Positions 1 through 64,000 of a DNA stretch of 64,000 nucleotides are shown piece after piece (the first letter of the stretch is position 1; each line of letters starts with the position of its first letter). A model generated the notes under the pieces. That model ran no database searches. It saw only the letters and a list, made by a program, of their open reading frames with translations, and was not told where the DNA came from. Made by a program: the position numbers and the translations under genes. The stretch is from the NCBI GenBank assembly GCA_026398815.1, contig JAPLSA010000017.1, positions 558,001 to 622,000 on the forward strand. The letters run 5' to 3'. The stretch comes from Gammaproteobacteria bacterium. Lineage in GTDB: Bacteria; Pseudomonadota; Gammaproteobacteria; Nevskiales; Nevskiaceae.

Positions 1-1
1 G

Positions 2-1856
<1,855 letters not shown>

Positions 1857-1857
<1 letters not shown>

Positions 1858-2564
1858 TGAGCGCCGCCCCCAAGCCGAGCTACGACAACCGGCGCGGCCA
1901 GCTGGAAACCTATTTCGACCGCACGGCGGCCGATACCTGGGCGCGGCTGACCTCGACCGCCAAGGTCAGCCGCATCCGCGAAACCGTGCGCGCCGGCCGC
2001 GACGAGATGCGCGGCACGCTGCTCGGCTGGCTGCCGGACGACCTCAGCGGCCGGCGCATCCTCGATGCCGGCTGCGGCACCGGCGCGCTGGCGGTGGAAG
2101 CCGCGCGGCGCGGGGCCGACGTGGTCGCCATCGACATCGCCGGCAACCTGGTCAATGTCGCCCGCGAGCGCGCACCGACCGATCTGAAAGGCACCATCGA
2201 ATTTCACGTCGGCGACATGCTGAACCCGGCGCTCGGCGCGTTCGACCATGTGGTGGCGATGGACTCGCTGATCCACTACCAGCCGGCCGACATCGCCGAC
2301 ACCGTGGCCGCGCTGATGCAGCGCACGCGTCACAGCATGGCCATCACCTTCGCGCCGAAGACCGCACTGCTGACGGTCATGCACAGCATCGGCCTGCTGT
2401 TTCCGCGCGGCGATCGGGCGCCGGCGATCGTGCCGGTCACCGCGCAGACGCTGTGCGGCCTCTTGAAGGACCGGCCCGAAGCCAGCGGCTGGACGTTCGC
2501 GCAGACCCGGCTGGTGACCAGCGGCTTCTACAAGAGTCAGGCTTTCGAACTGCAACGCGCATGA
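1857..2564 (+). CDS. bchM: Mg-protoporphyrin IX O-methyltransferase
   Basis: This 235-residue S-adenosylmethionine-dependent enzyme methylates the C13 propionate of Mg-protoporphyrin IX, making the substrate of the oxidative cyclase encoded downstream by acsF. The SAM-binding motif LDAGCGTGALAVEAA is near residue 64 and the acidic loop VVAIDIAGN follows. The N-terminal YDNRRGQLETYFDRTAADTW is typical of BchM/ChlM. The ATG at 1857 shares its A with the last base of the bchL stop codon (TGATG), and the TGA overlaps the lhaA ATG, so all three genes are likely one transcript. Confidence 0.95.
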
Positions 2565-4039
2565 GCGAGCCCCTGCCAGCGCGGCCGACCTTCGCATCGA
2601 CCTGGAGCCGGGTGTCGACCCGCTTCCTGCCGTTCGCCGATGCCGCGACCATCGAGCTGCCGCTGTCGCGGCTGCTGCGGCTGTCGCTGTTCCAGGTGTC
2701 GGTCGGCATGGCGCTGGCGCTGCTGATCGGCACGCTGAACCGGGTGATGATCGTCGAGCTGCACGTGCCGGCCTGGCTGGTCGGCTTCATGGTGGCGCTG
2801 CCGCTGGTGTTCGCGCCGTTCCGGGCGCTGATCGGCTTCAAGTCCGACACCCACAAGTCCTTTCTCGGCTGGCGGCGGGTGCCGTACATCTGGTTCGGCT
2901 CGATGCTGCAGTTCGGCGGGCTGGCGATCATGCCGTTCGCGCTGATCCTGCTGTCCGGCGATTCACTGCAGCACCCGATCGTCGGCCAGATCGGCGCCGC
3001 GCTCGCCTTTCTGCTGGTCGGCGCCGGCCTGCACACCACGCAGACCGTCGGGCTGGCCTTGGCCACCGATCTGGCGCCGGTCGAATCGCAGCCCAGAGTC
3101 GTGGCGCTGATGTGCTCGATGCTGCTGATCGGCATGGCGCTCAGCGCGGTGATCTTCGGCCTGCTGCTGCGCGATTTCAGCCAGCTGCGGCTGATCCAGG
3201 TGATCCAGGGATCGGCGGCGGTGACCATGCTGCTGAACATCGTGGCGCTGTGGAAGCAGGAGGCGCGCGATCCGGCGCGCACCGCGCACGCGCTGCCGAC
3301 GCCGTCATTCCGCGAATCCTGGCAAAGCTTCAGCCATCGCAGCCATGCGCGGCGCCGGCTGATCGCACTCGGCCTCGGCACCGTGGCGTTCTCGATGCAG
3401 GACATCCTGCTCGAACCCTTCGGCGGCGAGGTGCTGCATCTGGCCGTGGCCTCGACCACGGCGCTGACCGCCGCGCTGGCGCTGGGCGGACTGGCCGGCT
3501 TCGTGATCGCCGCACGCGCCCTGGTGCGCGGGGTTGATCCCTACCGGATGGCGGCCTACGGCGCGGTGGTCGGCATCGCCGCGTTCTCGGCGCTGATCCT
3601 GTCGGCGCCGATGGCCTCGACCCTGCTGTTCGCGGTCGGCGTCGCCGGCATCGGCGTCGGCAGCGGCCTGTTCGGCCACTGCACGCTGACCGCCGCGATG
3701 AGCCTGGCCCCGCAGCGGCAGATCGGGCTGGCGCTCGGCGTCTGGGGCGCGGTGCAGGCGACGGCTGCCGGCGGCGCGATCGCCATCAGCGGATTGCTGC
3801 GCGACGCCATCGCCCATCTGGCGCTGAGTGGCGCGCTCGGCGAAGGACTCGCAGGACCGGCGACCGGCTACACGGTCGTCTATCACCTGGAACTCGGCCT
3901 GCTGTTCGCGACGCTGGTGGCGATCGGCCCGCTGGTTCGCCATTCGGCCGAACGCGATGAACTTGTCGGCACCGGCGGCGACGACGCCGTCTGGCCCAAC
4001 CTGCAGTCGATGAATCTACGGGAGGAGGTAACACAATGA
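2561..4039 (+). CDS. lhaA: Light-harvesting 1 assembly protein LhaA (PucC-family membrane protein)
   Basis: This 492-residue major-facilitator-like protein has about 12 hydrophobic segments and belongs to the BCH2/PucC family, which assists insertion or assembly of light-harvesting 1 polypeptides. Family hallmarks are TLNRVMIVELHVPAWLVG, FKSDTHKSFLGWRRVPYIW and the repeated small-residue helices. Its place between bchM and puhA is the standard position of lhaA and is the main reason for choosing LhaA rather than PucC or BchP2. The ATG at 2561 overlaps the bchM stop. The last codons overlap the puhA ATG, and a strong ribosome-binding sequence (GGGAGGAGG) for puhA lies within its 3' end. Confidence 0.93.
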   Translation: MSEPLPARPTFASTWSRVSTRFLPFADAATIELPLSRLLRLSLFQVSVGMALALLIGTLNRVMIVELHVPAWLVGFMVALPLVFAPFRALIGFKSDTHKSFLGWRRVPYIWFGSMLQFGGLAIMPFALILLSGDSLQHPIVGQIGAALAFLLVGAGLHTTQTVGLALATDLAPVESQPRVVALMCSMLLIGMALSAVIFGLLLRDFSQLRLIQVIQGSAAVTMLLNIVALWKQEARDPARTAHALPTPSFRESWQSFSHRSHARRRLIALGLGTVAFSMQDILLEPFGGEVLHLAVASTTALTAALALGGLAGFVIAARALVRGVDPYRMAAYGAVVGIAAFSALILSAPMASTLLFAVGVAGIGVGSGLFGHCTLTAAMSLAPQRQIGLALGVWGAVQATAAGGAIAISGLLRDAIAHLALSGALGEGLAGPATGYTVVYHLELGLLFATLVAIGPLVRHSAERDELVGTGGDDAVWPNLQSMNLREEVTQ

Positions 4040-4809
4040 ATCACGGTGCCATCACGGCGAGCCTCGATATCGCCCAAGTCGCGCTCTATCTGTTCTGGGG
4101 CTTCTTCGCCGCCCTGGTCATCTACCTGCATCGCGAGGGCCAGCGCGAAGGCTATCCGCTGGAAACCGCCGACCGCTCGCCGAACCAGTTGCAGGAAGGC
4201 CTGGGCGGCCGCCCGGACCCGAAGACCTACCTGCTGCCGCACGGCGGCACCAAGACCGTGCCGGAAGCCTGGAAGGCCGGCCCGCCGGAGCAGCTCAAGG
4301 CGCGCCGCCTCGACCGCAACCCGGATTCGCCGCTGGTGCCGACCGGCAACCCGCTGCTGGCCGGCGTCGGCCCCGGCGCCTGGACCGAACGCGACGATCA
4401 TCCGGATCTGGAACTGACCGGCACGCCGAAGATCGTGCCGCTGCGCAGCGACCCGGACTACGGCGTCGCCAAGGGTGATCCGGACCCGCGCGGCAAGCGC
4501 GTGCTCGGCGCCGACGGCAAGTCCGGCGGCATCTGCGTCGACCTGTGGGTCGATCGCTCCGAGCGGCTGTTCCGCTACTTCGAAGTGCAGGTCGGCGACG
4601 GCAGCACAGTGCTGCTGCCGTGGAACTTCGCGACCGTGGCCGGCGACGGCACGGTGAAGGTCGGCGCGATCCTCGGCAGCCAGTTCGCCGATGTGCCGAA
4701 GATCCGCACGCCGCAACAGGTGACCTTGCGCGAGGAAGACATGATCGCCGGCTACTACGGCGCCGGCACGCTGTACGCCACGCCGGATCGCCTCGGGCCG
4801 CTGCTGTGA
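4036..4809 (+). CDS. puhA: Photosynthetic reaction centre H subunit
   Basis: PuhA (257 residues) caps the L-M core of the type II reaction centre and shapes proton uptake at QB. It has one N-terminal membrane helix (about residues 12-31, VALYLFWGFFAALVIYL) followed by the charged HREGQREGYPLE motif, then a soluble PRC-barrel domain containing SGGICVDLWVDRSERLFRYFE-like strands. The length is the usual one. The ATG at 4036 is preceded by GGGAGGAGG nine bases upstream, the best ribosome-binding site in this operon and fitting for an abundant structural subunit. The GTG of puhB overlaps its stop codon. Confidence 0.97.
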   Translation: MNHGAITASLDIAQVALYLFWGFFAALVIYLHREGQREGYPLETADRSPNQLQEGLGGRPDPKTYLLPHGGTKTVPEAWKAGPPEQLKARRLDRNPDSPLVPTGNPLLAGVGPGAWTERDDHPDLELTGTPKIVPLRSDPDYGVAKGDPDPRGKRVLGADGKSGGICVDLWVDRSERLFRYFEVQVGDGSTVLLPWNFATVAGDGTVKVGAILGSQFADVPKIRTPQQVTLREEDMIAGYYGAGTLYATPDRLGPLL

Positions 4810-5486
4810 GCGACCGCGCGCCGCACCACGACGACTACAACTTCGCCGGCGTGCGCGAACTGCCGGAGCCGCTGCCCGACGGCGAACGCGTGCTCTGGCA
4901 GGGCGCGCCGCGCTGGACCTCGCTGTACCGGCGCGCCTTCCACGGCCGCAGCATCGCCATCTACTTCGCGCTGCTGATCGGCTCGCGCGGCGTGGCGGTG
5001 CTGGCCGGTGGCGGCCATCCGGCGGATGCCCTGCAGGCGATGAGCTACCTGCTGCCGCTGGCGGTTGCCGGCCTGGCGATGCTGGCGCTGGTTGCCTGGC
5101 TCACGGCGCGCGCGACCTGGTACACGATCACCAGCCGGCGGGTGCTGATGCGCGTCGGCGTGGTGCTGGAGATCACCTTCAACTTCCCGCATGCGGTCGT
5201 CGCCTCGGCCGGGCTGCGCGAACACGCCGAAGGCACCGGCGACATCCCGCTGCGCTTCAGCGACGGCAACAGCATCGCCTACGCCCACCTGTGGCCGCAC
5301 GCCAAGCCCTGGCAGTTCCGCCAGACCGAGCCGATGCTGCGGTCGATCGAGCAGCCGCGTCAGGTCGCGGCACTGCTGGCGCAGGCGATCGCCCAGGCCA
5401 GCGGCGGCACGGCGCTACCGGTGGGTCAGTCGACGTCGATCCGCACGAGGCCGCTGGCCGGCCTGTCGGCAACCGTCGGCGGCTGA
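4806..5486 (+). CDS. puhB: Photosynthetic complex assembly protein PuhB
   Basis: This 226-residue membrane protein of the PuhB family has bacterial PH-like repeats and is needed for reaction-centre assembly. The GTG at 4806 overlaps the puhA TGA, and the reading starts [20 protein letters not shown]. The segment [13 protein letters not shown] is the family signature near the N terminus. Three hydrophobic helices follow, and then the PH-like stretch [20 protein letters not shown]. The longer frame reaching back to 4545 lies inside puhA. Its position between puhA and puhC is canonical. Confidence 0.93.
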
Positions 5487-5521
5487 TCGCCCTTCCCTTG
5501 TTGCCCGCCCGGACCCGCCCG

Positions 5522-6037
5522 ATGAACGCCACGCCTGCCGATCGCCGCGAAACCAACCTGCGCCTGCCGCTCTATGCGGTGCTGACCGTGATCGGGCTGG
5601 CCTTCGCGCTGGCCATCGACAGCCGCCTCGATGCCCGCCACGGCGGCGCCCCGGCCGGCAGCGCGGTGACCGATGCCGCGATCGTCGCCGGGCGCGCCCT
5701 GCGTTTCGAGGATCTGCAGGGTGGCGACATCGGCATCTTCGACGACGCCAGCGGCGAGCGCATCGACACCCTCGCGCCCGGTCAGGACAACTTCATGCGC
5801 GGCATGGTGCGGGCGCTGGTCCGCGAACGGCGCAAGGCCGGCATCGGCCGCGAACTGCCGTTCCACTTGAGCCTGCATGGCGACGGCCACCTGCTGCTGG
5901 CCGATCCGGCGACCGGCGAGCGCCTGGACCTGGGCTCGTTCGGCTCGGAGAACATCAGCGATTTCGCCCGCCTGCTGCCGTCCGGTGCGGCCGTCAACGC
6001 GGCAGGTGGCCATTCGCTGCACGCACCGGCCGGCTGA
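5522..6037 (+). CDS. puhC: Photosynthetic complex assembly protein PuhC
   Basis: This 171-residue protein has a single N-terminal membrane anchor (about residues 17-32) and a periplasmic domain, as in the PuhC family that supports LH1-reaction centre organisation. Family-like motifs are [21 protein letters not shown] and the [18 protein letters not shown] segment, which is the best conserved part. The ATG at 5522 is 36 bases after puhB. In several related clusters a small hypothetical gene sits between puhC and acsF; here only 41 bases separate them. Confidence 0.92.
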
Positions 6038-6078
6038 GCCCCGCCGATTCCCCTGAATCCTGTCCTGCCGAGCATCCC

Positions 6079-7158
6079 ATGAGCACAGCCACCGCCAGCG
6101 CCCCCGCCGCAGCCCGCCTGCCGAACGAAACCACGCGCCGCGCGCAGGAAGACACGCTGCTGACGCCGCGCTTCTACACCACCGACATGAAAGCGATGGA
6201 CGCCATCGACGTGTCGCCGATCCGCGCCCAGTGGCAGTCGTTGATGGACGAGTACAAGGCCGACAACAATAAAATCCACTTCACCCGGCCGGCCAACCTG
6301 ATGGCGGATTACTCCAATCTGCCGGAAGGTCTGCACAAGGAATTCGTCGACTTCATGGTGTCGTCGATCACCTCCGAATACTCCGGCTGCGTGCTCTACA
6401 ACGAGATCAAGAAGAACGTCGACAACCCGGACATGAAGGAACTGTTCGGCTACATGGCGCGCGATGAAGCCCGCCATGCCGGCTTCATCAACCAGTGGCT
6501 GAAGGATTTCGGCATCGCGGTGGATCTCGGCTTCCTGACCCGGGCCAAGAAGTACACCTACTTCAAGCCCAAGTTCATCTTCTATGCGACCTACCTCAGC
6601 GAGAAGATCGGCTACGCCCGCTACATCACCATCTTCCGGCAGATCGAGAAGCATCCGGAACTCAAGTTCCACCCGATCTTTGGCTGGTTCGACCAGTGGT
6701 GCAACGACGAATTCCGCCACGGCGAAAGCTTCGCACTGCTGATGCGCGCCAATCCGAAGCTGCTGGAAGGCCGCAACCGGCTGTGGATCCGCTTCTTCGT
6801 ACTGGCCGTCTACGCCACCATGTTCGTCCGCGACCAGTCGCGGCCGGAGATGCACGAGGCGCTGGCGATCGACCCGCGCCAGTACGACTACGAGGTGTTC
6901 CGCATCACCTCGGAGATCTCCAGACAGGTGTTCCCGTTCACCGTCGACATCGATCACCCGCGCTTCCGCGCCTGCCTGGAAAAGCTGCTGGCGATCTCCG
7001 CCGCCAATGACCGGGCCCGCGCCGGCGGCGGCCTGCTGAACGCGATCCGGCGCATCGGCTACGGCGCTTCGGCAGCACTGACCTTCCTGCGCCTGTACAC
7101 GATCCCGGTCATCGAACACCGGCTGCCGGCCGATGTCCGGCTGTCGCCGAGCTGGTAG
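6079..7158 (+). CDS. acsF: Aerobic Mg-protoporphyrin IX monomethyl ester oxidative cyclase
   Basis: AcsF (359 residues) is the di-iron, oxygen-dependent enzyme that closes the isocyclic E ring of bacteriochlorophyll. Iron-ligand signatures are [23 protein letters not shown] and [11 protein letters not shown], giving the paired E-x-x-H pattern. The N-terminal [20 protein letters not shown] matches the family. Its presence means the last ring closure can use O2, which fits an aerobic or microaerobic phototroph. The window shows no bchE, but the rest of the cluster lies outside, so its absence cannot be concluded. Confidence 0.96.
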
Positions 7159-7230
7159 CGCCGCGCGTCACGCGTCCGCCTGTGGACCGCGACCGCCGAA
7201 CCGCCCGCTCCTGACCGTTCTCCGGCCGCG

Positions 7231-8028
7231 ATGACCGACCTCGCCCTGACCGTCGCCTACACGCTGTTCGTCTGGTGGTTCGCCACCGGCGCGATCCTGT
7301 GGCTGGACGGCCTGCCGCCGCGCACCTATCGCTACAGCCTCGGCGCGGCTTCGGTGCTGCTGCTGGGAGCCGTGCAACTGCTGTCGAGCAGCGCCGGCGA
7401 CCCGAGCCCGGTCGGCGCGGCGCTGGCGTTCACCGCCAGCCTCGCGGTCTGGGGCTGGCTGGAAATGAGCTTCCTGATGGGCTTCATTACCGGCCCCCGG
7501 CGTTCACCCTGCCCGGCCGGTGCGCGTGGCCTGCAACGCGCGCGCTACGCGCTGGAAGCGGTGCTGCACCACGAGATCGCCCTGGCGGCCGGCGCGCTGC
7601 TGGTGGCGGTGGTGACCTGGGAGGCGCCGAACAGCACCGGCCTGTGGACCTTCCTGATCCTGTGGGCGATGCGCACCAGCGCCAAGCTCAACGTGTTCCT
7701 CGGCGTCCGCAACCTGTCGGAAAGTTTCCTGCCCGATCACCTGCGCTACCTGCAGACCTACTTCGCGCGGCGGCCGATGAACCTGCTGTTCCCGTGGCCG
7801 GTGATCGCCGCCACCACCATCGCTACGCTGCTCTGGCGACTGGCCATCAATGCCGACGACGGCAGCCATGACGCCGTGTCGCTCGGCTTCCTCGCCACAT
7901 TGCTGTCGCTGGCGGTGCTGGAGCACTGGTTCCTGGTGCTGCCGATCCCGGCCGACGCGCTGTGGCGCTGGGGACTCAGTTCGCGCCGGCCGCTGGACCG
8001 CTCCCCGCCGCCTGCCTCGTCGTCCTGA
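7231..8028 (+). CDS. puhE: Photosynthetic complex assembly protein 2 (PuhE)
   Basis: This 265-residue polytopic membrane protein has about seven hydrophobic segments and belongs to the PuhE family (photosynthetic complex assembly protein 2). Recognisable motifs are FVWWFATGAILWLDGLP at the N terminus, MSFLMGFITGPRR, the ALEAVLHHEIALA segment, and RTSAKLNVFLGVRNLSESFL. It is the usual last gene of the puh-acsF block, and the transcription direction changes after it. It starts 72 bases after acsF, with no ribosome-binding site stronger than weak purines visible. Confidence 0.9.
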   Translation: MTDLALTVAYTLFVWWFATGAILWLDGLPPRTYRYSLGAASVLLLGAVQLLSSSAGDPSPVGAALAFTASLAVWGWLEMSFLMGFITGPRRSPCPAGARGLQRARYALEAVLHHEIALAAGALLVAVVTWEAPNSTGLWTFLILWAMRTSAKLNVFLGVRNLSESFLPDHLRYLQTYFARRPMNLLFPWPVIAATTIATLLWRLAINADDGSHDAVSLGFLATLLSLAVLEHWFLVLPIPADALWRWGLSSRRPLDRSPPPASSS

Positions 8029-8080
8029 GCAGGCGCCGGCGCACCCAGCCACAGCAGAGATAGCCGACGCCGGCGACCGA

Positions 8081-8860
8081 TCAGCCGCGCGGATCGCCGG
8101 GCAGGTACTGGCCAGTCACCGCCTTGTAGGCGTTCGAAGTGTTCGGGCCCGGCACGCCATCCACCTTCAGGAAGATCTGCGGGAAGCCGCTCAGCCAGCG
8201 CTGCAGCGCTTCGACCTGGTTCGCCACCGCCGCCTCCTTGGGCCGCGTCGTCGCGTAGCGCGGCAGCGTCTGCGCAGCGGCCACGAAGCGGACCTGGCCC
8301 AGCTCGGCGAGCCGGCGCAGCAGCACCGCTGCGCCGCACTGGTCGCTGACCGCTGTCGGCGACCAGACGCCGTCCTTCACGTACTTGCCGCTGACATAGT
8401 GGTTCGAGCCGCCCCACAGGTACGGCGACAGGGTTTCCGGGTGATAGGTGCGATAGCCCCAGCCGTTGTACAGCTCCAGCCGGTACAGCGTGCCGGCCAG
8501 GCTCCAGTCGATGTCGGGACCGAGCTTCTTCATCGCCAGCGCGTCGACGGCGCTGGCTTCCCAGGTGAAGGGCGGCGAACCGCTGGCGGGCCGACCGGCC
8601 GGCACCTGCACGGTGCGCGCGGTCAGCGGATCGCCGTTGTGGAGATGGCGCGCGAAGTTCTGGCTCGACTCCATGTTGTGAGTGACGGCGATGAAATGCC
8701 ACGGCACGCCGCTCAGCTTCGACACCGCTTCGTAGCGGCCGCGATTCGTCAGCAGCTTGTCGACCAGGCCGGCGACCAGCTTGGCCTTGCCCGGATTGAT
8801 CACGCAGCGATTGAACAGGGTTTCGTACTCGTTGCGCAGGGCGGCGGTGAGGCTGGGCAT
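8081..8860 (-). CDS. Lysozyme-family protein with peptidoglycan-binding C terminus
   Basis: This 259-residue protein resembles the stand-alone lysozyme/peptidoglycan-binding family (COG5526-like). The N-terminal half contains VPWHFIAVTHNMESSQNFARHLHNGDPL, with a possible catalytic Glu in the NMESSQNF segment, then YNGWGYRTYHPETLSPYLWGG and GSNHYVSGKYVKDG, typical of these putative muramidases. The C-terminal 60 residues (LQRWLSGFPQIFLKVDGVPG, then SNAYKAVTGQYLPGDP) form a peptidoglycan_binding_1-like repeat. There is no signal peptide. GGAGG lies nine bases before the ATG. It is convergent with puhE and has no phage neighbours. Cell-wall cleavage is inferred from the family only. Confidence 0.75.
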   Translation of the reverse strand: MPSLTAALRNEYETLFNRCVINPGKAKLVAGLVDKLLTNRGRYEAVSKLSGVPWHFIAVTHNMESSQNFARHLHNGDPLTARTVQVPAGRPASGSPPFTWEASAVDALAMKKLGPDIDWSLAGTLYRLELYNGWGYRTYHPETLSPYLWGGSNHYVSGKYVKDGVWSPTAVSDQCGAAVLLRRLAELGQVRFVAAAQTLPRYATTRPKEAAVANQVEALQRWLSGFPQIFLKVDGVPGPNTSNAYKAVTGQYLPGDPRG

Positions 8861-9012
8861 GGGCGTGATCCTCCGTCGGGAACCGGGCTGCCGGCCGTCG
8901 CGCTGCGGGCGCCGCCAGCGCTGCGAATCTAGCGAAGCGCATCGGTCGCCGACAGGGCCGCACGGCGGCCACGATGAACCCGGTCACACAGCGGCCGGTC
9001 GAGCATCCGCCC

Positions 9013-9684
9013 TCAGTCGGCCGATGCCGGACGCTGCAGGTGGACGACGCCATAAGCCGCCGCCAGCGCCAGACAGATCAGCACCGGCCCCCACAGCGCC
9101 GCGAACCCCCATTCCAGCCAGGCCCGGGCGCCGGCCACGGCACCGGCCGTGAAACCGGCCAGCACCAGCAGATGCAGGCGCACGCGACGGCCGTCGACCG
9201 GCAGCCGGCGCAGCCAGTGGCCGAGCGCGATGCCCAGGTCGGTGACGATGCCGGTGACGTGGGTGGTGCGGATCACCGTACCGCTGTAGGTCGACACCAT
9301 CGCGTTCTGGATGCCGCAGGCCGCCGAGGCCCACAGCGCGGCGGTCGGGGCGTCGTGATGGAAGCCGCGCAGCGCCGCCGCCAGCAGCGCCGCTTCGATC
9401 AGCAGGCAGATGCCGTAGCGCCGACCGAGCCGCAAGGTGCTGTCTTCCAGCAGCGCGCCGCTGAGTGCTGCGCCGGCGAAGAAGGCCAGCACCACCAGCG
9501 CCAGATGCAGGCTGGCCGCCAGATGCCCGCGCGCCAGTTCCAGCCCCAGCCACGACACCGAGCCGGTGACGTGCGAGATCGCCTGATGCTCGAAGCTCAG
9601 CAGGCCGACGGCGTTGATGCCGCCGGCGTTCAGCGCCAGCAGCCAAGCACCCCATTCCACCCAGGTTGGCAGCCGTTTGGTCAT
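9013..9684 (-). CDS. YoaK/DUF1275 family membrane protein
   Basis: This 223-residue integral membrane protein has about six hydrophobic segments. The GGINAVGLLSFEHQAISHVTG start, the CGIQNAMVSTYSGTVIRTTHVTG motif and the following LGIALGHWLRR region are hallmarks of the DUF1275/YoaK family, whose function is poorly defined. Most members are single genes, as this one appears to be. It sits between the photosynthesis and chemotaxis blocks, with the terminator at 9727-9762 isolating it from the receptor gene upstream on the same strand. Confidence 0.8.
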   Translation of the reverse strand: MTKRLPTWVEWGAWLLALNAGGINAVGLLSFEHQAISHVTGSVSWLGLELARGHLAASLHLALVVLAFFAGAALSGALLEDSTLRLGRRYGICLLIEAALLAAALRGFHHDAPTAALWASAACGIQNAMVSTYSGTVIRTTHVTGIVTDLGIALGHWLRRLPVDGRRVRLHLLVLAGFTAGAVAGARAWLEWGFAALWGPVLICLALAAAYGVVHLQRPASAD

Positions 9685-9726
9685 AGCGGCGGCAGTATCG
9701 GGGCGACGGCGCGTCGCGTCGACATC

Positions 9727-9762
9727 AAAAAGGCGGGTGCGGCGCTCCCGCCCGCACCCGCC
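9727..9762 (-). terminator. Intrinsic terminator after the 9784-11052 chemoreceptor gene
   Basis: Read on the minus strand, there is a perfect 11-bp GC stem (9752-9762 with 9732-9742), a nine-base loop, and five T residues (complement of 9727-9731). It lies 21 bases after the receptor stop codon and marks the end of the chemotaxis block. Confidence 0.9.
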
Positions 9763-9783
9763 CTTGGGTCCTGCCCTTGAGGG

Positions 9784-11052
9784 TCAGAACAGCTCGACAG
9801 CACCGGCCTGCATCGACAGCTGTGCCACCGGCTTGTGCACCGGCGCGCGCCAGTCGGACTTGCCGGCCTCGGCTGCGGCCGGCGCCGCAGGGGGTGGCGG
9901 CGTCGCCATCGTCGGTGCCGGCTTTGGTGCGACGTAGGCCGGCGCGGCCTGCGGGTAGCCGGGCATCGGGCTCGGCGCCGCAGGGTGCGGCAGCGCCTCG
10001 TTGACCAGCACCGCCTGCAGGCTCTGGGTTTCATCGCCGATCTGGCGCAGCCGGTTCAGATGCAGCAGGGCCGAGCCCAGCGCCTGGGTGGCGATGTCCT
10101 CGAACTGCAGGCAGCGCACCGCCTGGCCGACCGCCACGTTGATCTGCTCGCCGGCGGCATGGGCTTCGCGCGCCGACACCGCCACCGCGCCGTTGATCTC
10201 CTCGACCTGCTGCATCAGCCGGCCGACCTCGTTGCGTGCCTGGTGGCTGGCGCTCATGTCGCGGGTCGCCATCTCGCCGACCGCTTCGCGGACCTTGGCG
10301 ATCGAATCCTTGGAGCTGAACACCAGCTTGCGGATCTGCTCGTTGAAGCTGGTCGAGCGCTCCGACAGGTTGCGCACTTCCTCGGCCACCACCGCGAAGC
10401 CGCGTCCGGCTTCGCCGGCACGGGCCGCTTCGATCGCCGCGTTCAGCGCCAGCAGATTGGTCTGGTCGGCGATGGTCTTGACGTCGCCCAGCAGTTCGAA
10501 GATGGCGTCGAGATGCTTGACCATCGCATCGATGTGCTGGACCGAGGTCGCGCTCTGGCGGCTGACGCCGGCCAGGATGTCGACCAGGCCTTCCATCAGC
10601 TGGCTGGCGGTGCGGGCGAAGTGCTGCACGTCGACGCCGCCGCCGTGGGAGCCTTCGGCGCGGCTCAGGATGCGGCCGACAGCCGCTTCCTGCGCCTGGC
10701 TCTGGCGGTTCATCGTCTCGAAGGCGCCGGTCAGGCTGCGCACCGCTTCGAGGATCAGGCTGCGCACCCGCTCCACTTCGTGCTGGACGCCGGTCGATTC
10801 GTTGATCAGCCCGCCGCGCAGTTCATCGAGCATCTGCCGGTGATGGTGCAGCTGGCCCTCGTGGACGCTGGCCAGCTGGCGCTCGCGACGATCGCCGCGC
10901 CGGGCCACCCAGCCGAACGCCGCCCAGCCACCCAGCGCCAGCAAGGCACCGGCCCAGACGGCCGCAGTCGAGGCACCGAGGGCGAACAGCAGGAAGAAGG
11001 CGGCGGTGCCGGCCAGCGGCAACAGCCAGGGTTTGTGTTGGATCGCGTTCAT
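9784..11052 (-). CDS. Chemoreceptor with short membrane anchor and no sensor domain; VELF tail
   Basis: This 422-residue methyl-accepting protein has two adjacent hydrophobic helices at about residues 9-47 and almost no periplasmic loop, so it probably senses an internal or membrane-derived signal. The signalling hairpin tip is the [37 protein letters not shown] region near residues 190-230. The C terminus is a Pro/Ala-rich linker ending in GAVELF, not the WTEF tail of the other receptors here. CheD, three genes upstream in the operon, ends in GSVELF. The family resembles McpA/HlyB-type receptors that sit beside cheB and cheD. It is transcribed after cheB with a 133-base gap and followed by a terminator. 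Confidence 0.88.
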
Positions 11053-11185
11053 GTCGGTGGTTCCGGGTTCGCGGTTGATCGGGAAGGCGTGTCGGTGGTC
11101 GTGGGCAGCGGCTGCGGCAGGGCGGGAAGCGAGAGGCTGGAGAGTGATCGGCGGGCCGGGCGAATACTTGACGGCGGCGGTCCCG

Positions 11186-12250
11186 CTAGGCCGCCCGCCG
11201 GTCGGCGGCGCACAGGTTCAGCAGTTCGGCGGCGATGTTGTCGAGCTTGATCGCCCGGTCGGCCGCGCCCATCTTGAAAGCCGCGCCGGGCATGCCCCAG
11301 ACCACGCTGGACGCCTCGTCCTGGACGATCGTGTGAGCGCCGACCTTGAGCATCTCCAGCAGGCCGCGGGCGCCGTCGTCGCCCATGCCGGTCAGGATGC
11401 AGCCGACCGCGTTGGCGCCAGCGAAGCGCGCGACCGACTTGAACAGCACGTCGACGCTCGGCCGGTGGCGGTTTTCCGGCGGCGCGTCGGTCAGCCGGGT
11501 GACATAGCGGGCGCCGCTGCGGGTGATTTCCAGATGACGGTCGCCCGGCGCGATGTAGACGTGGCCGGGCACGATCTGCTGGCCATCGCGCGCTTCGCAG
11601 ACCGCCATCGCCGACGAGCGATCCATGCGCAGCGCGAACGGCCCGGAGAACATCGCCGGAATGTGCTGGGTGATGACGATCGCCGGCGCATCGGCCGGCA
11701 TCCGCTCCAGCACTTCCTTGATCGCCTCGGTGCCGCCGGTCGAGGCGCCGATCGCGATCAGGCGCTCGGTGGTGCGGTAGCGGTTGCCGACCGAGGCCAG
11801 CGGCCCTTTCGGTGCCGGCTTCGGGAACGGCGGCGGCCGGACATGGCTGCGGGCTGCCGACTTCACCTTGGCGATCAGGTCGGCGGTGTAGCTGCGCATG
11901 CCGGCGGCGAGATCGATCTTCGGCTTGGTGACGAAATCCACGGCGCCGAGTTCCATCGCCTGCAGCGTCACTTCGGCGCCCTTCTCGGTCAGCGACGACA
12001 CCATCACCACCGGCATCGGCCGCAGCCGCATCAGGTTCTCGAGAAAAGTCAGGCCATCCATCTTCGGCATCTCGACGTCGAGCGTCAGCACGTCGGGGTT
12101 CAGGGCCTTGATCAGGTCGCGGGCGACGAAGGGATCGGGCGCCGCGCCGACCACTTCGAGTTCGCGGTCGCTCGACATGATTTCGGTCAGCAGCTGCCGC
12201 ATCAGTGCGGAGTCGTCGACGATCAGGACCTTGATGATCTTGTTGGGCAT
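11186..12250 (-). CDS. cheB: Chemotaxis protein-glutamate methylesterase CheB
   Basis: This 354-residue protein has an N-terminal receiver domain ([11 protein letters not shown], phospho-acceptor in [15 protein letters not shown] switch lysine) and a C-terminal methylesterase domain with the Ser-His-Asp set in IGASTGG, ITQHIP and [10 protein letters not shown]. It removes methyl groups from receptors once phosphorylated by CheA. Its ATG overlaps the cheD stop (ATGA), so cheR-cheD-cheB is one coupled unit. The length is standard. Confidence 0.96.
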
Positions 12251-12870
12251 CAGAAAAGCTCCACGGAGCCAGCGGTGGGAGATTCGGCGAGCTTGTGCCG
12301 GTACAGGCTTTCGCTGGCCAGAACCTCGGTGTCATTGGCCGACGGCAGGCGCTTGACCTGCGCGCGGCCTGTCAGCGGGAAGTAGTGCACGCGTCTCGGG
12401 CAGGTGTCGTACAAGTCCTGTGCCGCGACGGAAAGTCCTTCGGTGGCCAGATAGCGCAGCACGAACTGGCCGTTGCGCTTGCCGACATTCGAATGCGTGA
12501 AGCCGGCCAGCACCGCGCCGCCGCCGAACACCTTGCATTCCAGCCGGCTGCGCGCCGCGCCGCGCTTGAGCAGTTCGTTGATCAGCATTTCCATCGCGTA
12601 GGAGCCGTAGCGCGCGCTTTCGTTGGCGGCGCCGCCGTTCTCCAGGTCCGGCAGCATGAAGTGGTTCATGCCGCCGACGCCGGCCAGCGGATCGCGGATG
12701 CAGGCGCTGACGCAGGAGCCGAGCACGGTCACCAGCATCACGTCGCGATCGGTGACGATGTACTCGCCCGGCAGCACCTTCATTGCATGGGCGTTGAATT
12801 TCGGATCGAAGTAGGTGGTCGGCGCCGCGATCTTCTGCACCTTGTCGCGCACCTGGCGCATCTCGTACAT
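12250..12870 (-). CDS. cheD: Chemoreceptor glutamine deamidase CheD
   Basis: This 206-residue protein deamidates receptor glutamines to make methylation sites. The catalytic Cys and His lie in [14 protein letters not shown] and GGMNHFMLP, and the [20 protein letters not shown] helix is typical. The ATG at 12870 gives [11 protein letters not shown]. Longer readings in this frame run through cheR and are not coding. The protein extends beyond the conserved domain by a tail ending [10 protein letters not shown], and the last four residues match the end of the receptor at 9784-11052. The gene starts five bases after the cheR stop and overlaps cheB. Confidence 0.95.
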
Positions 12871-12875
12871 GGCGT

Positions 12876-13745
12876 TCAGCCCCGGGGCGGCGTGCGGCGA
12901 TACACGGTGCGGCCGATCGAGGTGACGATGTCGGTCGCATGGAAAAAGCTTTCCGAATGGCCGGCGAAGAACAGGCCGTCGGGGCTGAGCAGCGGCGCCA
13001 TCTTCAGCAGGATGTCGCGCTGCGTGGGCTTGTCGAAATAGATCATCACGTTGCGGCAGAACAGCGCATCGAACGGCCCCTTCATCGGGTAGCGCGCATC
13101 GAGCAGGTTCAGCGGCCGGAAGGTGATCAGCTCGCGCAGCTCGTCGATCACCCGGACCTTGCCGGCGTTGATGCCGCTGCCGCGCCGGAAGTAGCGGCGC
13201 TTGCGGGCCTCGTCGAGCTTCTCGACCCGCTCCTCGGGATAGATCCCGGCGGCGGCGGTTTCCAGCACGTTGGTGTCGATGTCGGTGGCCAGGATCTTCA
13301 CCGGCGGCGTCAGGGAGTCGTAGACCTCGCAGGCGGTGATCGCCAGCGAATACGGCTCCTCGCCGGTACTGGCCGCCGAGCACCAGATCTTCGCCGGCGT
13401 GTGGCGCCCCTTGCCGGCCAGGAATTCCCGCAGGATCTCGAAGTGGTGCGCCTCGCGGAAGAACGAGGTCAGGTTGGTGGTCAACGCATTGGTGAACGCC
13501 TGCCATTCCTCGTCGCTGCCGCGCGCTTCGAGCTGGTCGAGATAGTCCTTGAACGACACCAGGTTCAGCGCCCGCAGGCGCCGCCCGAGCCGGCTGTAGA
13601 CCATGTCGCGCTTGGTTTCCGACAGCGCGATGCCGGCGCGGCCGTGGATCAGCTGGCGCACGCGATCGAAATCGCGCGCGGTGAAGGTGAAATCGCGATC
13701 GTCGGCCACGATCTGCTCGTCTGTCACGGCGGCGGCTCGGCTCAT
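12876..13745 (-). CDS. cheR: Chemoreceptor methyltransferase CheR
   Basis: This 289-residue SAM-dependent methyltransferase modifies receptor glutamates. The N-terminal all-helical domain contains FDRVRQLIHGRAGIALSETK. The SAM site is WCSAASTGEEPYSLA, and FCRNVMIYFDKPTQ is near the C terminus. The start at 13745 (MSRAAAVTDEQ) leaves a five-base gap after the receptor fragment upstream. A second ATG at 13766 is possible but would overlap that gene. Four receptor-like proteins in this window carry a C-terminal WTEF pentapeptide of the kind that docks CheR. Confidence 0.95.
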   Translation of the reverse strand: MSRAAAVTDEQIVADDRDFTFTARDFDRVRQLIHGRAGIALSETKRDMVYSRLGRRLRALNLVSFKDYLDQLEARGSDEEWQAFTNALTTNLTSFFREAHHFEILREFLAGKGRHTPAKIWCSAASTGEEPYSLAITACEVYDSLTPPVKILATDIDTNVLETAAAGIYPEERVEKLDEARKRRYFRRGSGINAGKVRVIDELRELITFRPLNLLDARYPMKGPFDALFCRNVMIYFDKPTQRDILLKMAPLLSPDGLFFAGHSESFFHATDIVTSIGRTVYRRTPPRG

Positions 13746-13750
13746 GGGCG

Positions 13751-14167
13751 TCAGAACTCGGTCCACTGCTCGCCGCTGCCGCTGGCCCGCTTGACCGCCG
13801 GCGCCGACGCGCTGGCAGCGGCGCGCCGTACCGGCAGCTTGGTGCGGCCCAGCGGACGGATGCCCGGCGCGGCAGCCGGCGACAGCGCCGGAGTTCTGGC
13901 GTCGGCCGGCGGCCCGCTGTCATTGGCGCTGACCCGGAAGCTGGCGACTGAGGCACTGAGTCCCTCAGCCTGCGATTCCAGCGAACGGGCCGCCGCCGAG
14001 GCTTCCTCGACCAAGGCCGCGTTCTGCTGGGTCACCTCATCCATCTGGGTGATGGTCAGGTTGACCTGCTCGATGCCCTGGCTCTGCTCCTGCGAGGCCG
14101 CCGAGATCTCGGCCATGATGTCGGTGACCCGCTTCACGCTGGTGAACAGCGAATCGAGAAGCTTCAT
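13751..14167 (-). CDS. Free-standing chemoreceptor C-terminal fragment (mini-MCP) with WTEF tail
   Basis: This 138-residue protein is only the C-terminal methylation helix of a receptor: [39 protein letters not shown], then a Pro/Ala linker and the terminal EQWTEF. It has no membrane segment, no PAS domain and no signalling hairpin tip. About 55 of its first 60 residues match the end of the receptor encoded just upstream (14367-16256), and a DNA run of about 60 bases is identical, so it arose by partial duplication. It nevertheless starts with its own ATG (MKLLDSLFTSVK), lies behind a terminator (14296-14344) and a sigma-54 promoter (14229-14244), and is the first gene ahead of cheR-cheD-cheB. 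It could be a CheR/CheB docking helper or methylation sink, or an inert remnant that only carries the promoter. Confidence 0.7.
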   Translation of the reverse strand: MKLLDSLFTSVKRVTDIMAEISAASQEQSQGIEQVNLTITQMDEVTQQNAALVEEASAAARSLESQAEGLSASVASFRVSANDSGPPADARTPALSPAAAPGIRPLGRTKLPVRRAAASASAPAVKRASGSGEQWTEF

Positions 14168-14228
14168 GGCAAGTTCCGGATGAACGTGGATCGACGGTCG
14201 GGAGCGGCGGGCGCGCGCCAACGCCCGT

Positions 14229-14244
14229 TGCAAGTCCGGTTCCC
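14229..14244 (-). promoter_or_regulatory. Sigma-54 promoter for mini-MCP-cheR-cheD-cheB
   Basis: The minus strand reads GGGAACCGGACTTGCA. The -24 GG and -12 GC are 12 bases apart, matching TGGCAC-N5-TTGCA. The predicted start is near 14218, about 50 bases before the ATG at 14167 and after the terminator of the upstream receptor gene. Confidence 0.75.
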
Positions 14245-14295
14245 GGCAGCCGATGCCGGATTTCCGGCGCCGGCAGCCGGTCTTTGCATCGCGCA

Positions 14296-14344
14296 AGGAA
14301 AGAGGCCCCGCGACCCGACGCCGGAAGGCGCGGATCGCGAGGCC
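14296..14344 (-). terminator. Terminator after the PAS-PAS chemoreceptor gene
   Basis: On the minus strand, a 13-bp stem (14332-14344 with 14304-14316, two G-U pairs) with a 15-base loop is followed by TCTTTCC. It begins 23 bases after the receptor stop codon. The T tract is interrupted, so termination may be partial. Confidence 0.6.
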
Positions 14345-14366
14345 CGGATGGCCCTGCGGCGCTGGA

Positions 14367-16256
14367 TCAGAACTCGGTCCAGGTGTCGGTCGCAGCGGCC
14401 GCGCGGCCACCGGTCGCCGATGCCGGCCGGCGCAGCGGCGCTGCCGGTGCCGCACGGCCGCGTGCCACGGCCGGCTTGGCAGTGACGGCCGGCGCACGGC
14501 GGCTGGCAGCCGCCGCGCCACTGCTGGCGCTGGCACTGGCCGCCGATTCGGCGACCGTGAACGAGGACACCGCAGCCGCCAGGCTGCGCGCCTGGTCTTC
14601 CATCGAACGGGCCGCCGCTGAGGCTTCCTCGACCAGCGCCGCGTTCTGCTGAGTGACCTGATCCATCTGGGTGATCGCCTGGTTGACCTGGTCGATGCCG
14701 GTCGACTGCTCCTGCGAGGCCGCCGAGATCTCGGCCATGATGTCGGTGACCCGCTTCACGCTGGTCACCACTTCGTCCATGGTCTTGCCGGCCTGCTCGA
14801 CCAGCCGCGCGCCGACATCGACCTTCTCGACCGAATCGCCGATTAGGGTCTTGATCTCCTTGGCCGCCGAGGCCGAGCGTTGCGCCAAGCTGCGCACTTC
14901 CGCCGCCACCACCGCGAAACCCCGGCCCTGCTCGCCGGCGCGGGCCGCTTCCACGGCGGCATTCAGCGCCAGGATATTGGTCTGGAAAGCGATGCCATCG
15001 ATGACGCTGATGATGTCGACGATCTTGCGCGAGGAGTCGTTGATCGCCGACATCGTCGACACCACCTGGCCAACCACCTGCCCGCCCTTGATCGCGACGT
15101 CCGAGGCGCCCAGTGCCAGCTGGTTTGCCTGGCGGGCGTTCTCGGCGTTCTGCTTGACGGTGGAGGTCAGCTCTTCCATCGAGCTGGCGGTTTCTTCGAG
15201 CGAAGCGGCCTGCTGCTCGGTACGCGCCGAAAGGTCGCTGTTGCCGGTGGCGATCTCGCGCGCCGCCGTATTGATGGTTTCGGTGGACACCTGGATCTGG
15301 CCGACCACGGCGGCCATGGTGTCGACCAGCACATTGACGCCACTGCACAGGTCGCGGATCGCGCCGCTCATGCCGTCGAGCGTGATGCGCTGCATCAGGT
15401 TGCCGTCGCGGGCCGCCCCCACCACCTGCTGGGTCTGCGCCACGGCACGCTCCAGCGCCTGCTGCTGCAGCACCTGGGCGGTGATGTCGCTGGCGTACTT
15501 GACGACCTTGAACGGCTTGCCGTTCATGTCGAGGATCGGGTTGTAGCTGGCCTGGATCCAGACTTCGCGGCCGCCCTTGCCGATGCGCTTGTACTGGCGC
15601 ATGTCGTACTCGCCGCGACCGAGCTTTTCCCAGAACGCCTTGTACTCCTGCGAATCGCGGTAGCCGGGCTCGACGAACATCGAGTGATGGCGGCCACGCA
15701 CCTCGTCCAGCGTGTAGCCGAGGGTGTTGAGGAAGTTGTCGTTGGCGGTCAGCACGGTGCCGTCGAGCTTGAATTCGATGACCGCCTGCGATTTCAGGAT
15801 CGCGGCCAGCTGGCCGTCGCTGTCGGCGGTCTTCAGCCGCAGCGCGGTGATGTCGGTGGCGTAGATCGCGACCTTGGCGACCTGGCCGTCGACCACCACC
15901 GGGTTGTAGTTGGCCTGCAGCCACAGTTCGCCGCCGCTGCCGCTGCGGAAGCGGAACTGGCCGGCCAGCGGCTCGCCGTGCAGCAGCTTGTCCCAGCCGT
16001 CGCGCAGCTCGCGGGATGCCGGGTCGTCGGCGCCGATCAGCACGTGGTGCGGCTGGCCGCGCAGCGCCTCCAGCGGCCGGCCGATCAGGTTGGTGAAGTT
16101 GTCGTTGGCGGTGACGATCACGCCCCGCGCATCGAGTTCCAGATAGGCGCGCAGCCGGCCAATCGCGTACAGCTGGGCGCGCGCCAGCTTCAGCTCCTTG
16201 GCATCGGCCGAGGCAGCGCCGCCGAGCAGCTTCGACAACAGCGTGCCGGCGCTCAC
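14367..16256 (-). CDS. Cytoplasmic chemoreceptor with two PAS domains (Aer-like)
   Basis: This 629-residue methyl-accepting protein has no membrane segment. Two PAS domains occupy about residues 30-145 and 150-270 ([20 protein letters not shown] and [20 protein letters not shown]), each followed by a PAC-like DIT motif. A HAMP-like linker and the signalling domain follow, with [20 protein letters not shown] at the hairpin tip near residue 430. The tail is Ala/Pro-rich and ends DTWTEF, a CheR-docking pentapeptide. The PAS domains suggest redox or energy sensing, but no flavin-binding residues can be assigned by eye. The start is GTG ([13 protein letters not shown]). A possible 32-codon leader frame (16253-16351) overlaps it as GTGA but has no other support. 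Confidence 0.9.
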
Positions 16257-16408
16257 GCCGACACCTGCACAGCACAGCGGAAGACGGAAGAGAGGGAGGA
16301 CGGCGCCGCGCCGCAGCAGGCGGCCGGCAGCAGGAAGGATCGAGAGGTCATGGCATGAGGTTCCGGACAGCGGGTGATGGCAATTCGGGACGCGTGGCGG
16401 GGCGCGGA

Positions 16409-16924
16409 CTAGTGGACGGCCTGGGTCTGGACATCGACCAGGGCCATGTCGGTTGACGACATCAGGCTTTCGATGTCGACCAGGATCAGCATCCGCTCGT
16501 CGAGCGCACCCAGGCCGGTGATGTAGGAGGTGTCGAGCGCGCTGCCGAATTCCGGCGTCGGCTTGATCTGCTCGGGGCTCAGCTGGGTCACGTCGGAGAC
16601 GCTGTCGACGACGATGCCGACGATGCGCCGGGCGATGTTCAGGATGATCATCACCGTGAACTCGTTGTAGGCCACCGTGTCGAGGTTGAACTTGATGCGC
16701 AGGTCGATCACCGGAACGATGGCGCCGCGCAGGTTGATCACGCCTTTGATGAAGTCCGGCGCGCCGGGAATTCGGGTCACGGTGTCGTAGCCGCGGATTT
16801 CCTGCACTTTCAGGATGTCGACGCCGTAGTACTCGTTGCCGAGCGTGAAGGTCAGCAGTTCGCGGCCGATCGCGGAATGCGCGGGATCGGTGCCGGGTAG
16901 CGGGGAAGCGGATGTCGGGTTCAT
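16409..16924 (-). CDS. cheW: Chemotaxis coupling protein CheW (first copy)
   Basis: This 171-residue CheW scaffold links receptors to CheA. It starts at ATG 16924 ([11 protein letters not shown]). The core has [38 protein letters not shown] and [15 protein letters not shown]. It is strongly similar to the cheW at 17149-17667, including the identical [15 protein letters not shown] stretch, so the two are tandem duplicates. The longer frame to 17053 passes through a sigma-54 promoter and is rejected. Confidence 0.94.
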
Positions 16925-16964
16925 GGCGGCAGGCAACCTGTCGTGCGGGCTTGGCCAGACCGGG

Positions 16965-16980
16965 TGCAAGTTCAGGGCCC
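16965..16980 (-). promoter_or_regulatory. Sigma-54 promoter for the first cheW
   Basis: The minus strand reads GGGCCCTGAACTTGCA with exact -24/-12 spacing. The predicted start is near 16954, about 30 bases before the cheW ATG. It lies after the terminator at 17051-17072, so this cheW is expressed separately from the second copy. Confidence 0.7.
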
Positions 16981-17050
16981 GTCCGGGCCGGCCTTCAAGC
17001 CGCCGCAGCCGGTCGGAATGACAGAGCCGCGTCCGGCGGTCGCCGCCACG

Positions 17051-17072
17051 CAAAAGGCCCCTCGCGGGGCCT
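17051..17072 (-). terminator. Intrinsic terminator between the two cheW genes
   Basis: On the minus strand there is a perfect 7-bp stem AGGCCCC/GGGGCCT with a four-base loop followed by TTTTG. It lies 77 bases after the stop of the upstream cheW and ends the cheA-receptor-cheW transcript. Confidence 0.85.
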
Positions 17073-17148
17073 CATGGCGACAGCAGCCGGAATGGCCACC
17101 GGAACCTCCGGCGCACGCGCCGGAATTCCGACAGCCGTGCGCGCCGCC

Positions 17149-17667
17149 TCAGTGCATCGCGCGGCCCGCCTCCGGCGCCAGCCGGGCCAGATCCTCGGCC
17201 TGCAGCAGGCGTTCGATGTCGACCAGGATCAGCATCCGGTCTTCCAGCGCACCAAGGCCAGCGATGTAGCGGGTATCAAGGCCGGCACCGAATTCCGGTG
17301 CCGGCTTGACCTGCTCCGGCGTCAGCCGGGTCACGTCGGAAACGCCGTCGACGACGATGCCGACGATCCGGCTGGCAAGGTTCAGGATGATCATCACCGT
17401 GAACTCGTTGTAGGCGATCGTTGCCAGCCGGAACTTGATGCGCAGGTCGATCACCGGAACGATCGCGCCGCGCAAATTGATCACACCCTTGATCCACGGC
17501 GGCGCATCCGGGATGCGGGTGACGGTGTCGTAGCCGCGAATCTCCTGCACTTTCAGGATGTCGACCCCGTAGTACTCGCTGCCGAGCGAGAAGGTCAGCA
17601 ATTCGCAGCCGGCCACCGGGGCGGCCGCGATGCCCGGGGTCGCAGCGGTGGCGGGTTCAGTGTTCAT
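17149..17667 (-). CDS. cheW: Chemotaxis coupling protein CheW (second copy)
   Basis: This 172-residue CheW paralogue starts at ATG 17667 ([12 protein letters not shown]), 27 bases after the stop of the transmembrane receptor at 17695-20049. The core motifs are [40 protein letters not shown] and [19 protein letters not shown]. Position and direction make it the last gene of the cheA-MCP-OMP-MCP-cheW unit, closed by the terminator at 17051-17072. Which of the three CheW proteins serves which CheA cannot be told from the sequence. Confidence 0.94.
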
Positions 17668-17694
17668 TGCGAGTCTCCGGATTCGGGCGCGGCA

Positions 17695-20049
17695 TCAGAA
17701 TTCGGTCCAAGCATCGCCGCCGACCGCCTTGCGCAGTGCTGGCGCGGCGCTGGCGGCGGGGCTGCGTCGGGTGGCCGGACGGGCTCGGGCCGGCACGGCC
17801 CTGGCGGGCGCGGCGGCGGCATGCACGACGGCCGCATCGGCCACCGTAACGGCGCGACTGCCATCGAGCACGAACACCGACACCGTGTGCGCCAGCGCTT
17901 CGGCCTGCTGCTCCAGCGCGTGGGCGGAAGCTGAGGCCTGCTCGACCAGCGCGGCGTTCTGCTGCGTCACCTCGTCCATCTGGGTGATCGCCTGATTGAC
18001 CTGCTCGATGCCCGAGCTCTGCTCTTCCGAGGCTGCCGAAATCGCCGAGATGATCTCGGTCACCCGCTTCACGCTGCCGACCACTTCCTCCATCGTCCGG
18101 CCGGCCTGCTCGACCAGCTTGGTGCCGTTGCCGACCTTCTCGACAGAATCGCCGATCAGCACCTTGATCTCCTTGGCCGCCGTCGCCGAGCGCTGCGCGA
18201 GGCTGCGCACTTCCGAGGCCACCACCGCGAAGCCGCGACCCTGCTCGCCGGCGCGGGCCGCTTCCACCGCCGCGTTCAGCGCCAGGATGTTGGTCTGGAA
18301 GGCAATGCCGTCGATGACGCTGATGATGTCGACGATCTTCTTCGACGAATCGTTGATCGCGCTCATCGTGGTCACCACATCCGACACCACCTGACCACCC
18401 TTGACGGCGATCTCGGAGGCACCCCGCGCCAGCTGGTTGGCTTGACGGGCGCTGTCGGCGTTCTGCTTGACGGTGGAGGTCAGCTCTTCCATCGAGCTGG
18501 CGGTTTCCTCCAGCGATGCCGCCTGCTGCTCGGTGCGCGACGACAGATCCTGATTGCCGGCGGCGATCTCGCGCGAGGCGGTGTGGATGGTCTCGGTGGC
18601 CTGCTTGATCGTGGCGATGATCCGCGACAGCTGCTCGACGGTCTGGTTGGAGTCGAGCTTCAGCTGGCCGAAGGTGCCCTGATATTCAGCGCTGATGGTT
18701 TCGGTCAGATCGCCCTTGGCCAGCGCACTCAGCACCCGCACCACTTCGCCGAGGCCCACCGAGCTGGTGTCCATCAGCTGGTTGATGCCCTGCGCCAGCG
18801 CCAGGAAGAAACCGCTCTTGCCTTCGATGGCGATGCGCTGCGTGAAGTCGCCATTGGCGGCGGCGCTAACGATGCGCGCCACCTCGGCTTCGGTCGCCAC
18901 TTCACCGCTGATGTCGCGGGCGTACTTGATGACCTTCACCGGCTTGCCAGCAGCATCGAACAGCGCGTTGTACGACGCTTCCAGCCAGACCTCGTGGCCG
19001 TCGCGGGCAATGCGCCGGAAGCGGCCGGCGATGAACTCGCCACGGCGCAGGCGGTTCCAGTGCGTGGCGTAGTCCGGATGGGCAACCTCGACCGGATCGC
19101 AGAGCATGCTGTGCGGTTTGCCGACGATGTCGGCCAGCGCGTAGCCGAAGGTCTTCAGGAAAATCTCGTTGGCCTGCTGGATGCTGCCGTCGAGACCGAA
19201 CTCGATGACCGCCTGCGAGCGGTTGATCGCCGCCAGCTGGCCGCTGTTCTCGGCCGCCATCGCCGCACGGCTGCGCAGCTCGGCCTGCATGCGATTGAGC
19301 GCGGCCATGACGCTACCCGGATGCGTGGTGGCGCCTTCGACCTCGCGGTCGAGCACGCCGCCGGCAATACGTTCGGCGACCAGGCCGGCGTCGCTGGGAT
19401 CGGCGCCGAGCTGGGCCATGATCCTGCGCGTCGTTGCCAAGCTCAGCCAGGCCAGCAAGCCGGCCAGTACGGCCAGGCTGCCGAACTGGGTCAAGCTCAC
19501 CTCACGGCCGACCGCCTCGCCCTGCGCGCCCTGCCGCCCGATCAGCGCTTCGATGCCATCGCCGACGCCGGACAGCGTGCCTTCCAGCATGCTGAACGCG
19601 GCGTGGAACTCCGGCATCCGCGCCTGCGCCGCCCGGATATCGTGGGAGGCGAGATCGACGATCGTGGTCGCCGCCCCGGCGTAGGCTTCGATCTGCGGGT
19701 CGGCTGCATCCAGCTGCTGATGCACGCCGGCATCCAGAGTCGCGCCGCGCAGCGAGGCCAGCGCCGCGTTGATGTTGGCGATGTGCTCGTCGAGGCCCTT
19801 GCGGATCTCTGCGAAACGCGCAGCATCGGCCTTGCCGTCGGCGGCCAGCATCGCCGCCAGCACGTCAGAATTGACGGCGTCATGCATCATGTCGACTTGC
19901 ATCTGCGCGCGCACGGCCTTGGCCGCCAGCGACTGCCGCGCCGTGCTTTCCAGCAGCAGCTTCTGGCCGAACCAGCCGACCAGGCCGATCGTGCAGGCCG
20001 CCACCAGGCCGGCTGCGCCGAGCATCAACAGACGTTGCTTGAGTTTCAT
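17695..20049 (-). CDS. Transmembrane chemoreceptor with periplasmic helical sensor and PAS domain
   Basis: This 784-residue receptor has a first membrane helix at about residues 8-30, a mostly helical periplasmic region rich in Ala (about 31-185) and a second helix near 188-205. One cytoplasmic PAS domain follows ([20 protein letters not shown], about 270-385), then two HAMP-like segments ([17 protein letters not shown] and [14 protein letters not shown]) and the signalling domain with [20 protein letters not shown]. The tail ends DAWTEF. The layout repeats that of the receptor at 20858-23233, so the two are diverged duplicates. The ligand is unknown. Confidence 0.9.
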
Positions 20050-20081
20050 CTTGGGGAGTCCTGTGAAAGTGACGGGCGCGC

Positions 20082-20858
20082 TTACCAGCGCGCCGACAGG
20101 CCGATGGCGACCGTGATGTCCGGCGTGCTGTGGTTCAGCCCGGCATAGGCGGCGGTGTCGAGCTGCAGGTTGTCGGTGACCAGCCAGACCAGGCCGGTAT
20201 CGAAGGAAAACTGGGTGTTGCCATGGCCGGCGGAACCGAGTTCCTCGCTGGCCAGTTCAACGAAGCTGCGCAGCGCCGGCGTCCAGGCATGACCCAGCGT
20301 CAGGCCGGCGATGCCGCTGAGGTAGTCATGGCCGGCCTCGTCTTCGTTCAGCGCGATGCCCGGCATCAGGCCCAGCGAGCAGTCCTGCGGCAGCTCCCAC
20401 TCGGCGACGCCGCGCAGCGACGGCCGGTCGCCATGGCCGCGAAAGGCCTGGCTGCCGGTCGGGATGTCGACATGCAGCAGCAGCGCCATCGAGGCCTCAG
20501 CCGGACCGGGCGCCGGCAGGTGGTACTTCAGGCCCAGCGACAGATCGCCGACGCCATCGACATGCGGCGACTGGCCATCCGAGCGCTCGTGCAGCGAGCC
20601 GTCGGTTTCCAGCCGCGCTTCCCAGTTGTCGGCGAAGCCTAGGCGCAACAGCGTCGGCGTGGCGATCTGCTGCGGACGATGGCCGAAGCCGTCGCGGCGC
20701 TCCATCGCGACACTGGTCTCGATCTGGAAAGTGCCGGCGCCGACCGTCTGGCTGGATTCGACGACATCCGGGCGATCGGTGCTCAGCGGCTCGGCCAGCG
20801 CCGGGCCACCGAGGCTGGCGACGGCCAGCGCGAAGACGGCTGCCAGAGGCGTCTTCAT
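20082..20858 (-). CDS. Outer-membrane barrel-like protein (phenol-degradation MetA family) inside a receptor operon
   Basis: This 258-residue protein has a clear signal peptide ([22 protein letters not shown], cleavage after ALA). It is followed by [23 protein letters not shown] and alternating beta-strand patterns ending in an aromatic residue (GLSARW), as in outer-membrane barrels. The [13 protein letters not shown] start and [17 protein letters not shown] resemble the Phenol_MetA_deg transporter-like family. The ATG at 20858 overlaps the TGA of the upstream chemoreceptor and its stop is 32 bases before the next receptor, so it is embedded in the receptor operon. A role in letting the attractant reach the periplasmic sensors is possible but is inference. 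Confidence 0.78.
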
Positions 20859-23233
20859 CAGAATTCCGTCCACTGATCGGCAGCCTTGGCGGTGGCTTCA
20901 GCGCTCGCGCGACGCGGTGCGGCGGCGGCGCGGCCACCGCGAGGCGCAGCTGCACGCACCGGCATCGGCAGCACCCGGCCACCTGCCGCCGCACCTTCCG
21001 CTTCACCCTGGCTGCGCTGCGTCGCCGACAGCACGAAGAAGGCGACCGTGCCGGCCAGACCGCTGGCCTGCTGCTCCATCGACCGGGCAGCGGCCGAGGC
21101 TTCCTCGACCAGCGCGGCGTTCTGCTGCGTCACCTCGTCCATCTGGGTGATCGCCTGATTGATCTGCTCGATGCCCGAGCTCTGCTCCTCGGACGCCGCC
21201 GTGATCTCCGACATGATGTCGGTGACCCGCTTCACGCTGGTGACGATCTCGTTCATGGTCCGGCCCGCCTGTTCGACCAGCTTGGTGCCGTTGCCGACCT
21301 TTTCGACCGAGTCGCCGATCAGCACCTTGATTTCCTTGGCCGCCGTCGCCGAGCGCTGTGCCAGGCTGCGCACTTCCGCCGCCACCACCGCAAAGCCCCT
21401 GCCCTGCTCGCCGGCACGCGCCGCTTCAACGGCTGCGTTCAGCGCCAGGATGTTGGTCTGGAAAGCGATGCCATCGATGACGCTGATGATGTCGACGATC
21501 TTCTTCGAGGAATCGTTGATCGCGTCCATGGTGTTGACCACGTCGGACACCACCGTACCGCCCTTGACCGCCACTTCCGAGGCGCCGATCGCCAGCTGGT
21601 TGGCCTGGCGGGCGTTCTCGGCGTTCTGCTTGACCGTCGAGGTCAGCTCTTCCATCGAGCTGGCGGTCTCTTCCAGCGAGGCCGCCTGCTGCTCGGTGCG
21701 CGACGACAGATCCTGGTTGCCGGCGGCGATCTCGCTGGCCGCGACATTGATGGTGTCGGTCGCCGACTTGATCGACGACACGATGTCGGCCAGCTGCTGC
21801 ACGGTGGCATTGGAATCGGCCTTCAGCTGGCCGAAGGTGCCCTGGTAGTCGTTGCTGATGGTTTCGGTCAGATCGCCCTTGGCCAGCGCGCCCAGCACCC
21901 GCACCACTTCGCCCAGACCCACCGAGCTGGTTTCCAGCAGCTGGTTGATGCTCTTGGCCAGTGTGCCGAAATAGCCGACCTTGCCTTCCAGCGAGATTCG
22001 CTGCGTGAAGTCGCCATGTCCCGCTGCTTCAACGATCCGCGATACCTCGGCTTCGGTCGCCACTTCGATGGTGCGATCCAGCCATTCGACGACGGCACCG
22101 AGGCGGGCGCCGTTGTCGCCGACAATCGGGTTGACGGTCAGCGCGAAGCTGCGGCCGCCAACCTTGATGCCGGCGCGCATCGTCGAGCTCATCCGCTCCA
22201 GCATCTGGGACTGGTGCGCCGGATTCTTGTGCAGCGAATCGATCGAAGTACCGACCAGCTTGCGGGCATCGAAGTTCGGCAGGTCGCGACGGATGTCCGA
22301 CTCGGCCGCGATCAGCATCTCCTGCACCGAGCGGTTGACGTAGACGATGGTGCGATCGGCGTCGGCGATCATCACGTTGGTGGTGACGTTGTCGAGCGCA
22401 TTGAGAATGCGGCGGTTGCTGTCGGCCTCGTGCTTGATCGCTTCGGCACGCTCGGTTTCACGGTTGGCGCGTTCGCGCTCGGCAGCGTGTTCGGCATTGA
22501 CGCCGCGGACAATCCACACCGCCAGCGCCGCGAAGCCGATCAGGCCGAAGCCGACCAGCAGCAGCATCTGCAGGCGGCTGGCCAACAGCGCGCTGCCGCG
22601 CGCTTCGAGGGCATGGCCGATCAGTGCGACCGACGCCTTGGCCAATTCGAGCTGCGCCCGCTCGGCCTGCAGCAGGATCCGCTCGCGGCCGGCACTGGCG
22701 GCCGGCAGCGCCAGTTCGGCAATTGCGGCACGGGTCGCGGTATCGGCCGTAGTCAGGGCTTCGCCCAGCGTGTCGCGAAAGCCCGGCTCGGCGGCAATCG
22801 CCTTGCGCAGCGATTCCTCGAAACCGCGCATGGTCGTGACGAGGCGGTCGGCCAGCACGGCCGGCGCAACCCCGCTGGCCGCGCCCTGGCGAGCGTCGCC
22901 AAGCACTGCGATCAGCGTCGGCGCTTCGAGCATCGAGGCCGACATCAGGTGGTAGGTGCCGGCTTCCGGATCGAGCGACAGCGTCGACTCGTCAGCGATG
23001 CGGGTCAGCGAATCACGCCATTCGATGCGCGCCTCCGCCGTGCCCTGCGCACCGCCGGCATCGAGCGCGGCCAGCGCCGGCGCGATGCCCGTCTGTTCGG
23101 CGCGCACGGCGCCCAGCGCCAGATTGACCTGGCCGACGTACTGCGCGGTGGCGAGGCCGATCAGCACGGTCGCCAGGGAAATCATCACGACCAGCTTGCT
23201 GGTCAGACGCATCGATTTCAGGAACTCAGACAT
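20858..23233 (-). CDS. Transmembrane chemoreceptor with PAS domain, first receptor after cheA
   Basis: This 791-residue receptor starts at ATG 23233 ([13 protein letters not shown]) behind a CGGAG ribosome-binding sequence. The frame is open to 23347 but lacks support there. Membrane helix 1 is about residues 15-33, and a helical Ala-rich periplasmic domain follows up to membrane helix 2 near 195-215. A PAS-like domain ([20 protein letters not shown]), HAMP-like repeats ([33 protein letters not shown]) and the signalling hairpin follow. The C terminus is DQWTEF. The cytoplasmic half is nearly identical to the receptor at 17695-20049, while the periplasmic halves differ, as expected for receptors of different ligands. 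Confidence 0.9.
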
Positions 23234-23401
23234 CGGAATGCTCCGTGATGCAAAAAGATTCAAGCAGGCCGGAATGCCGGACTGCGCCGTGAAGACGCCG
23301 CGCTGCACGCGCGCCGCCGCCTTCCGTGGTGGTGTTGCCATCGGCAAAAGAGAGGTGAAGACGCCCGGTAGCAGGCGATGGGCCGGGGGTGCGCATCGCG
23401 T

Positions 23402-25447
23402 TCAGGCCGCTGCGGCCTGGCTGGTGCTGCGCACCAGTTCGCCGACATCGAGGATCAGCGCGACATGGCCGTCGCCCATGATCGTGGCGCCGGAAATGCA
23501 CGGCACCCGTCGGTAGTTGGCTTCCAGGTTCTTGATCACCACCTGCTGCTGGCCGACCAGTTCGTCGACCAGCAGGGCGACCTTCCGGCCCTCGGACTCG
23601 AGCAGCACCAGGATGCCCTTGTGGGCTTCGCGGACCTCCGAGTTCAGCCCGAACAGCCGCCACAGCGCGACCATCGGCAGGTACTCGTTGCGCACCCGCA
23701 CCACCTGCCCTTCGCCGGCCACGGTCTTGACCTGCTCCGGCGCCGGCTGCAGCGATTCGACCACCGCATTGAGCGGCAGCACGAAGGTTTCGCCGGCCAC
23801 GGCGACGGTCATGCCATCGAGGATCGCCAGGGTCAGCGGCAGGCGGATCAGCGTGCGCGAGCCGCGCCCGGCTTCGGAGAACAGTTCGACCTGGCCACCG
23901 AGCGCCTGGATGTTCTTCTTCACCACATCCATGCCGACACCGCGGCCGGAGACATCGGTGACCTTTTCGGCGGTCGAGAAGCCCGGCGAGAAGATCAGCT
24001 GCCAGACCTCGGCATCGGGCATCGCGTCGGCCTGCGCGGCCGTGATCAGACCGTTGGCCTGCGCCTTGGTGAGGATGCGGGCGCGATCGAGGCCACGGCC
24101 GTCGTCGGCCACTTCGATGACGATGTGGCCACCGGCATGCGAGGCCGACAGCCGGATGGTGCCGGTCACGTCCTTGCCGCTGGCAGCACGCGCCTCCGGC
24201 AGTTCCAGCCCGTGATCGAGTGAATTGCGGACCAGATGGTTGAGCGGATCGGTGATCTTCTCGATCACGGATTTGTCCAGTTCGGTCTGCTCGCCGACGG
24301 TGACCAGCCGCACCAGCTTGCCGAGCTTGGCAGCCAGATCGCGGACCACGCGCGGGAAGCGGCTGAACACCGCTTCCATCGGCAGCATGCGGGTGGCCAT
24401 CACCGCTTCCTGCAGCATCCGGGTGTTGCGGTCGAGCTGCGACAGGCCGTTGAGCAGCTTTTCGAACTGCACCGGGTCGAGCGTCGACGCCTGCTGGGTC
24501 AGCATCGCCTGGGTGATCACCAGTTCGCCGACCAGGTTGATCAGCGCATCGATCTTTTCGGTGCCGACGCGGATCGAGCTGCCCTCGCCGCTGGCGCGCG
24601 TCGTTGTGGCCGGGCCCGGCGCGGCGGCCGGCGCTGGCGTGGCGGCGGCCAGCGCCTCCGACGGGTTGCTGCGCACCAGCGCCAGCGCCGGACGCGCGGC
24701 AGGCGCCGCCTCGGGCGCGACAGCGGCCACGGCGGCTGGCAACGCGCTGATCTCGATCAGCGCCTCGTCCTCCACCCAGGAGAACTGCTCCTCGACCTCG
24801 GCGCGCGTCACGTCGCCATGCAGGCACAGGTTCCAGGCCAGGTGACAGGATTCGGCATCGGCGTCGGCAAACGACGGCAGCTGCGTGGTGTCGGCCTCGA
24901 CCTCCAGCCGGCCGAGCTGCTCCAGGCCGCGAATGATGCGCAGCGGATCATTGCCGCTGCGGAACAGGTCCGGCCGGGGCGCGAAGCGGATCTTCCAGCC
25001 CGCCGCCGGTGCTGCGACTGCGGCTTCCGCAGCGGTGGCAACCCCGGCGACCGCCGGCTCGCCATGCAGCGCGCGATGGATTTCCGCCTGCGTGGCGGCC
25101 ACCGCTGCGGCGTCGAACGGCGTGCCGTCGCGGGCCGCGCCCAGCAGGCCGCGCAGCACGTCGACCACCCGCAGCAGCAGATCGACATCGCCCTGGGTGA
25201 TCACCCGCTTGCCGGCGCGCATCTGGTCGAGCAGCGTTTCGACGCCGTGCGTGTAGTCGGCAACACCGGCGAAGCCGAAGGTGGCGGCGCCACCCTTGAT
25301 CGAATGGGCGGCGCGGAAAATGGTGTTGATGGTTTCCGAATCGACCGCCGCGATGTCCAGCGCCAGCAGCGCGGTTTCCATCGAATCCAGCCCTTCGAAG
25401 CTTTCTTCGAAGAAGCTCTTGTGGAATCGCTCCAGATCGATGCTCAC
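23402..25447 (-). CDS. cheA: Chemotaxis histidine kinase CheA of the receptor block
   Basis: This 681-residue CheA has an Hpt domain with phospho-acceptor His48 (FRAAHSIKGGAATFGF) and a second CheY/CheB-docking-like region at about residues 150-230. The dimerisation domain begins near 285 (IDALINLVGELVITQAML). The ATPase has NHLVRNSLDHGLELPEARA, EVADDGRGLDRAR and GRGVGMDVVKKNIQALGG. A C-terminal CheW-like domain completes it. It differs clearly from the second CheA at 33699-35660, so two signalling pathways exist. A degenerate -24/-12 sequence lies at 25510-25525, with a TTGCA but a poor -24 half. The gene is followed by receptor genes. Confidence 0.95.
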   Translation of the reverse strand: MSIDLERFHKSFFEESFEGLDSMETALLALDIAAVDSETINTIFRAAHSIKGGAATFGFAGVADYTHGVETLLDQMRAGKRVITQGDVDLLLRVVDVLRGLLGAARDGTPFDAAAVAATQAEIHRALHGEPAVAGVATAAEAAVAAPAAGWKIRFAPRPDLFRSGNDPLRIIRGLEQLGRLEVEADTTQLPSFADADAESCHLAWNLCLHGDVTRAEVEEQFSWVEDEALIEISALPAAVAAVAPEAAPAARPALALVRSNPSEALAAATPAPAAAPGPATTTRASGEGSSIRVGTEKIDALINLVGELVITQAMLTQQASTLDPVQFEKLLNGLSQLDRNTRMLQEAVMATRMLPMEAVFSRFPRVVRDLAAKLGKLVRLVTVGEQTELDKSVIEKITDPLNHLVRNSLDHGLELPEARAASGKDVTGTIRLSASHAGGHIVIEVADDGRGLDRARILTKAQANGLITAAQADAMPDAEVWQLIFSPGFSTAEKVTDVSGRGVGMDVVKKNIQALGGQVELFSEAGRGSRTLIRLPLTLAILDGMTVAVAGETFVLPLNAVVESLQPAPEQVKTVAGEGQVVRVRNEYLPMVALWRLFGLNSEVREAHKGILVLLESEGRKVALLVDELVGQQQVVIKNLEANYRRVPCISGATIMGDGHVALILDVGELVRSTSQAAAA

Positions 25448-25656
25448 GAGCGCACCAGCGGCGCGGTACGGGCACGGGGCGGACGGCTCGGCTTCATGTC
25501 GGGTCTCGGTTGCAACGACGCGCGCTGGCGTCAGGGCCGGCCGGCGCCATGAAACGGTCGGCGCCAGCCTGATGCAGGCCCCGAGGCAAGCCGTATTCCA
25601 GCGCGCCGAAGACGAGGAATTGACGTCCGCCGCCGGCCGTTGCGGCCGGCGCGCGC

Positions 25657-26865
25657 TCAGGCGGCGGCAGCGTCCGGGTGGTCGACGCCAGCCAGCCAGC
25701 GCGGCAGCGCATCGGCTTCGCCGCAGCGGGCAAACCAGTCGGTGTCGATGCGGGCCAGCACCGCTTCCGGCCGCAGGTCGCCGGGGCTGGCCAGGCGCGC
25801 GTGCTCGATGGCATCGGCAACATGGATGGCGCCGGCGATGCCGAACTGCGGCTCGCCGAGCGCGGCTGGCGAATGGTGGAAGGCCACCGCTTCGACCAGC
25901 GCCTGCGGCAGCCCCCAGAGCACCAGCAGGTGCGCGCCGATCTCGGCATGGGTGCAGGCAAACACCTGCTGTTCGGCAACGTGCAGCGGCAGTTCGCGGA
26001 TGCGCGCCAGTTCGCTGGCGCGCGAGAACGCTTCCGGCATCGACACCGCCAGCACCACCCGGCCGATGTCGTGCAGCATGCCGGCGCAGTACGCGGTACG
26101 GCTCAGCTCGCGGTCGCTCAGCAGGCCGGCGGCGATGCTGCCGACCCGCTGCGAGTGCTGCTGCACGGCGTCCAGCGAAAAGCCGGCCGGCGCCGCCAGC
26201 CGCGACATGGCCCGGAACATCTCGCTGGACACCACCAGGTTGCGGATCGGCTCGAAGCCGAGATAGGTGACCGCTTCGCGGATGTGAGTGATGCGCCGCG
26301 ACAGGCCGAAGAACGCGGAGTTCACCAGCTGCAGCAGGCGGGCGGTCATCGACATGTCCTGCTCGATGATGGTCGCCACCGATTTCGGCGTCGCCCGGCC
26401 GCTGTCGAGTTCCTGACTGAGCAGCTGGTACAGGCGCGGCACCGCCGGCAGGCTGCGCAGCCCGCCGAGCGAGGCACGCACGCCGTTGCTGTAGAGCCGC
26501 GCGCTGAGCGCGCAGGTGCGGAACACGATGCGCTGCAGCTGCGCCGGATCGAACGGCCGGCAGAGGATCTGATGGGCCACCGGCAGCGCCTTCATCAGCA
26601 GCTGGGTGCTGGTGTTGGCCGACAGCACGAAGCGCGCCGTGGCCGGCCAGCGCTCGCGTACCTGGCGCAGCAGCGCAACGCCGTCGAAGCCGGGGCCGGT
26701 CAGCTCGGTGATCACCACGTCGGCCGGCGCCCGGTCAAGTGCCGCCAGCGCGGCGGCCTCGCCGACCACGCAGCGCATCGACCATTCATCGGCCAGCACC
26801 GACAGCCGCTTGAGCAGCTGCTCACCGGCAGCGGCGGACACTTCGACCAGCAGGACCTGGATCAT
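25657..26865 (-). CDS. HDOD protein with degenerate receiver domain
   Basis: This 402-residue protein has an N-terminal receiver fold that has lost its chemistry. The acidic pair reads VEVS instead of DDE, the phospho-acceptor position is Glu in DVVITELTGPGFDG, and the switch lysine is Arg in CRPFD. The C-terminal HDOD domain runs from about residue 140 (LRSLPAVPRLYQLLSQELDS, then MTARLLQLVNSAFFGLSRR and GMLHDIGRVVLAV). HDOD proteins act in signalling and motility control in several bacteria, mechanism often unknown. Its ATG overlaps the previous stop. A GC hairpin (25631-25651) without a T tract follows the gene. Confidence 0.82.
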   Translation of the reverse strand: MIQVLLVEVSAAAGEQLLKRLSVLADEWSMRCVVGEAAALAALDRAPADVVITELTGPGFDGVALLRQVRERWPATARFVLSANTSTQLLMKALPVAHQILCRPFDPAQLQRIVFRTCALSARLYSNGVRASLGGLRSLPAVPRLYQLLSQELDSGRATPKSVATIIEQDMSMTARLLQLVNSAFFGLSRRITHIREAVTYLGFEPIRNLVVSSEMFRAMSRLAAPAGFSLDAVQQHSQRVGSIAAGLLSDRELSRTAYCAGMLHDIGRVVLAVSMPEAFSRASELARIRELPLHVAEQQVFACTHAEIGAHLLVLWGLPQALVEAVAFHHSPAALGEPQFGIAGAIHVADAIEHARLASPGDLRPEAVLARIDTDWFARCGEADALPRWLAGVDHPDAAAA

Positions 26866-28079
26866 GGCGATTCGGCGGTTTGCAACGTGTCTGGATGGAG
26901 CTCGGCCGGCACGGACTGGGCAGCCGGCACCATCACCAGCACCGGTTCACGGACCCGGCCGCGCGAAAAATTGGTCAGCCGGGCCAGGAAGCTTTCGCTG
27001 ATCACGAAGCCGCGCGTCACCAGCAGCTGGCCGGCGGTGGTGCACAGGTCACCGGCGATCACCATGCCCGGCTGCAGCATGGCGATCGGCAGCTGGCGCA
27101 CTGCCACCCGGCCCTGGTCGCGGGCGCGCAGGCTTTCCAGCGCGTCGATCACTGGGGCATCGCCGGCCACCTTGCCGGCGCGCAGCACGCCCAGCGCCTC
27201 GGCGCTGCCGTAGCCGTGGGTGAGCAGCGTGTCGAAGCCTTCGGCCACCCGCAGGATCGCGGCGCAGCGGCCGAGAGTGGCCAGCGTGCCGCCGCCGAAA
27301 TCGGTGGCCCAGCCTTCCGGCAGCGGCTGTTCGTGGCTCAGCAGCAGGATCGCCCGGGCCGGCTCCAGGCGCGGGATCGCCGCCAGCAGGCGGTCGGTGA
27401 GCTTCGGCAGCCGGGCCAGCATCGCCGCTTCGTCGGGCAGCGGGATCTCGCCGGCGTGCAGACGCTGCAGCACTTCGGCCGGCAGGCTGACCCTGCCGAT
27501 CGACGACAGCAGCGCCGCCACCTCCAGCGACCAGCCGGGCGCGAAGGCCAGTTCCTTGGCCAGCTCCAGGCTCAGCTGCTGCACGCGCAGCGCCTGGCCG
27601 TGGCCGGCCGGGTCGACCACCGCCAGCACTTCGGCCAGCGCCTTGATCGCGCCGCGCAGGGTCTGCTCCAGCAGCGCCCGCTCGGCCGCCTGTACCCGGT
27701 AATGCTGGGCGGCGGCGTCGAACGCGGCGAGCAGCTGCGCCGGCGGACAGGGCTTGGTCAGGAAGCGGAACACGCCGCCGTCGTTGACCGCCGCGATCGC
27801 CGAGCCGACATCGGCATGACCGCTGAGCAGCATGCGCACGCCGTGCGGCTGGCGGTTGCGGATCTCGCGCAGCAGCGCCGCGCCATCCATGCCCGGCATG
27901 CGCATGTCGGACAGCACGATGGCGAACGGCGCCATCGTGTCGACCATCTTCAGCGCCTGCGCCGGCTGGGTGGTGCCGTGCACCTCGTAGCGGCGCCCGA
28001 GCTGCAGTTCCAGCCCTTCCAGCACCGCCGGCTCGTCGTCGACCAGCAACACGCGCAGCCGCGCGCCGTCATCGGGCAT
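26862..28079 (-). CDS. Response regulator with catalytically dead HD-GYP-like output
   Basis: This 405-residue protein has an intact receiver (LLVDDEPAVLEGLE, VLSDMRMPGMDG, LTKPC) followed by a domain laid out like HD-GYP c-di-GMP phosphodiesterases (about residues 150-300). The metal-binding HD is replaced by SSIG in VAALLSSIGRVSLPAEVL, and the HHE-GYP region reads LLSHEQPLPEGW. It is therefore unlikely to hydrolyse c-di-GMP and may act as a binding or scaffold protein. It is coupled by overlap to REC-HDOD genes on both sides (11 and 4 bases). Confidence 0.8.
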   Translation of the reverse strand: MPDDGARLRVLLVDDEPAVLEGLELQLGRRYEVHGTTQPAQALKMVDTMAPFAIVLSDMRMPGMDGAALLREIRNRQPHGVRMLLSGHADVGSAIAAVNDGGVFRFLTKPCPPAQLLAAFDAAAQHYRVQAAERALLEQTLRGAIKALAEVLAVVDPAGHGQALRVQQLSLELAKELAFAPGWSLEVAALLSSIGRVSLPAEVLQRLHAGEIPLPDEAAMLARLPKLTDRLLAAIPRLEPARAILLLSHEQPLPEGWATDFGGGTLATLGRCAAILRVAEGFDTLLTHGYGSAEALGVLRAGKVAGDAPVIDALESLRARDQGRVAVRQLPIAMLQPGMVIAGDLCTTAGQLLVTRGFVISESFLARLTNFSRGRVREPVLVMVPAAQSVPAELHPDTLQTAESP

Positions 28080-29259
28080 GGCCGTCTCCGCTGCCGCGAT
28101 GGCGTTCCAGCCACTGCGGCAGGCAGTGCAGGCGGTCGATGCGGCTCAGATAGACGCTGTCCAGGGCCTCGTCGCCGCCCTGCCCGACATGGCTGCCGGC
28201 CAGTTCGTGCGCCAGCCAGTCGGCGATGTGGACGGCACCGGCCGCCGACAGGTGCAGGTCGTCGAGCAGGCTCGGCCGATGGTGGAAGGCCACCGCTTCG
28301 ACCAGCGGCTGCGGCAGCCCCCACAGCGCCAGCAGGTGCCCGCCGACCAATGCATGACTGGTTCCGAACACCGGCTGCTGCTCGGCACAGTGCAGCGGCA
28401 ATGACGGCGGCGCGGCCACATCCGGGCGCTGCGGCGGCAGGCTCAGCACCATCAGGCCGATGTCGTGCAGCATGCCGGCGGCCATCGCGATGGTTCGCGT
28501 CTGCAGGTCTTCGGGCAGGGTCTCGGCGATGGTCGCCACCCGCAGCGCATGGCCGTGCAGCCGTTCCAGATCAAGGCCGCCGCCGAGGCACAGCGGCGCC
28601 ATGCCGCGAAACAGCTCGCTGGTCAGCACCAGCGCCCGCACCGGCTCCAGGCCGAGCAGGGTCACCGCATCGCGCACCGAGCAGATCGGCCGCGCGAATG
28701 CGAAGAACGCCGAATTGACCACCTGCAGCAGCCGCGCGGTCATCGCCACGTCCTGCTCGATGATCGCGGCGACGCGCTTCAGCGTCGCCGCCGGCCGGTC
28801 CAGTTCCTCGGCCAGCTCCCAGTACAGGCGCGGCAGCGCCGGCAGGGTCGAGACCGAGGCGATCGCCTGCTTGACGGCGTCGGAAAACAGTTCGTCCTGC
28901 AGCAGCCGGCAGCGGCTGATGATGGCGTGCAGCCGGCGCGCCTCGCAGGGCTTGGACAGGAACTGGTGGGCGACCGGCAGCGAGCGCATCACGCCTTCGC
29001 GGTCGGCCTGGCCGGACAGGATGATGCGCACCGTCTCCGGCTGCCGCTCGCGCACCGCGCGCAGCAGGGTCGCGCCATCCATGCCCGGCATCCGCATGTC
29101 GCTGACCACCACGTCGACATGGCGCTGGCGCATCGCCGCCAGCGCCTCGTCGCCGCTGCCGGCGAACATCAGCTGCCATTCGCTGCGCCACGGCCGCAGG
29201 CGGTTCTCCAGCCCTTCGAGGACATCGGCCTCGTCGTCGACGAACAGCACGTTGATCAT
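28069..29259 (-). CDS. REC-HDOD response regulator
   Basis: This 396-residue protein has a complete receiver domain (VLFVDDEADVLEGLE, VVVSDMRMPGMDG, LSKPCEARR) joined to an HDOD domain from about residue 140 (VSTLPALPRLYWELAEELDR, MTARLLQVVNSAFFAFARP, GMLHDIGLMVLSL). It is closely related to the degenerate version at 25657-26865, so the pair arose by duplication, with one copy keeping phosphorylation capacity. The histidine kinase encoded immediately upstream (4-base overlap) is its likely partner. Confidence 0.85.
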   Translation of the reverse strand: MINVLFVDDEADVLEGLENRLRPWRSEWQLMFAGSGDEALAAMRQRHVDVVVSDMRMPGMDGATLLRAVRERQPETVRIILSGQADREGVMRSLPVAHQFLSKPCEARRLHAIISRCRLLQDELFSDAVKQAIASVSTLPALPRLYWELAEELDRPAATLKRVAAIIEQDVAMTARLLQVVNSAFFAFARPICSVRDAVTLLGLEPVRALVLTSELFRGMAPLCLGGGLDLERLHGHALRVATIAETLPEDLQTRTIAMAAGMLHDIGLMVLSLPPQRPDVAAPPSLPLHCAEQQPVFGTSHALVGGHLLALWGLPQPLVEAVAFHHRPSLLDDLHLSAAGAVHIADWLAHELAGSHVGQGGDEALDSVYLSRIDRLHCLPQWLERHRGSGDGHAR

Positions 29260-30563
29260 GGCGAACTGGCCTCGGTCGCTGCGCCCGGTTCACCTGGCCC
29301 AGCGATCGGCAGGCGGATCGTGAAGGTGGTGCCGGTACCGACTTCGGTCGTGAAATCGAGACCGCCGTGGTGGCGTTCGACGATCACGCTGCGGGCAATC
29401 GCCAGCCCCTGGCCGGTGCCCTTGCCGACCGCCTTGGTGGTGAAGAACGGATCGAACACGCGCTGGCGGATCGCCTCCGGAATGCCGGTGCCGGTGTCGC
29501 CGATGTCGATCAGCACCTGGCCGTTCGCGGCGGCGGTGCGCACGGTGATGGTGCCGCGCTGGCCGTCGCCGCGCGCCTCGATGGCGTGCGCGGCGTTGAC
29601 CAGCAGGTTCAGGAACACCTGGTTCAGATCGCCGCCGTGGGCGATCACCCGGGGAAGCTCGCCGTAGTCGGTGACCACGTCGGCCAGGTACTTGTACTGG
29701 TTGTGGGCCACGGTCAGCGCATCGGCAAGGCTTGCGTTGATGTCGACCTCGGCCAGTTCGCTGCGCGGGTGCGAGAAGCGCTTCATCGCATCGACGATCG
29801 CGGCCACCCGGTGCACGCCTTCGATCGAGCGGCCGATGGCGCGCGGCACCCGCTGGCGCAGGTAGTCGACATCGGCGTCGGCCAGCGTCGCGTCGAAGCG
29901 GTCGGCGGCCAGCCGGCCGTCACGGAACGCGATGCCGGCGTCGACCACCTTGCCGAGCGCCTCGAAGGATTCGTGGATGAAATGCAGGTTGTCGCCGACG
30001 AACTGCAGCGGCGTGTTGATCTCGTGGGCGATGCCGGCGGCCAGCTGACCGAGCGATTCCAGCTTCTGCGCCTGGCGCAGCTCCATTTCCAGCTTGCGCT
30101 GCTCGCGCAGGTCGATCGCCACCACCAGGATCGCCAGCGGCTCGCCGGCCTCGTCGCGCTGGCAGGACGCCGACAGCAGCACCGGGATGCTGGCGCCGTC
30201 GCGGCTCTGCCAGCGGTCCTCGGCTCGGTGCAGCGCATCGCGGGCGGCCAGGCAGCGTTCGATGAACGCCGGCGCGGTCGGCCAGACGCGGGCCAGCGAG
30301 CGATGGATGCTGCTGCCGGCGCGGATGCCGAGCAGGCTGTGGAACTCGCGGTTGGTGCGGGTGATCTCGCCGCGCGGCGACAGGGTCAGCAGCGCACCGG
30401 GAATCACTTCGTAGAGACCCAGCAGGTAGCCGTAGACGGCGCTCATCTGCTGCTGGTTCATCAGCAGCTCGGCGTCGCGCTCGCGCACCTGCAGCTCGAG
30501 CGCAGCGATCCGCGCCTCGGCTGAGCCGGCGCCGACCGCGACCGCCGCCGCGCCCACGTTCAC
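29256..30563 (-). CDS. Cytoplasmic PAS sensor histidine kinase
   Basis: This 435-residue soluble kinase has an N-terminal coiled coil (about residues 15-45), a PAS domain (LLTLSPRGEITRTNREFHSL, then a PAC end near 150), an H-box GQLAAGIAHEINTPLQ with the phospho-acceptor His, and an ATPase with N box NLLVNAAHAIEARG, G1 DIGDTGTGIP, F box DPFFTTK and G2 GKGTGQGLAIARS. It has no membrane segment. It sits between cheY and the REC-HDOD gene with ATGA-type overlaps, so it probably phosphorylates one or more receiver proteins of this operon. Confidence 0.9.
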   Translation of the reverse strand: MNVGAAAVAVGAGSAEARIAALELQVRERDAELLMNQQQMSAVYGYLLGLYEVIPGALLTLSPRGEITRTNREFHSLLGIRAGSSIHRSLARVWPTAPAFIERCLAARDALHRAEDRWQSRDGASIPVLLSASCQRDEAGEPLAILVVAIDLREQRKLEMELRQAQKLESLGQLAAGIAHEINTPLQFVGDNLHFIHESFEALGKVVDAGIAFRDGRLAADRFDATLADADVDYLRQRVPRAIGRSIEGVHRVAAIVDAMKRFSHPRSELAEVDINASLADALTVAHNQYKYLADVVTDYGELPRVIAHGGDLNQVFLNLLVNAAHAIEARGDGQRGTITVRTAAANGQVLIDIGDTGTGIPEAIRQRVFDPFFTTKAVGKGTGQGLAIARSVIVERHHGGLDFTTEVGTGTTFTIRLPIAGPGEPGAATEASSP

Positions 30564-30925
30564 CCCAGCACGCGCTGGATGGTGGCGATCAGCTGCTCCG
30601 GATTGAACGGCTTGACCAGCCAGCCGGTGGCGCCGGCCGCCTTGCCTTCGGCCTTCTTCTCCGGCGTCGACTCGGTGGTCAGCATCAGCAGCGGCGTGAA
30701 CTTGTAGTCCGACATCGTGCGCAGGTTCTTGACCAGGGTCAGGCCGTCCATGTTCGGCATGTTGACGTCGGCCAGCACCAGCTTGAATTTCTCCTTCTGC
30801 GCCAGTTGCAGCGCCACCGCGCCGTCTTCCGCCTCGGCGACATCAAAGCCGGCGGACTTCAGCGTGAAGGCGACCATCTGGCGCATCGAGGCGGAATCAT
30901 CAACAGCAAGGACACGGTGGCTCAT
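30560..30925 (-). CDS. CheY-like single-domain response regulator of the STAS-HK-HDOD operon
   Basis: This 121-residue receiver has all catalytic residues: VDDSASMR, phospho-acceptor in VLADVNMPNMDG, LTTES and LVKPF. It is more like the CheY partners of stand-alone chemosensory CheA systems than the flagellar CheY at 36479-36871. It overlaps the STAS gene upstream and the kinase gene downstream, so its partner may be that kinase, the CheA at 23402-25447, or both. Confidence 0.9.
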   Translation of the reverse strand: MSHRVLAVDDSASMRQMVAFTLKSAGFDVAEAEDGAVALQLAQKEKFKLVLADVNMPNMDGLTLVKNLRTMSDYKFTPLLMLTTESTPEKKAEGKAAGATGWLVKPFNPEQLIATIQRVLG

Positions 30926-31281
30926 GACAGTTCCCGGGCGAGTTCAAGTGAGGGGACAAGACCCAGCAGGCGCGCCGCGCCGAGCAGGGTGGCGGAAGGG
31001 GCGTGCCAGCCGGTGCTGTGCCCGGCGGCGGCGCGGTCGCGGCGGAACATCAGCAGCAGCTGCAGCGCACTGGTGTGGACGCGCTGCACCTGGCTGCCGT
31101 CGAGCGTCAGGTCGGCATCGTCCAGCCGCGCAGCCAGCAGCGCGCGCAGATGGCCGGTTTCCTCGATGCCGACATCGGCCGGCAGCAGCAGCGGCGCCGG
31201 CGCGGCGGCCTTGCGGCGGCTGCGCCGGGCGGGCCGCGCGGCTGCGGGCGAGGCGCTGGAATCAGTAGCGGGATCGTTCAT
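30922..31281 (-). CDS. STAS-domain protein
   Basis: This 119-residue protein has a basic, disordered N-terminal 28 residues (ARPARRSRRKAAAPAP) and a STAS fold (LLLPADVGIEETGHLRALLA, TLDGSQVQRVHTSALQLLLM). In the usual phosphorylatable anti-anti-sigma motif a Ser/Thr precedes the helix. Here HTSALQ supplies one, so control by phosphorylation is conceivable. STAS genes often lead chemosensory operons of this type. It is the first gene of the six-gene coupled operon and follows a sigma-54-like sequence at 31332-31347. Confidence 0.75.
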   Translation of the reverse strand: MNDPATDSSASPAAARPARRSRRKAAAPAPLLLPADVGIEETGHLRALLAARLDDADLTLDGSQVQRVHTSALQLLLMFRRDRAAAGHSTGWHAPSATLLGAARLLGLVPSLELARELS

Positions 31282-31331
31282 CGGATGGGCCTTGGGACGG
31301 CGCGGATGGAAGCGGACATTGCAGCCTCGCC

Positions 31332-31347
31332 TTCAAGTCCTGTTCCC
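31332..31347 (-). promoter_or_regulatory. Sigma-54-like promoter for the STAS-cheY-HK-HDOD operon
   Basis: The minus strand reads GGGAACAGGACTTGAA. The -24 half and spacing are as in the other sigma-54 sites here, but the -12 GC is GA, so activity may be reduced. The predicted start is about 40 bases before the STAS ATG. Confidence 0.5.
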
Positions 31348-31384
31348 GGCGCGGCTGGCGGAAATCCGGCGGCGGCAAGCCGGT

Positions 31385-31867
31385 TCAGGCGGCGCGCGAC
31401 AGGCTGGGCGCCGGTGCCAGCACCGACACCAGGCGGTCGGCGTCGAGCAGGGTCAGCAGCTCGCCGGGCCGGGTGACGACGCCGATCACGCCCGAACTGG
31501 CCGCTTCGCCGCCGGTGGCCGGCGCGCGCTTGATCGCACCATCGGCAATGCGCCGGACATCGACCACCCGATCGACCCGCAGGCCCACCGATTCGCCATG
31601 GCCGTCGACCACCACGCAGCAGACCGGTGCGCTCAGCGGCCGCGCCGCCAGACCGAGGCGCAGCCGCAGATCGAGGATGGTGACGATGGCGCCGCGCAGG
31701 TTGGCGACGCCCAGGATCTGCGCGGCGGCGCCGGGCACCGATTCGATCTCGGTGTCGGCCAGCACTTCCTGCACTTTCAGGATTTCCAGCCCGTACAGCT
31801 GGCCGGCGAGTTCAAAGGTGACCCAGCGCGTGGAGTCATCCTGGGCGCGGCGGACATTCATCGACAT
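31385..31867 (-). CDS. cheW: CheW-like coupling protein (third copy)
   Basis: This 160-residue CheW fold (WVTFELAGQLYGLEILKVQE, VANLRGAIVTILDLRLRL, CVVVDGHGESVGLRVDRVVDV) is divergent from the two tandem cheW genes. Its position as last gene after motD mirrors the Pseudomonas cheA-cheB-motC-motD-parC-cheW arrangement, so it most likely serves the second CheA (33699-35660) that controls the polar flagellum. ATG 31867 (MSMNVRRAQ) follows GAAGG. Met3 is an alternative start. Confidence 0.9.
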   Translation of the reverse strand: MSMNVRRAQDDSTRWVTFELAGQLYGLEILKVQEVLADTEIESVPGAAAQILGVANLRGAIVTILDLRLRLGLAARPLSAPVCCVVVDGHGESVGLRVDRVVDVRRIADGAIKRAPATGGEAASSGVIGVVTRPGELLTLLDADRLVSVLAPAPSLSRAA

Positions 31868-31909
31868 GGCTTTCGACCTTCGGGGTGACGGTGACGGGGA
31901 ACGACGGCC

Positions 31910-32926
31910 TCACGGCGCTGCCGGCGGCCCGTGCGGCAGCAGCTCGCTTTCCAGCACGCGGTCGACCATCACGTCGGACGCGGCATCGGCGGCGCTGTAC
32001 ACCGGCAGCGGCGGCGGGGCCGGCGCATCGGTTGCCGGCAGATCGGCCGGCGACGCAAGGGCTGCAGCCGCTTCCGGCGGAGCGGGCGCTGGCAGCGGTC
32101 CAGCGGCGGCGTCCTGGGCGGCCTCGGCGGCATCCGGCGTGCCGAGCACCACGATCAGCACGCGGCGATTGGCGTTGCGGCCCTCGGGCGTGTCGTTGGC
32201 GGCCTTCGGCTGGAATTCGCCGAAGCCGGCGACGCTGAGCCGCTTCGGGTCCAGACCGTCGGCCATGAACAACGCGACGACGCTGGCCGCGCGCGCCGAC
32301 GACAGCTGCCAGTTCGACGGAAACGCGCGGGTGGCGATCGGCAGGTTGTCGGTATGGCCTTCGACGCGCACCGCGTTCGGAAACGGCGCCAGCACGGCGG
32401 CGATCCGCGCCAGCACCGGCCGGGCCGGCTCGGACAGCTCGGCCACGCCGCTGGGAAACAGGATGTCGGCGCGGATCTCGATCTCCAGCCGCAGGCCGTT
32501 GGCGCGCACGCTGACCAGCTGGCGATCGACCAGCGAGCCCATTGCCTTCTCCACTTCGGCGGCCATCCGGCCGAGATCGCGGGCGCCGCCGAGCGGCTGG
32601 CCGTACGACGGCAACGGCATCCGCAGCGGCGAGATCCGGGTGCCGCCGGCGCCGCTGCCGGCGCCTGGACGCGGCAGCAGGCTGACCAGCGCCGGCACCG
32701 CGCCGTGTTGCGGGTTGTCGCCGATCTGGATCGGCGAAGGGCTGCGCGGCCGGCCGCCGAAGGCCTCGTTCAGCGAATCGGACAGCACCCGGTACTTGCC
32801 CTCGTTGACCGAGGACATCGAGTACAGCACCACGAACAGCGCCAGCAGCAGGGTCACCAGATCGCCATAGGGAATCGCCCAGGCTTCGTGGTTGCTGTGT
32901 TCCTCGTGGCTGCGGCGGCGGGCCAT
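31910..32926 (-). CDS. motD: Flagellar stator protein MotD (MotB-type)
   Basis: This 338-residue stator subunit has an N-terminal membrane helix with the proton-carrying Asp (AWAIPYGDLVTLLLALFVVL). A periplasmic OmpA-like peptidoglycan-binding domain follows at about residues 140-265 (IRADILFPSGVAELSE, VRVEGHTDNLPIATRAFPSN, NRRVLIVVLG). A Pro/Ala-rich extension of about 75 residues ends the protein. The ATG is at 32926 (MARRRSHEEHSNHEAW), and longer frames run into motC. It forms the stator with MotC, whose stop is 11 bases upstream. Confidence 0.93.
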   Translation of the reverse strand: MARRRSHEEHSNHEAWAIPYGDLVTLLLALFVVLYSMSSVNEGKYRVLSDSLNEAFGGRPRSPSPIQIGDNPQHGAVPALVSLLPRPGAGSGAGGTRISPLRMPLPSYGQPLGGARDLGRMAAEVEKAMGSLVDRQLVSVRANGLRLEIEIRADILFPSGVAELSEPARPVLARIAAVLAPFPNAVRVEGHTDNLPIATRAFPSNWQLSSARAASVVALFMADGLDPKRLSVAGFGEFQPKAANDTPEGRNANRRVLIVVLGTPDAAEAAQDAAAGPLPAPAPPEAAAALASPADLPATDAPAPPPLPVYSAADAASDVMVDRVLESELLPHGPPAAP

Positions 32927-32937
32927 GGCCGGGCGCC

Positions 32938-33678
32938 TCAGTGCAGGAAGCCGGACAGCTTGACCTCGATGTTCCTCGGGTTTTCGCCGTTGGAAATCGC
33001 GATCAGGCCCTCGATGATCATTTCCTGCGTGCGCACCTGGGCGGCCACGGCGGCCTTGAGCTTGGAGGCGATCGGCAGGAAGAACAGGTTGGCGCTGGCG
33101 ATGCCGTAGATGGTGGCGACGAAGGCCGCCGAAATGCCGTGGCCGAGCTTCGAGGGATCGGCCAGGTTCTGCATCACCGCCATCAGGCCCATCACCGCGC
33201 CGATGATGCCGAGCGTCGGCGCATACACGCCCATGCTTTCCCAGACCTTGGCGCCGGCCAGGTCGAAGTGTTCGCGGGTCGACACCTGCACTTCCAGCGT
33301 CGTGCGGATGACGTCGGGCTCGGCACCGTCGACCAGCATCTGCAGGCCCTTGCGGATGAACGGATCGGTCTCGGCATCGACCGCGCCTTCCAGCGCCAGC
33401 AGGCCCTGCTTGCGGGCGCTGTTGCTCCATTCGACGATCCGGGCGATCAGCGCCCGGCCGTCCTCGTGCGGCGGCCGGAACACCCAGCGGGCCATCTGCA
33501 TGCCGCGCTTGAAGGTCGCCATCGGCGTGTGCAGGGTAATCGCCGCCAGCGTGCCGACGATGACGATCACGAACGCCGCCGGCCCCCACAGCGCGGCGAC
33601 GCCGGAGCCTTTCAGGATCGAGCCGCCGACGATCGCGACCGCCGCCAGCACGAAGCCGATGATGCTCAGCAGATCCAT
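32938..33678 (-). CDS. motC: Flagellar stator protein MotC (MotA-type)
   Basis: This 246-residue protein has four membrane helices. The conserved motor-interaction loop is in the cytoplasmic segment (about residues 60-140), and GVYAPTLGIIGAVMGLMAVM is the conserved pore-lining helix. MDLLSIIGFVLAAVAIVGGS and the length identify the MotC branch of proton-driven stators. It sits between cheA2 and motD, as in polar-flagellate gammaproteobacteria. A separate motAB pair may exist elsewhere. Confidence 0.94.
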   Translation of the reverse strand: MDLLSIIGFVLAAVAIVGGSILKGSGVAALWGPAAFVIVIVGTLAAITLHTPMATFKRGMQMARWVFRPPHEDGRALIARIVEWSNSARKQGLLALEGAVDAETDPFIRKGLQMLVDGAEPDVIRTTLEVQVSTREHFDLAGAKVWESMGVYAPTLGIIGAVMGLMAVMQNLADPSKLGHGISAAFVATIYGIASANLFFLPIASKLKAAVAAQVRTQEMIIEGLIAISNGENPRNIEVKLSGFLH

Positions 33679-33698
33679 GGGTCAGCGCCGGGCGCGGG

Positions 33699-35660
33699 TC
33701 AGTACAGCGCGATGCCGTGTAGGCCGGACGACCAGGCCCGCACCAGGCCCGGGAAGTCGACGATCAGCGCCACCCGGCCCTCGCCGGTCACCGTGGCGCC
33801 GGCCAGCCCGGCGAGGCCGCGCAGACCGAGGCCCAGCGGCTTGATCACCACTTCCTCGCGCGCCTTCACCGAATGGACGATGAAGCCGTAGCGTTCGCCG
33901 TACGCCTGCGCCACCACCACATGGCGCGGCGCATCGCCGTGTTCGCCGGCCGGCGGCTGGCCGGCGCCGCTCCAGGCCTGCAGGTCGACCAGCCGCAGGG
34001 TCGAATTGCGGTACAGCAGCGCCTGCCAGTGGTCGAGCCGGCGCAGCCGGGTTTCGTCGAGCGCGAAGACGTCGAAGACATCGGCCAGCGGCAGCGCCAG
34101 CAGGCGGTTGCCGACCGACACCATCAGCGCCGGCAGGATCGCCAGGGTCAGCGGCACGCGCAGCTTCACGCAGGAGCCCTGGCCGATCTTCGACTCGATC
34201 ACCACGCTGCCGTTGAGGCCGGTGATCTTGGATTTCACGACATCCATGCCGACGCCGCGCCCGGACAGGTCGGACACCTGTTCCTTGGTCGAGAAGCCGG
34301 CCATGAACACCAGCTGCAGGCATTCGTCGCTGGTCAGCTTGGCGGCCTGCGAAGGGTCCATCAGCCCCTTCTCGACGACCTTGCGGCGCAGCTTCTCGGG
34401 ATCGATGCCGGCGCCGTCGTCGCGCACCGAAATCAGGATGTGGTCGCCCTGCTGCTCGGCGGCCAGCAGCAGCTTGCCGGTCGCCGGCTTGCCTGCGGCG
34501 GCGCGCACCTGCGGCAGCTCGATGCCGTGGTCGACCGAGTTGCGCACCATGTGCACCAGCGGATCGGCCAGCGCCTCGACCAGGTTCTTGTCGAGATCGG
34601 TGTCTTCGCCGATCAGCTCGACATCGACCTGCTTGCCCAGGCCACGGGCGACATCGCGAGCCAGCTTCGGGAACTTGGAAAACACCTTCCTGATCGGCTG
34701 CATGCGGATCTTCATCACCGCCGCCTGCAGGCTGCGGGTGATGTGGTCCAGCTCGCCGACGCTCTTGGCATAGGCCTCGGGCGTGGCGTTGCGGGCGCGC
34801 AAGGTCTTCAGGCGGTTGCGCACCAGCACCAGCTCGCCGACCAGATTCATCATCTGGTCGAGGCGCACGGTATCGACCCGCACCGTGGTTTCCGCTGCCG
34901 GCGCAGCGGCGGCAGGCACGGCCGGCAGCACTGGTTCGCGCACCGGATTCGCCTGCGCGGCAGGTGGCGGCGCGGGCGTCGTCACGCCCGGCGCGGCACC
35001 GCCATGCAGCTGGTCGAGCAGCTTCTCGAACTCGTCCTCCAGACTCATTTCGGCGGCCGGCTTGGCAGGCGTGGCGAGCGTATCGACGCCAGGCGGCTTG
35101 CCGCCGTGCAGCTGGTCGAGCAAGGCCTCGAATTCGTCCTCGCCGATCAGATCGCCACCGCTTGCCGCAGCTGCTTTCGGCTTGCGGACCCGCTTCGCTT
35201 TCGGCTTGGCAGCGGGCGCGACCTCGGCCGGCGACGGCGCGACGGCGGCGGCTGAGGCCGGCGGCGCCGAGGTCTGGGCCTTCAGCGCCGCCAGCAGCGC
35301 GGCCGGGGCCGGCGATGGATCGTGACCGGCGGCCACCTCGGCCATCATCGAGACCAGCTGGTCGAGCGACTGCATGGTCGCGTCCATCAGCTCCGGCGTC
35401 ATCGGCCGGCCACCGGCGCGCACCACGCCGAACACTTCCTCGGCGATGTGGCACAGCTCGACCATGTGGGTCAGCGCCAGGAAGCCGGCGCCGCCCTTGA
35501 CGGTGTGAAAGGCGCGGAACACGGCGTTGAGCAGCTCGCGGTCCTGAGGATTGCGTTCCAGCTCGACCAGCTGCTCGCCGAGTCGGTCCAGCAGCTCGCC
35601 GGCCTCGGTCAGGAAATCGGCCCGGATATCGTCATCGATCCCGTTGTTACTGGCGCTCAT
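33699..35660 (-). CDS. cheA: Flagellar chemotaxis histidine kinase CheA (second copy)
   Basis: This 653-residue CheA has an Hpt domain with phospho-acceptor His52 (FRAFHTVKGGAGFLAL). The P2 region is replaced by a Pro/Ala/Lys linker carrying two copies of DEFExLLDQLHGGxxPGV (about residues 175 and 210). The dimerisation domain follows (RLDQMMNLVGELVLVRNRL), then the ATPase (HMVRNSVDHGIELPQVRAA, DDGAGIDPEKL, GRGVGMDVVKSKITGLNG) and a CheW-like domain. It is placed with cheZ, cheY, fliA, flhG, flhF and flhA, and is taken as the kinase controlling motor reversal. Confidence 0.95.
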   Translation of the reverse strand: MSASNNGIDDDIRADFLTEAGELLDRLGEQLVELERNPQDRELLNAVFRAFHTVKGGAGFLALTHMVELCHIAEEVFGVVRAGGRPMTPELMDATMQSLDQLVSMMAEVAAGHDPSPAPAALLAALKAQTSAPPASAAAVAPSPAEVAPAAKPKAKRVRKPKAAAASGGDLIGEDEFEALLDQLHGGKPPGVDTLATPAKPAAEMSLEDEFEKLLDQLHGGAAPGVTTPAPPPAAQANPVREPVLPAVPAAAAPAAETTVRVDTVRLDQMMNLVGELVLVRNRLKTLRARNATPEAYAKSVGELDHITRSLQAAVMKIRMQPIRKVFSKFPKLARDVARGLGKQVDVELIGEDTDLDKNLVEALADPLVHMVRNSVDHGIELPQVRAAAGKPATGKLLLAAEQQGDHILISVRDDGAGIDPEKLRRKVVEKGLMDPSQAAKLTSDECLQLVFMAGFSTKEQVSDLSGRGVGMDVVKSKITGLNGSVVIESKIGQGSCVKLRVPLTLAILPALMVSVGNRLLALPLADVFDVFALDETRLRRLDHWQALLYRNSTLRLVDLQAWSGAGQPPAGEHGDAPRHVVVAQAYGERYGFIVHSVKAREEVVIKPLGLGLRGLAGLAGATVTGEGRVALIVDFPGLVRAWSSGLHGIALY

Positions 35661-35696
35661 GGCGTGCTCGGATGGAAGTTCGGGAAGCGGCGTGGC

Positions 35697-36479
35697 TCAG
35701 AAGCCCAGTTCGGCGAGCAGGCTGTCGGCGTCCTGCTGGCTCTGGCCGCCGCTGCCGAGCCCCGGCACCGTTGGCCCGGCCAGTTCGCCGGCGGTCACCG
35801 CGCTGGCCGCCGACGGGCCGCGCACGCCTTCGTTGGTCGCCATCAGCAGCTTGATCAGCGCGCCTTCGATGTTGTGCACCAGCGCGATCACCCGGCGGAT
35901 CACCTGGCCCGACAGGTCCTGGTATTCCTGGGCCTGGGCGATGGTCGAGAAGTTGCTGCGCAGCTGGCCGCCGATCTCGCGCATCGTCTGTTCGACGCGC
36001 TCGATGTCGTTGGCCAGGGTCAGCCCCTTGATCGGCAGCGGCGCGACCGTCGGCAGCCGCTCGCGCAGCGTGTCCAGCGTGCCGATGCAGCCGTTCAGGC
36101 GATCGACCAGCGCGCGGCTGTCGTCGCAGACATCCAGCGTCTTGTGGGCCGCGTCCTCGCCCATCTTGACCACGTAGTCGAGCCGCACGCAGGCATCGGG
36201 AATCTCGCTGCCGGCCAGCTCCTGCAGGCGTTCGTCGAAATTCAGATCCTTGACCGCCTGGTGCAGTTCGCGGGTCAGCTTCGCCAGATTGACGAACAGG
36301 CCGTCCTCGCGCAGCCGCATCAGCTGGTTCAGCCGCGATTCGAACAGCGCCTGGTCGTCGGCCTCCAGCGCCGACAGGATCTCGCGCAGGCGATTGACGT
36401 ACTCGGCGCGATCGGGAATCGACGGCGCGGCTTCGCGCTCGGCCGAGCGCGCGTTGATGTTGACCACCACGGCGGCCAT
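35697..36479 (-). CDS. cheZ: Phospho-CheY phosphatase CheZ
   Basis: This 260-residue CheZ is a long four-helix-bundle protein that dephosphorylates CheY-P. The catalytic segment AQEYQDLSGQVIRRVIALV keeps the Asp and Gln of the DLxGQ motif. The C-terminal QQDADSLLAELGF is the CheY-binding helix. Its ATG shares one base with the cheY stop (TAATG). Confidence 0.94.
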   Translation of the reverse strand: MAAVVVNINARSAEREAAPSIPDRAEYVNRLREILSALEADDQALFESRLNQLMRLREDGLFVNLAKLTRELHQAVKDLNFDERLQELAGSEIPDACVRLDYVVKMGEDAAHKTLDVCDDSRALVDRLNGCIGTLDTLRERLPTVAPLPIKGLTLANDIERVEQTMREIGGQLRSNFSTIAQAQEYQDLSGQVIRRVIALVHNIEGALIKLLMATNEGVRGPSAASAVTAGELAGPTVPGLGSGGQSQQDADSLLAELGF

Positions 36480-36871
36480 TACGCCGCCGCCTCGAAGCGC
36501 TGGAAGATCTTGTCGAGCTTTTCCTTCAGCGTGACTGCGGTGAACGGCTTGATGATGTAGCCGTTCACGCCGGCCTTGGCGGCTTCGATGATCTGGTCGC
36601 GCTGCGCTTCGGCGGTGACCATCAGCACCGGCAGGCCCTTCAGCTTGTCGTCGCCTCGGATCGCCTTCAGCAGGTCGATGCCGGTCATGCCCGGCATGTT
36701 CCAGTCGGTGACCACGAAGTCGAAGCCGCCGGCCTGCAGCATCGGCCAGGCGGTCTTGCCGTCGTCGGCTTCGGCAGTGTTGGTGAAGCCAAGGTCGCCG
36801 AGCAGGTTCTTGACGATGCGGCGCATGGTCGAGAAGTCATCGACGATCAAAATGCGGAGGTTCTTGTCCAT
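36479..36871 (-). CDS. cheY: Flagellar motor response regulator CheY
   Basis: This 130-residue receiver is very close to enteric and Pseudomonas CheY ([68 protein letters not shown]). Phosphorylated by CheA2, it binds FliM to reverse rotation. It lies between fliA and cheZ, the standard order. Confidence 0.97.
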
Positions 36872-36889
36872 CGTTCGGGGCTCGCGGAG

Positions 36890-37720
36890 TCAGGCGGCGG
36901 TTGAAAGGGCGGTTGCAGCGGTGGCGCGCGGCTTGCGCGCGCGGGTTTCGTTGCGCGGGGTCGGAGCTTTGCCATCGCGGGCATCGCGCCATTCGGCGAG
37001 GCGGGCACGCAGGCGCAGCAGCGCCTGGCCGTGCAGCTGGCAGACCCGCGATTCGGTGACGTCCAGCACCTCGCCGATCTCGCGCAGGTTCAGCTCGTCG
37101 TCGTAGTACAGGCTCATGACCAGCTTTTCGCGCTCCGGCAGTTCGCCGATGGCGACGGTCAGCGCGGTCATGAAGGCGGCGCGCTCGATCTCGTCGTACG
37201 GCGTGGCGCCGGGATCGGCGACCTCGAAATCGCGGTCCTCGTCGTCGTCGCGGCCGGCGGCGTGCATCGACAGCACCTGGCACTGGGTCGCGTCGCGGAC
37301 GATCTCGTGGTACTCGCTCAAGGAAGCGCCGATCTTCTCGGCGATCTCGGCATCGCGGGCCTCGCGGCCGGAATCCTGTTCGATGGCGCGGATCGCGCTC
37401 GAGACATCGCGCATCCGCCGGTGCACCGAACGCGGCGCCCAGTCGCCCCGGCGCAGCTCGTCGACCATCGCGCCGCGAATGCGGATGCCGGCGTAGGTCT
37501 CGAAGCTGGCGCCGCGATCGCCGCAGTAGTGGCGCGCCGCCTCGATCAGGCCGATGACGCCGGCCTGCACCAGGTCGTCGACATCCACCGATGCCGGCAG
37601 CCGCGCCGCCAGATGCCAGGCGATGCGCTTGACCAGCTCCAGGTGCTCGCGCACCAGCCGCGCCTCGTCGGCGGCGGCCACGGTGCGGGCATAGGCCTTC
37701 ACCGGCGGCATCGCGGTCAT
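36890..37720 (-). CDS. fliA: Flagellar sigma factor FliA (sigma-28)
   Basis: This 276-residue sigma-70-family factor is for late flagellar genes. Region 2 includes YCGDRGASFETYAGIRIRGA and VDELRRGDWAPRSVHRRM; region 4 includes LPEREKLVMSLYYDDELNLR and EIGEVLDVTESRVCQLHGQA. A basic tail of about 25 residues extends the usual 240-residue family length. The ATG at 37720 (MTAMPPVKAYA) overlaps the flhG stop, and longer frames are inside flhG. Two sigma-28 promoters that it should read are visible at 56378-56404 (fliS) and 59558-59584 (fliC). Confidence 0.96.
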   Translation of the reverse strand: MTAMPPVKAYARTVAAADEARLVREHLELVKRIAWHLAARLPASVDVDDLVQAGVIGLIEAARHYCGDRGASFETYAGIRIRGAMVDELRRGDWAPRSVHRRMRDVSSAIRAIEQDSGREARDAEIAEKIGASLSEYHEIVRDATQCQVLSMHAAGRDDDEDRDFEVADPGATPYDEIERAAFMTALTVAIGELPEREKLVMSLYYDDELNLREIGEVLDVTESRVCQLHGQALLRLRARLAEWRDARDGKAPTPRNETRARKPRATAATALSTAA

Positions 37721-38643
37721 GACAGCACCGCCCCGGCCATCGATGGGCCGTTGAGCAGCGCGGCCGGCAGCGGCGATACCGGCGCATTGACCAGCCGCTC
37801 GACGAAGAATTCGAGATTGCCGCGAGCGCCCGTCGGCATGCCCCAGCTGTCGGCCTTGCGGGCCAGCTGGCGGAAGGCTTCCGAGGCCGGGCAGTTCGGG
37901 TAGGCCTCGACCACCGCGCGCTGGCGGCGCACGGCCCGCTTCAGCCATTCGTCATGCGGGATGCCGCCGACGAAGCTCAAGGTGATGTCGAGGAAACGCT
38001 CGGCGACGCGGCGCAGGCTTTCGTAGACGCTCTGCGCCTCGCCGGCGTCGCGGACCATGTTGGCCAGCACCTGCACGCGGCTGATGCCGTGATCGCGGTT
38101 CAGCACCTTGATCAGCGCATAGGCGTCGGTCAGCGAGGTCGGATCGCCGGTGACCACGACGATGATTTCCTGCGAAGCCTGGCTGAAGGTGATCACCGAA
38201 TCGGCGATGCCGGCGGCGGTGTCGATGATCAGCACGTCGAGCGGCCGGCTCAGTTCCGAGAACGCCTGCACCAGCCCGGCGTGCTCGACCTGCGACAGCT
38301 CGGCCATGTGCCGCTTGCCGCTGGACGCCGGCACGATCATCACGCCGTTCGGGCCGAACATCAGCGTGTCTTCGAGGCGGCACTTGCCTTCCAGCACGTG
38401 CGCCAGGTTGTAGCTCGGCTGCAGGCCCAGCATCACGTCGATGTTGGCCAGGCCCAGATCGCCGTCGAGCAGCATCACCTGCTTGCCGTTGCCGGCCATC
38501 GCCACGGCGAGGTTCACCGAGACATTGGTCTTGCCGACGCCGCCCTTGCCGCTGGTCACCGCGATCACGCGGACCGGCGATGGCGGCTTCAGGCGGCGCA
38601 GGCCGTCGGCCTGGTCGAGCACCGGGTTCTGGACCTTAGCCAT
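37717..38643 (-). CDS. flhG: Flagellar number regulator FlhG (FleN/YlxH)
   Basis: This ParA/MinD-type ATPase of 308 residues, counted from ATG 38643 (MAKVQNPVLDQADGLRRL), limits flagellar number by antagonising FleQ and FlhF. Walker A is VTSGKGGVGKTNVSVNLA, followed by LLDGDLGLANIDVMLGL and IIDTAAGIADSVI. The preferred start overlaps the flhF stop by eight bases. The frame is open to 38688. The QADGLRRL element near the N terminus resembles the DQA-x-x-L motif that FlhG uses to stimulate FlhF GTPase. Confidence 0.95.
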   Translation of the reverse strand: MAKVQNPVLDQADGLRRLKPPSPVRVIAVTSGKGGVGKTNVSVNLAVAMAGNGKQVMLLDGDLGLANIDVMLGLQPSYNLAHVLEGKCRLEDTLMFGPNGVMIVPASSGKRHMAELSQVEHAGLVQAFSELSRPLDVLIIDTAAGIADSVITFSQASQEIIVVVTGDPTSLTDAYALIKVLNRDHGISRVQVLANMVRDAGEAQSVYESLRRVAERFLDITLSFVGGIPHDEWLKRAVRRQRAVVEAYPNCPASEAFRQLARKADSWGMPTGARGNLEFFVERLVNAPVSPLPAALLNGPSMAGAVLS

Positions 38644-40039
38644 GGACCTGGACTCCGGTGGCGGTTGCCGCATCGAGACGGGGTGCAAAGCGCAGGGCCA
38701 TGGTGTCGTCGTCCAGTTCCATCGGGGCGTTGCGGGCCAGCTGCTGGGCGCGGATCACGAGGCCATCGGCGCGGGCAATCTGGAGGTCTTCGGGTACCCG
38801 CTGGCCATCGGTGACATAGGCCAGCGGCAGGCGGTGGCGGATCGCGGCACTCAGCGCGCCGCCGATCCGCGTGGTTTCGTCGAGCTTGGAGATCACGCAG
38901 GCGGCCAGCCGGCTGTCGCCGCCGTCGCCGGTGGCGCCGCTGAAGCGGCGGATCACCTCGTCCTGGTCGTGCGACTGGCTGGTCGCCGACATCGTCAGCC
39001 AGAACTTCAGCCGCGAATTGGCCGCCGCCAGCATCTCGATCTGCTGCTGAAGGTTGTGGTCGCGCGGGCTCATGCCGACGGTGTCGATCAGCACCAGCCG
39101 GCGGTCGCCGAGGCGGGTCAGCACGTCGCGCAGGCTCTGCTGCGGCGTGGCCGTGTAGACCGGCACGCCGAGCAGGCGGCCGTAGGTGTAGAGCTGTTCG
39201 GCGGCGCCGATCCGGTAGTGGTCCATCGCCACCAGCGCGATGTCGCGCAGGCCGTGGCGTTCGGCGTAGCGGGCGGCAAGCTTGGCGATCGTGGTGGTCT
39301 TGCCGACGCCGGTCGGACCGACCAGGGCGATCACGCCGCCTTCCAGGATCAGGTCTTCGCGCGCCACCGGGATGCGCCGGGCCAGCAGGCCCAGCGGCAG
39401 GAAACGGGCGCGCTCGTCGCTGGTGGCGTCGGGCAGCGCATCGGCGATCTCGCGCGCCAGCGGCGCATCGAGGCCGAGATCGGTCAGGGTCTTCAGCACC
39501 GCATAGCGCTGCGGGCGGTTGCGGCGCAGCTCGTTCCAGGCCAGCCCGGCGAGCTGTTCCTCGATCATCCGGCGCATGCCGCCCAGTTCCTGGCTCATGG
39601 TCCGCTGCAGTTCGAGGAATTCGCCCGATGGCGCGGCCGCCATCGCATGGGCACCGGACACCGCGTGGACCAGGCTGGCCGCCTGGTTGCCGGCGGCGGC
39701 CGATGGCCGCGACGGGCTCTGCGGTACCGCGTCCGGCTCGCCGAACTCGGCCAGCAGACGATCGACCGGTGGATGGGCCAGCGGATGCGGCGCCACCGGC
39801 GGCCTCGGCGGCAGCCGCTCAGCTTCCGGTTCCGGCTGCGGCGCGGCTGCCGCTGCCGGCTCAGCCGGGCGGCGCAGGCTGGCCTGCATCAGCGCCTCGT
39901 CGTAGTCGACGGCCGCCACCACCTCGATGCCGCCGGGCACGCGGCGATTCGACAGGATCACCGAATCCGGCCCCTGTTCCTCGCGCACCATGCGGATCGC
40001 TTCCCGCATGTTCCTGCCGATGAACCGCTTGATCTTCAT
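38636..40039 (-). CDS. flhF: Flagellar placement GTPase FlhF
   Basis: This 467-residue SRP-type GTPase determines the polar site of the flagellum. The basic N-terminal domain starts MKIKRFIGRNMREAIRMVRE. A Pro-rich linker (about residues 60-130) is followed by N and G domains with VGPTGVGKTTTIAKLAARY (G1), ALVAMDHYRIGAAEQL, DTVGMSPRD and ISKLDETTRIGG. The ATG is at 40039, and the upstream frame to 40090 has no support. It lies between flhA and flhG as in other monotrichous bacteria. Confidence 0.95.
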   Translation of the reverse strand: MKIKRFIGRNMREAIRMVREEQGPDSVILSNRRVPGGIEVVAAVDYDEALMQASLRRPAEPAAAAAPQPEPEAERLPPRPPVAPHPLAHPPVDRLLAEFGEPDAVPQSPSRPSAAAGNQAASLVHAVSGAHAMAAAPSGEFLELQRTMSQELGGMRRMIEEQLAGLAWNELRRNRPQRYAVLKTLTDLGLDAPLAREIADALPDATSDERARFLPLGLLARRIPVAREDLILEGGVIALVGPTGVGKTTTIAKLAARYAERHGLRDIALVAMDHYRIGAAEQLYTYGRLLGVPVYTATPQQSLRDVLTRLGDRRLVLIDTVGMSPRDHNLQQQIEMLAAANSRLKFWLTMSATSQSHDQDEVIRRFSGATGDGGDSRLAACVISKLDETTRIGGALSAAIRHRLPLAYVTDGQRVPEDLQIARADGLVIRAQQLARNAPMELDDDTMALRFAPRLDAATATGVQVHG

Positions 40040-40076
40040 GTTGCGTCGACTCCGTCGAAAGCGTCGGGGCGGGTGT

Positions 40077-42161
40077 TCAGGACACCGCACCGATCAGGCG
40101 AATCTGCTTGCTGTCCGGCACTTCGTTGTAAGCCAGCACGTGGAGGTCCGGCAGCGACTGGCGGGTGAACTTGGCGAGCCAGGGCCGCAGGTTGGCGGCC
40201 ACCAGCAGCACCGCCGGCTGCCCGGACTGGGCCTGCCGCCGGACCTGTTCGGTCAGCGACTGATGCATCCGTTCCGCGAGTCCCGGTTCCAGCACGGCAC
40301 CACCTCCCTGCACGCTGTCCTGCAGGACGCGTTCCAGCTGAGGCGCCAGGGTCAGCACCGGCAACTCCGGCTCCATGCCATTGATTTCCTGAACAATCTG
40401 CCGAGATAGCGCGACCCGCACCGCCGCCGCCAGCACGACGGGTTCCTGACTGCGCGGAGCCGCTTCCGCCAGCGCCTCGGCGATGCCGCGCAGGTTCTTG
40501 AGCCCGACGCGCTCGGCCAGCAGCGTCTGCAGCACGCGCACGAACACGGCCAGGCTCAGGCTCTTCGGCACCAGGTCTTCGACGAGCTTCGGCGCGCTCT
40601 TGCCGAGCGCGTTGAGCAGCGCCTGCGCCTCATCGAAGCCGAGCAGCTCGTGGGCGTGGTCCTTGACGATCTGCGACAGGTGGGTGGCGATCACGGTGGC
40701 CGGATCGACCACCGTGTAGCCCAGCGTCTGGGCGTGGTCGCGGGCGCCGCGCTCGATCCAGACGGCATCCAGGCCGAAGGTCGGGTCCTTGGCATGGATG
40801 CCTTCGACGGTGCCGAACACCCGGCCCGGATTGAGCGCCATGTCGCGGTCCGGATAGACCTGCCCGGAGCCGATCGGCACGCCGTGCAGGGTGATGCGGT
40901 AGCTCGACGGCTGCAGTTCGAGGTTGTCGCGGATGTGCACCGGCTGGATCAGGAAGCCCAGCTCCTGGGTCAGCTTCTTGCGCACGCCCTTGATCCGCGC
41001 CATCAGCTCGCCGCCCTGCTTGGCGTCGACCAGCGGCACCAGCCGGTAGCCCACTTCCAGGCCCAGCGGATCGTCCTGGGTGACGTCGTCCCAGCCCAAT
41101 TCGGCCGGGGCGCTGGCAGCAGCCGGTGGTGGATTGGCAGCGCTCGCGGCCTTTTTCTTGGCCCGCTGCGCAGCCATCCAGGCCACCCCGCCGCAGATGC
41201 AGGCGAGGCTCAGGAACACCAGGTTCGGCATGCCCGGGATGATGCCGATCAGGCCCATGACGCCGGCGGTGACGCCGAGCACCTTCGGCTCGGCGAACAC
41301 CTGGGTCATTACCTGGGTGCCCATCTGCCCGGACTTCGACATGCGGGTGACCAGGATCGCCACCGAGGTCGACATCAGCAGCGACGGAATCTGCGCGACC
41401 AGGCCGTCGCCAATGGTCAGCAGGGTGTAGTTCTTCAGCGCCGCCGCGAACGGCAGGCCGTGGCTCAGCATGCCGATGAACAGGCCGCCGACGATGTTGA
41501 TGAACAGGATCAGGATGCCGGCGATGGCGTCGCCGCGAATGAACTTCGAGGCGCCGTCCATCGAGCCGTAGAAGTCGGCTTCCTCGCGCACTTCCTCGCG
41601 GCGGTGCTTGGCTTCCTCGCGCGTCAACAATCCGGCATTGAGATCGGCGTCGATCGCCATCTGCTTGCCGGGCAGCGCGTCGAGCACGAAGCGGGCGGAC
41701 ACTTCCGAAACGCGCTCGGCACCCTTGGTGACGACCATGAAATTGATCAGGGTCAGGATCACGAAGACGATGAAGCCGATCGCGTAGTTGCCGCCGATCA
41801 CGAAGTTGCCGAAGGCCTCGATCACGTGGCCGGCCGCCGCGCCGCCTTGATGGCCGTGCAGCAGCACCACGCGGGTGGACGCCACGTTCAGCGCCAGCCG
41901 CAGCAAGGTGACCAGCAGCAGCACGGTCGGAAAGGCGCTGAATTCCAGCGGCCGCATCACGTAGACCACGGCCATCAGGATGACGATGGCCAGCGCGATG
42001 TTGAAGGTGAACAGCAGGTCCAGCACCACCGGCGCCAGCGGCACCACGATCATCGCCAGGATGATCATCAGCATCAGCGGCGCGCCCATGCCGGCGGCCA
42101 TGCCACGGCCGCCCGCGAGGCCGCGCAGCTGGCTCAGGAACTGGGAAATCGACTTCGGCAT
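40077..42161 (-). CDS. flhA: Flagellar type III export gate protein FlhA
   Basis: This 694-residue export component has eight N-terminal membrane helices (about residues 20-315), the cytoplasmic FHIPEP-like loop region (RFVLDALPGKQMAIDADLNA, REEADFYGSMDGASKFIRGD) and a large C-terminal docking domain for chaperone-substrate complexes. The ATG at 42161 (MPKSISQFLSQL) is preferred over 42206, because a sigma-54-like promoter at 42216-42231 predicts transcription starting near 42205. flhB is absent upstream, where it is found in Pseudomonas; fliK lies there instead. Confidence 0.95.
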   Translation of the reverse strand: MPKSISQFLSQLRGLAGGRGMAAGMGAPLMLMIILAMIVVPLAPVVLDLLFTFNIALAIVILMAVVYVMRPLEFSAFPTVLLLVTLLRLALNVASTRVVLLHGHQGGAAAGHVIEAFGNFVIGGNYAIGFIVFVILTLINFMVVTKGAERVSEVSARFVLDALPGKQMAIDADLNAGLLTREEAKHRREEVREEADFYGSMDGASKFIRGDAIAGILILFINIVGGLFIGMLSHGLPFAAALKNYTLLTIGDGLVAQIPSLLMSTSVAILVTRMSKSGQMGTQVMTQVFAEPKVLGVTAGVMGLIGIIPGMPNLVFLSLACICGGVAWMAAQRAKKKAASAANPPPAAASAPAELGWDDVTQDDPLGLEVGYRLVPLVDAKQGGELMARIKGVRKKLTQELGFLIQPVHIRDNLELQPSSYRITLHGVPIGSGQVYPDRDMALNPGRVFGTVEGIHAKDPTFGLDAVWIERGARDHAQTLGYTVVDPATVIATHLSQIVKDHAHELLGFDEAQALLNALGKSAPKLVEDLVPKSLSLAVFVRVLQTLLAERVGLKNLRGIAEALAEAAPRSQEPVVLAAAVRVALSRQIVQEINGMEPELPVLTLAPQLERVLQDSVQGGGAVLEPGLAERMHQSLTEQVRRQAQSGQPAVLLVAANLRPWLAKFTRQSLPDLHVLAYNEVPDSKQIRLIGAVS

Positions 42162-42215
42162 CGGCCCTCCGGATCGGCGGGATGGACCGTGGTCCGCCCC
42201 TGTCACCAGGCGGGG

Positions 42216-42231
42216 TGCAAGACCTGTTCTC
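42216..42231 (-). promoter_or_regulatory. Sigma-54-like promoter for flhA-flhF-flhG-fliA
   Basis: The minus strand reads GAGAACAGGTCTTGCA. The -12 half and the AACAGGTCTTGC core are shared with the fliE promoter, but the -24 GG is AG. The predicted start is near 42205, about 44 bases before the flhA ATG. Confidence 0.55.
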
Positions 42232-42298
42232 GCTGCGCCGGGGCGGGCCGCGCGTCAAATCTGCGGCGCGCCACCGCGACGGACGCCGTGGTCAGCGC

Positions 42299-43516
42299 TC
42301 AGGCGTAGCGGTCGATCAGGCCGCGCCCGAGGCGCTGGGCAAGGCCCGGCACTGCCGGCTGCGATCCTGCCGATGACCGAGCGGCGGCCGCGTCGTCGCC
42401 ACCGTTGCCGAAGCCGGCCCACGGCGCCGACCGGCCGCGCTCGCCCTGCGGCTGCCCGGCGCCGGGATCGGGCGTCTGGCTGCCGACCGAGGCCTGGGCC
42501 AGTTGCAGGCCTTCGCCGGCCAGCCGGTCGCGCAGCTGCGGCAGGCTGGCTTCCAGCGCCGCGCGGGCGCCGGGGTGATCGGCACCGAACCACACCGACG
42601 CGCCCTGCCCTTCGATGCGGATGCGGATGTCGACGCTGCCCAGCTCGCGCGGATGCAGCTGCAGCCGGGCTTCCTGCACGCCGGAATCGCGCAGCCAGCG
42701 CAGCCGCTCGCCCAGCCGCAGCGCCGCATCCTGACCCTGCAGCGACAGCGGCTCGCCGAAGGCATCGACGGCATTGGCGAGACCGCCGCCCAGCGGGTTG
42801 TTCGGGGTGCCCGCCGCCGGATCGGTGGTGGCCGGCGCACTGACCAGCGCCGGCGACGCCGCGCGGTCACCCGCCGCTGCCGCCGGCAGACTGGTGGCGG
42901 CGCTGCCGGCATCGACCCGGGCCAGCGCAGCGTCCAGCGCCGCGCTCTGCTGGGCGTCGAGGCTCAGGTCTGCCGTCGCCCCGGTCGCCACCGTCGATGG
43001 CAGGGCGAACGCGCCGTCGCCGATCGGCGTATCGGCGGCCGCTGCCGCACCGGCTTCGGCGACCGTCGGCAGCGGCGGAGTCTGGGTCGGCGGCGTCGTG
43101 CCCGGCGCGCCTTTCAGCGCCCGCAGCTCGTCGAGGCTCATACCCGCACCCAGACCCGAACCGAAGCCCGAACCGGCCACAGCGCCGGACAGCAGGCCGC
43201 CATCCTTGGTCGTGCCGTCGGCCGTGAGCGGATCGCCGGCGGTGGCAGGCGGCGGTGGCTCGCGCAGCGCCAGCAGCCAGGCCGGCAGCGCCGCAGCGCC
43301 GTCGGTCCGGTCGGTGGCATCGCGGGCCTCGGGGTCTTCGGGCTCGTCCTTGGCGGCGGACTTCTCCGGTGACTTGGCGGGCGCAGCGCCGGCCGGCTCG
43401 CTGCCGAGCAGACTGGCGAACGGGGCGCTGTCGGTATCGGCCGCGTCGCCGGCCTTGCAGCGGCGGAGGTCGCGGGCGCTGCCCGGGGCGATGGCGGCAA
43501 CGGCGGCGGCGGTCAT
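42299..43516 (-). CDS. fliK: Flagellar hook-length control protein FliK
   Basis: This 405-residue protein has a low-complexity Ala/Pro/Gly N-terminal part and the conserved C-terminal domain (LRWLRDSGVQEARLQLHPRE, LGSVDIRIRIEGQGASVWFG, ARAALEASLPQLRDRLAGEG). It measures hook length and switches export specificity through FlhB. The ATG at 43516 (MTAAAVAAIAPG) overlaps the fliJ stop. It is the last gene of the fliE-fliK transcript. The repetitive composition makes its long N terminus the least certain part. Confidence 0.9.
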   Translation of the reverse strand: MTAAAVAAIAPGSARDLRRCKAGDAADTDSAPFASLLGSEPAGAAPAKSPEKSAAKDEPEDPEARDATDRTDGAAALPAWLLALREPPPPATAGDPLTADGTTKDGGLLSGAVAGSGFGSGLGAGMSLDELRALKGAPGTTPPTQTPPLPTVAEAGAAAAADTPIGDGAFALPSTVATGATADLSLDAQQSAALDAALARVDAGSAATSLPAAAAGDRAASPALVSAPATTDPAAGTPNNPLGGGLANAVDAFGEPLSLQGQDAALRLGERLRWLRDSGVQEARLQLHPRELGSVDIRIRIEGQGASVWFGADHPGARAALEASLPQLRDRLAGEGLQLAQASVGSQTPDPGAGQPQGERGRSAPWAGFGNGGDDAAAARSSAGSQPAVPGLAQRLGRGLIDRYA

Positions 43517-43956
43517 GGCTGCGGGGCTCCGTGGGCCAGGTGGCGGTTCAGCGCGAATTCGTCGGTTTCCTTCTGGCTGCGGCGATCGGCCAGCCGCCGA
43601 TCCTCGGCCGCGCCCTGCTCCTGCAGCAGCAGGCTGATGCGCAGCTCGCGGCGCGTCGCCAGCCAGGCTTCGCGCGCCACCACCACCCGCTGGCTGGCGG
43701 TGTCGACCGCCGTCGCCTGCGCGCGCAGCGCGGTATCGAGCTTGACCAGGAACTGCCGCTGGTTGTCCAGCAGCAGCGGGTTCGGCACGCCGACCGGCCG
43801 CGCCTGGTAATCGTCGAGATAGCGGCGCAGTTCGTCCTGCAGCGATGCGGCTTCGGCCTGCCGGGCTTCGGCGGCCCGCAGCGCGGCCAGCGCCTGCTGC
43901 TCGTTGCGTTCGGCCACGCGGTGCAGCAGTTCGAGACGGCTCTTGGACAGGCTCAT
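43513..43956 (-). CDS. fliJ: Flagellar export chaperone/stalk protein FliJ
   Basis: This 147-residue, almost entirely alpha-helical coiled-coil protein (LHRVAERNEQQALAALRAAE, DEFALNRHLAHG end) resembles FliJ, which couples the FliI ATPase ring to the FlhA gate. Its identity rests on size, helix pattern and its position between fliI and fliK. Confidence 0.88.
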   Translation of the reverse strand: MSLSKSRLELLHRVAERNEQQALAALRAAEARQAEAASLQDELRRYLDDYQARPVGVPNPLLLDNQRQFLVKLDTALRAQATAVDTASQRVVVAREAWLATRRELRISLLLQEQGAAEDRRLADRRSQKETDEFALNRHLAHGAPQP

Positions 43957-43971
43957 CGGCAGGTTCGGGGT

Positions 43972-45312
43972 TTACGGGAACAGGGCGGCCAGCGCATCGC
44001 GGCTGGCCGGGAACAGCGCCGGCTCGCGCACGTCCTGGCGCAGGAAGGCTTCGAGCGTCGGCCACATCGCCAGCGCCTGGTCGACCTTGGGATCGGAACC
44101 GGCCTTGTAGGCGCCGATGTTGATCAGGTCGCGGTTGCGCTGGTAGCTGGACACCGTCTGCTTGAAGGCGCGCGCGCGCCGCTGGTGCTCCGGCGCCGTG
44201 ATCTCGTGGGCGACGCGCGAGATCGACTGCTCGATGTCGATCGCCGGGTAGATGCCGGCATCGGCGATCGCCCGCGACAGCACGAAATGGCCGTCGAGGA
44301 TGCCGCGCGCGGCATCGGCGATCGGATCGTTCTGGTCATCGCCTTCCGCCAGCACGGTGTAGAACGCGGTGATCGAGCCGCCGCCCGGCAGGCCGTTGCC
44401 GGCCCGTTCGACCAGCTTCGGCAACTGCGCGAACACGCTCGGCGGATAGCCGCGGGTGGCTGGCGGTTCGCCGACCGCCAGCCCGATCTCGCGCAGCGCC
44501 TGCGCGTAGCGGGACAGCGAATCCATCAGCAGCAGCACGTTCTTGCCCTGGTCGCGGAAGGCTTCGGCGATCTGCGTCGCCAGCCAGGCGCCGCGCACCC
44601 GGGCCAGCGGCGAGCGATCCGCCGGGGTGGCGACCACCACGGCGCGCTTCAGCGCTTCGGGGCCGAGCGCGTTGTCGATGAAATCGCGCACTTCCCGGCC
44701 GCGTTCGCCGACCAGGCCGACGACGATCACATCGGCGGCCGTGAAGCGGGTCATCATGCCGAGCAGGGTCGACTTGCCCACACCGGTGCCGGCGAACAGG
44801 CCGAGCCGCTGGCCGCGGCCAACGGTCAGCAGCGCGTTGATCGCGCGCACGCCGACATCCAGCGGCTCCTTGATCGGCGCCCGCGCCAGCGGGTTGATCG
44901 GCGTGTGGCTTGCCGGCCGGCGCTCGCAGAGCAGATGGCCGAGACCATCGAGCGGTTCGCCTTCGGAATCGAGCACCCGGCCGAGCAGGCCGTCGCCGAC
45001 CGGCACCCGTGGCATCCGCTGCATCGGAATCACCCGGGCATTGGGCTTGAGGCCAGCCATTTCGCCGGTCGGCATCAGATAGGTGCGATCGCCGCTGAAG
45101 CCGACCACTTCGGCTTCCAGCATGCCGCCATCGGCGTTGACCACGCGGCAGCGGCTGCCGATCTGCGATTGCAGGCCAACCGCTTCCAGGGTCAGGCCGA
45201 CGACGCGCTTGAGCACGCCTTCGACGATCACGCTACGGGTGTTGGCGACGCGGTCGGCGGCGGCGCCGAGCGTGCGCACCAGGCGGGCGTCGCGGGCGGC
45301 GGCAAGGCTCAC
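43972..45312 (-). CDS. fliI: Flagellar type III export ATPase FliI
   Basis: This 446-residue F1-beta-like ATPase has Walker [17 protein letters not shown], Walker [21 protein letters not shown] and [20 protein letters not shown]. The GTG start at 45312 overlaps the fliH stop. It energises early steps of flagellar protein export with FliH and FliJ. Confidence 0.96.
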
Positions 45313-45938
45313 CGGCGATCTCCAAGCAGCGCCTGGGCGATGGCGGCTTCGCGGCTGTCGAGCCGGGCGTCGACGCGCGCCGAATCGGTGGCGATCAGGC
45401 AGTCGCCGCGCATCAGGTCCTTGTCCGCCACCAGCCGCCAGCCGGCGTAGTCGTCCGGCAGTTCCAGCGTTTCGCGCACCAGCTCGACATCGGCCGGATG
45501 CAGGTGGATGCGGGCATCGCGGGCCGGCTGCGCCAGCGCGCCGAGCGATTCGCGGATCACGCCGGCGACCGCCTCCGGCGATTGCAGCAACGTGGCCTGG
45601 GCCAGCCGGCGGCCGACTTCCAGCGCCAGCGCCACCAGCGCCCGTTCGACCTCGGCGTCGAGCGCCTTCAGCGGCGCGCCGGCGTGATCGAACAGCGTCC
45701 GCAGCGCGGCGGCCTGCTCGCGCACCCGGGCGGCGCCATCGCCGTAACCCTGGGCGTGGCCTTCGGCATGGCCACGGGCATAGCCGTCTTCGTAGGCGGT
45801 GCGTTCGAGTTCGTCGAAGTGTTCGGCGGTGTGCGGCGGCAGCACCGGCTCGACCACCGGCGGCGGCGAGAAATCCGGCAGATCCCAGCGCTGCACGGTG
45901 CCGAGGCTTTCGGCGGACCAGTAGGCGGCTTCGGCCAT
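45309..45938 (-). CDS. fliH: Flagellar export ATPase regulator FliH
   Basis: This 209-residue FliH has the hallmark glycine repeat [19 protein letters not shown] (GxxxG-type helix) near residue 52, and a C-terminal domain like V-type ATPase E subunits ([29 protein letters not shown]-like segment). It binds FliI and anchors it at the export gate. It is followed directly by fliI. Confidence 0.92.
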
Positions 45939-45962
45939 CAGCGGACTCCCGTCGACGCCGTC

Positions 45963-45982
45963 ATTCCGGCGAAAGCCGGAAT
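45963..45982. repeat. REP-like palindrome in the fliG-fliH gap
   Basis: The sequence ATTCCGGC-GAAA-GCCGGAAT is a perfect 8-bp inverted repeat with a GAAA tetraloop, followed by CCAGTGC. This form is common as a dispersed extragenic palindrome in proteobacteria. It sits in the only sizeable gap (117 bases) of the fliE-fliK operon and could moderate read-through or mRNA decay there. No second copy was noticed in the window. Confidence 0.65.
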
Positions 45983-46055
45983 CCAGTGCACGGAACCGGC
46001 AACGGAAACGCCGAACGCGCCCACTGCCGGCTCGGAATGATCCATCCGCCGCAGC

Positions 46056-47066
46056 TTAGACAAAGGACTCTCCCTTGCCGCCGAGCATGATTTCGCCGGA
46101 TTCGCCGAGCCGGCGGGCGGTGGCCAGGATCTCCTTCTGCGCGGCCTCGACATCGGCCAGCCGCACCGGGCCCTTGGCTTCCATGTCCTCGACCATCATG
46201 TCGGCGGCGCGTTTGGACATGTTCTTCAGGAACTTGTCGCGGATCTTCGGATCGGCGCCCTTCAGCGCCAGGCCCAGCTGGTCGGTCTGGATCTCGCGCA
46301 GCAGCGTCTGGATGCCGCGATCGTCGACATCGGCCAGGTTGTCGAACACGAACATCAGGTCCTGGATGCGCTGGCCCAAGTCTTCGTCGGCCGCCGCGAT
46401 GCTGGAAGTGATCGCCGACTCGATCGCCGAATCCATCAGGTTGAGGATGCTGGCCGCCACCTTGACGCCGCCGACGCTCGACGACTTCAGGTTGGAGCCG
46501 CCGGAGAACTGGCGCTCCATGATCTCGTCGAGTTCCTTCAGCGCCGCCGGCTGGATGCCGTCGAGCTTGGCGATGCGCATCAGCACGTCGGTGCGCATCC
46601 GCTCCGGCAGCAGCTGGACGACTTCCGCCGCCTGGTCGGGATCGAGATAGGCCAGCACGATGGCGACGATCTGCGGGTGCTCGTTGCGGACCAGGTCGGC
46701 GACGGCGCGGGTTTCCATCCACTTCAGCGCTTCCAGGCCCTTGGAATTGCGGCCCAGCAGAATGCGATCGATCAGGCCGTTGGCCTTGTCCTCGCCGAGT
46801 GCGCCGACCAGCACGCGGCGCACGTAGTCATCGGCGCCGACGCCGAGGCTGGTCTGGGTGTCGAGTTCGGTGACGAAGCTTTCCAGCACTTCGGTGGCGC
46901 GCTCGCGCGACACGTTGGTCAAGGTGGCCATCGCCTGGCCGACCTTCTGCACGTCCTTCGCGCCCATGTGCTTGAGCACTTCGGCGGCCTCGGCCTCGCC
47001 GAGCGACATCAGCAGGATCGCCGCGCGCTCGGGTCCCGCAATGTCCTGCTTGGCGACGGCACTCAT
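46056..47066 (-). CDS. fliG: Flagellar motor switch protein FliG
   Basis: This 336-residue rotor protein has the N-terminal FliF-binding domain (GPERAAILLMSLGEAEAAEV), the middle EHPQIVAIVLAYLDPDQAAE (EHPQ motif) and the C-terminal charged torque helix (LVFDNLADVDDRGIQTLLRE-like and DKFLKNMSKRAADMMVEDME). The length is standard. The ATG at 47066 overlaps the fliF stop. Confidence 0.97.
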   Translation of the reverse strand: MSAVAKQDIAGPERAAILLMSLGEAEAAEVLKHMGAKDVQKVGQAMATLTNVSRERATEVLESFVTELDTQTSLGVGADDYVRRVLVGALGEDKANGLIDRILLGRNSKGLEALKWMETRAVADLVRNEHPQIVAIVLAYLDPDQAAEVVQLLPERMRTDVLMRIAKLDGIQPAALKELDEIMERQFSGGSNLKSSSVGGVKVAASILNLMDSAIESAITSSIAAADEDLGQRIQDLMFVFDNLADVDDRGIQTLLREIQTDQLGLALKGADPKIRDKFLKNMSKRAADMMVEDMEAKGPVRLADVEAAQKEILATARRLGESGEIMLGGKGESFV

Positions 47067-48766
47067 CCTTCACTCCCGATCCAGTTCTTGACCAGCTGGG
47101 CGACGCGCTTGGGGTCCTGGGCGACGGCGGCGCGGGCCACTTCCAGCTTCTGCTCGTAGACCTTCGGCACCTCCGGTGCAGGACTTATGCCCAGGCTCAG
47201 GCGGTCTTCGGCAACCTCGCCGGTCAGGGCGTTGTTGCCGCCGGCAGCGGCGACCGCGCGCCGCTCGGCTATGGTTTCCAGCACCGCGTCGACGGTCTGC
47301 GGCGCGGCGGGCGGCGACATCAGGCTCTTCAGCATCGGCCGCACCACCAGCAGCGCGATCAGCAGCACCACCAGCGCGCCAAGTCCCTGACGCGCGTAGT
47401 CGCGCATTTCCGGCTGCTGCCAGATCGGCAGCGGCGCGATCTCCGCCAGCGCATCGGCCGGCATGAACGGCGCGTTCTGCACGGTCACGGTGTCGCCACG
47501 CTTCTCGTCGAAGCCGACCGCCTCGCGCACCAGCGCCTGCACCTTGGCCAGCTCATCGGCGTTCAGCGCGGTCGGCACCATCACGCCCTTGTCGTTGGCC
47601 TTCGGCAGGTTGTCGACCAGCACCGCGATCGACAGCCGCCGGACGCTGCCCGGCGCGCGCCGGGTATGGCTGACGGTCTTGTCCAGCTCGAAGTTGCGGG
47701 TGGCGCTGCGCGATTCGCTGGTCGGCGGCGTCGTGGCATTGGCGCTCGCGCTGCTGCCGGCCACCGGCTGGCCATTGACGGTATTCAGCGGCACGGCCTG
47801 GGCCGGGCTCGGCGGCTGGTTGGAGGTGGCGCCCGGCACGCCCTGCGGCGGGGTGCCGCTGCCGTTGCGGTTGGCTTCCTCGCTGGTCTGCTCGCTGCGG
47901 ATCGCCTGCGGATTGGGGTTGTAGGCCTCGCGGGCTTCCTCGGTGACGCTGAAGTCGAGATCGGCCGAGACCTGGGCGCTGACCCGGCCGGCGCCCATCA
48001 TCGGCGCCAGCAGCTGTTCGATGCGGCGCACGTAGTCGGCCTCCACGCGACGCGTGAAGGCGAACTGCTCGGCGGAAGCATCGGCATCGCTGTCGGCGCC
48101 GTCCTTGGTCAGCAGGTGACCGTACTGGTCGATCACGGTGACCGCCGACGGCAGCAGGTTCGGCACGCTGGAAGCCACCATGTGGACGATCGACGCCACC
48201 TGCCCGGCTTCCAGCTGCCGGCCCGGATGCAGTTCCAGCAGCACCGAGGCACTGGCCTGATCGCGGTTGCGGGCGAACGCCGACGGCTTCGGCAGCGCCA
48301 GATGAACGCGCGCGCCCTTGACCGCCATCAGGCTGCCGATGGTGCGCGACAGCTCGGTTTCCAGCGCCAATTGATAGCGCGCGGTCTCGATGAACTGGCT
48401 GGTGCCGAAGCCCTGCTCCTCGCGGATCATCTCCATGCCCAGCGACGAGCCCTTCGGCAGGCCCTGCGAAGCCAGCCGCAGGCGCGCTTCGTGGATCTTG
48501 TCGGCCGGCACGTTGACGCTGCCGGTGGCGCCGTCGAGCTTGAATTCGATGCCGGCGGCGCGCAGCGCATCGGCGACTTCGGCGGAATCCTTCTCGCCGA
48601 GGTTCGGATAGAGCGGCGCCAGGTTCGGCTTCTGGGCCCAGAAGAACAGCGTGATGCCGGCGGCGATCGCCAGCGCCACACCGGCGATCGCGACCAGCTG
48701 GCGAACGCCCGGAAGGTCCTGGAGCTTGCGGGACGCCAATCCCGCCGGAACTGCGATTTCAGCCAT
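47063..48766 (-). CDS. fliF: Flagellar MS-ring protein FliF
   Basis: This 567-residue MS-ring protein has membrane helices at about residues 22-43 and 440-460, secretin-like ring-building motifs (VADALRAAGIEFKLDG, ALETELSRTIGSLMAVKGAR, VHLALPKPSAFARNRDQASA) and a C-terminal FliG-binding tail (VYEQKLEVARAAVAQDPKRV, AQLVKNWI). It is the base on which the motor and export gate assemble. Confidence 0.97.
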   Translation of the reverse strand: MAEIAVPAGLASRKLQDLPGVRQLVAIAGVALAIAAGITLFFWAQKPNLAPLYPNLGEKDSAEVADALRAAGIEFKLDGATGSVNVPADKIHEARLRLASQGLPKGSSLGMEMIREEQGFGTSQFIETARYQLALETELSRTIGSLMAVKGARVHLALPKPSAFARNRDQASASVLLELHPGRQLEAGQVASIVHMVASSVPNLLPSAVTVIDQYGHLLTKDGADSDADASAEQFAFTRRVEADYVRRIEQLLAPMMGAGRVSAQVSADLDFSVTEEAREAYNPNPQAIRSEQTSEEANRNGSGTPPQGVPGATSNQPPSPAQAVPLNTVNGQPVAGSSASANATTPPTSESRSATRNFELDKTVSHTRRAPGSVRRLSIAVLVDNLPKANDKGVMVPTALNADELAKVQALVREAVGFDEKRGDTVTVQNAPFMPADALAEIAPLPIWQQPEMRDYARQGLGALVVLLIALLVVRPMLKSLMSPPAAPQTVDAVLETIAERRAVAAAGGNNALTGEVAEDRLSLGISPAPEVPKVYEQKLEVARAAVAQDPKRVAQLVKNWIGSEG

Positions 48767-48786
48767 GGTCGTAAGGGATCTTCAGA

Positions 48787-49128
48787 TCACAGCGGCATGT
48801 TCATGATGTCCTGGTACGCGGACACCATCCGGTTGCGGACTTCGACCATCGCCTTGAACGACACCTGCGACTTCGAGGTCGCCAGCATCACGCTGGCCAG
48901 GTCGGTGTTCGGGTCGCCCAGCTCGAACTTCTTCTGCAGGTCGCCAGCCGTGTTCTGGGCCTTGGCGACCGAATCGACCGCGTTCTTCAGCAGGCCGCCG
49001 AAGCCGTTCTCGGCAGCGCCTTCGGCCGCTGGAGCACCGGCTACTGCCGCGCTCGCCGGACGGTTGCCGGCCTGGGCCTGCAACGTGCGGATCTGCGACA
49101 GCACGCGGTTGACGTCGATGGAGTTCAT
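48787..49128 (-). CDS. fliE: Flagellar hook-basal body adaptor FliE
   Basis: This 113-residue FliE joins the MS ring to the rod. The C terminus FKAMVEVRNRMVSAYQDIMN is the conserved end. The frame is open to 49176, but the sigma-54 promoter at 49160-49175 would start transcription near 49149, so ATG 49128 (MNSIDVNRVLSQIRTLQ) is the first usable start and gives the usual family length. It is the first gene of fliE-fliF-fliG-fliH-fliI-fliJ-fliK. Confidence 0.92.
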   Translation of the reverse strand: MNSIDVNRVLSQIRTLQAQAGNRPASAAVAGAPAAEGAAENGFGGLLKNAVDSVAKAQNTAGDLQKKFELGDPNTDLASVMLATSKSQVSFKAMVEVRNRMVSAYQDIMNMPL

Positions 49129-49159
49129 GACCGGGTCCGGCTGGGTTTGCATGCCGGGG

Positions 49160-49175
49160 AGCAAGACCTGTTCCA
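49160..49175 (-). promoter_or_regulatory. Sigma-54 promoter of the fliE operon (proximal)
   Basis: The minus strand reads TGGAACAGGTCTTGCT, matching TGGCAC-N5-TTGCA with exact 12-base GG-GC spacing. It fixes the fliE start, because two upstream in-frame ATG codons (49176, 49152) fall before the predicted transcript start. Confidence 0.8.
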
Positions 49176-49353
49176 TGCGAAAACACGCGAAATCCAGCCC
49201 GAAACCCCCATTCGGACGCCACTTCGGCGACGGATTTACGTCACGCCAAAGCCACGCCTGCCGTGCTTCAGCGGATCGCTGCCGGCCGTCGTGAAAGACG
49301 GCTTGCCGCTAACGGGGGACGAAGTCGATCGCGCAGACTGCGGCCAATTCCGT

Positions 49354-49369
49354 TGCAGACCTGGTTCCC
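49354..49369 (-). promoter_or_regulatory. Possible second, distal sigma-54 promoter of the fliE operon
   Basis: The minus strand reads GGGAACCAGGTCTGCA, with correct GG-GC spacing and the same extended motif as other sites here (-12 half CTGCA). It would start about 210 bases before fliE and ends three bases before the ATG of the divergent GGDEF gene, so both genes could be controlled from here. Confidence 0.5.
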
Positions 49370-49372
49370 GCG

Positions 49373-50389
49373 ATGCCGACGACCCGACCTTCCCCAGACC
49401 CGACTGCCGACGCCAACCACCCGCAGGCCGTCACCGCTGACCCGGCGCGCCTGGCCGCGCTGGAAGCCGACAACGCACGTCTGCAGCTTGAGCTGTCGGC
49501 CGCGGAGATCCGCATCGCCGAGTCCGATCTGATTCGCCGCGACAGCCTGCTGCTGCGCGCCTTCATGGATCGCAGCGACACCATCGCCTGGCTCAAGGAC
49601 GAGCGCGGCCGGCTGGTGTGGGCCAATCGCAACTGGTTCGAGCGGTTCGGCCTGCACGAGGTCGACACGCTGGACAAGACCGACTTCGAACTGTTCGGTC
49701 ACGACGATGCGGCCCGCGCACGGGTACAGGATCTCGACATCCTGGGCGGTCACGAGCCACGGCGCAGCGTCGAGATCGTGCAGGACGCCGACGGCACGGC
49801 CCGCTGCTGGCAGATCACCCGCTTTCCGTTTCACGACAGCCTCGGCCATCGCTACATCGGCAGCATCGCCAGCGACGACACCGACCGCGCGCGCCAGTAC
49901 GAGGACATCCGCCGGCAGTCGATCAGCGATCCGCTGACCGGCCTGCTGAACCGGCGCGGCTTCGATCTGCAGGCGGCGCCGGAACTGAGCCGCGCCCGCC
50001 GGCGCGGCGCCTCCTGCGTGCTGGCCTTTGTCGATCTCGACGGCCTGAAGAGCGTCAACGACCGGCTGGGACATGCCGCCGGCGACGCCATCATCGTGCT
50101 GGCGGCAATGCTGTTGCGGAAGGTGTTTCGCTCCACCGACATCGTGGCGCGAATGGGCGGCGACGAGTTCGCCGTGTTCGCGCCCGACACCGGCGCCGAG
50201 GTCGACGCGATTCGTCGCCGACTGGCGCGGGCCGTCGAGGAACTGTCGGCCAACCCGATCCTGGAAGCGCAGCTGGGCTTCAGCGTCGGCCTGCGGCCCT
50301 GCCCGCCGGACAGCCGGGAAAGCCTTGAACAGCTGATCGCCGAAGCCGACCAGCTGATGTATCGCGACAAGCAGGGCAAGCGCGGCTGA
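49373..50389 (+). CDS. PAS-GGDEF diguanylate cyclase
   Basis: This 338-residue cytoplasmic protein has a coiled-coil start (LAALEADNARLQLELSAAEI), a PAS domain (TIAWLKDERGRLVWANRNWF, about residues 68-180) and a GGDEF domain (SDPLTGLLNRRGF, FVDLDGLKSVNDRLGHAAGD, active loop ARMGGDEFAVF, about 188-335). The intact GGDEF predicts c-di-GMP synthesis. No RxxD inhibitory site is evident in the correct position. It is divergent from fliE and next to fleQ, so its product may act on the sessile/motile switch; that link is inferred from position. Confidence 0.9.
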   Translation: MPTTRPSPDPTADANHPQAVTADPARLAALEADNARLQLELSAAEIRIAESDLIRRDSLLLRAFMDRSDTIAWLKDERGRLVWANRNWFERFGLHEVDTLDKTDFELFGHDDAARARVQDLDILGGHEPRRSVEIVQDADGTARCWQITRFPFHDSLGHRYIGSIASDDTDRARQYEDIRRQSISDPLTGLLNRRGFDLQAAPELSRARRRGASCVLAFVDLDGLKSVNDRLGHAAGDAIIVLAAMLLRKVFRSTDIVARMGGDEFAVFAPDTGAEVDAIRRRLARAVEELSANPILEAQLGFSVGLRPCPPDSRESLEQLIAEADQLMYRDKQGKRG

Positions 50390-50428
50390 AGCCCGCCCCT
50401 GCGATCGCGAATCGGCGTATCACGAACC

Positions 50429-50633
50429 GGTGGTGTCTCAGTTTGAAAAATCCCAATCAAAAAGCCCGGAGCACAAAGGCACGAAGGTGAAAGGCAAGGA
50501 CACAGAGAATGCTTTTCTTCGTGTCCTTGCGGCGGCTGTCCTTTGTGCCTTTGTGCCCCGGAGCTTTTGATGGTCGCTCGGGGCATGGGGTCAGACCGGC
50601 TGAGCGTTCAGAATTTCAAACTGAGGCACTACC
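50429..50633. mobile_element. 205-bp MITE-like element with terminal inverted repeats and target duplication
   Basis: The ends are a 20-bp inverted repeat, left GGTGGTGTCTCAGTTTGAAA (50429-50448) and right, as reverse complement, GGTAGTGCCTCAGTTTGAAA (50614-50633), with 18 of 20 identical. The flanks carry a near-perfect 8-bp direct repeat, CACGAACC at 50421-50428 and TACGAACC at 50634-50641. Inside, a large imperfect palindrome pairs about 50459-50503 with 50521-50568 (arms with CGGAGCACAAAGGCAC and GTGCCTTTGTGC). It is AT-richer than its surroundings and encodes no transposase. It lies between the convergent GGDEF and fleQ genes. The remaining gap (50642-50817) holds nothing recognised except an 11-base tandem repeat at the fleQ end. 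Confidence 0.8.
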
Positions 50634-50817
50634 TACGAACCGGTTCGCGGACGTCACCGGAGACTAACGGCTGACGGCGGCTGCGACGCTGGTCGACGAC
50701 CCGGCGGGCGAGTTCCAGCGGCCCATGCCGCGCTCCTGATCAACAAGCCCACCACGCCCTCGCCACCGCCTGACGGCGGCGACAAGGGCGCGGCGCGTGA
50801 TGGCCTTCGTGATGGCC

Positions 50818-52378
<1,561 letters not shown>

Positions 52379-52386
<8 letters not shown>

Positions 52387-52783
52387 GCGCGCTGCCCTCC
52401 GCGTCGGCGTCGCCATGCGACATGTTGGCGCGCACGTATTCGGCGATCCGGTGCTCGTAGTCGTGCTTGGAAATGAAGCCGTCGGCGCCGGCCTGCGCGG
52501 TGTGCTCGCGGTGCTCGGCGTCGTCGTAATGGCTGGCGATCAGAATCCGCGGCGGCGCGTCCTGGGCCTTGATCAGCCGGGTCGCCTGCAGGCCGCCCAT
52601 GCCGGGCATCGACAGGTCCATCAGGATCAGGTCGGGCCGCAGTTCCTCGGCCAGCCGGACGGCGTCATAGCCGTCGTGCCCGAGGCCGACGACGCTGATT
52701 TCCGGCACCGAGGCCAGCAGGTGGCGAGCCAGCACCAGAAAGGCCTCGTTGTCATCAACCAGGAGCGTTCGAACCGTATTCAT
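52379..52783 (-). CDS. Single-domain response regulator between rpoN and fleQ
   Basis: This 134-residue receiver ([37 protein letters not shown]) has a phospho-acceptor Asp and a C-terminal extension ending ADAEGSAHG. The switch lysine may be in FISKHDYEH. It has no output domain and its partner is unknown. It is translationally linked to fleQ and might control it or signal to the motor. Confidence 0.85.
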
Positions 52784-52799
52784 CTTCCTCGTATCCCCG

Positions 52800-52815
52800 G
52801 CCCGCGCTGGCGGGC
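52800..52815 (-). other. Short GC hairpin downstream of rpoN
   Basis: The perfect 6-bp stem GCCCGC-GCTG-GCGGGC lies in the 59-base gap between rpoN and the response regulator gene. No T tract follows on the minus strand, so it is at most a weak attenuator. Confidence 0.3.
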
Positions 52816-52842
52816 TGCATGCGCCTTGCGGCGACGATGGCT

Positions 52843-54321
52843 TCAGCCTGCCATTCTGACGGCAACCCGCGCCGCGTTGAGCTTGCGTTCCTTGGCCGGT
52901 GCAATTTTCATGGCTTCACGGTACTTGGCGATCGTCCGGCGGGCGATCCGCACCCCGTTGCGGGCCAGGATCGCGGCGATCGCGCCGTCGCAGAGCGGCG
53001 CACTGGCCTTCTCGCCGTCGACGATGCGGCGAATCATCGCCCGCACCGCGATGCCCGAGGTGTCGGCCTCGGTGCCCTGGATCTGGCTCGGGAAGAACGC
53101 CTTCATCGGGTACACGCCCCAGGGCGTGGCGACGAACTTGCTGGAGGTGACGCGGCAGACCGTGGATTCGTGCATGGCGATCGCATCGGCGACTTCGCGC
53201 AGGGTCAGCGGCAGCATGCCTTCCTCGCCGCGCTTCAGGAATTCGCGCTGCCGCTCGAACACCACGCGGGCGGTCTTGAGCAGGGTCTCGTGGCGCATTT
53301 CCAGGCCGCGCACCAGCCAGCGCGCCTGCTGCAGCTGGTCCTTCATGCCTTTGTGGCTGGCGGCGTTGGCGCTCATCATCCGTTCGTACTGGCCGTTGAT
53401 GCGCAGCTTCGGCAGGTTCACCGGGTTCAGCTCGACCTTCCAGGCGCCGGCGACGCCGCTGACGAGCAGGTCCGGCACCACGGCCTGGGCCGGCTCGATG
53501 CGCGAGGCGCCCGGCTTCGGATCGAGCGTGCGGATCAGCTCCATCGCCGCGATCAGCTTCGCCTCGGTGGCGCCCAGTTCGCTGCGCAGGTTGACGAAAT
53601 CGCGAGCGGCAACGCGCTCCAGATGCTCGGCGACCAGCGTTTCCGCGAGGTTCTTGCCCGGCGTGCCGGCCTTCACGGCTTCCAGCTGCAGCAGCAGGCA
53701 TTCGCGTAGATCGCGGGCCGCGAAGCCGGTCGGCTCCACACTCTGCACGGTGCGCAGGGCCGCTTCGAGTTCGGCCATCGACACCTGCCACTCCGCCGGC
53801 AGCTGGCCGAGGAGGGCATCCAGCGAGATTTCCAGGTAGCCGTTGTCGTCGACCACTTCGATGATCGCCACCGCCAGCTGCCATTCGCGCTGCGAGGTGA
53901 TCACCAGTTCCAGCTGTTCGAGCGCGGCGACCCGGGCGTCCTCGATCGGAGCGGCGGAGCGGCGCGCTTCCAGCGGCTCGCCATCCTCGCCCGGCTCGCC
54001 GCCGGACCAGGCTTCGGCGCTCGACCAGTCGTAGTCAGCATCGACCCGCTCGATGGCCGCTTCGTCGCAGCCGGACACCGGGGCTTCGGTGGAGTCCGCA
54101 GCCTGCGGCGTGGGGTCGGCCAGCTGCGGCGACGGCGCTTCGGCGCCGGCCGAAGTCGGGAGCGCCGATTCGTCGCGCTCCAGCAGCACATTGCCTTCCA
54201 GGGCGGACTCGACTTCCTGCTCCAGCTCGATCGCCGACAGCTGGAGAAGTCGAATGGATTGAAGCAGTTGCGGCGTCAGTGCGACGTTCTGCGACACACC
54301 CATCCGCGTCGTTGCTTTCAT
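52843..54321 (-). CDS. rpoN: RNA polymerase sigma-54 factor RpoN, flagellar-cluster copy
   Basis: This 492-residue sigma-54 has the Gln/Leu-rich activator-contact region I (MGVSQNVALTPQLLQSIRLL), an acidic region II (about residues 60-130), the core-binding region, the -12-binding helix-turn-helix (LTLREVADAIAMHESTVCRV) and the RpoN box GVRIARRTIAKYREAMKIAP near the C terminus. The ATG at 54321 follows GGGGAG; the longer frame to 54441 is unsupported. The usual rpoN neighbours (lptB, hpf, ptsN) are absent and it is next to fleQ, which suggests a flagellum-dedicated paralogue. Confidence 0.95.
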   Translation of the reverse strand: MKATTRMGVSQNVALTPQLLQSIRLLQLSAIELEQEVESALEGNVLLERDESALPTSAGAEAPSPQLADPTPQAADSTEAPVSGCDEAAIERVDADYDWSSAEAWSGGEPGEDGEPLEARRSAAPIEDARVAALEQLELVITSQREWQLAVAIIEVVDDNGYLEISLDALLGQLPAEWQVSMAELEAALRTVQSVEPTGFAARDLRECLLLQLEAVKAGTPGKNLAETLVAEHLERVAARDFVNLRSELGATEAKLIAAMELIRTLDPKPGASRIEPAQAVVPDLLVSGVAGAWKVELNPVNLPKLRINGQYERMMSANAASHKGMKDQLQQARWLVRGLEMRHETLLKTARVVFERQREFLKRGEEGMLPLTLREVADAIAMHESTVCRVTSSKFVATPWGVYPMKAFFPSQIQGTEADTSGIAVRAMIRRIVDGEKASAPLCDGAIAAILARNGVRIARRTIAKYREAMKIAPAKERKLNAARVAVRMAG

Positions 54322-54405
54322 GTCTGCTCCCCTGTGCGCTGGCTTGCGCCTGATCTGGTGGAAGCATCTTTGTTGAACGGGGAGGTCTGCCCAATCCGTT
54401 TTTTC

Positions 54406-54423
54406 CTGACTGCTTGTCAGCAG
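54406..54423. promoter_or_regulatory. Overlapping inverted repeats upstream of rpoN
   Basis: The sequence CTGACTGCTTGTCAGCAG contains two nested palindromes, CTGAC-N5-GTCAG and CTGCT-N4-AGCAG. It lies in an AT-richer patch about 90 bases before the rpoN start, next to a run of six T. The 277-base gap (54322-54598) otherwise shows only three near-copies of GGGCGATTCG at about 54563-54586. It is a candidate operator; no known regulator can be named. Confidence 0.35.
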
Positions 54424-54598
54424 AATCCCGACAAACGTCAAAAGCTGATCAGGGCGTCTGCCACTGGTCCGGAAATTGCCCTCGCTGGTCGATGTTCAGG
54501 ATTCGGACAGACTCGGAGTCCGCGCCGGCAGTGACCTCGCCGCGCCGGTCCAAGGCGGTTCAGGGCGATTCGGGGCGATTCGGGCGACGCCGGCAGCG

Positions 54599-55234
54599 TC
54601 AGCCTTCAGCGCCTTCCAGGCCGGTGCGGATCGCGTAGCGCATCAGCGCGTTGGTGCCGTACAGGCCCAGCGCGTCCATCATCCGCGCCCGGTGGGTTTC
54701 GACGGTCTTGGCGCTGATGCCCATCAGGTTGGCGATTTCCTTGGTCGACTTGCCGCGCGCGATCAGGCTCAGCACCTGCTGCTGGCGGCGCGGCAGGGTC
54801 ACGCTGTCTTCGGCGCGGGCCGACTTGCGCGGACCGACCACGCTGTGGGCGATGCCGGGGCTCAGGTAGATCTGCCGACGCTCGGCGGCCTTCAGCGCCA
54901 GCTCCAGTTCCATCGCCTCGCCCTGCTTGGACAGGTAGCCGACCGCGCCGGCCTTCAGAGCCGCCCGCACCTGCGAGCTTTCCGCACGCGCCGACAGCAC
55001 CATCGCCGAGGTTGCCGGGTAGTGACGGCGGATCTGCTGGATCGCGTCGATGCCGTTCAGGCTCGGCAGCTGCAGCTCCAGCAACACCAGGTCCGGCGAC
55101 TGCCGCGCGACCAGTTCCAGCAGCTGCTGGCCGTCGCCGGTCTCGCCGACCACCTCGGTGCCGGCCAGCGTCTCGCAGAGACGGCGGATGCCGGCACGGA
55201 CCAGCGGCTGGGGATCGGCAAGGACTAGGCGCAT
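54599..55234 (-). CDS. NarL/LuxR-type response regulator with Glu at the phosphorylation site
   Basis: This 211-residue protein has a receiver domain (RLVLADPQPLVRAGIRRLCE) and a LuxR-type helix-turn-helix (LPRRQQQVLSLIARGKSTKE, MGISAKTVETHRARMMDALG). The expected phospho-acceptor Asp is Glu in LVLLELQLPSLNG, while the switch Lys is kept in YLSKQGEA. It could be permanently active or phosphorylation-independent. It lies between the PilZ gene and rpoN in the flagellar cluster, so a role in motility or rpoN expression is plausible. Confidence 0.85.
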   Translation of the reverse strand: MRLVLADPQPLVRAGIRRLCETLAGTEVVGETGDGQQLLELVARQSPDLVLLELQLPSLNGIDAIQQIRRHYPATSAMVLSARAESSQVRAALKAGAVGYLSKQGEAMELELALKAAERRQIYLSPGIAHSVVGPRKSARAEDSVTLPRRQQQVLSLIARGKSTKEIANLMGISAKTVETHRARMMDALGLYGTNALMRYAIRTGLEGAEG

Positions 55235-55294
55235 GGCGCGGCGGCAGGCAGACGGGCGAACGGTGCGCCGCAGTCTATCGCCAGCGCCGCCGGC

Positions 55295-55852
55295 TCAGCT
55301 GGCGCCGCGCCGGTGGCCGGCGATGGCGCGGCGGTGGCGCAGGAAGACATGGCGTTCCAGCGCCGTCTGCAGCGCGTCGCCGAACGGCGCGAAGCGGGCG
55401 TGGCGTTCCTCGCCGTCGACATGGCTGATCCTTGCCGGCCAGATGAACGGCTGCGGCACGCTGCGGTGCAGCTGCAGGCTCAGCAGGCCGGCCTCGCCCG
55501 CCGTCTGCGGGCCGACGAACACCGCGCCCTGCCAGGACAGTCGCACCCGGCCGGCCGGCGGCGCGGCCGCCTGCTGGGCGATCAGGAAGCCGAGCAGGTC
55601 GATCACCAGGTTGAGCTTCTGGTTCAGCCGGCCGATCTCGGCATCGAGCGCGGCGGCTTCGTCCGGCACCGGGCTGCTGCGGCTTTCGTCGAGCACCGCC
55701 ACGGCAGCCAGCACCCGCAGGTTGTCGTCGTTGTACTGCTCGCGGCGCAGGCCGCCGATCGCCTCCGCCAGCGGCGTCCAGTGCAGCGGCAGCGCCGCCT
55801 CGTAGCTCGGCGCGCCGATCAGCGCAGTGGCGTGGATGTCAGATGCAGTCAT
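55295..55852 (-). CDS. Atypical (tetrameric-type) PilZ domain protein
   Basis: This 185-residue protein has a central long helix with heptad character (LDAEIGRLNQKLNLVIDLLG) inserted before a beta-barrel segment (GRVRLSWQGAVFVGP, then LSLQLHRSVPQPFIWPARIS). This layout resembles the tPilZ family known from Xanthomonas flagellar clusters. The c-di-GMP-binding RxxxR and D/NxSxxG motifs of canonical PilZ are not visible, so it may not bind the nucleotide. It lies directly after fliS, with a sigma-54 promoter at 55891-55906. Confidence 0.7.
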   Translation of the reverse strand: MTASDIHATALIGAPSYEAALPLHWTPLAEAIGGLRREQYNDDNLRVLAAVAVLDESRSSPVPDEAAALDAEIGRLNQKLNLVIDLLGFLIAQQAAAPPAGRVRLSWQGAVFVGPQTAGEAGLLSLQLHRSVPQPFIWPARISHVDGEERHARFAPFGDALQTALERHVFLRHRRAIAGHRRGAS

Positions 55853-55890
55853 GGCGGCGGCGACCGGTAGCGGGACGACGCGGGGTGCCG

Positions 55891-55906
55891 TGCAAGCGGC
55901 AGGCCC
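55891..55906 (-). promoter_or_regulatory. Sigma-54 promoter for the PilZ gene
   Basis: The minus strand reads GGGCCTGCCGCTTGCA with exact -24/-12 spacing. The predicted start is near 55880, about 28 bases before the PilZ ATG. It lies in the short gap after fliS. Confidence 0.6.
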
Positions 55907-55947
55907 GTTGCCGGTGCCGGAAGGTCGGCGCCCGCAATCGGTGGACG

Positions 55948-56349
55948 TCAGTGGCGCCGCGCGGTCGCCGGCATCGCGTCCCAGCCGCCCTTGATCTCGC
56001 GCAGCAGGGCAATCACTTCGTCGAGGCCCGCCGGGTCGTCGGCCAGGTTGGCAGCCGGCAGCCGGCCGAGCATGTAGTCGTAGAGCCGGGCCAGGTTGGC
56101 CGCCAGTTCGCCGCCGGCCTTCAGGTCGAGGACCAGCCGCAGGTGCTCGATGATCGACATCGCCGCGCGCAGGTCGTGGTGCTTGGCTTCGCGCTCCTTG
56201 CGCAGCATCGCGCCGCGGGCGAAGGCCAGACGGTCGATGGCGCCGCCGAGCAGCATGGCGATCAGCTTGACCGGATCGGTCTCGACGGTTGCCGCGGCAA
56301 CGCCGGTCTGCCGGTACTGGTTCATCGCCGAATTCATGTAATGGGCCAT
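55948..56349 (-). CDS. fliS: Flagellin export chaperone FliS
   Basis: This 133-residue, all-helical protein has the conserved start MNSAMNQYRQTGVAAATVET and DPVKLIAMLLGGAIDRLAFA, then LLDYMLGRLPAANL-like helices. It binds the flagellin C terminus and prevents premature polymerisation. The ATG at 56349 has GGAGC eight bases upstream. Its own sigma-28 promoter (56378-56404) separates it from fliD. Confidence 0.93.
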   Translation of the reverse strand: MAHYMNSAMNQYRQTGVAAATVETDPVKLIAMLLGGAIDRLAFARGAMLRKEREAKHHDLRAAMSIIEHLRLVLDLKAGGELAANLARLYDYMLGRLPAANLADDPAGLDEVIALLREIKGGWDAMPATARRH

Positions 56350-56377
56350 GTCGCGCTCCGTGTCTCGATTGCCTTCC

Positions 56378-56404
56378 TTAACGGCAGCAGCGCCGGAATC
56401 TTGA
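56378..56404 (-). promoter_or_regulatory. Sigma-28 (FliA) promoter for fliS
   Basis: The minus strand has TCAAGATT, 11 bases, then GCCGTTAA, against the consensus TAAAGTTT-N11-GCCGATAA (6/8 and 7/8). The predicted start is about 20 bases before the fliS ATG. Confidence 0.8.
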
Positions 56405-56453
56405 GATGGAAACGCGGAAAAACCTGAGACCTTTCAGCGCTGTCGCAACGGCT

Positions 56454-57785
56454 TCAGCCAAGCCTGGCGAGCTGCTGGCTGAGGTAGGTGCTGGTGCTGT
56501 TGAGCTTCGACATCAGCGTGTCCAGCGCGGTGAACTGGGCGCGGGTCCGCGCCTCGTAAGCGGTCATCCGGGTATCCACCGCCTGCTGCTGGCGCGCCAG
56601 GTCCTTGAGCCGGGCGTTGAGGCCGTCGGTCTTGGCCTTGATCTGGCCATCGTCGGCGAGCAGCGTCTTGGCCAGCGCATCGAGTCTGGTGGCGATGCCG
56701 TCGTCGGCGGCGAACAGCCGCTGCACCGCCGAGAAATCGGTGTTGACCGCCTTGCTGAACTTGGCGGGATCGGAAATCAGGGTGCCGTCGCTGGAGGTCT
56801 TGATGCCGAGCGCCGACAGCGTCTTGTAGTCGCCGGCCGAAGCCGTGGTGCCGCCGATCACGTTGCGCAGCGCCTGGGTCGCCGACAGCACGGTGGCATC
56901 GCCCAGCAGCACGCCGGCGGTCTGCGCGGTGGCGTCGTACTTGGTCTGGGTGCCGATGAACTTGACCAGGTTGTTGTAGGCGTTGACGAAGGTCGCCACC
57001 GCCGTCTCCGACGCCTTCTGATCCAGCGACACGGTCAGCGCCGTGCTGGTGCCCGGCTCGGCCTTGACCAGGTTCAGGGTCAGGCCGTCGACCGCCGTGG
57101 TCACCGTGTTGGAGCTGCTGGTGGTCTGGAAGCCGTCGACCTTGACCACCGCGTCGGCGGCCGGCTGCGACACCGTGGTGCTGAACAGCGAGGTGGTCAC
57201 GCTGACCGCGTTGGCGGCGCCGGTGGAACGGCTAGTCAGCAGCAGGCGAGCGCCGCCGGAGTCGGAGACGATCGCAGCACCGACGCCCTTGTTGTCGCTG
57301 GCCGCGTTGATCTTGTCGCGCAGGTCGGCCAGCGTGTTGGCGCCATCGGCCAGATTGACGGTGAAGGAATTGGCGCCGACCGAGATGGTCACGTCGCCAT
57401 TGCCAACCGTCGAACCGCTGGATGCGTACAGATCGCTGGCGCGCTTGGACGCCGCCGCCAGCGAAACCACTTCGATCGAATAGTTGCCGGCCACCGCCTT
57501 GTTCTCGGCAGTCGCCGTGTAATAGGTGGTGTTGGCCGGGTTCGCGCTCAGCTTGCCGAGGCCGCTCGGCGTGCCGCTGGTGCCCGGCAGCAGCGCCTTG
57601 GCAGCGCCCTGCAGGCTGGCCAGCAGCGAACGGAAATTGCCAAGCGCCGAAATCGTCGTGTTGGCCTTGGTGGTGGCGATCGACAGGCGCTGGTCGGCCG
57701 GGCCGCGTTCGGCGGCAACCAGCTGGGACACGATGCTGGCGACGTTGAGCCCGGACCCGACGCCGGCGGAAGTGATGGCGGCCAT
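56454..57785 (-). CDS. fliD: Flagellar filament cap protein FliD
   Basis: This 443-residue cap protein has the typical N terminus (ITSAGVGSGLNVASIVSQLV) and C terminus (RMTAYEARTRAQFTALDTLM, SKLNSTSTYLSQQLARL). The middle is the variable beta-rich region rich in Thr, Ser and Ala. It folds flagellin at the filament tip. GAGAA lies before the ATG. Confidence 0.94.
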   Translation of the reverse strand: MAAITSAGVGSGLNVASIVSQLVAAERGPADQRLSIATTKANTTISALGNFRSLLASLQGAAKALLPGTSGTPSGLGKLSANPANTTYYTATAENKAVAGNYSIEVVSLAAASKRASDLYASSGSTVGNGDVTISVGANSFTVNLADGANTLADLRDKINAASDNKGVGAAIVSDSGGARLLLTSRSTGAANAVSVTTSLFSTTVSQPAADAVVKVDGFQTTSSSNTVTTAVDGLTLNLVKAEPGTSTALTVSLDQKASETAVATFVNAYNNLVKFIGTQTKYDATAQTAGVLLGDATVLSATQALRNVIGGTTASAGDYKTLSALGIKTSSDGTLISDPAKFSKAVNTDFSAVQRLFAADDGIATRLDALAKTLLADDGQIKAKTDGLNARLKDLARQQQAVDTRMTAYEARTRAQFTALDTLMSKLNSTSTYLSQQLARLG

Positions 57786-57810
57786 GGAAATTCTCTTGCG
57801 ATACGGAAAA

Positions 57811-58191
57811 TCAGGCGACGCGTTCGATCAGCGTGCCCAGCGCCTTGTCGAGCGCCTTGGCCACGCGCAGCGCTTCCTCGGTCGGCATCTGGCGCAGCAC
57901 CTTGCCGTCGGCAGCGTCGACGATCGACACCACCACACGGCCGCTGTCGTCGTCGACGCTGAAGCGCAGGTCGGTGCGTGCGTCGCGGAAGCGCTGGTTG
58001 AGATCATCGACCGCCTGGGCCAGCTGCACCGGTTCGGCGGCGACCTCGGTGGCGGCCAGCACGGCCGGCTGTTCGACGGCCGGCGCGCTGACCGGCACGC
58101 CGCTTCCCGGCACGGCGGCGGAAACGCCAAAGCGATCCACGGCCACGGTGGCCTGGATCGCGCTGACGGCGGAACTGGATGGCACGGACAT
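57811..58191 (-). CDS. flaG: FlaG family protein
   Basis: This 126-residue protein starts at ATG 58191 (MSVPSSSAVSAIQ), which has GAGGAC seven bases upstream; a TTG at 58197 is the only further in-frame option. The conserved C-terminal FlaG motif is LRFSVDDDSGRVVVSIVDAA with KVLRQMPTEEALRVAKALDK. FlaG affects filament length in some bacteria. It lies between fliC and fliD as usual. Confidence 0.9.
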   Translation of the reverse strand: MSVPSSSAVSAIQATVAVDRFGVSAAVPGSGVPVSAPAVEQPAVLAATEVAAEPVQLAQAVDDLNQRFRDARTDLRFSVDDDSGRVVVSIVDAADGKVLRQMPTEEALRVAKALDKALGTLIERVA

Positions 58192-58206
58192 GGACAAGTC
58201 CTCGGT

Positions 58207-58261
58207 GATAAAGCCCGGTGCCCGTGCCGCAGTCCCCGATCAGGCCTGCGACACGGACACC
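58207..58261 (-). terminator. Terminator after the flagellin gene
   Basis: On the minus strand there is a 16-bp stem (58246-58261 with 58217-58232, two G-U pairs) and a 13-base loop, followed by GGGCTTTATC. It starts 24 bases after the fliC stop and lets fliC mRNA end separately from flaG-fliD. Confidence 0.7.
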
Positions 58262-58285
58262 TGGCCCCGCCCTACTCGTTGCGAC

Positions 58286-59437
58286 TCAGCGCAGCAGGCT
58301 CAGCACGTTCTGCGGTGCCGAGTTGGCCTGCGACAGGATCGCGGTGCCGGCCTGCTGCAGGATCTGGCCGCGCGTCATCGCGGCGGTTTCCTTGGCAAAG
58401 TCGGCGTCCTGGATGCGGCTGCGCGATGCCGACATGTTCTCGGAGGTCGACGCGATGTTCGACACCACCGAGCTGAAGCGATTCTGGATGGCACCCAGCG
58501 TGGCGCGCGCCGAGTTGACCTGGCCGAGGGCCGAGTCGATCTGCTTGATCGCCAGCGACGCGCCGGCATAGCTCGATAGATCGAGCGAAGTCAGGCCGGT
58601 GGTCGTGGCCGCGGTGCCGGTGACGCCGGTGGCGCCATCGAAGCCGGTGGCGGTGCCGTCATCGGTGCCGCCGACGGTGATGTTCGACTCCGAGCTCAGC
58701 ACGATCTTGCCGGTGGAAGCGTCGAACGCCGCGTTGACGCCGGTGGTGGTCGAGCTGTTGTTGATCGCATCGACGACCTGGCCGACGCGCTGCTGCGAGG
58801 TGCCCGCCGCGCCGATCTGGGTGGAGATGTCGGTGCCGTTGATGGTCAGCGTGCCGGCCACCGGGGCGGTCAGGACACTGATGCCGGACACGGCGCTGGA
58901 CTGCGCGCTGGCCGAAGTCACCGAACCGAGCGCAGCGACATTGGCGTCGACCAGCGAGCTGACGGTGATCGTTTCGCCGGCGTTGGCGCCGACCTGGAAC
59001 ACCGCCGACGTGAAGCTGCCGTCGATCAGCGAGACGCCGTTGAACTTGGTCTGGTTCGAGACCCGGTCGACTTCCGACAGCAGCTGCGAGGCTTCGGTCT
59101 GCAGCGCGGCGCGGTCGGTGGCGCTGTTCGAGGCATTGGCCGACTGCACCGCGAGTTCGCGGATACGCTGCAGATTGTTGGTGACTTCGCCGAGCGCGCC
59201 TTCCGCCGTCTGGGCCAGCGAGATGCCGTCATTGGCATTGCGCGAGGCGACATCGAGGCCGCGGATCTGCGCGGTGAAGCGCTCCGAGATCGCGAGGCCG
59301 GCGGCGTCGTCCTTGGCGCTGTTGATGCGCAGGCCCGAGGACAGGCGCTGCAGCGAGGTGTTCATGCTGCTCTGCGACGACGACAGATTGCGCTGCGCGT
59401 TCAGAGACGCCACGTTGGTGTTGATGATTGCAGCCAT
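58286..59437 (-). CDS. fliC: Flagellin
   Basis: This 383-residue flagellin has the conserved D0/D1 N terminus ([40 protein letters not shown]) and C terminus ([40 protein letters not shown]). A short variable domain of about 100 Thr/Ser/Ala-rich residues fills the middle. The ATG at 59437 has AGGAGA eight bases upstream. An upstream TTG (59443) is inside that spacing and is not used. Only one flagellin gene is present in the window. It is expressed from the sigma-28 promoter at 59558-59584. Confidence 0.97.
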
Positions 59438-59557
59438 GGTCAATTCTCCTAAGTAGGTGGCTCTCGGCAGGCTTCGTGACCGTGTCGAGGGGACGGCGGT
59501 GCGGCCAGTGACGTGCTTCGACTTGCTTCGTTCCGGCGGTGTCTGCCGTTGAGGGGC

Positions 59558-59584
59558 TTAGCGGTCCGGCCCGGCAAAACTTGA
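59558..59584 (-). promoter_or_regulatory. Sigma-28 (FliA) promoter of fliC
   Basis: The minus strand has TCAAGTTT, 11 bases, then ACCGCTAA, against TAAAGTTT-N11-GCCGATAA (7/8 and 6/8). The predicted start is near 59550, giving a leader of about 110 bases. Confidence 0.8.
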
Positions 59585-59978
59585 TGGCCGGGGTCGGTAT
59601 CGGGACGAGCGGTCGTCAGCGACCGAAGAACGGTGCATTTGCGGCTTTCTTGCGCCCTGGCCGCGGTTTCGGCGCGATTCGTGCTTGCATGGCCTTGTCG
59701 GTGCGACGTATCTTTCGCGCCGCTTGAGGCGACCTCCCGCGTCGCCTCGTCACTGCCGAAGCACTGCACTTCCCGACGCCATGTCCGCACGTTCACGCCA
59801 TTCGATGCCCCACACGCACCAGGCCACCGGCCCGGCTTGCGCGTGGACGAATGCCGTCGTCAATCCAGGTGCCGTCGTTGTCGTGCTGCCGCTGCTGTCC
59901 ATCGTCAAAACCCGCGTCATCGACTGATCGTCCAGAACATCGGAGATCGGTCACCCGGTCTCCCCAAGGCTTGCGAAT
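59585..59978 (+). other. Intergenic region without recognised gene, ending in a strong terminator
   Basis: No convincing gene is visible between the fliC promoter and the terminator at 59979-60010. Short plus-strand frames exist (for example 59685-59927, 80 codons, with an odd hydrophobic end VVVVLPLLSIVKTRVID), but they have no ribosome-binding site and no known family. Because the plus-strand terminator has no gene in front of it, a small RNA or short leader transcript is likely here. Confidence 0.4.
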
Positions 59979-60010
59979 GCCCCCGGGAGTGCAGCTCCCG
60001 GGGGCTTTTT
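59979..60010 (+). terminator. Perfect intrinsic terminator with no upstream gene
   Basis: The stem GCCCCCGGGAG/CTCCCGGGGGC (11 bp, perfect) with loop TGCAG is followed by five T residues (60006-60010) on the plus strand. It lies 45 bases before the next ATG, so it either ends a short transcript from the preceding gap or attenuates the gene at 60055. Confidence 0.92.
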
Positions 60011-60054
60011 CGTGATGGGCATTCGCGCTGCCAACACCTTGCGGACTTTGCGTC

Positions 60055-60705
60055 ATGACCCTCGAAGCCCTGTTGCTCCGCTGCACCCGCCTGCTGGGCC
60101 TGAAGACCATCGCCATCGGCGATGGCCAGCGCGGCCTGCTGTATCGCGATCGCCGCGCGGTCCGGGTGCTGATGCCGGGCGTCACCCGGCTGATCGGCCA
60201 TCACGCGCCGCTGGATCTGCGGCTGTGCCGTGTCGACGCCAGCCCGCTGTACACCGGGGCCGACGCCGAACAGCTGATCGAAGCGGCCGAGCCGGCCGTC
60301 GTCGAGGCCTTCACGCTGATCGAAGCCGGCGCCGACGAGGTGCTGCTGCTGTCCGTCGACGGCCGGCTCGTCGAGGCCTTGCCGCCGCGCGCCCGCCGCC
60401 TGTGCTGGAAGCGCGCCACGGCGCCCGTCGTGCAGCGGCTGGCGCTGCGCGATTCATTGCAGGTGCCGGCCAACCTGCTGGCCGACCTGCAGGCGATCGG
60501 CCGTCTCGACACACGGGTCAGCTGCTTCGAGGTTCCCGACGGCGCCACCGGGCGGGTGTTCGCCGACGGCCGGCTGATCGGCGAACTCGGCCCGGGCCGG
60601 CACGGCTACTGGCGCAGCGCCCGCAAGCTCGGCTTTCGCGTCGTCGGCGCCCGCCGTCCGCAGGCCGAGCGGCCGGCGACGGCGGCCCGGCGCCAGGCGG
60701 CCTGA
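60055..60705 (+). CDS. Slipin N-terminal-like protein lacking the SPFH domain
   Basis: This 216-residue protein contains two copies of the short beta module that precedes the SPFH domain in one slipin/stomatin subfamily: IAIGDGQRGLLYRDRRAVRV, LMPGVTRLIG at the start, and VPDGATGRVFADGRLIGELG, PGRHGYWRSARKLGFRVV at the end. The SPFH domain that normally follows is missing and the C terminus is a basic tail (RRPQAERPATAARRQAA). No membrane helix is obvious. Function is unknown. It follows the terminator closely with no good ribosome-binding site, so expression may be low or regulated. Confidence 0.55.
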   Translation: MTLEALLLRCTRLLGLKTIAIGDGQRGLLYRDRRAVRVLMPGVTRLIGHHAPLDLRLCRVDASPLYTGADAEQLIEAAEPAVVEAFTLIEAGADEVLLLSVDGRLVEALPPRARRLCWKRATAPVVQRLALRDSLQVPANLLADLQAIGRLDTRVSCFEVPDGATGRVFADGRLIGELGPGRHGYWRSARKLGFRVVGARRPQAERPATAARRQAA

Positions 60706-60755
60706 GGGGCATCTTCTCGCAACAGAAATGCCATCTTGTACCTAGTATTTAGATT

Positions 60756-60800
60756 CTTATTCCATAAACAGCTAGCGTTCCTTATTCCCCCGCCTTATTT
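60756..60800 (+). promoter_or_regulatory. AT-rich region with three CTTATTCC-like repeats upstream of the FAD protein
   Basis: This AT-rich patch contains CTTATTCC (60756), CCTTATTCC (60780) and CCTTATTT (60793). The same CCTTATTCC occurs at 62363 upstream of the SsuF-like gene, and cysB is encoded 2.6 kb away. Binding by CysB or another sulfur regulator is a hypothesis based on this sharing and on the gene content. Confidence 0.4.
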
Positions 60801-60863
60801 GGTCATTCGTTCTGCAGCCTCGGGCTTTCATAATCGCGTCGACCCCGAAAGCCAGGAACGCCT

Positions 60864-62318
60864 GTGTCCCGACGCCAACCGTGCCCCGTCATTGCCATCG
60901 TCGGCGCCGGCTTCAGCGGCACGATGGCGGCGACCCATCTGCTCCGCGAAGCCCGTTCGCCGCTGCGGGTGGTGCTGATCGAGCGCGCCGAAGCCACCGC
61001 TGCCGGCATCGCCTACCGGGAGCAGTCGGACCGGCATCTGCTGAATGTGCGCGCCGAAGGCATGAGCGCGTTCCCGGACCAGCCGGGCCACTTCCTGCGC
61101 TGGCTCACCGACTATCGCGGCGACGAAGCGCTGGTCAATCCGGCGGCGTTTCTGCCGCGCCGGCTGTATGGCCATTACCTGCGTGACGTGCTGGCCACCG
61201 CCGCCGACCAGGCGCCGCGCGACGTGCGGCTCGACATCGTCCAGGACGAGGTCTGCGGCCTCGCCGCCGGCCCGTCGAAGCTGACGCTGCGGCTGGCGTC
61301 CGGCGGCGTCATCGAGGCCGATCGCCTGGTGCTGGCGATTGGCAACCCTGGCCCTGCCGATCCGCCGGTCGACGACCGGCGCTTCTATGCCTCGCCGATG
61401 TACCAGAGCCACGCCTGGTCGATGCAGGGACTGATCTCGCTGCGCCGGGACGATGCCGTGCTGCTGGTCGGCTCCGGCCTGACCACGCTGGACTGGATCG
61501 CCTCGCTGGCCGAACGCGGCCATCGCGGCGCCATCCACGTGGTGTCGCGGCGCGGCCTGCTGCCCCGGGCGCACCAGAGCGCCGCGCGCCACCTGCTCGG
61601 CTTCGATCCGGCGGTCGCGCCGCCGTCGGTACGGGCGTTGATGCGGCTGATCCGCCACGAGGTCGCCGCCGTCACCGCCGCTGGCGGCGACTGGCGTTCG
61701 GTGATGGATGCGCTGCGCCCGCACGGCCAGACGCTCTGGCAGCGGCTGCCGCGCGTGGAGCAGCAGCGCTTCCTGCGCCATGCCCGCACCTGGTGGGACA
61801 TCCACCGGCATCGCGCCGCGCCGCGCAATCTCGACACCGTGCAACGGCTGATCGACCAGGGCCAGCTGGAGCTGATGGCGGCCCGGCCGGTGGCCTTCGT
61901 CGAGCATGGCAACCATGTCGACGTGCACCTGCGGCCGCGCGGCCGCACCGGCACGGTGATCCGCAGCGTGCAGCGGGTGGTCAACTGCACCGGGCCGGAC
62001 AGCAACTACCGCCGGCTGAACCATCCGCTGCTGAACACGCTGCGCGAACAGGGCCTGGCGCGGGTCGACGATCTCGGGCTCGGGCTAGACACCGATGCCG
62101 GCGGCCGCCTGCTGCAGCAGGACGGCCAGCCGTCGACGCAGCTCTACACCCTCGGCCCGCCACGCAAGGGCGCGCTCTGGGAAACCACCGCCGTGCCGGA
62201 AATCCGCCAGCAGGCGCAGGCACTTGCGCGTGATCTGCTGGATTCGCTCGAGCCGCTCCGCAGTGATGCCGGCGAGCTGCGCGGCGTGCTCTCCGGGCGG
62301 CCGGCGACGGCGCTCTGA
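60864..62318 (+). CDS. FAD/NAD(P)-binding protein (YdhS/COG4529-like)
   Basis: This 484-residue flavoprotein has an N-terminal dinucleotide fold (IAIVGAGFSGTMAATHLLRE), the family motif HLLNVRAEGMSAFPDQPGHF, a second Rossmann segment (AVLLVGSGLTTLDWIASLAE) and VVNCTGPDSNYRRLNHPLLN toward the C terminus. It belongs to the NAD_binding_9 group, whose substrates are mostly unknown. The start is GTG with AGGAA seven bases upstream. The AT-rich, repeat-containing upstream region is shared in part with the 62469 gene, suggesting co-regulation. Confidence 0.85.
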   Translation: MSRRQPCPVIAIVGAGFSGTMAATHLLREARSPLRVVLIERAEATAAGIAYREQSDRHLLNVRAEGMSAFPDQPGHFLRWLTDYRGDEALVNPAAFLPRRLYGHYLRDVLATAADQAPRDVRLDIVQDEVCGLAAGPSKLTLRLASGGVIEADRLVLAIGNPGPADPPVDDRRFYASPMYQSHAWSMQGLISLRRDDAVLLVGSGLTTLDWIASLAERGHRGAIHVVSRRGLLPRAHQSAARHLLGFDPAVAPPSVRALMRLIRHEVAAVTAAGGDWRSVMDALRPHGQTLWQRLPRVEQQRFLRHARTWWDIHRHRAAPRNLDTVQRLIDQGQLELMAARPVAFVEHGNHVDVHLRPRGRTGTVIRSVQRVVNCTGPDSNYRRLNHPLLNTLREQGLARVDDLGLGLDTDAGGRLLQQDGQPSTQLYTLGPPRKGALWETTAVPEIRQQAQALARDLLDSLEPLRSDAGELRGVLSGRPATAL

Positions 62319-62362
62319 GCAGCGGATCGAGCGCTGCACCACCACCACGGACGGCTTGCCGC

Positions 62363-62416
62363 CCTTATTCCGTTACGCATATAAAAAGCATTTTATATTT
62401 CTTTAAATACTAAATA
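62363..62416 (+). promoter_or_regulatory. AT-rich promoter region of the SsuF-like gene
   Basis: After CCTTATTCC (62363-62371) comes GTTACGCATATAAAAAGC and a further AT-rich run to about 62416, in otherwise GC-rich DNA. The stretch TTATTCCGTTACGCATATAA resembles promoters of sulfonate and sulfate-ester genes in Pseudomonas. A CysB site here is an inference. Confidence 0.45.
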
Positions 62417-62468
62417 GCGCCCCGTAACCTCTCGCTCCGTTAAGCCTTTGGCATTCAAGGAGTGAGTG

Positions 62469-62684
62469 ATGGTGATCCACGCGATCAACAGCAGAAACCA
62501 GATTCCCGGCCGCATCGTCGAGATCGTGCTCGGCCCGGTGGTGTCGGAAGTCGATGTCGAAACCGAGTCCGGCATCGTCACCTCGATCGTCACCACGCGA
62601 TCGATCAAGAGCCTGAACCTGCAGGTCGGCTCGGAAGTGCTGGCCGTGTTCAAGGCCACCGAAGTGATGCTGGCGAAGATCTGA
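62469..62684 (+). CDS. Small TOBE-domain molybdopterin-binding protein, SsuF-like
   Basis: This 71-residue single TOBE domain (INSRNQIPGRIVEIVLGPVV, SIVTTRSIKSLNLQVGSEVL, FKATEVMLAKI) is typical of molybdate/molybdopterin-binding Mop proteins. In Pseudomonas the homologue SsuF is encoded with sulfonate uptake genes. The ATG at 62469 is six bases after AAGGAG; an in-frame GTG at 62466 is too close. The nearby cysB and the AT-rich promoter support a link to sulfur supply; no ssu transporter is in the window. Confidence 0.75.
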   Translation: MVIHAINSRNQIPGRIVEIVLGPVVSEVDVETESGIVTSIVTTRSIKSLNLQVGSEVLAVFKATEVMLAKI

Positions 62685-62730
62685 AGCCGGCCAGCCGCGC
62701 GCCGCGTCCCCGCTCCGACTCCCGATCCCC

Positions 62731-63342
62731 ATGTGCCTGATCATCCACCAGCCGATCGGTGCGACCACGCCGGTCGCGCTGCTGGAATCCGCTGCCGAAT
62801 ACAACCCGGACGGCTTCGGGTTCATGGGTTTCGATGCCCACGGCAAGACGCGCATCGAACGCAGCGGCATCGCCGACGTGGCACTGGCCAGCCGGCTGGC
62901 CGAGCAGTTCGCGGGCCGCAACTGCGCGTTCCACTTCCGGCGCCGCACGCGCGGTTCCTCGCATGCCGAGAACCTGCATCCGTTCAAGCTCGCCCACGGC
63001 CTGTACCTGATGCACAACGGCACCGCGCGGGTCGAGCTCCGGCAGGCCGGGCGTTCCGACACCTGGCATCTGGTCCACGACTACCTGGGGCCATTCCTGG
63101 CCAACCGCCGGCGGCTGATCTACGACCGCGACTTCCGCCACATCCTCGATGCCTGGCTGGGGCCGCAGAACCGGATCGTGTTTCTCGACGAGGCCGAGGG
63201 CCGCATCGAGCTGCTGCACCGTGCCGACGGCCTGGAGTGGAACGGCCTGTGGCTCAGCAATGCCCGCTGGGTCGATCGCCGGCTGCTGTCGCTGGAAGGT
63301 CATGACGGCGTCTACCGCGCCACCGAAGCCTCGTTCTGCTGA
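62731..63342 (+). CDS. Class II glutamine amidotransferase-like (Ntn hydrolase) protein
   Basis: This 203-residue protein starts MCLIIHQPIG, so removal of Met exposes a catalytic Cys as in class II amidotransferases. The motifs YNPDGFGFMGFDAHGKTRIE, CAFHFRRRTRGSSHAENLHP and YLMHNGTARV match the glutaminase fold. No synthase partner domain is present. The C-terminal half (LDAWLGPQNRIVFLDEAEGR) is not recognised. It follows the TOBE gene by 46 bases and may share its transcript. Confidence 0.7.
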   Translation: MCLIIHQPIGATTPVALLESAAEYNPDGFGFMGFDAHGKTRIERSGIADVALASRLAEQFAGRNCAFHFRRRTRGSSHAENLHPFKLAHGLYLMHNGTARVELRQAGRSDTWHLVHDYLGPFLANRRRLIYDRDFRHILDAWLGPQNRIVFLDEAEGRIELLHRADGLEWNGLWLSNARWVDRRLLSLEGHDGVYRATEASFC

Positions 63343-63361
63343 CGCGCGCCGCCGGCGCGCG
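63343..63361 (+). other. GC hairpin between the amidotransferase-like gene and cysB
   Basis: The perfect 8-bp stem CGCGCGCC/GGCGCGCG with a three-base loop immediately follows the stop codon. No T tract follows, so it may stabilise the mRNA end or reduce read-through into cysB rather than terminate fully. Confidence 0.35.
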
Positions 63362-63399
63362 ATCCGACGGACCACAACATCAAAAAGGGACATGCAGTC

Positions 63400-64000
63400 A
63401 TGAAACTGCGTCAGCTTCACTACGTGATGGAAATCTCCAAGCGCGGCCTCAGCGTCACCGCCGCAGCGGAGGCGCTGTTCACCTCGCAGCCGGGCGTTTC
63501 CAAGCAGGTGCGCCTGCTCGAGGAAGAACTCGGCGTCGACATCTTCGTGCGCAACGGCAAGCACATCTCCGAGATCACGCCGGCCGGCAAGCGCATCCTC
63601 GAATACACGCGCCGGCTGCTGCTGGAAGCCGACAACATCCGCAACATCGCGTCCGAATTCCGCACCGCCGACCGCGGCGACCTCAGCGTCGCCACCACCC
63701 ACACGCAGGCGAGCTACGCGCTGCCGCCGGTGATCGGCGGCTTCCGCAAGGCCTGGCCGTCGGTGGCACTGCACCTGCACCAGGGCAGCCCGCCGCAGAT
63801 CGCCAAGCAGGCGGTCGAGGGCGCCGCCGATTTCGCCATCGCCACCGAGGCGCTCGAACACTTCGACGACCTGGTGATGCTGCCCTGCTACCACTGGAAC
63901 CGCAGCATCCTGGTGCCGCCGGACCACCCGCTGGCGCACCAGTTCGGCGACCGCCCGCAGGCGCTGACCCTGGCCGAGATCGCTGCCTATCCGGTGATCA
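63400..64000 (+). CDS. cysB: LysR-type sulfur regulator CysB (cut by window end)
   Basis: The first 200 residues of CysB are present. The N-terminal helix-turn-helix is LSVTAAAEALFTSQPGVSKQ. The effector domain starts near residue 90, with sulfate-contact residues Thr100, Thr102 and Gln103 in ATTHTQAS and a second family motif DFAIATEALEHFDDLVMLPC. Residue 105 is Ser where the family usually has Arg (THTQARY). The ATG is at 63400; GGGA lies about ten bases upstream. CysB activates sulfate and organosulfur genes under sulfur limitation. Confidence 0.93.
   Translation, partial: MKLRQLHYVMEISKRGLSVTAAAEALFTSQPGVSKQVRLLEEELGVDIFVRNGKHISEITPAGKRILEYTRRLLLEADNIRNIASEFRTADRGDLSVATTHTQASYALPPVIGGFRKAWPSVALHLHQGSPPQIAKQAVEGAADFAIATEALEHFDDLVMLPCYHWNRSILVPPDHPLAHQFGDRPQALTLAEIAAYPVI

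What the first reader, a model, noticed from the sequence alone, without database searches (positions are those of the whole stretch)
13751..14244. Free-standing chemoreceptor methylation helix with its own sigma-54 promoter, ahead of cheR-cheD-cheB
A 138-residue protein keeps only the last methylation helix and the WTEF CheR-docking tail of a receptor. It has no sensor, no membrane helix and no signalling tip. It was duplicated from the end of the neighbouring receptor, but it is set off by a terminator (14296-14344), has its own sigma-54 promoter and ATG, and is the first gene of the adaptation-enzyme operon. It could recruit or buffer CheR/CheB, or pair with full receptors. A simple remnant is the alternative.
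Basis: partly seen in the sequence, partly recalled or inferred. Interest (0 to 1): 0.75.

Follow-up and report, generated by a model that had tools for sequence, protein, structure and literature searches.

The report
Internally deleted chemoreceptor gene before cheR
The short gene is what is left of a large many-sensor chemotaxis receptor after its middle was deleted; the original promoter, start, last helix and tail remain, so it is probably an ordinary remnant rather than a new kind of free-standing regulator.

Summary
The reading frame is real (13751-14167, minus strand, 138 aa: one predicted helix, linker, QWTEF), but its origin is not the one proposed. Twelve same-genus relatives hold this cheR. 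In 11 of them a receptor frame of 369 codons or more lies before it; in the twelfth the contig begins there. In G016, G002 and G009 that receptor is a multi-PAS protein of 1348-1479 aa. Its start (MKLLDSLF in G002), its upstream element (17 nt, identical in G016) and its C-terminal linker match the two ends of the short gene. So the gene is this receptor with about 1,210-1,341 codons removed in frame, or a larger two-gene deletion. It was not copied from neighbour MCP-A (59% identical, against 82% for G010). The sigma-54-like element is conserved before this receptor in five of five relatives examined, so 'own promoter' is right but inherited. Among 58 family genomes no other short frame lies clear of a contig edge or N gap. 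The remnant is young, or kept because it ends 5 nt before cheR and keeps cheRDB translated. A decoy role and an assembly error are not excluded.

The parts
13751..14167 (-). 138-codon ORF: first 8 codons and last about 130 codons of a multi-PAS chemoreceptor
14144..14167 (-). Retained receptor start, MKLLDSLF
   Evidence: MKLLDSLF in G002, MKFLDALL in G016, MKFLDSLF in G009, MKRLDALF in G014
14141..14145 (-). Deletion junction; TCACC is shared by the left flank in G016 and the right flank in G010
   Evidence: alignments; the single event is inferred
13943..14143 (-). Second methylation helix, about residues 9-75
13754..13768 (-). C-terminal QWTEF tail (xZxxZ rule)
   Evidence: rule from PMC7390727 passage
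14229..14245 (-). Sigma-54-like element CGGGAACCGGACTTGCA, the receptor's promoter element
   Evidence: not above chance by consensus alone
14303..14345 (-). Stem-loop between MCP-A and the element, possible terminator with weak U-tract
12876..13745 (-). cheR, start 5 nt after the ORF's stop
12250..12870 (-). cheD (206 aa)
11186..12250 (-). cheB (354 aa)
14367..16256 (-). Neighbour receptor MCP-A (two PAS matches, full signalling domain), not the source of the ORF

Best explanation
The gene is a large in-frame internal deletion of the multi-PAS chemoreceptor that precedes cheR-cheD-cheB in this genus. Codon 8 was joined to the start of the last helix. About 1,210 codons (G002/G009 as model) to 1,341 codons (G016 as model) were removed: all PAS domains, the first methylation helix and the signalling tip. 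(Shown by comparison: both ends, the upstream element and the position. Inferred: that it was one event, and its size.) The remnant is presumably still transcribed from the receptor's sigma-54-type promoter and translated (inferred). A lone second helix cannot make the receptor hairpin that meets CheA/CheW, so I expect no receptor signalling. Its most likely remaining effect is as a translated leader whose stop lies 5 nt before cheR, which keeps the adaptation genes translated and free of polarity (inferred, about even odds on its own). Binding of CheR through QWTEF would be incidental, since the three other receptors of the window cluster also end in WTEF. The confidence given is for the origin.
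For: A receptor with a long frame is the nearest receptor gene before cheR in all 13 relatives whose surroundings I read (two of these frames, G010 and G013, run off their contigs). Matching N-termini. The 17-nt upstream element has 0-2 mismatches in five of five relatives examined, reached by 0 of 20000 base shuffles each, and is nearly confined to this gene in the genus. C-terminal identity 82/79/75% to the cheR-proximal receptors of G010/G016/G007 against 59% to MCP-A. No other copy of the PAS array in the own genome: best hit 54%, MCP-A. No other short frame clear of contig edges or N gaps in 58 family genomes. Precedent: Campylobacter tlp25 with a very large internal deletion (PMC6433261, passage).
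Against: The frame is intact, the element is unchanged, and the helix differs from G010 by only 2 nonsynonymous against 17 synonymous changes, as a kept protein would. An assembly error is not excluded: contigs of several relatives break in these receptors and the own assembly is 95.6% complete. In G007 and G014 a second receptor lies between the multi-PAS receptor and cheR, so a two-gene deletion is possible. In most of the relatives where the gap could be measured it is 200-460 nt, not 5-10, so tight coupling to cheR is not general.
Confidence: 0.82

Rival explanations
1. The short protein is a functional free-standing CheR/CheB docking helix that recruits or buffers the adaptation enzymes, made together with them.
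For: Intact frame and unchanged promoter element; methylation helix and xZxxZ tail kept; helix 2 nonsynonymous to 17 synonymous differences from G010; neutral drift beyond about 0.04 substitutions per site would be unlikely to leave this; CheR close to Salmonella CheR, solved with NWETF.
Against: Found in 1 genome only; two own-only changes in an otherwise nearly invariant helix; three other WTEF receptors in the cluster; no partner helix or tip; everything it keeps is inherited from the receptor.
Confidence: 0.07
2. Assembly error: the full receptor is present in the cell, and the assembler dropped its repetitive PAS array and core.
For: Receptor cores are similar and PAS arrays are tandem; several relatives' contigs end in these receptors and one has an N gap; the own assembly is 95.6% complete in 32 contigs.
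Against: The junction is seamless, without N, in frame, and shares only about 5 nt between its two sides, too short for a usual overlap join; no leftover PAS-array contig was found in the assembly.
Confidence: 0.09
3. The ORF is a copy of the end of the neighbour receptor MCP-A.
For: The helix is alike, as in all these receptors.
Against: 59% identity to MCP-A against 82/79/75% to the cheR-proximal receptors of relatives; start codons and upstream element match the multi-PAS receptor; helix dN against MCP-A 0.194, against G010 0.012.
Confidence: 0.02

Closest known systems
Multi-PAS chemoreceptor before cheR in Nevskia-type genomes (G016: 1479 aa, 9 PAS matches; G002, G009: 1348 aa)
   Same: Upstream element, first 8 residues, last helix, linker, QWTEF, position before cheRDB
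   Different: The short form lacks all PAS domains, the first methylation helix and the signalling tip
Campylobacter tlp25 (PMC6433261, passages seen)
   Same: A chemoreceptor gene with a very large internal deletion, expected by its authors to be non-functional
   Different: There most of the 5' half is lost; here nearly everything but the two ends is lost and the frame stays open
C-terminal pentapeptide receptors (PMC7390727, PMC7698151; passages seen)
   Same: xZxxZ tail on a linker; CheR resembles Salmonella CheR
   Different: Those are full receptors; no free-standing tail protein appeared in the passages I saw

Membership tests
Methyl-accepting chemotaxis protein (receptor) | Complete signalling domain PF00015 with hairpin tip | tested here: not met
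   Only profile positions 130-172 of 172, 31.4 bits, below the 34.6 cut-off
Methyl-accepting chemotaxis protein (receptor) | Sensor domain | tested here: not met
   No other Pfam domain at E up to 0.001
Methyl-accepting chemotaxis protein (receptor) | C-terminal methylation helix | tested here: met
   Residues 6-85 align to model NF011622 positions 442-521; helix 2-75 predicted. That Tar E491 is a methylation site is recalled
[not shown]
   QWTEF; rule from PMC7390727 passage
C-terminal pentapeptide receptor | CheR and/or CheB bind the tail | not testable with these tools
   CheR aligns with Salmonella CheR with one 2-residue gap near query residue 110 and none after; suggestive only
Internal-deletion remnant of the cheR-proximal receptor | Both ends, upstream element and position match a full-length orthologue | tested here: met
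Internal-deletion remnant of the cheR-proximal receptor | No intact copy elsewhere in the genome | tested here: met
   assembly 95.6% complete, so not absolute
Internal-deletion remnant of the cheR-proximal receptor | Relaxed selection after the deletion | tested here: inconclusive
   Two own-only changes and no stop; few sites, unknown age
Sigma-54 promoter | GG-N10-GC element, conserved, with a sigma-54 gene in the genome | tested here: met
   14229-14245 conserved; two PF04552 genes. The GG-N10-GC rule is recalled
Sigma-54 promoter | Transcription starts there and depends on sigma-54 | not testable with these tools
   needs RNA 5' ends and an rpoN mutant

The most novel reading that the evidence does not exclude
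The deletion turned a many-PAS receptor into a free-standing methylation helix with docking tail that is now kept by selection as a soluble CheR/CheB sink, co-expressed with cheRDB so that it buffers adaptation as the enzymes are made.
Probability: 0.07. Interest if true: 0.6.

Novelty: new member of a known kind. Interest (0 to 1): 0.2.

Why it matters
It explains a puzzling mini-gene as a natural in-frame deletion of a receptor and removes a false case of a 'free-standing adaptation helix'. If the protein proved to be made and to bind CheR, the strain would be a natural test of what a sensorless, tipless docking helix does to adaptation.

Tried and rejected
Duplication from MCP-A: rejected by linker, start and upstream matches to another receptor. 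Sigma-54 site by consensus alone: not above chance, accepted only after comparison. Longer ORF from an upstream GTG (13751-14536): rejected because the ATG at 14167 aligns with the start of the full receptors.

Other short forms in the family: (E up to 1e-12) ten frames under 400 codons besides the window's were listed. Nine lie at a contig edge, judged from coordinates and contig lengths: G010, G021 (two), G057:C28, G068, G045 (two), G008 (two). One, G057:C9, lies behind an N gap. G048 (422 codons) was fetched too and also reaches a contig end. Only G057:C9 was read base by base.

Codon-rate test: too little power to tell a kept protein from a young remnant. Terminator scan of the same gap in relatives: G016 has a 13-pair one, G014 none. 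CheR+CheB tree: groups the window genome with G010, support 75; neighbouring nodes 48-50.

Paper searches (open-licence PMC only): 'chemoreceptor, CheR, pentapeptide, truncated receptor' 0 papers; Nevskia and chemotaxis 8, none on topic by title; 'chemoreceptor, pentapeptide, CheR, evolution, deletion' 25, 15 listed, no free-standing tail protein by title or abstract start; tandem PAS receptors 2; 'chemoreceptor, pseudogene, methyl-accepting chemotaxis, internal deletion' 1, the Campylobacter paper; 'CheR, NWETF, overexpression, peptide, receptor fragment', 4 of 5 terms, 39, 10 listed, one relevant (PMC7698151). No paper was read whole; passages only.

Slips: one search was one base out of frame and repeated; cheR went through Pfam in a wrong frame (protein 4: 0 families) and was then named by NCBIfam in the right frame (331.6 bits, below that model's 435 cut-off). 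Loci L075 (G001), L076 (G008) and L077 (G021) were fetched but not read; for these genomes I rely.

Full report
What is there. Its closest cheR relatives in named records are mostly metagenome-derived Nevskia sp., though some carry other labels such as Lysobacteraceae or Gammaproteobacteria bacterium. The ORF 13751-14167 on the minus strand has 138 codons from an ATG and ends QWTEF. Pfam sees only the last quarter of the receptor signalling domain, below the cut-off, and nothing else. The structure model is one long helix (residues 2-75) and a tail with pLDDT under 50 from residue 89. The stop codon is 5 nt before the cheR start, and cheD and cheB follow.

What it comes from. cheR was searched in 41 genomes (own plus 40 relatives). 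The surroundings were fetched for 12 relatives, and for a thirteenth, G009. In all 13 the nearest receptor gene before cheR has a long open frame (stop to stop): G016 1542, G009 and G002 1397, G015 1078, G023 1029, G007 981, G018 959, G024 951, G014 856, G011 789, G017 672 codons; G013 at least 717 and G010 at least 369, both running off their contigs. Within the genus, 12 relatives hold this cheR. In 11 the frame before it is of that kind (G001, 816 codons, by the open-frame column), and in 1, G008, the contig begins there. The other five genus members have only weak or no matches to this cheR.

Both ends match. The short protein begins MKLLDSLF. The G002 receptor begins MKLLDSLFSRSADRKRI and that of G016 MKFLDALLTRAADRNRI, that of G009 MKFLDSLFSRSADRKRI, and the multi-PAS receptor of G014 MKRLDALFNRTANRNRS. 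G007's multi-PAS receptor begins MTFLASLFPRRAARQQ, a weaker match. From residue 9 on, the short protein follows the C-terminus of the receptor before cheR: 82% identical in G010, 79% in G016, 75% in G007, 69% in G014 and G002, 68% in G009, against 59% for the neighbour MCP-A. The fast-evolving linker shares RTPALSPAAA and ASGSGEQWTEF with G010 but not with MCP-A. So 'duplicated from the neighbouring receptor' does not hold.

Promoter. Against the sigma-54 consensus the site has 3 mismatches, and such matches are not enriched in the window (93 found, 127 expected). But the 17 nt CGGGAACCGGACTTGCA are identical in G016, differ by 1 in G002, G009 and G007 and by 2 in G014, 61-113 nt before the start codon. 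In each of these five relatives (all whose multi-PAS start I read) 0 of 20000 base shuffles did as well. The relaxed pattern occurs in 6 of 18 genus genomes, 7 times: 6 before this gene and once elsewhere (G007:C25), with 0 for the reversed control. It is absent from the other 12 genomes, among them G010, whose contig begins inside the receptor. The genome has two rpoN-type genes. The element is the receptor's own. A stem-loop separates it from MCP-A; G016 has a clear intrinsic terminator in the same gap, while the scan found none in G014.

The event. With G016 (1479 aa, 9 PAS matches) or G002/G009 (1348 aa) as model, 1341 or 1210 codons were lost in frame. The left flank in G016 and the right flank in G010 share TCACC at the junction, so a microhomology deletion is plausible. 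In G007 and G014 the multi-PAS receptor is followed by a second receptor before cheR; a deletion across two such genes would also fit. The own genome has no other copy of the PAS array (best match 54%, MCP-A).

Is it kept for a purpose? In 58 family genomes, 45 with a match at E up to 1e-12, the window is the only case of a frame under 400 codons that is clear of contig edges and N gaps: ten others were listed, nine at contig edges and one behind an N gap. In the helix, own against G010 shows 17 synonymous and 2 nonsynonymous differences, but most of that divergence may precede the deletion. Two positions (Q to L, G to S) are changed in the window alone among seven orthologues; by the same count G010, G016 and G007 have no unique change in the helix and G014 has one; G002 and G009 were not counted this way. 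Neutral drift of 0.04 substitutions per site would leave so few changes and no stop in about 4% of simulations, and 0.06 in 0.4%. So the remnant is either young or under constraint, and one genome cannot tell which.

Mechanism. By established knowledge of receptors (recalled), the signalling unit is a hairpin whose tip binds CheA and CheW; a lone second helix lacks the tip and its partner helix. The tail meets the published xZxxZ rule, and CheR is reported to bind NWETF at about 2 uM (PMC7390727, passages). CheR here aligns with Salmonella CheR with one 2-residue gap near residue 110 and none after. Binding is therefore possible, but the three other receptors of the window cluster end in WTEF too. 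The simplest role is a translated leader just ahead of cheR. In G002 and G009 the full receptor also ends 10 nt before cheR, but in most of the other relatives where the gap was measured it is 200-460 nt, so tight coupling is native only in part of the genus.

Verdict. The gene is most likely an ordinary in-frame deletion remnant with an inherited promoter. A similar case, Campylobacter tlp25 with a very large internal deletion, is in print (PMC6433261, passages). Remaining doubts are an assembly error and a residual CheR-binding role.

Noticed in passing
L041, L036, L037, L040, L043, between the receptor stop and cheR; absent in the window (gap 5 nt), G002 and G009 (gap 10 nt): A small ORF of about 60-82 codons lies between the receptor and cheR in several relatives, with a similar core: LPLFAVWGLGFGAAEG (G010, G016), LPVFAVWGLGLSTAD (G014), RGFARWGLGLSAAECIEHLD (G015), RLLANWGLSLSEAGCV (G023). 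The small ORF at this place in G007 does not share the core. Unknown small protein of the che operon.
   Followed up: partly
window 52882-53346 (-), and G000:C28:15574-16041: Two rpoN-type sigma-54 genes (PF04552) in this genome, one inside the window.
   Followed up: no
L036 (G016) and L037 (G014): Receptors of this genus carry long tandem PAS arrays (9 PAS matches in G016; a stop-to-stop receptor frame of 2235 codons in G014) whose length differs between species.
   Followed up: no
L079 (G057:C9): The receptor before cheR holds an N gap in this assembly, and contigs of several relatives end in these receptors: the region is hard to assemble.
   Followed up: partly
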